Below, one piece after another: positions 1 to 39,453 of a stretch of DNA of 39,453 nucleotides (its first letter is position 1; each line of letters opens with the position of its first letter). Where the stretch lies: the NCBI GenBank assembly GCA_028701335.1, contig JAQVQY010000009.1, positions 1 through 39,453 on the forward strand, read 5' to 3'. The position numbers and the translations under genes were made by a program. The notes beneath the pieces are model-generated. The model worked only from the letters and a program-made list of their open reading frames with translations, searched no databases and was not told the DNA's origin. The stretch comes from Eubacteriales bacterium (GTDB lineage Bacteria; Bacillota; Clostridia; Christensenellales; Aristaeellaceae).

Positions 1-1291
1 CGCTCGGATTGTAGGGCATGAGGATCTTGATCGGGAAGGTTGCGCCCGCTTCCGTGAGTTCCTTTACGGCAGCTTCCTTATAGGAAAGGGCGGTTTCCTC
101 GTTGAAGGTATCCGTGCCCAGCGCGGTGATCTCCGCCAGGGCGCCCATCTGCGTGTAGTCCAGGCCATCGATGGACACGAACTCCGGGGGCGTGATCGTG
201 TTGAAGATGATCGATTCCGGCTGATCCGGTTCAATGCACATCATGGCCTTGACGCGGTCCAGGCCATAGTAAATCGACTGACGGAAGTTCTCGTTGTTCA
301 CAGCGATCTTCCAGTTCTCCGGCTCATAGGCTGCGTCAAACTCCGGCTTGAAGTTCAGCGCGTAGAAGTAGGAGTAGAAGCCACTCTGGCGCACAGGCCG
401 TATAAGATCGGCCGTCTCAGGATTGGAGAGCCACTCATTGGCAATTGCGCTGTCAATGGAAGCTTCGTCAATTTCGCCGCGCTGGTAAAGCTCAGGCGAT
501 AGCGTGGTCGCTTCCTTGTTGTAGAGCTGCTCGATGGTTTCAATCAGCACATTGCCCGCATCCCAGTTGGCGGCGTTCTTGGTGTAAATGCGCTTTTCCT
601 GGGGCTTGAACTCAGAGAGGACATACGCGCCGTTATAGAGGATCGTGTCGTTGCCGGTGGCCAGGCCAAAGCCCGCGCCTTTCTCCTCCAGGAACTGGCG
701 GTTGACCGGCATAAAGCAGACGTAGGTGGTCATGGAAAGGAAATAGGGGATAGGCGAGTTCAGGCGATATTCCAGGGTATAGTCATCCAATGCTTTGATG
801 CCCACAGTCTCCCAGGGCATCACCGGAGCCGGTTCCTCCCCTTCCTCGGGGGCGGCGGTACCCTGATAGTAAGCTTCGGCGCCTTCCACCACACTGTAAA
901 TGATGTCCGCGGTGGAAGAAGCGTTGGCGGCATTGAGGATATATTCAGCGGCCGCCACAAAGTCATCTGCCTTTACTTCGGCGTAAGGCTCTCCCGCGCC
1001 GTTCACCCACTGGGCGCCCCTGCGCAGGTGAAAAGTCCAGGTTAGGCCGTCTTCGCTGACCTCCCAGCTTTCAGCCAATGAGGGCTGCACCTGGCCTAGC
1101 CTGTCATATTCCACCAGGGTATCAATGACATTGGCGGCAACAGCGAACTCGTTGGTGGTGGCTGTGGTGAGGTAGTTGAGGGTGGTTACCTCACCGGAGT
1201 ACAGGGTGGTGTAGGTCGCGTCCTGTGCCTGGGCGGATGCCAGGGACAGGATCAAGAGCAGGGCGAGGAGCAAGGCGAGTGTGCGTTTCAT
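1..1291 (-). CDS. ABC transporter substrate-binding protein, oligopeptide type (SBP_bac_5-like), C-terminus truncated by window edge
   Basis: Reverse-strand frame opens at CAT 1289-1291 (MKRTLALLLALLLILSLASAQAQDATYTTLYSGEVTTLNYL...) after an AAAGGAGG-like RBS and stays open to base 1; signal peptide; 'LAESWEVSEDGLTWTFHLRRGAQWVNG' motif typical of family 5 binding proteins. Absent from ORF track because it has no stop in the window. Confidence 0.9.
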   Translation of the reverse strand, partial: MKRTLALLLALLLILSLASAQAQDATYTTLYSGEVTTLNYLTTATTNEFAVAANVIDTLVEYDRLGQVQPSLAESWEVSEDGLTWTFHLRRGAQWVNGAGEPYAEVKADDFVAAAEYILNAANASSTADIIYSVVEGAEAYYQGTAAPEEGEEPAPVMPWETVGIKALDDYTLEYRLNSPIPYFLSMTTYVCFMPVNRQFLEEKGAGFGLATGNDTILYNGAYVLSEFKPQEKRIYTKNAANWDAGNVLIETIEQLYNKEATTLSPELYQRGEIDEASIDSAIANEWLSNPETADLIRPVRQSGFYSYFYALNFKPEFDAAYEPENWKIAVNNENFRQSIYYGLDRVKAMMCIEPDQPESIIFNTITPPEFVSIDGLDYTQMGALAEITALGTDTFNEETALSYKEAAVKELTEAGATFPIKILMPYNPS

Positions 1292-1420
1292 AGGCTACCT
1301 CCTTTGTTTTCTCAGTCCCAAATGAATACCATGGATAATAGGCGTAAATAAGATGCTTAATGATACCATCTATTGGAATAGTATGCAATTGTGGGTTTTT
1401 CAGGGGGCCTTCGTGAAGGC

Positions 1421-1448
1421 TTGAGGGGACTGGAAAATCTGCTATACT
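1421..1448 (+). promoter_or_regulatory. putative sigma-A promoter for the amidohydrolase gene
   Basis: TTGAGG (1421-1426), 16-bp spacer, TATACT (1443-1448). Confidence 0.5.
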
Positions 1449-1454
1449 TATGAC

Positions 1455-3107
1455 TTGCAGCAACTTGCGGGTGAGGGAGGGATATCGACAGACCTCATTA
1501 TACATAGCGGCAGTGTTCTGACAATGGAAGCGGGCACCCCAAAGGCGGAGGCTGTCGCAGTCAGGGATAAGAAAATCGCGGCGGTGGGCGTCAACGCGGG
1601 GATTTTAGCGCTGCGAAAAAGGCACACCCAGGTCATTGACGCCGGAGGCAGATCAATCCTCCCTGGCTTTAACGACAGCCATCTTCATCTCTATGGCTAT
1701 GCCCTGAACAAGGGGACGGTGGATTTGGATGATCTGACAAGCATTGGCGGCCTTCAGGAAAAGCTGATTGCGCATATCAAGGTCATTCACCCGCTTAATG
1801 GGACCTGGATCACAGGCCGTGGCTGGGATCAGACCGGGTTTCGGGAAGGCCGGATGCCTGATCGCCATGATTTGGATCGGGTTTCCGCTGACTATCCCAT
1901 CGCGCTCAAGCGTAAATGTGGGCATATCAGCGTCCTGAACACACGCGCTTTTCGGGAAGCCGGGATTTTTGAACATCCTCCGAAAGTCCCGGGCGGGATG
2001 ATTGAATTGGGCGGGGATGGAAAGCCAACAGGAATTTTGAAGGAAAACGCCATGGATTTGGCGCGGCCGCCCGCTGGTGATTTAACATCAAGCGGGGCCA
2101 AACGGCTCATCTCCCTGGCTGCAAGTGACTTCGTGAAAGCGGGGCTTACCTCGGTCCAGACGGACGACCTGGGGGCCTTTGGCGGGGAAGCGGAGGGGCT
2201 GTTCAAGGCCTATAGGGAGTTGGCTGATAAGGGAAAACTGCCTCTGCGGGTCAACGAGCAGATGCTGGTCACATCACCGGAAAAATTGAGAAGCCTCATC
2301 GCCATGGGATATACAACCGGCTTTGGTGATGACCGCTTTCGGATAGGCCCTCTTAAGATATTGGCTGACGGATCCCTGGGCGGCCGTTCCGCCTGGCTCA
2401 GGGCCCCATATGCGGATGACCCCGGTAACCGGGGTATTGCCCTGCATGCCAGAGAGCAATTACAGGAGTTGGTTGTCGCCGCCCATCAGGCGGGGATGCA
2501 GGTGGCCGCCCACGCCATTGGGGATAGGGCGATTGATGCCGTGCTGGAGGTATTCCGGGAAGCGCAGGCGGCGTATCCGGATGCCGACCCGCGTTTCCGC
2601 ATCATCCACGCCTCCCTGTCCACGCCGGACTTGCTGGATCGGATGAAGTCCCAGGGAGTATCGGCTGATGTTCAGCCGGGTTTTATTCCCTCCGACCTGC
2701 CGTTTATTGAAGGCCGGCTTGGTACCCAAAGGGCGAGCCTGGCCTATTGCTTCAAGGATTTTCTGCGCCGGGGAATTCACATAGCCGGAAGCTCGGACTG
2801 CCCGGTGGAGGACTATCGGCCCCTCATGGGCATCTATCATGCAGTCACCCGACGGGGGCATGATGGGCAGCCGCTGGATGGGTGGCTTCCCGGCCAGAAG
2901 CTGTCGCTGCATGAGGCCATTTACGCCTATACCATGGGCTCCGCCTATAACGCTTTTGAGGAGGGAATCAAGGGGTCCATCCGTACAGGCAAGCTGGCGG
3001 ACCTGGTGATTCTTTCTGAGGACATTGAGGAGATACCTGCCGATGAAATCAGGAAGCTGAAGGTTGAGAGGACCATCATGGGCGGAGAGACGGTGTACGC
3101 CTCATAA
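1455..3107 (+). CDS. amidohydrolase family protein (YtcJ-like, Amidohydro_3)
   Basis: 550-aa ORF; 'GRSILPGFNDSHLHLYGYAL', 'ADGSLGGRSAWLRAPY', 'QVAAHAIGDRAID', 'GSSDCPVEDYRPLMGIYHAVTR'. Start codon uncertain. Confidence 0.88.
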   Translation: MQQLAGEGGISTDLIIHSGSVLTMEAGTPKAEAVAVRDKKIAAVGVNAGILALRKRHTQVIDAGGRSILPGFNDSHLHLYGYALNKGTVDLDDLTSIGGLQEKLIAHIKVIHPLNGTWITGRGWDQTGFREGRMPDRHDLDRVSADYPIALKRKCGHISVLNTRAFREAGIFEHPPKVPGGMIELGGDGKPTGILKENAMDLARPPAGDLTSSGAKRLISLAASDFVKAGLTSVQTDDLGAFGGEAEGLFKAYRELADKGKLPLRVNEQMLVTSPEKLRSLIAMGYTTGFGDDRFRIGPLKILADGSLGGRSAWLRAPYADDPGNRGIALHAREQLQELVVAAHQAGMQVAAHAIGDRAIDAVLEVFREAQAAYPDADPRFRIIHASLSTPDLLDRMKSQGVSADVQPGFIPSDLPFIEGRLGTQRASLAYCFKDFLRRGIHIAGSSDCPVEDYRPLMGIYHAVTRRGHDGQPLDGWLPGQKLSLHEAIYAYTMGSAYNAFEEGIKGSIRTGKLADLVILSEDIEEIPADEIRKLKVERTIMGGETVYAS

Positions 3108-3161
3108 ATCGCGCGCTGTCGCTGGGTACAATGATGATAACGCAACGGGAAGGAGAACAGC

Positions 3162-4610
3162 ATGATTAAAGCGGACATTGGGCTGGTGGGGCTGGCGGTG
3201 ATGGGCGAAAACCTGGTGATGAACATGGAGAGCAAAGGCTTTTCCGTGGCGGTATTTAACCGCACCACCAGCAAGGTGAAGGAGTTTGTGGAGGGCAGGG
3301 GCAGGGGCAGGAACATCATCGGCGTTTCCTGCCTCAAAGAGCTGGTGGATGCCCTGGAAAAGCCCCGCAAGGTGATGCTGATGGTGAAGGCGGGGAAGCC
3401 AGTGGATGATTTCATTGCGCAGCTGGTGCCCCTTCTTGAGGCGGGGGACATCATTCTGGACGGGGGGAACAGCCACTTTACAGACACCGCCCGAAGGCTT
3501 GAATATGTGGAAAGCCATGGCCTGCACTATATTGGCGTTGGGGTTTCCGGGGGCGAGGAAGGCGCGTTGACAGGGCCCAGCCTGATGCCGGGCGGATCTC
3601 CGGCCGCCTGGCCGGTGGTTAAGCCTATCCTGCAGGCTATCGCCGCCCAGGTGGACGGGCAGCCCTGCTGCGACTGGGTAGGTGAGGGCGGGGCGGGGCA
3701 TTTTGTCAAAATGGTGCACAATGGTATTGAGTATGGCGACATGCAGCTGATTGCGGAGGCATACCTGCTTTTACGTGACCTGCTTGGCATGGCGCCTGAT
3801 AAGATGGCTGGAGTGTTCGCGGAGTGGAATAAGGGAGAGCTGGACAGCTATCTGATCGAGATTACCTCCGATATCCTGGCCATGAAGGATGAGGACGGCC
3901 GTCCCCTGATTGACAAAATCCTCGACACGGCTGGTCAGAAGGGCACCGGCAAGTGGACGGCCGCTACGGCGCTGGATGAGGGAGTTCCCCTCACATTGAT
4001 TGCAGAAGCCGTATTCGCCCGCTACCTCTCCGCAGACAAGGAAAGCCGGATGCGGGCAGCCGTGGTGCTGGCCGGGCAAAAACCAAGTTTTACAGGCGAC
4101 AAGAAAGCCTTCGCTGGACGCATCCGCCAGGCGCTGTACGCCAGTAAAATCGTATCATACACCCAGGGCTATTTGCTGATGGCGGAGGCCGCCAAGACCT
4201 ATGGATGGCACCTGAACTTTGGCGGTATCGCCATGATGTGGCGCGGAGGCTGCATTATCCGCAGCGCCTTCCTGGGAAAAATCAAGGAAGCCTATGAGGA
4301 TGATCCAGCCCTTGGCAACCTGTTGCTGGCGCCCTACTTCACCAAGGCCACAGCCGGCGCATTGCCCGCCTGGCGCGAGGTGGCGGCCACCGCTCTACAG
4401 GAAGGCATCCCGCTGCCGGCGATGACCAGCGCTCTTAGTTACTATGACGGGCTGCGCTCGGGGCGCGGCGGGGCCAATCTGCTCCAGGCCCAGCGTGATT
4501 ATTTCGGTGCCCACACCTATGAGCGGGTGGATAGGGAACGCGGGCATTTCTTCCACACCAACTGGACGGGAAAGGGTGGGGATACAGCCGCCGGAACCTA
4601 TAACGCCTGA
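3162..4610 (+). CDS. gnd: 6-phosphogluconate dehydrogenase, decarboxylating
   Basis: 482 aa; 'GLAVMGENLVMNMESKGFSVAVFNRT', 'GGEEGALTGPSLMPGG', 'HFVKMVHNGIEYGDMQLIAEAY', 'FGGIAMMWRGGCIIRS'; RBS GGAAGGAG. Confidence 0.96.
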   Translation: MIKADIGLVGLAVMGENLVMNMESKGFSVAVFNRTTSKVKEFVEGRGRGRNIIGVSCLKELVDALEKPRKVMLMVKAGKPVDDFIAQLVPLLEAGDIILDGGNSHFTDTARRLEYVESHGLHYIGVGVSGGEEGALTGPSLMPGGSPAAWPVVKPILQAIAAQVDGQPCCDWVGEGGAGHFVKMVHNGIEYGDMQLIAEAYLLLRDLLGMAPDKMAGVFAEWNKGELDSYLIEITSDILAMKDEDGRPLIDKILDTAGQKGTGKWTAATALDEGVPLTLIAEAVFARYLSADKESRMRAAVVLAGQKPSFTGDKKAFAGRIRQALYASKIVSYTQGYLLMAEAAKTYGWHLNFGGIAMMWRGGCIIRSAFLGKIKEAYEDDPALGNLLLAPYFTKATAGALPAWREVAATALQEGIPLPAMTSALSYYDGLRSGRGGANLLQAQRDYFGAHTYERVDRERGHFFHTNWTGKGGDTAAGTYNA

Positions 4611-4624
4611 ACGTCTTTCTCCAG

Positions 4625-4662
4625 AAAAAGCCTCCCCGGGACTTGGCACGGGGAGGCTTTTT
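4625..4662. terminator. bidirectional intrinsic terminator between convergent genes
   Basis: AAAAAGCCTCCCCG (4625-4638) / CGGGGAGGCTTTTT (4649-4662): perfect dyad with A-run on one side and T-run on the other, between convergent stop codons. Confidence 0.85.
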
Positions 4663-4681
4663 ATTGGACTTGGGCCAGCTG

Positions 4682-5641
4682 TCAGATGAAAGGTGATGCT
4701 GCTGCCAATAGCGTTTCAGGGGAAGCGTCTGTGACCACCGCGACAGCGTGGTTGACGCCCGCCTGGTGGTCAAACCAGGTGATCAGGCCCTCTCCGCCGG
4801 GTTCGTAGCTAAGGATTGTTTCGAAGGGTCCAAGCGCGGCGATCTCCCACTTGGGCCATGGATGGTAGACCTCTGATATATCGAAGGCTTCATCGCCTTC
4901 ACGTGCCCAAAAGACCTGCTGCCTTCCCTCCAGTTCATAGCGGACTGCGGCGAGGGGATCGTCACCGTTGGTGCGGTAGAGGTAATACCTTGGGTTTTCA
5001 GCGCCCTGCGGTTCTTCAAGGGCGAAACCAAGGGCCTTGGCCAGAGCAACGGAATCGGTTTTCTCAGCCCAGGCCAGGCCGGGGAGCACGATGCCCTCCA
5101 GCCCCTCGCCGGGGATTTCCGGAGGTTCCTCATACTGATATTCCGCCATGCTGTTGGCCAGCGTCATCAGCTTTTCAAGCGTCGCGCCTTCATCAATAGA
5201 AACGGAGTAGGTCGAGCTCTGCAGGACATCGTACCACTGGGCAACGCCTGGCCCGCCGTCCACAAACATCACGCGCCCATGGAAAACGCCGATGCGCATC
5301 CCCCGGTCAAAGGTCCATTCGTGGTACATGCCGGAGAAATCCTCAAGCTCGTCCGTAAGGGCCCCGCGGAGCAAACAGCGCGTCCCCTGGTAATCGAACA
5401 TCGCCTGGGCGATGACCCTGCCTTTAGGATCGCCCTGAAGGGCGTCGATGTAGCTGTAATCGGCTTCTTCCACACCGTCAGGCAGCGGGGGCAGGGAGAA
5501 GAATTCGCCTGCGGCCTCCTCAGCTTCTCTCCGGGTGGCCTCATGGATGGGGTTGGGCAGGCCGGTCATCTCCGCCAGGGCGCCGGGCGCCTGCAGCGAC
5601 ACCATCAAGGCCAGGATAAGCAGAATGCGCAGGATTTTCAT
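4682..5641 (-). CDS. secreted protein of unknown function with two tandem copies of a 'DxSxxYxxW' domain
   Basis: 319 aa with signal peptide (MKILRILLILALMVSLQAPGALA); internal repeat 'AQAMFDYQGTRCLLRGALTDELEDFSGMYHEW' vs 'AAVRYELEGRQQVFWAREGDEAFDISEVYHPW'; similar to ORF 17395..17889. Confidence 0.75.
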   Translation of the reverse strand: MKILRILLILALMVSLQAPGALAEMTGLPNPIHEATRREAEEAAGEFFSLPPLPDGVEEADYSYIDALQGDPKGRVIAQAMFDYQGTRCLLRGALTDELEDFSGMYHEWTFDRGMRIGVFHGRVMFVDGGPGVAQWYDVLQSSTYSVSIDEGATLEKLMTLANSMAEYQYEEPPEIPGEGLEGIVLPGLAWAEKTDSVALAKALGFALEEPQGAENPRYYLYRTNGDDPLAAVRYELEGRQQVFWAREGDEAFDISEVYHPWPKWEIAALGPFETILSYEPGGEGLITWFDHQAGVNHAVAVVTDASPETLLAAASPFI

Positions 5642-5676
5642 AGGATTACCTCCATATTTGGCGAACGCGCGCCGAA

Positions 5677-6789
5677 TCAGTTCATTTCAAAGGCAACCAT
5701 GCCGGCGACGATGTAAGCTGTTTTGCCGTTCTGCAGCTGAATTTCATACCAGCTTGTCTTTGGGATAGAAACCACATTATAGACTTCACCCGGATTGACC
5801 TTGCCCACGATGGCGGCGTCCATGGAGGGCTGCGCCCGCAGGTTAGCCTGCCGCTTATGGGTGACGGTCACCTTGCCCAGGAATTGATGGAAGGAGTTAT
5901 AAAGCCGGTAAACCGCCTGGATGGCTTCCGCGCGAGTGAAGGGATTGTTGGGGAGGAACTCATGGTCCGCGTCAAGGGTCATGACCGGCTTTCCGGAGAC
6001 AGCGTCCACGTTGTCAATGATGGTCAGCACCATATCAAGCATCGGCAGCGCGCGCCAGTCGCCCACCAGATTGCTGGATATCCCCGCGTGTTCCTGGCAG
6101 AGCGCAATGGTGGCGCTGTCAGCGACAAAGGGGTCGTTGGAGTGATTGAAGGAGGGGTCGCTCTCACCCATGTCAATCAGCGCGCCATACATCTCAGCGG
6201 CTGCCACGCCGCGCAGGACGATGTTGAAATCAAAGCCGGCATTTGCCGCCTGGTATTCGGCAAGTGACAGGTATACATGGCCGCGGGTTGCCGAGGGATT
6301 CTTGTTCTTCAGTCGGATGGCGTTGGTGAGCAGCTGGTCCAGCTCCTGCCATGTGATGTTGCCCTCAGAGATCATTCCCTTGGGCACCAGGCCCAGGGCT
6401 TTGGCCGCGGCGATTTCCATGGCAGTCTGTTCTTCAGGGGAGGGCGCTTTGGTTGGGGTGGGCTTGACCGTGGGCTTGGGTGTGGGGGTGACATGGGGCT
6501 TTGGCTTTTTGTCACTCAGGAATTCGGTTTTCACATAACCGTTGTACATGCCGTACTGCACATGGTACCAAACCATGCCGAGGAAGTCAGAATACACCTG
6601 CACTTCGGCGGCGTAGGGAATTTTGGCGATGACCTTTGCGTTGGCATCGGGTTGCTCACGCAGGTTCAGCGTCTTTCCGTTGGCGGTTTTGACATACATG
6701 GTGGAGGAAGGGACATTGATGGAAGCGGTGGCAGGCAGAAGGGAAGCCAACAGGATCAGGACAGTCAGGAGGCTGAGGATTTTTTTCAT
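5677..6789 (-). CDS. secreted protein with N- and C-terminal bacterial SH3-like domains and a Pro/Thr linker
   Basis: Signal peptide; 'MYVKTANGKTLNLREQPDANAKVIAKIPYAAEVQVYSD...WYHVQYGMYNGYVKTEFL' and C-terminal 'RQANLRAQPSMDAAIVGKVNPGEVYNVVSIPKTSWYEIQLQNGKTAYIVAGMV'; linker 'TPTPKPTVKPTPTK'. Paralog of 13158..14288. Confidence 0.85.
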   Translation of the reverse strand: MKKILSLLTVLILLASLLPATASINVPSSTMYVKTANGKTLNLREQPDANAKVIAKIPYAAEVQVYSDFLGMVWYHVQYGMYNGYVKTEFLSDKKPKPHVTPTPKPTVKPTPTKAPSPEEQTAMEIAAAKALGLVPKGMISEGNITWQELDQLLTNAIRLKNKNPSATRGHVYLSLAEYQAANAGFDFNIVLRGVAAAEMYGALIDMGESDPSFNHSNDPFVADSATIALCQEHAGISSNLVGDWRALPMLDMVLTIIDNVDAVSGKPVMTLDADHEFLPNNPFTRAEAIQAVYRLYNSFHQFLGKVTVTHKRQANLRAQPSMDAAIVGKVNPGEVYNVVSIPKTSWYEIQLQNGKTAYIVAGMVAFEMN

Positions 6790-6887
6790 GGTTCACTCTT
6801 CCTTTCACATTTTGCGCGTATCACTCTTTGGTACGCGGCGGGTATCGGATTTTTAGGCCGTAAATTGCTTATGTTATAGACTAAATT

Positions 6888-6912
6888 CGCCCCGGTGTCA
6901 ATTGCCGGGGCG
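6888..6912 (-). terminator. possible terminator or stem-loop downstream of SDR gene
   Basis: CGCCCCGG (6888-6895) / CCGGGGCG (6905-6912) perfect stem; following U-tract on the minus strand is weak (AATTTAG). Confidence 0.4.
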
Positions 6913-6949
6913 AGCTTTCGCAAGGCCTTCAAAAAAATACAACTGAGCC

Positions 6950-7831
6950 CTAAATGGTCAGCTTCCCGCCGCGGCGTACGCGCGCGACGTTAATGAAGTA
7001 ATCGTCCAACCCCTCTTCCATTGATGGGTCAAAGCAATGCGGGGCACCTTCTTCGTCCCCCTTGTCGCCCAGAATCAGCCGCTGGTTCTTCGCCACGCCT
7101 TTTAATATCTTGCGGGCGGACTCCTGGGCGGTCTGGGCGCCCTCAGGCGGGCCTACCTCTCCCCATATCGCCGTGAGGGTTGTGCCGGGTGTGGCGGAGT
7201 TGAACTTGATGTTCTCGTCCCAGTACTCATATCGCAGGGTCAGCGTCAGCATATTCAGCGCCGCCTTGGTGGCTGCGTACATGGTTTGATAGGCCATGGG
7301 AGACCAGGCGATGCCGGAGATGATGTTGACCACCTGCCCGCCGCCCTGGGGTGTCATCACCTTGATGGCGGCGCGGCTGCCGTAGAGAGCGCCATAGAAA
7401 TTGATGGCGAAAGCTTTTTCCCAGTCGTCATTGGTCTGCACCCGCAGTTTCAGTTTTTCCGAGAGGTTTTTGTCTGATGCTATTGGCGTGAACATACCGG
7501 AGAGGCCCAGGCCGGCATTGTTGACCAGCAGGTCAAAGCGGCCATCCAATAATGCCACCGCCTCACCGATCATGCGCCGCACCTCCGCCTCTTTGGTGAC
7601 ATCGCAGCGAATGCCCTTGACCTGGCCCGGATACTGGCGCTCCAGCCGCTTTTCGTGTGTACGCAGGTTTTCGTCGTTGATGTCAGCCAGCACCACCTTG
7701 CCCGCGCCCTGGGCCAAGAGCTCTTCGCACAGCGCCAGGCCGATGCCTGAGGCCGCGCCCGTTACCACGGCGTTTTTGCCCAGGAAGTATCCCTTGTTGT
7801 TGTCCACCGCTTTATCCTCCTGTTTACTCAT
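6950..7831 (-). CDS. short-chain dehydrogenase/reductase (SDR) family oxidoreductase
   Basis: 'GKNAVVTGAASGIGLALCEEL' Rossmann motif, 'LLVNNAGLG', catalytic S-x12-YAATK. Confidence 0.95.
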   Translation of the reverse strand: MSKQEDKAVDNNKGYFLGKNAVVTGAASGIGLALCEELLAQGAGKVVLADINDENLRTHEKRLERQYPGQVKGIRCDVTKEAEVRRMIGEAVALLDGRFDLLVNNAGLGLSGMFTPIASDKNLSEKLKLRVQTNDDWEKAFAINFYGALYGSRAAIKVMTPQGGGQVVNIISGIAWSPMAYQTMYAATKAALNMLTLTLRYEYWDENIKFNSATPGTTLTAIWGEVGPPEGAQTAQESARKILKGVAKNQRLILGDKGDEEGAPHCFDPSMEEGLDDYFINVARVRRGGKLTI

Positions 7832-8669
7832 AATGTTGGTGATGGCGCGTCAGCGTGCATTGGTCATAACGCCCGGAGAACAAATATTGCATCGTTTGCA
7901 TCGTCTCCTCCGCGGGATACTGGTACAAGCTATGCTGTCCCCGCACAAAATTGTCGCTCACCATCCAGCCGGCGCCAAGGACCCTGGTGATAGGCACCGC
8001 TCCCCAGGGATCATCCCTGGAGGAGCAAAGCGCCACCTCCGCTTCCGCAGGCTCCCAGCTGTAGAATGTGGTGGGGCTGTCATAGAATAAGAGATGCATG
8101 TTGGTGAATCCTTCAGACGCAATTTGGTATTTGTGCAGCAGGCATCCCCCTTCGGTGGTGATGGGGTTCTCCCGCGTGCATCCTTCCTGCTCGGACGAGA
8201 AGCCCGGGTCATTGTAACGGCCCATGCGCAGGGTGACTTCCACCAGCGGCACGCCGTTGCGCTGGATCATGCAGCGGCCCCAGTTGCCCTCGCGTTCCAC
8301 TACGATACGCTCGCAGAGTTTCTTGGGAAGGCCTGAACCTTCCCGGCCAGAGAAGGCGCCCATCAAAGCGCCCGGCCCGCTTAGCTGGAGGCCCAGGAAG
8401 TAGAGTCCCGTGGTCTCCCCATGGCGCGCCATCAGGCCGACGCCGCCCTCCATGTACCAGGGAGCGAAGGTAGGCTCGCGGATGTTGACGATGTAACCGT
8501 AATAGACCGGGGCCTCAGGGTTGATCAGTTTAAGGGGCGGGGGCAGCGCCCGGGCTGCCGCCTCAGGATCAGCGATGGCGAAGAATTGGATGCCGTACTG
8601 GCTGTTCATTGAGCCGTCTTTCATGAAATTTTGAAGCTTGTCAAGGGGGGTAAAGTTGCTTGCTTGCAT
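7824..8669 (-). CDS. acetoacetate decarboxylase-fold protein (ADC superfamily)
   Basis: 281 aa; 'ADPEAAARALPPPLKLINPEAPVYYGYIVNI' and 'FSGREGSGLPKKLCERIVVE', corresponding to the ADC GRE...PKK active-site lysine region; overlaps SDR start by 8 nt. Confidence 0.8.
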   Translation of the reverse strand: MQASNFTPLDKLQNFMKDGSMNSQYGIQFFAIADPEAAARALPPPLKLINPEAPVYYGYIVNIREPTFAPWYMEGGVGLMARHGETTGLYFLGLQLSGPGALMGAFSGREGSGLPKKLCERIVVEREGNWGRCMIQRNGVPLVEVTLRMGRYNDPGFSSEQEGCTRENPITTEGGCLLHKYQIASEGFTNMHLLFYDSPTTFYSWEPAEAEVALCSSRDDPWGAVPITRVLGAGWMVSDNFVRGQHSLYQYPAEETMQTMQYLFSGRYDQCTLTRHHQHYE

Positions 8670-8684
8670 GGTTTTCTTCTCCTT

Positions 8685-10616
8685 TCAATTCTGGTCCGGA
8701 TCAAACACAAACGCCTTGCCCTGGGCATCCTGCATGGCCTCCAGGATGCGCCCGGGCTTTAACGCGTCTCCAATCACCTGGACTTGTCCAAAGCGCTCCC
8801 CGCAGGCATCCGCAAGCGACCTCCTTGGTGAGACGCCTACGGCCATCACCACCCAGTCGGCAGCTATGGTTACGTTCTGGCTGTCAGCGAGCCTTTGGAG
8901 ATTCACTTCGTTATCGCCAACGCTGATGAGTTTGTGCCCCAGAAGCACCTGTGTTCCTTGAGGGAGAACGCGGCCCATGATGTCGCTGACCACCGCCGGA
9001 TAGGCGCCAACGCCCAAGGTGTCCAGCATCTCCACAATTGTTACTTCACGACCCTTAAGGGCCAGCAACTCGGCGGTCTCAAGGCCTGTCATCCCCGCGC
9101 CGATGACGGCCACGCGGCCCTTGGGATCGGTTTGGCCCAGCAGTACGCTTTCCGCGGTGACCACATGGTTTTTATTGATGCCTTCCACAGGCGGCAAGAA
9201 AGGTTCTGCCCCGCAGGCCAGGAACACCGCTTCAGGATTAATCTTATCGAGGCTTTCCACCGTTGCGCGCTCACCCAGGCGCAGCCGGACACCTGCTTTT
9301 TCCAGCTGTGTATGAAGGGATTGCGTCAGCCGGGTGATTTTCTCCTTGCCATGGCCCTTATCGGCGATATTGAGGGCGCCGCCGGTGGTGGCGTTTTCGT
9401 CAAACAACACGGGCGCAAAGCCCCGCTCCTTAAGTGTCAGGGCAGCCTGGACGCCCGCAGGGCCTCCGCCCACGACGGCAACCGTGCGCCCGGCGCCATT
9501 AACCAACGGATGCCCGTACTCCCGTTCATGCCCCGTTAGGGGGTTGACAGCGCAGTTGATGCGCTTGAGGCTGCAGATTTCGCCAAAGCAGCTCAGGCAT
9601 CCGATGCAGGTTCGTATCTCACTCTCACGCCCTGAAAAGGCCTTGCGCGGCCAGTCCGGGTCAGCCAGCAGCGCCCGGCCCAGGCCCACCAGGTCGCAGG
9701 CGCTTTCCTCAAGCAGCTTTTCAGCAGCTTCCGGTTCTTTGATATTGCACACGGACAGGACCGGGATACTTACCGATTGCTTAATGCACTGGGCCATGTG
9801 TTTTTTCCAACCCTGGGAATAGGTGCCCGGCTCAATACAACCTTCGGTATAGCAGCTGACATTGATAAGGCTGGCGCCCGCGTCTTGCAGCGCCTTGGCG
9901 ATGCGGGCGGCCTCCGGTTGGTCTATGCCGCCTGGCAGCGCCTCTTGAGCGTTGATGCGTACCGACACGGGGAAGCGCTGGCCGCAGGTCTCCTGGATTC
10001 CCTGAAGGATTTCCAGGATAAAGCGCATACGGTTTTCAAAGCTGCCGCCGTATTCATCCTCACGGTAGTTCATGGCGGGGGAAAGGAACTGGTTGATGAG
10101 GTAGCCGTGAGCCCCGTGAAGCTCAATACCGTCCGCACCAGCCATCTGGGCGATGTGGGCGGCGTTTACGAAGCGTCCTGCCATCTCTTTGCATTCAGAC
10201 AGGGAGAGCGCGCGGGGCACTTCACCACCCATAGGGCTGGCCACCGCAGAGGATGACACCGGCTGAACACCGGCCACCCAGGAAGACGCTGCCCGACCCG
10301 GATGCTGCAGCTGGACAAACAGGCGGCTGTTCCAGCGATGGATCGCGTCCACCAGACGCTGGATCTCCAGAATGTCTCCCGGGCGGTAGGCCGCCATCTG
10401 GCAGGGGTCGCTGATGCCGGCGCCGCCCTCAATGCGCGTGACTTCCGTGATTATCAGCCCCACGCCTCCCTGGGCCCGTGCCTGGTAGAATGCGATCAGG
10501 TCGTCGGTGACGCCTCCCTCCGGTTTGCCCAGGTTGATGCCCATGGCGGTCATCGCCAGGCGGTTGGGTAAGGTTAGTTTCCCGATTTTAAGCGGGCTTT
10601 TCAGGCGTTCATACAT
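8685..10616 (-). CDS. NADH:flavin oxidoreductase / 2,4-dienoyl-CoA reductase-like enzyme (OYE TIM barrel + Fe-S + FAD/NAD domains)
   Basis: 643 aa; 'LKIGKLTLPNRLAMTAMG', 'GADGIELHGAHGYLINQFLSPAMNYREDEYGGSFENRMRF', Cys-rich 'CIGCLSCFGEICSLKRINCAVNP', 'VAVVGGGPAGVQAALTLKERG', 'VAVIGAGMTGLETAELLALKG'. Confidence 0.93.
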   Translation of the reverse strand: MYERLKSPLKIGKLTLPNRLAMTAMGINLGKPEGGVTDDLIAFYQARAQGGVGLIITEVTRIEGGAGISDPCQMAAYRPGDILEIQRLVDAIHRWNSRLFVQLQHPGRAASSWVAGVQPVSSSAVASPMGGEVPRALSLSECKEMAGRFVNAAHIAQMAGADGIELHGAHGYLINQFLSPAMNYREDEYGGSFENRMRFILEILQGIQETCGQRFPVSVRINAQEALPGGIDQPEAARIAKALQDAGASLINVSCYTEGCIEPGTYSQGWKKHMAQCIKQSVSIPVLSVCNIKEPEAAEKLLEESACDLVGLGRALLADPDWPRKAFSGRESEIRTCIGCLSCFGEICSLKRINCAVNPLTGHEREYGHPLVNGAGRTVAVVGGGPAGVQAALTLKERGFAPVLFDENATTGGALNIADKGHGKEKITRLTQSLHTQLEKAGVRLRLGERATVESLDKINPEAVFLACGAEPFLPPVEGINKNHVVTAESVLLGQTDPKGRVAVIGAGMTGLETAELLALKGREVTIVEMLDTLGVGAYPAVVSDIMGRVLPQGTQVLLGHKLISVGDNEVNLQRLADSQNVTIAADWVVMAVGVSPRRSLADACGERFGQVQVIGDALKPGRILEAMQDAQGKAFVFDPDQN

Positions 10617-11664
10617 GCGGTTCCACCTCCAATTTCAGGGGCTTGGTTTCAGGCAGCGGCAGCTGCCGGTAACGATGGACGGCCAGCGCCTCTGCCAAGC
10701 GGCTCAACAGTTTTGTGTAAGCGGTGCGGATGATGAAGAACTGGAAGAAGTTGAGCGTCTCAAAGCCGAAGAACCGCATAACGGCCCACAAGCTTAGAGA
10801 GGAGAGCGCCATAACGGGCAGAAGCAAAACGCCCGCCAGTACCCAGGGGTTGGCGGGAAGGGCAGATAGGAATCGGTTTGGTTTGCCTGCTGGCGGAAGG
10901 TTCCCTGCCAGGGCTATCTGCTGTACAGACGCCAGGGTGGGCCTGACCATCAGCAGGCTGACAATGATGCCAAGAACCAGGCCTGTGATGACCACGCCGC
11001 TTTGGGCGACTCCCGTCAGCACCACCATATCCCCCTGGATGATGGTGCCGCCAAGGACCAGGCCCAGGAGCATGTTCATCCCGAAGTCGGTGGTCACGCT
11101 CGCGTAAAGCCTGGAAAACATTTCACGCCGCGGCAGGGGGTTGATAACGGTTTGCCGCCCCTTTTGGGGTGGGTCGGAAGGCCGCGCCAGGTCAGGCTGT
11201 ACATGCCTGAAGATGCCAAATTCAATCACTTTGGCGGCAAGAAGGATGGAGTAGCCGATCTTCCAGGCGAGAAAGCGCGGGAAGGTGTAGTCAGTCTCAG
11301 AATAAAAGGTCAAAAGCGCCCATGTGATAAGCGCCATCAGGGTGGCTGCTGCCGTGCCTGTCAGGACTGCCAGCGGAAAGTAGCTCCGTGGCATCCTTTG
11401 CACAAATGCGCCGGTGGGCACCTGAGCAGGAAGAGCTCCGTGGGCACGGCGGGAGCCCACTGCCCAGCGTGTATACGCAAGGCTGGTGAAGGCCGTCACG
11501 ACACCGCATATGGCGGCGTCAATGACAAAGTCGCGGACTGTAAGCGCCCGGCCATACTGGACTAGAAACGCGAGGGGCAGGTTGATGATACAGACAACAA
11601 GCGCCATTGGCAGGTTATTCAGATAGGGCAGATCGGTCCGGCTTTTACCCACGCTGTTTTTCAT
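10609..11664 (-). CDS. polytopic membrane protein of unknown function, apparently two repeats of a ~4-TM unit
   Basis: 351 aa, multiple hydrophobic segments; overlaps the OYE start by 8 nt, suggesting the same operon. Confidence 0.75.
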   Translation of the reverse strand: MKNSVGKSRTDLPYLNNLPMALVVCIINLPLAFLVQYGRALTVRDFVIDAAICGVVTAFTSLAYTRWAVGSRRAHGALPAQVPTGAFVQRMPRSYFPLAVLTGTAAATLMALITWALLTFYSETDYTFPRFLAWKIGYSILLAAKVIEFGIFRHVQPDLARPSDPPQKGRQTVINPLPRREMFSRLYASVTTDFGMNMLLGLVLGGTIIQGDMVVLTGVAQSGVVITGLVLGIIVSLLMVRPTLASVQQIALAGNLPPAGKPNRFLSALPANPWVLAGVLLLPVMALSSLSLWAVMRFFGFETLNFFQFFIIRTAYTKLLSRLAEALAVHRYRQLPLPETKPLKLEVEPHV

Positions 11665-11738
11665 CGCGGTTTACTCCTTTTGGCATTAACACAGCGCACC
11701 CGTTCAGCCTTATGGTATTCCAGCTGAGGGATTGGGTG

Positions 11739-11760
11739 TTAGGCCAAAAAGAGGGCCTAA
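11739..11760. promoter_or_regulatory. 22-bp dyad in the regulator-operon intergenic region, candidate operator
   Basis: TTAGGCC-AAAAAGAG-GGCCTAA perfect 7-bp inverted repeat, no U-tract on either strand immediately after the stem. Confidence 0.4.
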
Positions 11761-11772
11761 ACGGCCATATTA

Positions 11773-12927
11773 TCAAAACAGGTTTTTAAGCTCCCGGCGG
11801 CAGGTGATGCCAAGTTTGTCATAGATACAGGAGAGGTCTTTTTTTACTGTCGAAAGGGAAAGAAACATCTTTTGAGCGATTTGAGGATTGTTCAGACCAT
11901 CCGCCGCATACATCGCCACCTGGTGTTCTCTCCTGGTAAGGATCTCCGGGATGCTATAGGCGGCGAACTCGTTATGCGCCCTGAGCCATTGGGGAAAAAT
12001 CCCCTTCCAGCGGCTGATTACCAGGTCATACTTCTCCGGGAAGGCCTCCATCAGGCAGCGTTCTGTCAGGCCCTGCATTATGGTGAGCGTCTCCACGAAG
12101 GGGCCGATGAAGCGGTCCGGAAGCGCCAGCCGCATCACCGTCATCATGCGGTCGCGGGCCTGGGCGGGGTTATCCTGTTTGAGGTGCCCAAGCGCCGCGT
12201 ACAAATAGACATAGATGTCGCTGAGTGAATAGTACCCCGGGTCCTGTTTGGATATCCTGGCTTCCGCCGCTGCCAGCATCACCCGGTAATCCTTGTTGAT
12301 TTGCAGATACTTGATGTAGGTATACCAAGCCAAATCCCGCATGGATGGCGGCAGGACCGAAAGGTCTCCCTTTTTGAGCCACTCGGGTGTATTGCGGGTG
12401 ATAAAAAGGCTGGCGTTTATATTGGCCTGAAAGCATTCCAAAACATAGTGTGGTTCAGGCGTGCGTGATTCATCGCCGGGAGAGTTATCAAAGAACCCGC
12501 GGGTTTGCCGATAACGCTCAAAATCGCCCAGGCAAATGGCCGCATACATCGTGAAGAGCCTGGCGGTCAAATAATTGATGTTGCTTTTGGGAATATGGTC
12601 AAAAGAGGCAAGCGACTCCGCGTATTCGCAGCGATAATATGCAAAAAGCCCGCGGGCAAGCCAACGGGCAGGGTCACACGGCAGCGACTGAAGGTAGGCG
12701 TCCGCCTGGCCGCTGGCAAACTCCAGGGATACGGTGACTGGTCGAGAAAACTGAGCCGTCTTGCCCTCTCGGCCGACGCCGGGTAACGTATCCAGATCCC
12801 TGGGGATAAGCCAATTGCTGCCCAGCTTAACGGCGCCTGGAATAATTCCGGCCTGGCAATGACGCTGAACGGTTCTCAGGTGAATATCATTTATCGCTGC
12901 ATATTGCTCTACGGACAGGTATTCCAT
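11773..12927 (-). CDS. LuxR-family transcriptional regulator with an extra N-terminal excisionase/MerR-like HTH
   Basis: C-terminal 'EILTRREHQVAMYAADGLNNPQIAQKMFLSLSTVKKDLSCIYDKLGI'; N-terminal 'YLSVEQYAAINDIHLRTVQRHCQAGIIPGAVKLGSNWLIPRD'. ATG at 12927 preceded by AAGAGGTGGGT. Confidence 0.85.
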   Translation of the reverse strand: MEYLSVEQYAAINDIHLRTVQRHCQAGIIPGAVKLGSNWLIPRDLDTLPGVGREGKTAQFSRPVTVSLEFASGQADAYLQSLPCDPARWLARGLFAYYRCEYAESLASFDHIPKSNINYLTARLFTMYAAICLGDFERYRQTRGFFDNSPGDESRTPEPHYVLECFQANINASLFITRNTPEWLKKGDLSVLPPSMRDLAWYTYIKYLQINKDYRVMLAAAEARISKQDPGYYSLSDIYVYLYAALGHLKQDNPAQARDRMMTVMRLALPDRFIGPFVETLTIMQGLTERCLMEAFPEKYDLVISRWKGIFPQWLRAHNEFAAYSIPEILTRREHQVAMYAADGLNNPQIAQKMFLSLSTVKKDLSCIYDKLGITCRRELKNLF

Positions 12928-13062
12928 ACCCACCTCTTGTGCCGCGTTGGCACACAACTTGTCGTTTGCGCGACATTCCGGTGGGCTTAAACCCTAACCG
13001 AAGGCCGCGTCCATAGGTGAAAGATAGATTAGGCGCCTACTGCGCACTGGTTCATAATACCA

Positions 13063-13091
13063 ATGTTAGACAATATGACAGAGGCTGTCAA
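13063..13091 (-). promoter_or_regulatory. putative sigma-A promoter for the LuxR regulator
   Basis: Minus strand TTGACA (13091-13086), 17-bp spacer, TAACAT (13068-13063). Confidence 0.55.
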
Positions 13092-13106
13092 CCTGGAAGG
13101 CAGCCG

Positions 13107-13136
13107 AAGAAAAAGGCCACCGGACTGGCCGGTGGC
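13107..13136 (-). terminator. intrinsic terminator of SH3-like protein gene
   Basis: GCCACCGG (13116-13123) / CCGGTGGC (13129-13136); on the minus strand the hairpin is followed by CTTTTTCTTC. Confidence 0.8.
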
Positions 13137-13157
13137 TGAATAGGGTAATCCCCGATA

Positions 13158-14288
13158 TCAGTTCATCGTGAAGGAGACCATGCCGGCCGCGATAAACACC
13201 GTGGTGCCGTTTGGCAGCATGATCTGGTACCAGCCATTGGTTGGGATGCCAACCACCTCATAGACATTGCCCGGATCGGCTTTGCCCACAATGGTTGCTT
13301 TCATGGAAGGTTCCGCCCGCAGGTTTGCCTGGCGGGTGTGGGTCACCAGGACGGTGCCAATGCCGGTGTGGAAGGAACGGTGCAGGCGATATACGCCCAG
13401 GATGGCGTCCGTGCGGGTGAGGGGATGGGTGGGGAAGAAGAGGTGCTCCGCATCGATGCTCATCACAGGATTCCCTGAAGTGGTGTCTGCATGGTCAAGC
13501 ACGGTGATCACCATGTCCAGCATGGGAAGCTGGCGCCAGTCTGAACTGTCATCGGTGGTTACCACCCCCGCGTAGCCCTGAGCCAAACCAATGTCATCTG
13601 CGTCGGCGATATAGGGGTCATGGAAATGGTCCTGCCTGGGGTTCTCATCGCCCATATCGATCAGGGCGCCATACATCTCAGCCGCCGCAACGCCGCGCAG
13701 CACAATGTTGAACTGGGCGCCGGCGCTGGCCGCCTGGTATTCCTCCAGGGTCAGGTAAACATGGCTTCTGATGGCGGCGGGATTTTTGGACTTCAGGCGA
13801 ACGGCGTTGGTGAGCAGGCCGTCCAATTCCTGCCAGGTGACATTGCCCTCAGACAGCATCCCCTGGGGCACAAGGCCCAGGCTGCGGGCTGCCTGGATCT
13901 CCCGGGCAATCAGCTCCGCCGGTGAGGGTGTGGCGGTGGGGGTGGGCTTGGGCGTGGGCTTGGCAGTGGGCTTTGGCGTGGGAGTGATGAAGGGCTTGGG
14001 CTGGCGGTCGGTAAGAAACTCGGTTTTCACATAGCCGTTGTACATCCCATACTGCACATGGTTCCAGACCATGCCCAGGATATCCGGATACACCGTGACC
14101 TCGGCGCCATAAGGGATTTTGGTGAGCACCCGGGCGTTCGGGTCAGGTTCCTCACGCATATTCAGCTGTTTACCGTCAGGGGTTTTCACATACATGGGGT
14201 AGGCGTCCGGGTCATAAATGGACGCGGCGGCGGGCAGCATGGCTGCCAGCAGAAAGAGGGCGGTCAGGAGGCTGAAAATTCTTTTCAT
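13158..14288 (-). CDS. secreted SH3-like-domain protein, paralog of 5677..6789
   Basis: Signal peptide; 'MYVKTPDGKQLNMREEPDPNARVLTKIPYGAEVTVYPDILGMVWNHVQYGMYNGYVKTEFL', linker 'TPTPKPTAKPTPKPTPTATPSP', C-terminal 'RQANLRAEPSMKATIVGKADPGNVYEVVGIPTNGWYQI'. Confidence 0.86.
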   Translation of the reverse strand: MKRIFSLLTALFLLAAMLPAAASIYDPDAYPMYVKTPDGKQLNMREEPDPNARVLTKIPYGAEVTVYPDILGMVWNHVQYGMYNGYVKTEFLTDRQPKPFITPTPKPTAKPTPKPTPTATPSPAELIAREIQAARSLGLVPQGMLSEGNVTWQELDGLLTNAVRLKSKNPAAIRSHVYLTLEEYQAASAGAQFNIVLRGVAAAEMYGALIDMGDENPRQDHFHDPYIADADDIGLAQGYAGVVTTDDSSDWRQLPMLDMVITVLDHADTTSGNPVMSIDAEHLFFPTHPLTRTDAILGVYRLHRSFHTGIGTVLVTHTRQANLRAEPSMKATIVGKADPGNVYEVVGIPTNGWYQIMLPNGTTVFIAAGMVSFTMN

Positions 14289-14473
14289 GTAGTATTCCTT
14301 CCTTTCATGTCATGAGCAACGGATTTGCGGGGGAGCTCATGGTCCCAGGCCATGGACGGGTATACTTAAGACCCATCGTACCCACCAAAATATGTTAGGA
14401 ATCAGCATGAACACCATCCCATCAATAAGATGGGGCATGAAAGCCCGCCGCGCATGACCCCAAAGGGCTATAT

Positions 14474-16960
14474 TCAGGGGCATAACAGATCGGCCAGCCT
14501 GGCACGCCGGTCAATATCAAGTTTTGAGAAAACGGTCTTCAGGTGGTTCTTAACCGTCTGCTCAGAAATAAACTCACGCTCCGCAATCTCCCGGTTGCGC
14601 AGTCCCTGGGCTGCCAGAATGGCAATTTGGCGTTCCCTCTGGGTTAGCGAATCAGGGAAATCCCGCTGGCAGGCATCGGCCAAAGCAGAAAAGGAGTCCC
14701 CCGGGAACTTAGCCCTGATACTGCGAACGCACTGAATAAACGCGCCGTATTTTTCTTTTAGCGCCGGGTCATCAAAATGCATCGTCAGGATTCCCCGGTG
14801 ATGTACAAACAGGGATACCAGCCCGTCAGGGGAGCCGATGGCCATCGCTTTATCCAGCGCTTCCAGGGCCTGGGTTTGGCGTGACAGGCCCAGGCAGCAT
14901 AGGGCCAGGCCCACGTAGAGGTAGTATTCCGCTGCCTTGGTGCATACTCTTTTATCCACGCGCAGGGTGGCTTCAATGATGCCTATGGCCTTGGCGTAGT
15001 CCCCCTCCAGTATGATATCCGTGATGATAGCGTAGCGGTTCATCAGTGTGTTGACAGACGGACTTTCCTCCCCAGGTTCTGTCTGCTGCGCCCGTTTTGG
15101 ATTGTGGCAGTTTTGCTGCATCATGGCGCGGAGTGTCCTTAGGCTGGTATCAAGCATCACCTTGTTCATGGCGCTGCCCTTCATGAAGGGGAAGGCAGAG
15201 GCCTTGCTCTCAAGATAAGCGATTGCGGTCTTCAGGCCTTCCACATCCGAGTGGGAAATGGCGATTCGCCCCAAAAGCAGGGCGGCCCCAATGGACACAG
15301 TGGGCTGCTTGGCATCCTCCGATAGCTGGCCCGCCTCATATGCCAGTAAACGGGCTTCCTCATGATCCCCGCGCATGCAGGCAAGCTCCGCCCGGTAAAG
15401 AACATCAGCGCCGCCGGCATGCCCGCCTGTCAGCGTATTGTACAGGCGGACGGCATCTTCCAGCTCCCGGCCGATGCGATCTCCTTCGCCCGGGCTTGTA
15501 TAAAAAAGAAGCCACATGGACGTGCATCCAAACAAAAAAGGTTCCTCAGCCGCCACCACCTGACAGCGTCCTTTTATCAGCTTTATGGCCTCACTCAGGC
15601 GCTGGCCCATCAAATGGGCGTCCGGGAAGGCTGACAGCGCATCCATCACCAGCCACTCACCTTTGAGTGTCATGTCGCCGCTTTCTTCGGTGATTTGCCG
15701 CGCTTTTTCCATAGCAACGCCATACCCTGTGAAGTCAGCGGCGGCAAACAGGAAATAAGCCAGCCGCAACAGCGAAATAGGGTATTTGGCCAAAACCGGC
15801 ATGGGGCAGGACGCCAGGATTTCCCGGGCCACCGCCGTAAAAGGCACTTGGCCGGCCCGGGCATGGCAGAGGTTAACCAGGGGGAGCGCCAGGATCCGCT
15901 CATAGGCCTTAATGGTATGGAAGCAAGCGATGGCCTGGCAGATATTCCCCTTACCAGCATGCCACTGGCCAGCGCTCATGTATATGCTTTTTCGCTGCTC
16001 ATCCGGGGCGCTTTTCAAGCGCAGGAGCAGGAAGTCCTGCAAAAGGGCGTGGGGGTAATGAACGCCCTCCGCCGCGTCATAGCGGATCAAGGGCGTTCGG
16101 CGCACCAATTCTCTTGTTTTCGCGCTGACCGGCTCCCCTGACAGCTGGCTCATTTGACCCTCGGAAATGGCGTCAAACAGGGCAAAGGGCAGAAGCCGCG
16201 CCTGCTCCAAAGGAGATAGACGGTCATAATAGACATCCGCCAAAAGGCAGTCCGCCCGGCAGCTCTCGGACAGAACCGCGTTATCCCCGCCGCCCCGCAG
16301 AAACAATGAGACTGCCAGCGGCCAGCCTTCCGTGCGGTGATATAGAACATCAGCTTCATGGGCCTGGATGCTAATACCCGCCTGGGCAAAAAGCGCGCGG
16401 ATCTCCTGAGCGTTAAGCGTCAGATCGCTGGTGGTGATTCGGTTAAGGTGATACAGGGCCTCCGCTGTTTCGCGTGCCGCGCGGAAATATTGGGTGGAGA
16501 TGATAACATGAAGGCCGGGGCTGACTCGGTGCAACAGGGCCGCGGAGATGAGCGCCTCCATCTCCCTTGGCAGGTTTTGGAAATTGTCCAGGATCAGAAC
16601 AGTTTCTTCAGCGCAGTGCAGCTGGCATAAAGCCTGGACACACAGCTGGCGCCTGGATTGGGAAGGTGTGCCCTGGGCCAGCAAGTTGTCCGAAACCGCC
16701 GGGTCAATACCTGACAGCACCTTGCACAGGCGCTCCCATGCATCCCCGGCATCCTCCTTCAGGGCCGCGAACCAATGGACACGCGCCTGTCCCACGCACA
16801 ACTCCTCCAGGCGTTTGAGCGCGGTGGTTTTCCCGTATCCGGCGGGTGCTTCCACCACCGTAACGGGCGCCCAAAGCCCCGCCCGCAATTTGTCCAGCAG
16901 GCGATCCGGAAAATAGCACGCGGGGGGAGGGGGCATTGCAGTGTCCATCGGCATCTCCAA
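14474..16960 (-). CDS. MalT-like ATP-dependent LuxR family transcriptional regulator
   Basis: 828 aa; Walker A 'EAPAGYGKTTALKRL', TPR-like middle, C-terminal 'LTQRERQIAILAAQGLRNREIAEREFISEQTVKNHLKTVFSKLDI'. Confidence 0.92.
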   Translation of the reverse strand: MEMPMDTAMPPPPACYFPDRLLDKLRAGLWAPVTVVEAPAGYGKTTALKRLEELCVGQARVHWFAALKEDAGDAWERLCKVLSGIDPAVSDNLLAQGTPSQSRRQLCVQALCQLHCAEETVLILDNFQNLPREMEALISAALLHRVSPGLHVIISTQYFRAARETAEALYHLNRITTSDLTLNAQEIRALFAQAGISIQAHEADVLYHRTEGWPLAVSLFLRGGGDNAVLSESCRADCLLADVYYDRLSPLEQARLLPFALFDAISEGQMSQLSGEPVSAKTRELVRRTPLIRYDAAEGVHYPHALLQDFLLLRLKSAPDEQRKSIYMSAGQWHAGKGNICQAIACFHTIKAYERILALPLVNLCHARAGQVPFTAVAREILASCPMPVLAKYPISLLRLAYFLFAAADFTGYGVAMEKARQITEESGDMTLKGEWLVMDALSAFPDAHLMGQRLSEAIKLIKGRCQVVAAEEPFLFGCTSMWLLFYTSPGEGDRIGRELEDAVRLYNTLTGGHAGGADVLYRAELACMRGDHEEARLLAYEAGQLSEDAKQPTVSIGAALLLGRIAISHSDVEGLKTAIAYLESKASAFPFMKGSAMNKVMLDTSLRTLRAMMQQNCHNPKRAQQTEPGEESPSVNTLMNRYAIITDIILEGDYAKAIGIIEATLRVDKRVCTKAAEYYLYVGLALCCLGLSRQTQALEALDKAMAIGSPDGLVSLFVHHRGILTMHFDDPALKEKYGAFIQCVRSIRAKFPGDSFSALADACQRDFPDSLTQRERQIAILAAQGLRNREIAEREFISEQTVKNHLKTVFSKLDIDRRARLADLLCP

Positions 16961-17029
16961 AGGGTTATACCAAGCTTGTTTGACTCATTTATTATTATAC
17001 GGGATATTTATTCCGCTTTTCAAGGAAAG

Positions 17030-17077
17030 CGAACGAAAAACAAGAGAGGGTCCGCGCGGCGGACGGCCGGCGGACCC
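17030..17077 (-). terminator. intrinsic terminator ending the NHLM/LysM locus
   Basis: Minus strand GGGTCCGC-N14-GCGGACCC followed by TCTCTTGTTTTT (stem arms 17070-17077 and 17048-17055). Confidence 0.8.
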
Positions 17078-17100
17078 AAAATGGAAACGATTTTGCTTCA

Positions 17101-17328
17101 TTACAGATAAATGCGAAGCCTCCAGCCCGTCTCGATCAAATCGGGGTTGCTGATGATATCGCGGTTCCAGTCGTAAATCCTTTCCCAGGTTACGCCGGAG
17201 TGGCCATGCTTCTGGTAATGCTTTGCGATGCTATGCAGGTTGTCTCCCTTGACCACAGTATAATAGACCATGCTGTTGGTGCCCGCGCCTCCCGATACAT
17301 TGTTCAGATCGTCATCCCTGAGTGTCAT
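17101..17328 (-). CDS. double-glycine leader peptide fused to a LysM domain (predicted C39-processed exported mini-protein)
   Basis: 75 aa: MTLRDDDLNNVSGG|AGTNSMVYYTVVKGDNLHSIAKHYQKHGHSGVTWERIYDWNRDIISNPDLIETGWRLRIYL. Leader matches L(-12), D(-8), L(-7), V(-4), G(-2), G(-1); remainder is a full LysM; RBS AAAGGAGG. Confidence 0.88.
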   Translation of the reverse strand: MTLRDDDLNNVSGGAGTNSMVYYTVVKGDNLHSIAKHYQKHGHSGVTWERIYDWNRDIISNPDLIETGWRLRIYL

Positions 17329-17353
17329 GATGGTATCCTCCTTTATTTTTTCC

Positions 17354-17368
17354 GGCCGCGCCGCGGCC
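17354..17368. repeat. 15-nt perfect GC palindrome in the leader of the GG-LysM gene
   Basis: GGCCGCG-C-CGCGGCC between the secreted protein stop and the LysM ORF RBS. Confidence 0.6.
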
Positions 17369-17394
17369 AGGGATTGCGGAATTAAAGCGGCGTG

Positions 17395-17889
17395 TTACTC
17401 CTCGCCCAAGTCAGACAGAAGCAGATCAGACATCTCCAGCAGCGCTTCCTCCGTGGCAACATTGAACATGGCCAGGGCAAAATTATAGCCTTCCTTTTCG
17501 TAGCGCCACAGGGCGATGCCATCCCCGAATTCATGCAGGCAGACGGTACCGCTGAAGGGAGCCATTACAACATGCTTTACAGTATCCCAATCCTGGTACA
17601 TGCCGGATATATCATTGGGGTCATTGTCCAGTTGGGCCCGGAAGATGTACTCTACCTGCTGGAAGACAAAGCGCACCTGGCCCAGAGGTTCCTGATCCGG
17701 GATTTCAATGAGCGAATAATCGACCTCTGTGGCATCCTCAGGCACAAGCAGATTGGCCCCGGTGGCCTCCAGAACCTCTTCCCGGGTAACCTCACGGACC
17801 GGGTTTGGCAGCATCATCCCTTCGGCCAGCCCCAAAACGGGAAGCATCAAAGCCAGAACCAAAAGCAGTGACAGCAGTTTCTTGTTCAT
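17395..17889 (-). CDS. secreted single-domain 'DISGMY' protein of unknown function
   Basis: 164 aa, signal peptide; 'MLPNPVREVTREEVLEATGANLLVPEDATEVDYSLIEIPDQEPLGQVRFVFQQVEYIFRAQLDNDPNDISGMYQDW'; start overlaps sigma-factor stop (ATGA). Confidence 0.8.
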   Translation of the reverse strand: MNKKLLSLLLVLALMLPVLGLAEGMMLPNPVREVTREEVLEATGANLLVPEDATEVDYSLIEIPDQEPLGQVRFVFQQVEYIFRAQLDNDPNDISGMYQDWDTVKHVVMAPFSGTVCLHEFGDGIALWRYEKEGYNFALAMFNVATEEALLEMSDLLLSDLGEE

Positions 17890-18398
17890 ACCTGTTCCTC
17901 CATTTTATTGTCCAGTAGTTTGCGCAGTTTTTTGAGCGCCGTTGATTGGATGAAGCCCTCGTTGCTGTAGGAGATGTTCATTTTCTGCGCGATTACTCCG
18001 GGACTTAGGCCCTCATAAAAGCGCAGAATGAGGATGTCCCGTTCCCGTTGGCTAAGGCTATCAAGGGCCTGGGCCAACTCGGCCAGCTGCTCGCGCCCAA
18101 TCACCTTGTCATCCACCGCTTCGTCGCCATCCTGCAGGTTCTCCTGTTCTTCCAGGGGAATGACGGGTTTTGCCCTTCTGTAATAATCCCGCACAGCATT
18201 GCTTGTAATGGCGTATATCCAGGTGGACAGGCTGCCTTTGGCGCTGTTGTAACTGTCAAGGGCCGTTTCCACCTTGAGGAACACATCGCTGGCCAGATCC
18301 TCAGCGTCGTGGTGGTTATTGATTCTGGAGCGGATATAGCGGCTTACCTTGCTCTGATATTCCCCGAAGATGTGGTCCATGGTGACCGGTTCACACAT
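17886..18398 (-). CDS. RNA polymerase sigma-70 family factor, ECF-like
   Basis: 'FGEYQSKVSRYIRSRINNHHDAEDLASDVFLKVETALDSYNSAKGSLSTWIYAITSNAVRDYYRR' (sigma2) and 'LDSLSQRERDILILRFYEGLSPGVIAQKMNIS' (sigma4). Preferred start ATG 18398, overlapping the upstream stop. Confidence 0.92.
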   Translation of the reverse strand: MCEPVTMDHIFGEYQSKVSRYIRSRINNHHDAEDLASDVFLKVETALDSYNSAKGSLSTWIYAITSNAVRDYYRRAKPVIPLEEQENLQDGDEAVDDKVIGREQLAELAQALDSLSQRERDILILRFYEGLSPGVIAQKMNISYSNEGFIQSTALKKLRKLLDNKMEEQV

Positions 18399-18588
18399 GG
18401 GTGTCCCCCTCTTCTCTGAGGATATCAGGATCGCCCGCGGCATTGAGTTCCAGGTCTTCGTCCGAAAGGGGGATGCCCTTTTTGACCCACCGCGCCAACG
18501 CCCCGTCTATCAGTCTGCCCAGGCGTTCCTCGCCCTCAAAGCGCTGAAAGTCCAAAAGCTTGCGCAGTACCTTGTCACTCATTGTCAT
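18391..18588 (-). CDS. 65-aa protein translationally coupled to the ECF sigma factor; C-terminal GG-leader-like motif
   Basis: MTMSDKVLRKLLDFQRFEGEERLGRLIDGALARWVKKGIPLSDEDLELNAAGDPDILREEGDTHV; RBS AAGGAAGG; stop overlaps sigma start as ATGTGTGA. Confidence 0.75.
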   Translation of the reverse strand: MTMSDKVLRKLLDFQRFEGEERLGRLIDGALARWVKKGIPLSDEDLELNAAGDPDILREEGDTHV

Positions 18589-18615
18589 CGCTTAACTTCC
18601 TTCCTTCAGATGTTG

Positions 18616-20817
18616 TTACGTGTTGGATTCCATTTTCTTAGAGTCCGGTTCCACCTGCTGCCGGCTTACCAGGTCTGTGAAGATGCCGCCCCGGGCCACC
18701 AGATCCTCATAGGTTCCATCTTCGGCGATCCTGCCCTCATCCAGCACCAGGATGCGGCCGCACTGCCGGATGGTGGACAGGCGATGGGCCACGACTATCC
18801 GGGTACACTTGAGTTTTTCCAGTGATTGGGAAACCTGCCGCTGGGTGATGTTGTCAAGAGCGCTGGTGGCTTCGTCCAGCAGCAGGATGCGCGGCTTTGA
18901 AGCGATGGCCCTTGCTATCATCAGCCGTTGGCGCTGCCCACCCGACACGCCTCCCTCTCCCTCAGACAGCAGGGTGTGCATGCCCATGGGCATTTCACGG
19001 ATATCCTGGGCGATGCCGGCTGTTTCCGCCGCCTCCCAGGCCTCCTGCAGGCTCAGCCCGGGAGCTGAGATGGCGATGTTGGAGAAGACATCCCCCTGAA
19101 ACAGCTTGCTGTCCTGGGTCACCACGCCCAGGTGGCGCCGCAGGCTGCGCAGGTCAAGCGTTGCCATGTCCTGCCCATCATAGTAGACGGCGCCGCGCTG
19201 TGGCTGCTCAAAGCCCAGCAGCAGGCGGAAGATGGTGGACTTTCCGCTGCCCGTACGCCCCACGATGGCCACGTACTCTCCCGGGCGGATTTTCAGGCTC
19301 AAGTCATGAAGCACCGGGGGCATCCGCTCATGGTAGCGGAAGGAGATGTGGTTGAATTCTACCCCGCCCGAGAGGTGCCGGACGCTTTTTTTGTGCCGCG
19401 CTGTTTCAGGCGTGGCCTTCAGCAGCGGGCCAATCATCTGAAGCATCGGGCGAATCTCCGCCGCCTGGAACACCATCCCCGCCAGGGAAGCGAAGGCGCC
19501 GCTGACCATCCCAAAGGAAAGGCTGAAGGCCATGTAGCCCGCCGTGTCCACTCCGTTTCTCACCGCGGCAAAGTAGATGAGCACCGTGCCAAGCAGGGCG
19601 ATGGCCTGGGGAATGACCTGGCCAAAACGGACCAGGAAGGGCGGTTCATACTGAAGCCTGGCGCCTTTTACATAACAGTCGGCCCATTTGGCGAAGGCGC
19701 GCTTCTCAGCCCCAGCCAGCTTGATCTTTTGCACACTGCTGATCAGGGAAAACACCATGCCGCTCTCCTTGGCGCTGATTTCCATGCGCTCCTGTGTATA
19801 GCGTACCTGGGCTAAGGTGGACAGCACGGAAACGGCCAGGGTGGACAAAACGATGGCAAGCGCCGGGACCGCGAGCGACGGCGCGAAGCGCGTTACCTGT
19901 CCCAGGTAGGCAAACGACATCAGGCTTGACAGCCCGCCGGTGAGGGCGATGTTTATTATCAGGCTGCTAAGGCTTCCCACAGATCTTACCCTGCTGGTCA
20001 GCTCACCAGCGTTATAGCCCCTAAAAAAACTGGCCGGAAGCGAGAGCACCCGCATCATGGCGGCGGACTGCACCATCAGGTCAAGCCGCGTCTGTATCTG
20101 GGAGAGCAGTAGCATCCGCGCTGTGGTGATCAGCGCCATGGACACAATCACCCCCACCATGGCGCTTGCCACAGGCGCCAGCAGACTGTACGCGCCGCCA
20201 CTGAGAACGGGCCCAAACAGCAGGAGGTTCATCCGCGGCAGCAGGAGGCCCAATCCCGTTACCAGAAAGGCCACCAGGAAGACCAACGCCAGGTCCGACC
20301 AGGAGAGGGCCCTGGCAATATAGAACAGCAAATCCCGCGCGCCAAGCTTTCTCAAGGGGAAGGGGCGGTAGAAACAGAGCGCGTCCTCAGATACAGTTCC
20401 CGCTGTGCGGGCGTTCAGCTTGACCCGCTTCCCGGTATCCGGGTCCAGATAGGTGTAGCTGCCAAATGCGCCCGGCAAAAGGGCGATAGCCTTTTCTTCC
20501 CTGGTAGTGCCCAGCATAGGTCCAATAGCTTCTTTATACCAGTTACCTGACAGCCGCACCCGGCGGTGCATCAGGCCCAGGGGGGCGGTCAGCCGCGCCA
20601 GTTGCTCCGGAATTTCCTCAGCCGTCTGCGTGTCCTCAGGCGGGGGCAGCCGGTAATAGGAGATAATGTGCATAATAGCGCCCTGGGCTTGCCGGCTGTC
20701 AGCCTGGGGAAAAGGTGGATGCCCAAGCACAGCCCCAGCCATATCGGCAAAAGCCTGGGCAAAGCGCTCGTCATCCTGCTGCGTGCGCTTGCGTATCTGC
20801 TCGTCAAACCAACCCAT
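18616..20817 (-). CDS. ABC transporter (permease-ATPase), NHLM bacteriocin-system type without C39 peptidase
   Basis: 733 aa; TM region then 'VAIVGRTGSGKSTIFRLLLGFEQPQRGAVYYDGQDM', 'VSGGQRQRLMIARAIASKPRILLLDEATSALD'. Confidence 0.92.
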   Translation of the reverse strand: MGWFDEQIRKRTQQDDERFAQAFADMAGAVLGHPPFPQADSRQAQGAIMHIISYYRLPPPEDTQTAEEIPEQLARLTAPLGLMHRRVRLSGNWYKEAIGPMLGTTREEKAIALLPGAFGSYTYLDPDTGKRVKLNARTAGTVSEDALCFYRPFPLRKLGARDLLFYIARALSWSDLALVFLVAFLVTGLGLLLPRMNLLLFGPVLSGGAYSLLAPVASAMVGVIVSMALITTARMLLLSQIQTRLDLMVQSAAMMRVLSLPASFFRGYNAGELTSRVRSVGSLSSLIINIALTGGLSSLMSFAYLGQVTRFAPSLAVPALAIVLSTLAVSVLSTLAQVRYTQERMEISAKESGMVFSLISSVQKIKLAGAEKRAFAKWADCYVKGARLQYEPPFLVRFGQVIPQAIALLGTVLIYFAAVRNGVDTAGYMAFSLSFGMVSGAFASLAGMVFQAAEIRPMLQMIGPLLKATPETARHKKSVRHLSGGVEFNHISFRYHERMPPVLHDLSLKIRPGEYVAIVGRTGSGKSTIFRLLLGFEQPQRGAVYYDGQDMATLDLRSLRRHLGVVTQDSKLFQGDVFSNIAISAPGLSLQEAWEAAETAGIAQDIREMPMGMHTLLSEGEGGVSGGQRQRLMIARAIASKPRILLLDEATSALDNITQRQVSQSLEKLKCTRIVVAHRLSTIRQCGRILVLDEGRIAEDGTYEDLVARGGIFTDLVSRQQVEPDSKKMESNT

Positions 20818-20828
20818 TGCGCTTCCCC

Positions 20829-23009
20829 TTACTCATTGGACACCAGCCGGCGGTAGAGCCCGTCCCGGGCATAAAGTGTGTCGTGGGTGCCCCGCTCAAC
20901 GACTTTGCCGTGGTCCAGCACTACGATCTCATCACAGTCCCGGATGGTGGACAGGCGATGTGCCACCACCACCGAGGTGACGCCCCGCTGCCTGATGCCA
21001 CGCATCACCTCATACTCCGTGCGGGCGTCAAGGGCGCTGGTCGCCTCGTCCAGGACGATAATGGATGGGTCCTGGGCCAGGACACGGGCAATTTCAAGCC
21101 GTTGGCGCTGCCCGCCGGAGAGGTCCCGGCCGCCTGAGAGGATTCGGCCCTGATAACCATCCTCCCGGCGCAGGATATCATCGTGAATCTGGGCGTCCCG
21201 GGCCGCCAGGATCACCTCAAAATCCTCAATGGAAGTGTCCCACATCCTGATGTTGTCAGCGATGCTGTCCTCGAATAAAATGATGTCCTGGTCCACCACC
21301 GCCAGGGAAGCGGTGAAAATCTCCCTCGTGATATCTTCCATCAGCCGGCCGTCAAATAAAATCTCGCCCCGCCAGGGTTTATAAAGGCCTGAGATCAGCT
21401 TGGCCAGCGTGGATTTGCCGCAGCCGGAAGGCCCCACCAGCGCCACACTGGCTCCCGGTTTGAGGCTTAGGTCAAAGCCCGCAATCAGCGGTTCTCCCAG
21501 GGGGGCATAGCCAAAGGTCACTCCCCGCATTTCCATTCCGCCATGCAGCTTATCACAGTCACCCTCGAGCAGGGGGGAAGTTCGCTCAGGCACATCCGGG
21601 GGATAAGACAGCACATCCTCAATGCGCTCCATATCCCCGCGCATCTCCTGAACACCCTGTCCGGCTGAGATCAGATTGCCGGCAGGCGTGGCGAAAGCGC
21701 CCATGAAACCCTGGAAGGCCAGGATCATCCCGGCGGTAAACTGGCCCTGCAGCGCCAGCCAAACACCCAAAACCAACACTGCCGCGTCCGCCAGGGAGGA
21801 AATCAGCCCCGGAATGCTGCCCAGGCAGTGGTTCAGCCGGGTAAAGCGCACCACCTGGGTGTTGACTGACGCCTGGTAACCCGCCCACTTCTCAAAGTAC
21901 CCGTCCTCAGCACCGCAGGCCTTGATGGTTTCAATCAACTGGATGCCTGTCACCGTGGCCCCGGCCAGCCTGCCGGCGTCCCGCATCTGCACCCGGGTGA
22001 TGTTGACCCGTTTTTTTGATATAATCCTTGCCAGAATCATCTTGAGCGCCATAGCCCCGATGCCAACGGCAGTAAGCAGGACGCTGTAGCGCAGCATCAC
22101 CACCAGATAGAACACCAGCATGGCAAAATCCAGGAACAACGGGGCCAATTGCCGGACCAAGGCGTTGGCAACCCCGGCGTTGGCGCTCTGGCGGGAGGCG
22201 ATATCTCCCACCATGCGCTGGGAGAAAAAGGCGAGGGGCAGGCGCAGCACATGCCACATGAACTCCGCGTTGGCTACCACCGCGAACTTGCCCTCAATGC
22301 GCAGCGAATGGACTTCCTGAAGGAAACCTATAAGGATTTGCGCCAGGGCCAGAACAGCAAGCGCCAGGGTGAAAGGCCCGAGCCACTCCGGGTTTCGCCC
22401 CGTCAAAAGCCGGTCCATAAAAACGCGGGAGAAGGCCGGGTTGATGATGCCAATCATGGCGGTAGCCAGGCTGGTCAGGACCACAAACGCCACGGCTGCC
22501 TGGGCGCCGCGTAGGCGCGAGCGGACAAAGGCCAGCATGCTCTTTGGCTTTCCGCCTGGCTCAAAGGCATCGGTTGGAGCAAACATCAGACATACACCAG
22601 TAAAACCCCGGTCAAACTCTTCTTTGGAGAGAATAACAGTGCCCCGGGCCGGGTCGTTGATAACGGCGCGCTCCCCCTTAAAGCCGCACAGCACCACAAA
22701 GTGGTTAAAATTCCAGTGAATGATACAGGGGAAACTCCCCTCCCGTTTCAGCTGCTCCGGCTCATAGCGAAAACCCTGGGCCATTAGCCCGTAGCTGCGG
22801 GCGGCAATGAGCATATTACGGGCGTTGGAGCCGTCCCGGGACACGCCGCAATCAGCGCGCACCTTTTCAAGCGGCAGCCATTTGGCGTACCACGCCAGCA
22901 CCATCGCCAGGCATGCAGCGCCGCATTCCAGCGCTTCCAGCTGCATCACCATGGGTACTTTGGCCCATCCCGTCCTTAGGGGTTGCCTGGATGATTTATT
23001 GCGCACCAT
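20829..23009 (-). CDS. peptidase C39-containing ABC transporter (PCAT), NHLM bacteriocin-system type
   Basis: N-terminal C39 domain 'VMQLEALECGAACLAMVLAWY' (Cys), 'IIHWNFNHFVVLCGF' (His), 'INDPARG' (Asp); ABC 'ALVGPSGCGKSTLAKLISG', 'LSGGQRQRLEIARVLAQDPSIIVLDEATSALD'. ATG at 23009 has the better RBS. Confidence 0.94.
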   Translation of the reverse strand: MVRNKSSRQPLRTGWAKVPMVMQLEALECGAACLAMVLAWYAKWLPLEKVRADCGVSRDGSNARNMLIAARSYGLMAQGFRYEPEQLKREGSFPCIIHWNFNHFVVLCGFKGERAVINDPARGTVILSKEEFDRGFTGVCLMFAPTDAFEPGGKPKSMLAFVRSRLRGAQAAVAFVVLTSLATAMIGIINPAFSRVFMDRLLTGRNPEWLGPFTLALAVLALAQILIGFLQEVHSLRIEGKFAVVANAEFMWHVLRLPLAFFSQRMVGDIASRQSANAGVANALVRQLAPLFLDFAMLVFYLVVMLRYSVLLTAVGIGAMALKMILARIISKKRVNITRVQMRDAGRLAGATVTGIQLIETIKACGAEDGYFEKWAGYQASVNTQVVRFTRLNHCLGSIPGLISSLADAAVLVLGVWLALQGQFTAGMILAFQGFMGAFATPAGNLISAGQGVQEMRGDMERIEDVLSYPPDVPERTSPLLEGDCDKLHGGMEMRGVTFGYAPLGEPLIAGFDLSLKPGASVALVGPSGCGKSTLAKLISGLYKPWRGEILFDGRLMEDITREIFTASLAVVDQDIILFEDSIADNIRMWDTSIEDFEVILAARDAQIHDDILRREDGYQGRILSGGRDLSGGQRQRLEIARVLAQDPSIIVLDEATSALDARTEYEVMRGIRQRGVTSVVVAHRLSTIRDCDEIVVLDHGKVVERGTHDTLYARDGLYRRLVSNE

Positions 23010-23493
23010 GCCCGCTCCCTTCCAGCAGGAATTCAATGGGGCGGATGGTTTCCGTGGTTATAATCACATCCCAGACTCCGTCAGGCAGCCCTGGAGCGCT
23101 TACATGCACCGGGTAATTCCAGGTCTGGGGGTTCAGCTGATATGCCAGGAAGTCCTCCGGGTGGATTTCGTTGAACTCCTCTTCAGACAGCGGCACGGGT
23201 GACACGGACACCACCGTGCCCTGGAGCTCACCGATGGCGGCGGGCATGCCGGGGGAAACGCGCTCGATTTGTGCCACATAGCATACGACCTCTCCGTTTT
23301 GGGCGATTCCCTTGGCGGAGACGGTGCTGGGAAGGGTTCCATAGAAGCCAAACCCCACAAAAGCCACGAGAAGGATGATGATGGCCGCCAGCGCCAGCCA
23401 TACACTGGGCCGCGCCACGCGCAGATAGTCGCTGAGCGCTTCGGGGGACGTGATCCTGTCCACTTGGCTTTGACGAAACAGCTTGTTATCCAT
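22996..23493 (-). CDS. short HlyD/NHLM secretion-protein-like membrane protein
   Basis: 165 aa; 'RITSPEALSDYLRVARPSVWLALAAIIILLVAFVGFGFYGTLPSTVSAKGI', one TM then a short beta-rich domain; position next to PCAT. Confidence 0.75.
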   Translation of the reverse strand: MDNKLFRQSQVDRITSPEALSDYLRVARPSVWLALAAIIILLVAFVGFGFYGTLPSTVSAKGIAQNGEVVCYVAQIERVSPGMPAAIGELQGTVVSVSPVPLSEEEFNEIHPEDFLAYQLNPQTWNYPVHVSAPGLPDGVWDVIITTETIRPIEFLLEGSGHGAQ

Positions 23494-25801
23494 GGCCGGG
23501 CTCCTTTGTGCCGCGGGATTTTGCCTTTTTTTCCGGCACGCGTGCCAGATTTATATGGATAAGCAGCCGATTTTCCCCGTCCTCGTAAGTGTAGGCAGCA
23601 TAATCGGCCAGTTTTCGGATCATCATAAGGCCCAGCCCCCCGGCTTCCCGCTGGTCGCTGGAGAGGCTGATGTCCGGCATCGGCTGGGAGAGGGGGTCAA
23701 ACGGCTCACCCCGGTCCCTGAAGCGCATTACGGCTTCCCGGCCCACCAGCTCACAACTGAATGTCACCTTGTCCCCAGGGGAGCTGGTATAGCGAACCAT
23801 GTTGGAGAAAATCTCGTCCACCACCACATAAAGCCGGTTGAGCGCGTGGGGGGACGGGTTAAGGGGCGCTGTTTCGGCTTCAGCCAACGACTGGATGGTT
23901 TTCAGCTGTTCCTCCTCAAGGGGGATGTCCACCCATGGGAGTGCCGCGGGGCTTTTCAGGATGTCCAGCGCCATCAGCGTAATGTCATCAGCCTGCTCCC
24001 GGCCGCCGGCAAACTGTCTTAGGGCCTGCATCACCTTTTCGGGTTGCTTATGCGCCGGCATGTCACGCAGGGGAGTGTGGTCAATCAAGGTTTTAAAGCC
24101 CCCGGAGGTAAGGAAAGCACCCTGGGCATTCTCCGCCTCAATAACCCCATCGGTGTAAAGCAGCAGTTTGTCACCCGCTACCAGGCGGACGCGGCACATG
24201 TGGTATTGGCTGTCTTCCATGGCCCCCAGCACCAGGCCGGCCGAGCAACGCAAAAAGGCGTACTCTTCGCCCGTCCTGGCCAGAAGGGGTGGGTTGTGCC
24301 CGGCGTTCACATAATCAAGCCAGCCATCCCCTTCAAAATCCCACAGCCCCACAAACGCGGTGACAAAGAGGCCGGCCTCATTCTCCTCACAGAGCTTCCG
24401 GTTGGCGTGGGCAACCGCTTTGGCCAGATCTCTTTCCGCCAGAATGTCGCTTTGTAGCTGCGTCTTGACGCGCATCATAAATAAAGCGCCCGGGATACCC
24501 TTGCCGGAGACATCAGCGATAACAAGCGCCAACTTTCTGCCGGAAGGCCCGGGGACGAAGAAGAAATCATAAAAATCCCCGCCCACTTCCCGCGCGGCCT
24601 CCAAAAGCGCTCCAAGGCGGAACTGGCCTTCCAGCCCCTTAAGCGCGGATGTCCGGGGGAGGTTTGCATGCTGCACCTCCCGGGCCAGTGCAAGTTCCGC
24701 ATCAACACGCGACCGGGCATCGGCAATGGCCTGTTTGAGCGCGTCAACCGTTGCGTTAATGCCGTCTGACAGGGCGCGAAACTCGGCGTTGCCGTGCTCT
24801 TGCACCCGGGTTTCCAGGTTCCCCTCTGTGATGAGGGCCAGGGAGGCGTTCACATTCCTGATACCCCGGATGACCTCCACGTCTACCATTCGGCTGACCA
24901 GGATGAACACGCCAAGGAAAAGAAGGAGGTAGGCCAGGCCCATGAACATCATGGTAATGTTTCGGCCCGCATGGATTTCGGAATAGGGGAGCATTCCGAT
25001 GATCAGGTAATCTCCCCACTCTTTTCCCAGGCCCAGCGCGCGGGAAGCTCCCAACCCGGTTGTGAAAGGCTCGCCCGAACGGGCTTCAGCCAACTCAAAA
25101 TCCAGGTCCTCCGCCCTCAGGTCCATCAGTTCACGCTTACCGGAGCTTACCACCAGCCCACGTTCAAAGACCACCACGGTGCCGTGGCTGCCAATGGCAA
25201 ATCCCGGCGCCAGGCTTTTGATATCAGCTACCTGGACGGCTTCTGCCAGGCGCTCCGGCACGTCCCCGATCTGCACCATGCCCGCCCGGCCGGGAATGCC
25301 GGCGGCTGAGAACTGCATCATCATACTCGCGTCATGCCCCGTGGGGGCCGCGGGTTGTATCAAAATAAGGTTCGGGTCTTTTAGGATGGGCAGGAAGAAG
25401 GAGGACTGCTCAGCGCTGGCAAGGTCATAGCCAAGGTAGGGCGCGTAGGTGGTGGCGGTGATGATGCCGCTGCTATCAATCACATGCAGTTGGTCTACGT
25501 CAAGCACAGGCAAAAGGGCAGCGAGCTCATCACCGCTCTGTGCCATCTCCGGGTGCCGGGACAGAATCCAGCGGAGGGTATGAAGTTTGGTTGTCAGGGA
25601 TTCGTCATTGCTCTGGCGAATTTTTTCCAGGTCTCTGTCGTGCCGGGTAATTTGTACCCGCGCGTCAGCAAGCCTTGATTTAATCAGCTCCAGCGCGTCC
25701 TCCCGGGCATGGCGGGTCTGTACCAGCCAGGTGATAAGCAGGGTAACCCCGAAGGCCGCAACCATGAGGATCAAAAGGCGCCGCTGAAAGGTTCGCCTCA
25801 T
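23486..25801 (-). CDS. sensor + HAMP + SpoIIE-type PP2C phosphatase + HATPase_c (RsbU/RsbW-like fusion)
   Basis: 771 aa; N-terminal TM and extracytoplasmic sensor, HAMP-like 'NLETRVQEHGNAEFRALSDGINA', 'LAREVQHANLPR', 'VGGDFYDFFFVPGPSGRKLALVIADVSGKGIPGALFM', C-terminal 'VVDEIFSNMVRYTS...FRDRGEPFDP...GGLGLMMIRKLAD'. Confidence 0.92.
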   Translation of the reverse strand: MRRTFQRRLLILMVAAFGVTLLITWLVQTRHAREDALELIKSRLADARVQITRHDRDLEKIRQSNDESLTTKLHTLRWILSRHPEMAQSGDELAALLPVLDVDQLHVIDSSGIITATTYAPYLGYDLASAEQSSFFLPILKDPNLILIQPAAPTGHDASMMMQFSAAGIPGRAGMVQIGDVPERLAEAVQVADIKSLAPGFAIGSHGTVVVFERGLVVSSGKRELMDLRAEDLDFELAEARSGEPFTTGLGASRALGLGKEWGDYLIIGMLPYSEIHAGRNITMMFMGLAYLLLFLGVFILVSRMVDVEVIRGIRNVNASLALITEGNLETRVQEHGNAEFRALSDGINATVDALKQAIADARSRVDAELALAREVQHANLPRTSALKGLEGQFRLGALLEAAREVGGDFYDFFFVPGPSGRKLALVIADVSGKGIPGALFMMRVKTQLQSDILAERDLAKAVAHANRKLCEENEAGLFVTAFVGLWDFEGDGWLDYVNAGHNPPLLARTGEEYAFLRCSAGLVLGAMEDSQYHMCRVRLVAGDKLLLYTDGVIEAENAQGAFLTSGGFKTLIDHTPLRDMPAHKQPEKVMQALRQFAGGREQADDITLMALDILKSPAALPWVDIPLEEEQLKTIQSLAEAETAPLNPSPHALNRLYVVVDEIFSNMVRYTSSPGDKVTFSCELVGREAVMRFRDRGEPFDPLSQPMPDISLSSDQREAGGLGLMMIRKLADYAAYTYEDGENRLLIHINLARVPEKKAKSRGTKEPGHG

Positions 25802-26106
25802 GGGGTCTCGTCAAGAATGGTGAGGACATCCGTAAAGCCTGTGATCTCAAACACTTCCATGACGGCCGGGTTGGGATTTAAAATCGTGAGGCTCCCCTGC
25901 CGGTTCATCACCTTCTGCGCGGCCAGGATGACCCGAAGCCCGGCGCTGGATACATACTCCACACCCCGCATCTCAAACTCCAGTTGTGTGACGCCCTCAA
26001 CCCCCGCGCGGAGAGCCGCTTCAAGCTCCCGGGAAGTCATGCTGTCAAGCCGTCCTGTGAGCTTCAGGCGCAGGCGGCCGCCATCCCTGGTTTCTTCAAT
26101 GGTCAT
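25798..26106 (-). CDS. STAS-domain anti-sigma factor antagonist
   Basis: 102 aa; 'LKLTGRLDSMTSRELEAAL...LEFEMRGVEYVSSAGLRVILAAQKVMNRQG'; ATGA overlap with phosphatase start. Confidence 0.92.
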   Translation of the reverse strand: MTIEETRDGGRLRLKLTGRLDSMTSRELEAALRAGVEGVTQLEFEMRGVEYVSSAGLRVILAAQKVMNRQGSLTILNPNPAVMEVFEITGFTDVLTILDETP

Positions 26107-26150
26107 CCTTCACCTTCCCTTATATACCAAAGACACGGAAACACATTTCT

Positions 26151-26408
26151 CTAAAGCATCGTGTCCAGGAGCTCGCGCACGGATGCCCGCAGTTCCCCAG
26201 CGGGCGTGCGCCATACGGCGAAATCCCCGTCCGAGCGCACTGTCTTAAAGACATCAGGGTCACTTAAGGCCTGGAAACGGATGCCGTCCATGCGCTGCCT
26301 CATATTGACCAGCGCGATGCTCCCGCTGCTGAGCTCCAGCTTCAGCAGGTGATCGTCAATGACGTCGATTCGCCGAATGCTATCTTCCAACGCAATCACC
26401 CCGCTCAT
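26151..26408 (-). CDS. DUF2442-like small protein
   Basis: 85 aa; 'IRRIDVIDDHLLKLELSSGSIALVNMRQRMDGIRFQALSDPDVFKTVRSDGDFAVW', layout resembling DUF2442. Confidence 0.6.
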   Translation of the reverse strand: MSGVIALEDSIRRIDVIDDHLLKLELSSGSIALVNMRQRMDGIRFQALSDPDVFKTVRSDGDFAVWRTPAGELRASVRELLDTML

Positions 26409-26479
26409 CTATCCGGGTATTCATTTCCATACTGAATTTACCACGGATTGGCGCAGGGCACATGGCCCTAAGGGGCTAT

Positions 26480-26513
26480 TCCATAGAAGAAAGCCGCGCT
26501 CTTTGGGCGCGGC
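26480..26513 (-). terminator. intrinsic terminator downstream of oadB/OadG-like pair
   Basis: GCCGCGC (26493-26499) / GCGCGGC (26507-26513), followed on the minus strand by TTTCTTCT. Confidence 0.75.
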
Positions 26514-26547
26514 AAAAAGGGAAGAAGCGGGAAGAAACCCGGGGAGC

Positions 26548-26676
26548 TTACTCACTGCCCTCCTGAGGCTCCAGATACTGCAGCAGTTTGATGGACACAA
26601 AGAACAGGCTTAGAACCAGGAAGACGCCGGCCAGGCCAAGGCCGGTCACAATCAGGCCGATGGTAAAATTGCTCAT
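26548..26676 (-). CDS. OadG-related small membrane subunit (not in supplied ORF track)
   Basis: Hand translation: MSNFTIGLIVTGLGLAGVFLVLSLFFVSIKLLQYLEPQEGSE*; AAGGAGG RBS overlapping the end of the beta-subunit gene. Confidence 0.82.
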   Translation of the reverse strand: MSNFTIGLIVTGLGLAGVFLVLSLFFVSIKLLQYLEPQEGSE

Positions 26677-26687
26677 TCTCAACCTCC

Positions 26688-27896
26688 TTAGCGGATAAGC
26701 AGGGAAACCAGGGTGATGACCAGGCCCCCGGCGACAATGGAACCCAGCTGGCCGGACACGTTGGCGCTGGTGGCCTGCATGAGGACAAAGTTGTAGGGAT
26801 CCTCCTCCTTGGCCATTTTCTGAATGACCCGGGCGCTCATGGGGAATGCGGAGATGCCGGCGGCGCCGATCATCGGGTTGATCTTATTTTTGCGGAATAG
26901 ATTGAGGAATTTGGCAAACAGTACCCCGCCAGCGGTATCAAAGACAAAAGCTGCCAGGCCCAGCGCCATGATAAGCGCGGTGTCCCAGCGCAGGAAGTTC
27001 TCCGCCAGCATGGTGGAGCCGATTGACAAGCCCAGGAGAATGGTGACCAGATTGGCCAGCTCGTTCTGCGCGGTCTTGGACAGGCGCTCAAGCACGCCGC
27101 ATTCCCGGACGAGGTTGCCAAACATCAGGCTGCCCACCAGGGGAGCTGACATGGGGACAATGATGCCTGCCACCAGGGTAGTGATAATCGGGAAAAGGAT
27201 CAGCGCCAGTTTGGACGCCCGCTTGCCATGGTAGTCCATGCGGATTTTGCGCTCTTCCTTGGTGGTCAGCGCCCGGATGACCGGAGGCTGGATGACCGGC
27301 ACCAGCGACATATAGCTGTAGGCGGCGACGGAAATCGGCGCCATGTAATCCTTGAGGTTGAAGTGGTTGGCCACATAGAGCGTGGTGGGCCCGTCCGCGG
27401 CGCCGATGATGCCAATGGCCGAGGCCAGGCGCAAAACAATGTTGGGCTCCGCCAGCTGCTCGGGGCTTAAAACCAGGGGCAGCAGCGCGATGGACAGCAG
27501 GAAGGTGGCAAAGATGCCGAACTGCGCCGCCGCGCCAAAGAAAATCATGGACGGGTCCTTGAGCAGCGGGGAGAAGTCAATCATCGCGCCTACGGCGATA
27601 AAGATGAGCACCGGGAACAACTCATTGGCGATACCGGCGCTAAAGAGCACCTGCAGAAAACCCGGCTCCTCCACTGTGCCGATAACCGCGGGAAACGCGG
27701 TACCCAAGACCGGCGGCAGGTTTGCCAGAATGGCGCCAAAACCAATGGGCAAGAGCAGCGCCGGCTCATAGTCCTTCTTGATGGCCAGGTAAATAAGCGT
27801 ACCAGCGATGATGAACATCACCAGGGTTTTTAACCCCGCGGCGGTGAACAAAAACGCCACGCCTGAGAACAAGTCGGCCATAATGTCTGAAAACAT
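26688..27896 (-). CDS. oadB: Na+-translocating decarboxylase beta subunit (OadB/GcdB family)
   Basis: 'YEPALLLPIGFGAILANLPP', 'AAQFGIFATFLLSIALLPL', 'ASAIGIIGAADGPTTLYVANHF', 'NPMIGAAGISAFPMSARVIQKMA'. Start moved from track (28151) to ATG 27896 because of GGGGAGGT RBS and family N-terminus. Confidence 0.93.
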   Translation of the reverse strand: MFSDIMADLFSGVAFLFTAAGLKTLVMFIIAGTLIYLAIKKDYEPALLLPIGFGAILANLPPVLGTAFPAVIGTVEEPGFLQVLFSAGIANELFPVLIFIAVGAMIDFSPLLKDPSMIFFGAAAQFGIFATFLLSIALLPLVLSPEQLAEPNIVLRLASAIGIIGAADGPTTLYVANHFNLKDYMAPISVAAYSYMSLVPVIQPPVIRALTTKEERKIRMDYHGKRASKLALILFPIITTLVAGIIVPMSAPLVGSLMFGNLVRECGVLERLSKTAQNELANLVTILLGLSIGSTMLAENFLRWDTALIMALGLAAFVFDTAGGVLFAKFLNLFRKNKINPMIGAAGISAFPMSARVIQKMAKEEDPYNFVLMQATSANVSGQLGSIVAGGLVITLVSLLIR

Positions 27897-28057
27897 GCAT
27901 GCAACCTCCCCGCATATAATAGGAGTGCTTCCCAACCCCGCCAGGCAGCCATGCAAAAGCACGGCAGTCCCTCCCTGCTTTGGGGCCGGAGCGGCGCCCG
28001 CAGCCGGTTCGCAAATAGTGGGCTCCCTTTGCATGCTCAGATTTGCGAAAAAAATGG

Positions 28058-28086
28058 TTGGTTCGCGGTCCAAAATGTAGTATAAT
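28058..28086 (+). promoter_or_regulatory. putative sigma-A promoter for oad gamma/BCCP/alpha operon
   Basis: TTGGTT (28058-28063), 17-bp spacer, TATAAT (28081-28086). Confidence 0.6.
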
Positions 28087-28138
28087 ATAAAATAGGCTAT
28101 TATGTCGAGTGTTAATTTTTTTGAAAGCGAGGATGCAA

Positions 28139-28417
28139 ATGCAAAACACACCGTGGTGGGCCGCTTTATTGCTGGCTCTGAATATCATTATGCTCTTTAT
28201 TGGGCTGAGGCTGCTTCGCCGGCAGCCCGCAGCGGCGCCCAGTCCCGTGAAGGCGGCTTTGCCGGTTCAGCATGCGCCTGTGTCTCAGGCGCCGGCCCAG
28301 GCAATACCAAACAGGCAGCAGCTCATCGCTGCAGTGACTGCGGCTATTGCCGAGTATGAAGGCACCGATATTTCAGCGCTTCGCGTTGTTTCATTTGATA
28401 AGAGGAGGAAGACATGA
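28139..28417 (+). CDS. OadG-like sodium pump decarboxylase gamma subunit
   Basis: MQNTPWWAALLLALNIIMLFIGLRLLRRQP...RQQLIAAVTAAIAEYEGTDISALRVVSFDK; one TM plus C-terminal tail; precedes the biotin carrier. Confidence 0.8.
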   Translation: MQNTPWWAALLLALNIIMLFIGLRLLRRQPAAAPSPVKAALPVQHAPVSQAPAQAIPNRQQLIAAVTAAIAEYEGTDISALRVVSFDKRRKT

Positions 28418-28788
28418 GGAACTACAGGGTCATCGTTAACGGAGTGGAATACGACATTGCCATCGAACAGGTTGAAGCGGCCGAGGCGAAGGCTGCCGCG
28501 CAGCCGGAGCCACAGGCAGCTCCCGCGGCCAAGCCGCAACCCCAGCCCAAGCCCCCGGCGCAGGCAGTGCAGGGTGGTGAGGATGTTAAGGCGCCCATGC
28601 CCGGTTCCATATTGTCATTGAACGTCAAGCAGGGCGATCAGGTGAAAAGGGGCCAGGTCCTCCTGATTTTGGAAGCCATGAAGATGGAAAATGAGATCCT
28701 GGCGCCTAAGGACGGCGTAGTGGCAGCCTTGTCAGTCCAGGCCGGCCAGTCAGTGGAAACCGGCTCTCTGCTCTGCACCCTGGTCTAA
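28414..28788 (+). CDS. biotin carboxyl carrier protein of decarboxylase complex
   Basis: Ala/Pro-rich linker and 'APMPGSILSLNVKQGDQVKRGQVLLILEAMKMENEILAPKDGVV' biotinylation motif. Confidence 0.93.
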   Translation: MRNYRVIVNGVEYDIAIEQVEAAEAKAAAQPEPQAAPAAKPQPQPKPPAQAVQGGEDVKAPMPGSILSLNVKQGDQVKRGQVLLILEAMKMENEILAPKDGVVAALSVQAGQSVETGSLLCTLV

Positions 28789-28819
28789 GCCTGCCGGATT
28801 GGCGTTCAAAGGAGATACA

Positions 28820-30241
28820 ATGGATCAAAAGCAACTGTTGATTACTGAAACCATTTTCAGGGACGCGCACCAGTCCCTGGCCGCCACCCGCATGCGTACG
28901 GATGAGATGTTGCCGGCGGCAAGCTTCCTTGACAGCATCGGCTACTGGTCGCTGGAAGTCTGGGGCGGCGCGACCTTTGATACCTGCCTGCGTTTTTTAA
29001 ATGAGGATCCCTGGGAGCGCCTGAGAACCCTTAAGAAAGCGATGCCCAGCACCAAACTGCAGATGCTTCTGCGCGGGCAGAATTTGTTGGGCTACAAGCA
29101 CTACGCTGATGACGTGGTGGAGGAGTTCGTTCGCCTGTCAATTAAAAACGGTATCGATGTGGTGCGGATTTTTGACGCCCTCAATGACCTGAGGAACATG
29201 AAGACCTCCATTGAAAGCGTTAAAAAGCACGGCGGGCTGGTGGAGGCCGCGATATCCTACACCGTCAGCCCAGTGCATGACGAGGCCTATTTCGTCTCCC
29301 TCTCCCGGGAGCTTCAGGATCTGGGGGCCGACACAATCTGCATCAAGGATATGGCAGGCTTGCTCTTGCCCAGCGCCGCCGCCAGCCTTGTCAGGGAACT
29401 GAAGAAGCATATCACCATCCCCATCCACCTGCACACCCACAACACCGCCGGTATCGGCACGGAAACTTATCTGGAGGGCGTCCGCGCGGGGGCTGATGTC
29501 GTGGACTGCGCCCTGTCTCCCCTGGGCAGCGGCACCTCCCAGCCCGCTACGGAATCCCTGGTGGCAGCCCTGCAGGGCACGCCCTATGACACAGGGCTGG
29601 ACCTCAAAAAACTGACAAAAGCCGCAGACTTCTTTAAGCCCGTGGCTGAGCGGCTGGAAAAGGAAGGCTTCCTGGTGCCCGGGCAGGTGTTAAGGCCCGA
29701 TGTGAAGGCCCTTATCTATCAGGTACCCGGCGGGATGCTGTCAAACCTGCTTTCCCAGCTTAAGAGCGCCAACGCCATGGACAAGTACGACGCCGTGCTG
29801 GCCGAAGTGCCCAATGTGCGCGCCGACTTCGGCTATCCGCCTCTGGTAACCCCCACCAGCCAGATAGTGGGGACCCAGGCTGTGCTTAACGTACTCCAGG
29901 GCGAGCGTTACCGTTCCTTCACCAAGGAGTCAAAGGCCCTGCTTCGCGGGGAATATGGCAGGCTGCCAGCCCCGGTCAACCCCGATGTGCGCCGCCAGGC
30001 GCTGGGGGACGAGGAGCCCATCACCCAGCGGCCCGCAGACCTGATTAAGCCGGAAATGGACAAACTCAGGGAAGCCAGCCGTGATTTCGCAAAAAGCGAA
30101 GAGGATGTGCTCAGTTACGCCCTCTTCCCGCAAATCGCGGAGAAATTCCTGCGGGAGCGCAACGCGCCCAAAGCCGCGGCTCCCGCCCCAGCGCCAAAGG
30201 AAAGTGCCGCGCGTGTTATTTATGTGGAGGACAGGGGCTAA
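28820..30241 (+). CDS. oadA: oxaloacetate decarboxylase alpha subunit / carboxyltransferase (OadA/PycB-like), no fused biotin domain
   Basis: 'LLITETIFRDAHQSLAATRMRTDEML', 'LEVWGGATFDTCLRFLNEDPWERLR', 'MLLRGQNLLGYKHYADDVV', 'IPIHLHTHNTAGI', 'GSGTSQPATESLVAAL'. Confidence 0.94.
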   Translation: MDQKQLLITETIFRDAHQSLAATRMRTDEMLPAASFLDSIGYWSLEVWGGATFDTCLRFLNEDPWERLRTLKKAMPSTKLQMLLRGQNLLGYKHYADDVVEEFVRLSIKNGIDVVRIFDALNDLRNMKTSIESVKKHGGLVEAAISYTVSPVHDEAYFVSLSRELQDLGADTICIKDMAGLLLPSAAASLVRELKKHITIPIHLHTHNTAGIGTETYLEGVRAGADVVDCALSPLGSGTSQPATESLVAALQGTPYDTGLDLKKLTKAADFFKPVAERLEKEGFLVPGQVLRPDVKALIYQVPGGMLSNLLSQLKSANAMDKYDAVLAEVPNVRADFGYPPLVTPTSQIVGTQAVLNVLQGERYRSFTKESKALLRGEYGRLPAPVNPDVRRQALGDEEPITQRPADLIKPEMDKLREASRDFAKSEEDVLSYALFPQIAEKFLRERNAPKAAAPAPAPKESAARVIYVEDRG

Positions 30242-30253
30242 ACCGAAAACCTG

Positions 30254-31855
30254 TCAGCCGCCCAGCGCCAGAAAATCTCTGGCGCTTTTGTATTTCAGCC
30301 GGTATCGGGCTGCTCCGCCCAGCATCAAGAGCGCCAGGGCGTATAGCGCCAAAAAAAGCGTTGGCGAGAGGGTATTGGCAAGCGCCAGGATAAATAGGGC
30401 CGCCGGCAGCGCCACCACCAAAAAGCCTATAACCATGGTGACTATGACACTGGCGCTCTGTTTCACAGCCTCGGTGGGGGTGTTCCAGTCAAACTTGGGC
30501 ATTTTCAGGTTGACGAATACGCCTATCAGCCCCATGAGTGCCGCCACAAGGGAAGGCAGGAGCACCGAAAAAAGCACATACAGCGCCGGCAACCGCAGCA
30601 CAAGCCCCAGGGCGAGGCCTGAAACCAGGACGACCGGCAGGCAGACGGCCATGTGGGCATAAGCCTTGGACAGAAGCACCTGGCCCGCGCTCACCGGCAG
30701 GGACTGGGCAATCCACAGGGACTTGCCCTCCAGGGCGATGGAAGGTGCTGAAATAAGGACGGTTGAGGCCAACAGGCACATGACGCCTGCCGCCACCAGG
30801 CCAATCAGATGGGACGGGATATCATACTGGGAAAGGATGGGCGCCAGCAGGTCGGGCTGGACGAGCAATACGATGGGCAGTGCCAACATGAAGATTAGGC
30901 CAAATCCGCTGTTGAGCATATACATGGGGTTCTGGAAAAAGAGGCGCAGTTCCTTCATGATGAGCGCACGGACAGGGCTGGAGGACTTCAGCGGCCGCTC
31001 CACATAGGCCGTCCGGACAGCGCCGCGGTTGGAGGTGGCGATGGAGATGAAAGAACGCTGCAGCACCAGCCACACAATGGCAAAGGGGGCAAGCGCGCAC
31101 AGGAGTAATATCAGAAAGCTTATCCCATTTCCTTCGGCGATGGCTTTTCCCAGATGGTAGGCCGGGAACAGCACACGCTCAAACGCGTCCGCGATCTGCC
31201 GTCCTTGCTGGACAAGCCGGGCCAGAATTACATTCATCCGGGATATGAGGGCCAGATAGCCCAGCATCAAAAGGATTGACAGCAGCGTGATTACCAGGGA
31301 CTTCCGGCGCAGCCGGACGCTGATGACGGCAAGGCCCCACCCCAGGAGGCTGGACAATGCCACTGCCATAAAGGGCAGTGCCAGGCAGACGAGGGCAAAA
31401 TACGCCCAACCGGTAAACCTCATGGGCACCCGGACGGCCCAGGCTATGGCGGCGGGCGCCAGCACCATGAGCGTAATAAGGAAATTGAAAAACAGGAGCA
31501 CCGCCATGCGGCTGAACAGAATCATCCCCGGCGGGATGGGCATAGACAGGAGCAAATCATTATCCCTTGCCTGAAACAAAAGGGGCTGGGCCATAAAAAT
31601 GCTGCTGACAAAGCACAGCGCGAACGCACTCACACCGGCCAGGGCAAAGTAAAACCAATCGAGGCCTGTCTGCGAAAAAGGCTGGACCAGGGAACTGAAA
31701 AACATTCCAAACATCACGGCCAGGGAGATTGCCGCGTAAACCATCAGCACCACAATCAGCGCCTGCATCAGCCGGCGGTTCTTGCGGCGGCCGCCGATGG
31801 TAAAGGCAGCCTGCCAGGCCATCTGCAGGCGGGTTTTGATGAGCGCCTTAAGCAT
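30254..31855 (-). CDS. ABC-2 type exporter permease
   Basis: 533 aa, many TM segments; start overlaps the ATPase gene stop by 8 nt. Confidence 0.85.
   Translation of the reverse strand: MLKALIKTRLQMAWQAAFTIGGRRKNRRLMQALIVVLMVYAAISLAVMFGMFFSSLVQPFSQTGLDWFYFALAGVSAFALCFVSSIFMAQPLLFQARDNDLLLSMPIPPGMILFSRMAVLLFFNFLITLMVLAPAAIAWAVRVPMRFTGWAYFALVCLALPFMAVALSSLLGWGLAVISVRLRRKSLVITLLSILLMLGYLALISRMNVILARLVQQGRQIADAFERVLFPAYHLGKAIAEGNGISFLILLLCALAPFAIVWLVLQRSFISIATSNRGAVRTAYVERPLKSSSPVRALIMKELRLFFQNPMYMLNSGFGLIFMLALPIVLLVQPDLLAPILSQYDIPSHLIGLVAAGVMCLLASTVLISAPSIALEGKSLWIAQSLPVSAGQVLLSKAYAHMAVCLPVVLVSGLALGLVLRLPALYVLFSVLLPSLVAALMGLIGVFVNLKMPKFDWNTPTEAVKQSASVIVTMVIGFLVVALPAALFILALANTLSPTLFLALYALALLMLGGAARYRLKYKSARDFLALGG
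30264..30296 (+). terminator. intrinsic terminator of oadA, inside the 3' coding end of the convergent permease gene
   Basis: AGCGCCAGA (30264-30272) / TCTGGCGCT (30278-30286), 5-nt loop, then TTTGTATTT. Confidence 0.75.
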
Positions 31856-32561
31856 GGTTTTCCTCCAGCTCCAGGAAGACCTCTTCCAGGGATTCGTCCC
31901 CCCTTACCGCCTCCATGGTGCCGGATTTCACTAGCTTGCCCCGGCGGATGATGGCCACCTTGTCACACAGTTTTTCCGCCACCTCCAGCACATGCGTGGA
32001 GAAGAACACAGCGCCTCCTTCATTGCAAATACTGCGCATCATCTGCTTGAGCGTAAAGGAAGCCTTGGGGTCCAGGCCGGTGAAGGGCTCGTCCATGATC
32101 AGCAGCCTTGGCTCGTGGATCAGGGCAGATATGACGGCCAGTTTTTGCTTCATCCCGTGGGAGTAGGCGGAAACCATCTGGGCCAGGTCATCCGTCAGCT
32201 CAAACATATCAGCAAAGCTGCGGATGCGTTCCTGGCGCGTTTCCCTGGGGATTTGAAAAATGTCGGCGATAAAATTAAGGTACTTGATGCCGGTCATAAA
32301 CTCATAGAGGTCGGGATTATCCGGGATATAGGCCAAAAGGCGCTTGCAGGCGAGAGGTTCCATTTTAATGCTGTGGCCGCTGATCGTGATTTCCCCGGCG
32401 TCAAACTGCAGGATGCCGCAGCAGGCCTTGATGGTGGTGGTTTTTCCGGCGCCGTTGTGGCCGATAAAGCCATAAATCTCGCCGGGCTTGATATGGATGG
32501 ACAGGCCGTCCACCGCTTTCTTATCCCCATAAGTTTTGGTCAGGTGGCTGATGTCAAGCAT
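31848..32561 (-). CDS. ABC transporter ATP-binding protein
   Basis: 'YGFIGHNGAGKTTTIKACCGIL', 'YSHGMKQKLAVISALIHEPRLLIMDEPFTGLDPKAS'. Confidence 0.95.
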   Translation of the reverse strand: MLDISHLTKTYGDKKAVDGLSIHIKPGEIYGFIGHNGAGKTTTIKACCGILQFDAGEITISGHSIKMEPLACKRLLAYIPDNPDLYEFMTGIKYLNFIADIFQIPRETRQERIRSFADMFELTDDLAQMVSAYSHGMKQKLAVISALIHEPRLLIMDEPFTGLDPKASFTLKQMMRSICNEGGAVFFSTHVLEVAEKLCDKVAIIRRGKLVKSGTMEAVRGDESLEEVFLELEENHA

Positions 32562-32687
32562 TGCGTGTTCCCTTCCTGCTCATTTTCAAAGGCTTCAACC
32601 ATTTTACCACATACCGGGCATTGGCGCGTGCCTTTATGCGGCAAATCGGGTATATTGAAGAAATAGCGAAGGAGATACGTTAAGCAT

Positions 32688-33644
32688 ATGGAGAGAAAAA
32701 TCAACTATGGCATCCTGGGATATGCCCGCATCGCCAGGGATAAGGTGATTCCAGGCATTCTGGAAGCCCGGAACGCCAATCTTTACGCCGTCGCTTCCAC
32801 CAATGACACGCGCCGCAAACAGGCCATGGACACCTATCCCTTTGAAAAGTCGTATGACAGCTACCAGGCGCTGTTGGATGATAACAGAGTGGACGCTGTC
32901 TATATTCCGCTGCCCAATTCCATGCACAAGGAGTGGGCCATCAAAGCCGCCAGGGCCGGGAAACACATCCTCTGTGAAAAACCCCTGGCGTTAAGCCTTG
33001 AGGATGTGGACCAAATGACCGCCGCCGCGCGGGAAAACAAGGTGCTCCTGATGGAGGCTTTCATGTACCGTTTCACCACGCGCACCCAGAAGGTGAAGGA
33101 ACTGCTGGGGGAAGGCATCATTGGGGAAATCAGGCACATCAACTCCACTTTCCGCTTTTTGCTGGAAGACCTGTCTGATATCCGCTTAAATGCCGAGCTT
33201 GGAGGCGGGAGCCTCTGGGATGTGGGCTGCTATCCGGTGAACTTTTTGGGTATGCTGATGGGAGAGGAACCAACGGATGTTTCCGCCCTGAAGGTGGCGC
33301 GCCAGGAGGTGGATGACTCCCTCAGCGCCGTGCTACGTTACCGGAATGGGGCCATCGCTACTGTCAATTCTGGCCTAAACAGCCAGTCCTGCATGTTCAC
33401 GGAAATCAACGGGACAGGCGGGACGCTCTTGATCCGGGATACCTTTGACGATACCACCACGCCGATTTTGCTGGTGAAGGATGGGAAAACCACAGAGATT
33501 GAGATCGCGCCCTCCAAGCGTTACGTCCGGGAGGCGGAGGATTTTGCGGATGCTATCCTGAACAACCGGCCCGCTGAAATCAGCCTTGAGGAAACCCGGC
33601 GGAACATCAATGTGATCCTGCGCATCCTTAAGGCGGCGCGGTAA
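32688..33644 (+). CDS. Gfo/Idh/MocA family oxidoreductase
   Basis: 'YGILGYARIARDKVIPGI', 'DAVYIPLPNSMHKEWAIKAARAGKHILCEKPLA'. Confidence 0.94.
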   Translation: MERKINYGILGYARIARDKVIPGILEARNANLYAVASTNDTRRKQAMDTYPFEKSYDSYQALLDDNRVDAVYIPLPNSMHKEWAIKAARAGKHILCEKPLALSLEDVDQMTAAARENKVLLMEAFMYRFTTRTQKVKELLGEGIIGEIRHINSTFRFLLEDLSDIRLNAELGGGSLWDVGCYPVNFLGMLMGEEPTDVSALKVARQEVDDSLSAVLRYRNGAIATVNSGLNSQSCMFTEINGTGGTLLIRDTFDDTTTPILLVKDGKTTEIEIAPSKRYVREAEDFADAILNNRPAEISLEETRRNINVILRILKAAR

Positions 33645-33659
33645 CAGAAAGGCGCGGCC

Positions 33660-34724
33660 ATGCCCGAAACCCTGTCCATCCCACAATGGAAGCAAACGGT
33701 ACTCTATCGCCAGCACCTGACAAACCCGGCCAAACCGCTTGATGTGAGCGCCAGGCTTAACGGCCTGCAAGCCCAGTTTGCCTCCGCTCCCTATTACGCG
33801 CTGAAAGCCCGCTGTGAACCAGACGGGCTTTCAGACTGGGGGAGGGGGCTGGTGCGGTCCTACGGCGTTCGGGGTACGCTGCACACGTTCCCGGAGGCGG
33901 ATTTGCCGCTGTATGTTCACCCTGACATGGACGCCAGCCTCAGGGACATGGACAGCCTCCGGGATGATGCCCATGCCAGCGGCGCAAGGAAGGGCGTGTT
34001 TGTCCGGATCATCCTGGAGTCGCTGAAAGACGGCCCCAAAACCCGCCAGGAGCTAAAGGATCTGTGCGCACACGCCGGAATGACCGGGGCTGAAAGCCTG
34101 AGTGTTTTCAACGCCTGGGGCGGCCTCATCCGCCTGCTGGCGGTGCGGGGCCGCATATGCCAGGAGGCGGCGGGACGCGGCCGCTACCGTCTTTGCCCGC
34201 CCTTTGAGATAATGGACCGCGAGAAAGCGGCGCTTGTTTTGGCAAGGCGCTATTTCACGCATTTCGGGCCCGCGTCCCTTAGGGATGCCAGCTACTACTT
34301 CCAAAAACCCCAAGCCCGCATGAGCCGGATTATGGATCAGCTTCCGCTGCGGGAGTACAGCATGGACGGCGTTACGCGCTATGACCTGCCAGGGGAGGAT
34401 GGGGAAAGCGCGCTCCCGGACATTTCCGATATCCTTTTTCTGGCGGGCTTTGACCAACTGCTGCTGGGCTTTCAGAAGAAGGCCAACCCCTTCCTGCCGG
34501 AAAAGCACCTGCGCGGCATTTTCACCATGACCGGCATCATCCATCCTGTCCTACTTGTCTCAGGTGAGGTGGCCGGCCGTTGGAATGTCAATGCAGGAAA
34601 GCTCGCCGTCACCCTGTTTGAGCCTATGAAAAAGCGCCGGCTTGCCCAGGTGGAACGAGCGGCGCAGCGGTATTTTGGCAATGAAGATTTAAGGAAGATA
34701 AGCGTGGTGAACTCCAAGAGTTGA
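33660..34724 (+). CDS. winged-helix DNA-binding domain protein (AlkZ/HTH_42-like)
   Basis: 354 aa; 'RLNGLQAQFASAPYYALKAR...LVRSYGVRGTLHTFPEADLPLYV', 'LAGFDQLLLGFQKKANPFL'. Confidence 0.8.
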   Translation: MPETLSIPQWKQTVLYRQHLTNPAKPLDVSARLNGLQAQFASAPYYALKARCEPDGLSDWGRGLVRSYGVRGTLHTFPEADLPLYVHPDMDASLRDMDSLRDDAHASGARKGVFVRIILESLKDGPKTRQELKDLCAHAGMTGAESLSVFNAWGGLIRLLAVRGRICQEAAGRGRYRLCPPFEIMDREKAALVLARRYFTHFGPASLRDASYYFQKPQARMSRIMDQLPLREYSMDGVTRYDLPGEDGESALPDISDILFLAGFDQLLLGFQKKANPFLPEKHLRGIFTMTGIIHPVLLVSGEVAGRWNVNAGKLAVTLFEPMKKRRLAQVERAAQRYFGNEDLRKISVVNSKS

Positions 34725-34728
34725 AGCG

Positions 34729-35571
34729 CTAAAGCGCCACGATTCTTCTTACATTCGCCGGGTCATCATGGGTGAGCCCGGCGGATTTTTTTGTATCAAG
34801 AGCTTTAAGTGCTGTCATATCCTCATCAGAAAGAGCGAAATCAAACAGGCCGATGTTCTCCCGGATGCGATGTTCATTGACAGACTTGGGGATGACCGCG
34901 ATGCCCTGCTGGATGAGGAAGCGCAGAGCCGCCTGGGCAGGGGTTTTGCCATATCGGGCGGCGATTTCCCCAAGCGCGGCATTTTTGAGCAGGTCAGTCT
35001 TCCCCTGGGAAAAAGGGCCCCAGGCCATCAGCCTGATGTCGTGCCGGGCCATCAACTCCCGGGCGTCCAGGCGCTGGTGGTAAATGTGGGTTTCCAACTG
35101 GTCTACAGCGGGGACCACATCAAAATGCAGCAACAGGTCCTGGAGTCTGTCCGGGTAAAAGTTGGAAAGGCCGATTGCGCGTGCCAGGCCTTCATGATAG
35201 AGCTGCTCCATCACCCGCCATGCGCCATATACATCCCCAAAAGGATGGTGAATCAGATAGAGGTCCACATAATCAAGCCCCAGGCGCTTTAGAGAAGCTT
35301 CAAACGCGAGGCGTGTTTTTGCGTCCCCGGCATCGGTGTGCCAGAGCTTGGTGGTGATGAAAAGTTCCTCCCGGGGGATGCCGCTCTCGTTTATGGCCTG
35401 GCCCACCGCTTCTTCATTGCCATAAAACTGTGCGGTGTCAACCAGGCGGTAGCCGGCCTCCAGCGCCGTCAGAACGGAGCTCTTACAGACTTCAGGGTCT
35501 TTGATAAGATAGGTGCCAAAGCCAACCAAGGGCATTGGCGCTCCGGTGTTGAGCGTCAGGCTGTGCTGCAT
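34729..35571 (-). CDS. aldo/keto reductase
   Basis: 'MPLVGFGTYLI', 'GYRLVDTAQFYGNEEAVGQAI', 'LGLDYVDLYLIHHPFGD', 'AIGLSNF', 'VIPKSVNEHRIREN'; start ATG 35571 with AAGGAGG RBS. Confidence 0.94.
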   Translation of the reverse strand: MQHSLTLNTGAPMPLVGFGTYLIKDPEVCKSSVLTALEAGYRLVDTAQFYGNEEAVGQAINESGIPREELFITTKLWHTDAGDAKTRLAFEASLKRLGLDYVDLYLIHHPFGDVYGAWRVMEQLYHEGLARAIGLSNFYPDRLQDLLLHFDVVPAVDQLETHIYHQRLDARELMARHDIRLMAWGPFSQGKTDLLKNAALGEIAARYGKTPAQAALRFLIQQGIAVIPKSVNEHRIRENIGLFDFALSDEDMTALKALDTKKSAGLTHDDPANVRRIVAL

Positions 35572-35693
35572 GTCAGGGCCTCCTTCAAATATTCGCATAC
35601 TGCTATTCTACCCTTCCTGAGCGGGTATTATCGTACTGGCGCCGGCCCGGCATACCGGAGCGCCCCAATTGCGAAACAAAGCACGAAAATGCC

Positions 35694-35723
35694 TTGACAA
35701 GATAGGGAGAAGCGTGGTACATT
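35694..35723 (+). promoter_or_regulatory. putative sigma-A promoter of the hrcA operon
   Basis: TTGACA (35694-35699), 18-bp spacer, TACATT (35718-35723), just upstream of CIRCE. Confidence 0.6.
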
Positions 35724-35732
35724 ATCCACAGA

Positions 35733-35759
35733 TTAGCACTCGAGGGGCGAGAGTGCTAA
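35733..35759. promoter_or_regulatory. CIRCE operator (HrcA binding site)
   Basis: TTAGCACTC-GAGGGGCGA-GAGTGCTAA, exact consensus TTAGCACTC-N9-GAGTGCTAA. Confidence 0.98.
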
Positions 35760-35789
35760 CAGGCCGGAGAAAGGGAGGAAGGAGGACCC

Positions 35790-36827
35790 ATGAACGAGCG
35801 CAAACGCCGCATTTTACAGGCAGTCGTGGAAGATTACATTCTAACGGCTATGCCCGTGGGCTCCCGGACCATCTCCCGCAAGTACCTCCGGGATGTCTCC
35901 AGTGCCACCATCCGCAATGAGATGAGCGACCTGGAGGAGTTGGGCTACATGATGCAGCCCCATGTTTCGGCCGGCCGGGTGCCCAGCGCCAAGGCCTACC
36001 GGCTGTATGTGGATATACTCATGGACTCAGGCCTCACTCCCATCAAGGAGGACGAGGCGGCCAAGGATTACTTCCTCCAGCGCGTCAGCCATCTGGAGGA
36101 TGTGGTGGCAAGCACCGCCCAGGTCTTATCGGACTTTACGCATTATGTCTCCCTGGTAATGATGCCGGGCCAGGCGAATTTACGCATCGCCACCCTCCAC
36201 CTTGTGCCTGTCAGCCGCGCAATGGCGCTTTTGGTGATTGTTACTGATGGTGGCATCATCCGGGATACGATGGTGCATGTGGCGGATTCGCTGGACACGG
36301 ACGCCCTGTATGCCATCAGCCGGATGCTCACGGAGCGCTTCACGGGGAAGACGCTAAAGGAAGTGCGCCAAAAGCTCCGCGAATTCGCGGCCAGCGCTCC
36401 GGCAGACCCGCAGGTGCTCCAGGGCATCGCGGAGTTGTCCGACCAGATGGACCGGGAGAATGCCACGGACACCATCACTGTGTCCGGCACCCACAATATT
36501 CTCAATTTTCCCGAGTATCAGGAGGCGGAGAAAGCCCGCCCGGTGCTCTCGGTGCTGGAGGACAGGGAGCGGCTGATGCAGTTTATCAAAGCCGTGGACA
36601 CCAGGGATGGCGCTGACGTGGCTGTCCATATCGGCCCTGAAACCGGTATCCCGGAAATGGAAGATTGTAGCGTGGCCCTGGCGGAATACACCGTAGGCCA
36701 AGGGCACCGGGGCGCAATTGGCATCATTGGCCCCACCCGCATGCCCTATGCCCGCGTGCTCAACACCCTGCGCCTGGTGGGCGACGCGTTAAGCCTCGTC
36801 CTGACCGGCGGCAAGCAGGCGGAGTAA
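35790..36827 (+). CDS. hrcA: heat-inducible transcription repressor HrcA
   Basis: 'RKRRILQAVVEDYILTAMPVGSRTISRKYLRDVSSATIRNEMSDLEELGYMMQPHVSAGRVPSAKAYRLYVD'. Confidence 0.97.
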   Translation: MNERKRRILQAVVEDYILTAMPVGSRTISRKYLRDVSSATIRNEMSDLEELGYMMQPHVSAGRVPSAKAYRLYVDILMDSGLTPIKEDEAAKDYFLQRVSHLEDVVASTAQVLSDFTHYVSLVMMPGQANLRIATLHLVPVSRAMALLVIVTDGGIIRDTMVHVADSLDTDALYAISRMLTERFTGKTLKEVRQKLREFAASAPADPQVLQGIAELSDQMDRENATDTITVSGTHNILNFPEYQEAEKARPVLSVLEDRERLMQFIKAVDTRDGADVAVHIGPETGIPEMEDCSVALAEYTVGQGHRGAIGIIGPTRMPYARVLNTLRLVGDALSLVLTGGKQAE

Positions 36828-36842
36828 TTTTTGGAGGAGTTC

Positions 36843-37409
36843 ATGGACCGCAAGAAGAAGAAAACCGAGCAGGATCAGGCGCCCGTATTTCCGGAAGGCG
36901 CCGGGCTGTCGCCCGAAGCCGACAACCAGGCTGAAAAGCCGCAGGAGACAGCGGATTTGCTTGAGGAACTGGAGGAGGCCCGCGCCAAATGGGAGGAATA
37001 CCTGGGGCTGGCTCAGCGCGTGCAGGCGGACTACGACAATTTCCGCAAGCGCAATCGCCAGGTGGCTGCGGAAAGCTATGATGATGGCGCCCGCGCTTTT
37101 ATCAAAACCATCCTGCCGGTGGTAGACAACCTGGAGCGCGCCCTTAGTGTGGAAAAAGACAAGGAAGACCCGCTGTTCAAGGGGGTCACGCTGGTGCAAA
37201 AGCAGTTGATGGAAGCGCTGATGACCCGGGGAGTCACGCCTATTTCCCGGCTGGGCGAGCCTTTTGACCCGAAGCTGGAAGACGCCGTAGCCCAGGGCAG
37301 CCCCGAGGAAGGGGACCCCGGCACGGTATGCGAAGTGGTCCTTACGGGCTACCAGATGGGCGAGAATGTGCTCAGGCACGCGATGGTCCGGGTAGTCCCC
37401 GACCTTTAA
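36843..37409 (+). CDS. grpE: nucleotide exchange factor GrpE
   Basis: 'QADYDNFRKRNRQ', 'ILPVVDNLERAL', 'GVTPISRLGEPFDPKLEDAV'; ATG at 36843. Confidence 0.96.
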   Translation: MDRKKKKTEQDQAPVFPEGAGLSPEADNQAEKPQETADLLEELEEARAKWEEYLGLAQRVQADYDNFRKRNRQVAAESYDDGARAFIKTILPVVDNLERALSVEKDKEDPLFKGVTLVQKQLMEALMTRGVTPISRLGEPFDPKLEDAVAQGSPEEGDPGTVCEVVLTGYQMGENVLRHAMVRVVPDL

Positions 37410-37429
37410 ATAGATAATACTGAAAGTAA

Positions 37430-39280
<1,851 letters not shown>

Positions 39281-39306
39281 GAAATCAGGATGAATGGAAT
39301 CCTTTC

Positions 39307-39332
39307 GGGGGCTTTCGGAATGGAAAGCCCCC
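39307..39332. repeat. perfect 10-bp stem-loop between dnaK and dnaJ
   Basis: GGGGGCTTTC (39307-39316), GGAATG loop, GAAAGCCCCC (39323-39332); no T-run follows. Confidence 0.75.
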
Positions 39333-39379
39333 GGGCAAACGCCCCAAAAAGGATGCCATACGGGATTTATTGAGGAACT

Positions 39380-39453
39380 ATGGCAACAAAAAGAGACTAT
39401 TATGAGGTGCTGGGCGTCGATAAAAAGGCGAACACGGAGGACATCAAAAAGGC
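39380..39453 (+). CDS. dnaJ: molecular chaperone DnaJ, truncated at window end
   Basis: ATG at 39380: MATKRDYYEVLGVDKKANTEDIKKA... J-domain start. Confidence 0.95.
   Translation, partial: MATKRDYYEVLGVDKKANTEDIKK

Follow-up and report, generated by a model that had tools for sequence, protein, structure and literature searches.

Organization of the locus

The window, by which we mean the whole stretch of 39,453 nucleotides analysed here, carries nine co-directional, tightly packed genes on the minus strand, running from position 26106 down to 17101, and their predicted products point to an NHLM-type export operon. The last of these genes encodes a small protein, here called GG-LysM, in which a LysM domain follows a double-glycine (GG) leader. 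Listed from 5' to 3', the features of this region are:

25798..26106, minus: STAS-like (anti-anti-sigma) protein, first of the conserved block; name read from sequence; adjoins the phosphatase in genomes G005, G320 and G001
23486..25801, minus: HAMP - SpoIIE-type phosphatase - HATPase regulator (Pfam)
22996..23493, minus: short HlyD-like adaptor, 165 aa; TIGR03794, 46 bits against a cut-off of 156, positions 1-58 of 421, the N-terminal part of NHLM HlyD only
20829..23036, minus: C39 peptidase/permease/ATPase (NHLM ABC1); TIGR03796, 914 bits, cut-off 853
18616..20817, minus: second ABC half-transporter, without C39 (NHLM ABC2); TIGR03797, 701 bits, just below the cut-off of 709
18391..18588, minus: 65-aa conserved protein, kept in G005, G320, G001, G036 and G1006
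17886..18443, minus: ECF-type sigma factor; TIGR02937, 105 bits
17395..17889, minus: 164-aa protein bearing a Sec-like signal; immediate 5' neighbour of GG-LysM; conserved in G005 and G320
17101..17328, minus: GG-LysM precursor, 75 aa; ORF, Pfam LysM, leader statistics, AlphaFold, Foldseek
17287..17328, minus: double-glycine leader MTLRDDDLNNVSGG; read from sequence, fits the LahT150 recognition residues -12/-7/-4
17035..17090, minus: terminator-like hairpin directly 3' of GG-LysM; core stem 17064..17050; fold -25.5 kcal/mol, z -3.6

NHLM/NHLP loci (TIGR03794, TIGR03796, TIGR03797) likewise combine ABC1, ABC2 and HlyD-like proteins, of which only ABC1 scores above its cut-off in the window. 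The window locus differs from these in its adaptor of only ~165 aa and in that no NHLP or Nif11 precursor was found. Since the NHLM type of exporter is named after RiPP precursors, the LysM-like region could in principle be the substrate of a modifying enzyme. We regard this as highly improbable: the leader is only 14 aa long and gave no NHLP or Nif11 match in NCBIfam, what follows it is an ordinary LysM domain in its entirety, and Pfam and NCBIfam searches with the operon genes revealed no modifying enzyme. The same databases, searched with the neighbouring proteins, led us to recognise no immunity gene beside GG-LysM.

Several further features of the operon were noted. Similarly short HlyD adaptors are present in the relatives inspected. 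A partner-switch-type phosphatase/HATPase with a STAS-like protein (23486..26106) is an unusual companion for an ECF-type sigma factor (17886..18443) within one operon, and by eye the start of the operon and the GG-LysM genes have no evident promoter motif in common. A GGCCGC-nnn-GCGGCC hairpin (~17349-17366, minus strand) lies just 5' of the GG-LysM ribosome site; its stem is kept, with differing loops, in G005 and in both copies of Clostridiales bacterium DTU024, and it possibly sets expression of the cargo apart from that of the operon. The 164-aa protein with the Sec-like signal returned no match in Pfam or NCBIfam, and in DTU024 a 29-residue C-terminal remnant of it has been duplicated along with GG-LysM. 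The 65-aa protein, for which no family match was obtained, has a conserved (F/D)YQ(R/K)F motif and a C-terminal AAGxP, and its neighbour is the sigma factor or the exporter; in G017 it stands beside a GG-LysM pair. Its AAG motif led us to consider it as a second C39 substrate, a weak candidate that was set aside because known sites have G at -2.

The GG-LysM precursor and its predicted fold

The GG-LysM open reading frame, for which the preliminary description of this DNA gave no strand, lies on the minus strand; it starts with an ATG at 17328, immediately preceded by AAAGGAGG, and its stop codon ends at 17101. The leader MTLRDDDLNNVSGG comprises residues 1-14 and places L at -12, D at -8, L at -7, V at -4 and G at -2 and -1, which confirms all six positions named in that description. 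Residues 15-75 form a mature part of 61 aa (7.2 kDa, pI 8.3), in line with the naked LysM cargo of about that length that had been predicted. The Pfam LysM profile (PF01476) matches residues 23-73 over positions 1-42 of 43, with an E-value of 1e-10 and 41.8 bits (cut-off 20.9). Neither the 75-aa ORF nor its in-frame extension upstream of the ATG contains a Sec-type hydrophobic N-terminus.

The AlphaFold2 prediction, made with four relatives, begins with a short leader helix followed by a region of low confidence around the cleavage site (residues 9-17). Residues 20-74 form a confident strand-helix-helix-strand unit (pLDDT ~90 per block) with elements E20-24, H31-40, H48-54 and E70-74. This beta-alpha-alpha-beta fold, together with the Pfam score, agrees with the earlier claim that a complete LysM domain stands behind the GG leader. 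A Foldseek search of the PDB returned LysM domains as nearly all top matches, with E-values that are weak (0.02) because the domain is small (~50 residues); the matches include Ecp6 and a Zymoseptoria LysM effector. By sequence, the closest solved protein is the fungal LysM effector Ecp6 (E = 6.7e-6), and Kbp, a distant relative, is also among the closest.

Fungal LysM effectors such as Ecp6 are small, secreted, LysM-only proteins, as GG-LysM is predicted to be, and both the best sequence match and the fold matches would suit a soluble LysM protein capturing muropeptides or oligomers of chitin in their manner. We consider such ligand capture unlikely, as the likeness lies at the general LysM level. 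Moreover, the fungal proteins depend on eukaryotic secretion, and several LysM domains are often present in them.

Comparison of the window gene with that of G005 yields a dN/dS of 0.115, and the two leaders differ by five synonymous and no non-synonymous changes, indicating at the sequence level that the gene is under purifying selection. To describe the family more broadly we used an alignment (A3) of 23 members from nine genomes that was built up stepwise; an earlier one, comprising the 13 members then available, proved too divergent to be scanned for a pattern. The GG and a Leu or Met at -7 are present in 23/23 members of A3. Position -12 is hydrophobic in all 23 (Ala in four), -8 is acidic in 21 and -4 is Val or Ile in 20. 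Every leader is acidic, the mature part is net positive in 22/23, and Pfam LysM was called in each of the 23 proteins. Purifying selection and the invariant GG indicate that GG-LysM is no chance ORF. That a GG merely happens to precede a LysM domain was ruled out by its conservation in 23/23 members and by the leader-position statistics. The reading frame is conserved, the opposite of which the preliminary description had named as a refuting outcome.

Predicted leader recognition and linkage to the C39 exporter

The products generally associated with C39 exporters are bacteriocins, lantibiotics and pheromones. The C39 domain of the window shares 72% identity over 145 residues with LahT150 (PDB code 6MPZ) and has equivalents of its residues Gln21, Cys27, His101 and Asp117. 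LahT150 has been reported to seat Val-4, Leu-7 and Leu-12 of the leader and to accept diverse cargos (PMC6363468), and all three residues are present in the window leader. For PCAT1, the leader is reported to confer specificity, with a cargo that is flexible inside the cavity (PMC6959990). GG-LysM has the leader of a C39 substrate, being acidic, hydrophobic at -12, -7 and -4 and ending in GG at -2/-1, where such substrates carry GG or else GA or GS, and a C39 exporter with its catalytic residues kept is encoded in the same operon.

LahT belongs to a lanthipeptide cluster (lah) in Lachnospiraceae C6A11, one of the closest known systems, with the same -12, -7, -4 and GG positions in its leaders. 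There, however, the LahA cargos are precursors of lanthipeptides and have leaders of the Nif11 type, whereas the cargo of GG-LysM is predicted to be a wall-binding domain. In Clostridium thermocellum, PCAT1 and CtA likewise pair a C39 ABC transporter with a GG-leader cargo of similar size; however, CtA is not described in the PCAT1 work as a LysM domain, and the PCAT1 C39 domain is more distant from that of the window than LahT150 is.

Operon order is conserved in G005 and in G320, the contig of which is that of DTU024, and linkage of GG-LysM to the operon was found in three genera. In genus g54, GG-LysM adjoins the exporter: in G859 it is the next gene after ABC2, and in G988 and G1016 both ABC2 and the sigma factor precede it. 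Across genomes, which are phylogenetically non-independent and in many cases incomplete, a C39 peptidase was detected in 33 of the 34 GG-LysM genomes tested, compared with 37/396 in an order-wide sample. This figure combines the first nine GG-LysM genomes (9/9) with a prediction test on 25 further ones (24/25); the sole exception, G834, is 87% complete. Clear GG-LysM genes occur in five genomes of the order-wide sample, all of them C39-positive (Fisher 5.5e-6, phylogeny ignored). Within genera, genomes without C39 also lack GG-LysM: genus g1 includes three genomes with both and eight with neither, and genus g52 one with both and three with neither.

GG leaders were inventoried with a leader-only profile. 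It returned exactly two matches in the genome of the window, both GG-LysM, and one or two matches each in G005, G320 and G036, again all GG-LysM. No GG leader was found with it in four congeners that lack C39. These results support, without proving it, that GG-LysM would be the main or only C39 substrate in these genomes.

Some LysM proteins, such as Kbp, are cytoplasmic. Given the distant relationship to Kbp and the missing Sec signal, GG-LysM might be imagined as a cytoplasmic protein with a coincidentally leader-like N-terminus. This is very unlikely in view of a GG and leader positions kept in 23/23 members, of the co-occurrence with C39 and the operon linkage, and of the lack of leaders in congeners without C39.

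The leader positions, the intact C39 domain, operon conservation in several genera, co-occurrence and the lack of any other detectable GG leader in the genome all agree with the proposal, made in the preliminary description, that GG-LysM is cargo of the C39 transporter of its own locus, and they strongly imply export from the sequence side. We think it likely that the NHLM-type C39 exporter encoded in its operon has GG-LysM as a dedicated substrate, which it would cleave and release as a naked, putatively wall-binding LysM domain. The acidic 14-residue leader would dock on the C39 domain via L-12, L-7 and V-4, as the LahT150 structure suggests, and the C39 domain would cut the precursor after Gly-Gly. 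The ABC pair would then release a 61-residue, slightly cationic, naked LysM outside the membrane, where the mature domain would most likely bind an N-acetylglucosamine-containing polymer, the peptidoglycan of the producer or of a neighbour. The sigma factor and phosphatase switch of the operon might control GG-LysM. As the C39 domain is very close to LahT150, the cleavage step is directly testable.

Distribution and multiplication of the family

GG-LysM genes are present in ~41 of the 301 genomes of the window's taxonomic family, spread over 12 genera; this count rests on E <= 1e-13, a near full-length match and a short open frame, with the match table read by eye. One genome of another family in the same order also has the gene. 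Outside the order, none was found among the matches listed for a class-wide sample of 388 genomes and a phylum-wide sample of 299, in which very divergent members could escape detection. The genome of the window encodes a second copy, 71% identical, on another contig, where an IS30-like transposase fragment (named by sequence; L019 951..1295, G000:C109) was also observed. GG-LysM of DTU024 is 84% identical and occurs as a tandem pair, and Christensenella sp. UBA4379 (its contig is that of G017) carries GG-LysM as well. These two were the only carriers in a LysM-motif scan of genome contigs, the 80 matches of which were mostly ordinary LysM proteins.

Copy numbers reach about 10 (9-10) per genome. 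Diverged paralogues and tandem arrays are present, and most paralogues lie away from regulator genes. The family is one that multiplies repeatedly within genomes, judging by these gene copies.

Homologues that conserve LysM and lack the GG leader were another refuting outcome named in the preliminary description. A leader-free model applied to the extracted loci found 80 LysM segments. A pattern identified the GG leader in 72 of them; of the other eight, five show a GG on inspection by eye and three are partial or masked fragments. Apart from these three, no stand-alone small LysM homologue without GG was found in the extracted loci, a figure that is no independent test because the loci had been selected with a leader-containing profile. 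A phage origin was considered and rejected: a scan of viral contigs found the GG-LysM pattern in 0/80 loci, and in ten cases inspected the viral LysM domains lie inside longer proteins.

Possible roles and relation to known systems

Wall binding by GG-LysM may be inferred from its membership of the LysM family; the roles of effector, coat, adhesin or competition factor proposed earlier are guesses. One reading that we find quite conceivable, while leaning against it, is a function on the producer's own wall, with GG-LysM secreted as a coat or plug when the HAMP-phosphatase/STAS/sigma module senses envelope stress. The partner-switch-type regulator and ECF-type sigma factor of the operon, conserved with the exporter, are consistent with this, as is SH3b, also a wall-binding domain, as an alternative cargo. 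However, no target promoter motif has been established, and most paralogues are distant from the regulators.

GG-LysM might instead serve antagonism, coating or disturbing the walls of neighbours in the manner of a bacteriocin, with paralogues of different wall specificities. Class II bacteriocins share its leader type, gene size and (predicted) export machinery; the mature proteins are cationic; diverged copies number up to ~10 in a genome, and tandem arrays occur; and G014 has, alongside GG-LysM, bacteriocin-like GG peptides that contain transmembrane segments. Unlike class II bacteriocins, GG-LysM has a complete LysM domain as cargo, with neither an immunity gene nor antimicrobial activity known. 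It has no separate toxic domain, and it is the sole detectable GG cargo in four genomes. We know of no case of killing by a lone LysM domain, and we hold this role to be somewhat doubtful.

The repeated multiplication and the presence of SH3b behind the same leader lead us to view the system as a route by which small modules that bind the wall are secreted, and not one bacteriocin. Tentatively, a bacteriocin-type exporter could have been repurposed throughout the family as a general route for naked LysM and SH3b modules that diversify by duplication and work between cells, either as effectors with wall specificity or as recognition proteins.

In Sec-exported bacterial LysM proteins the domain is usually accessory to a larger protein, and Kbp is cytoplasmic; in GG-LysM, by contrast, the LysM domain is the entire mature product behind a GG leader. 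No report of LysM or SH3 with a GG leader, C39 or NHLM was found in open-access full text, a body of literature that leaves most subscription papers outside. The GG leader, the exporter and the LysM domain are each known, while their combination and its family-wide expansion appear to be undescribed. A stand-alone, predicted wall-binding domain would be C39 cargo across a whole bacterial family, and it is the only detectable substrate type in the genome of the window. GG-LysM could serve as a clean model for the handling of small protein domains by C39 transporters. It also widens the range of GG-leader genes, so that products of this kind may be missed or wrongly labelled when GG-leader genes are mined on the assumption that they encode bacteriocins.

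Other cargos behind GG leaders

Richer genomes give 11-19 matches to the leader-only profile. Their cargos include members of Pfam SH3_3 in G045 and G382 and proteins that are SH3b-like by sequence in G282, G017 and G014; in G382, a GG-SH3b gene lies beside a C39 transporter. Zinc-ribbon-like cargos, cysteine-rich peptides and bacteriocin-like transmembrane peptides were also found. The GG-SH3 genes form a family that parallels GG-LysM; they are located at L024:12628-12891 and 12937-13200 (G045:C4) and in L260 near 10340 (G382:C29), and further GG-SH3 or SH3b-like loci are L334 (G282:C2), L347 (G017:C64), L340 (G014:C21) and L349 (G045:C13). Two cysteine- and glycine-rich GG-leader peptides adjoin an exporter in L169, near 1497 and 1979 (G001:C53), and similar peptides are encoded in L269 (G346). 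In L258 (2744-4200, G382:C27), five tandem GG-leader ORFs have near-identical leaders and related cargos without a known family.
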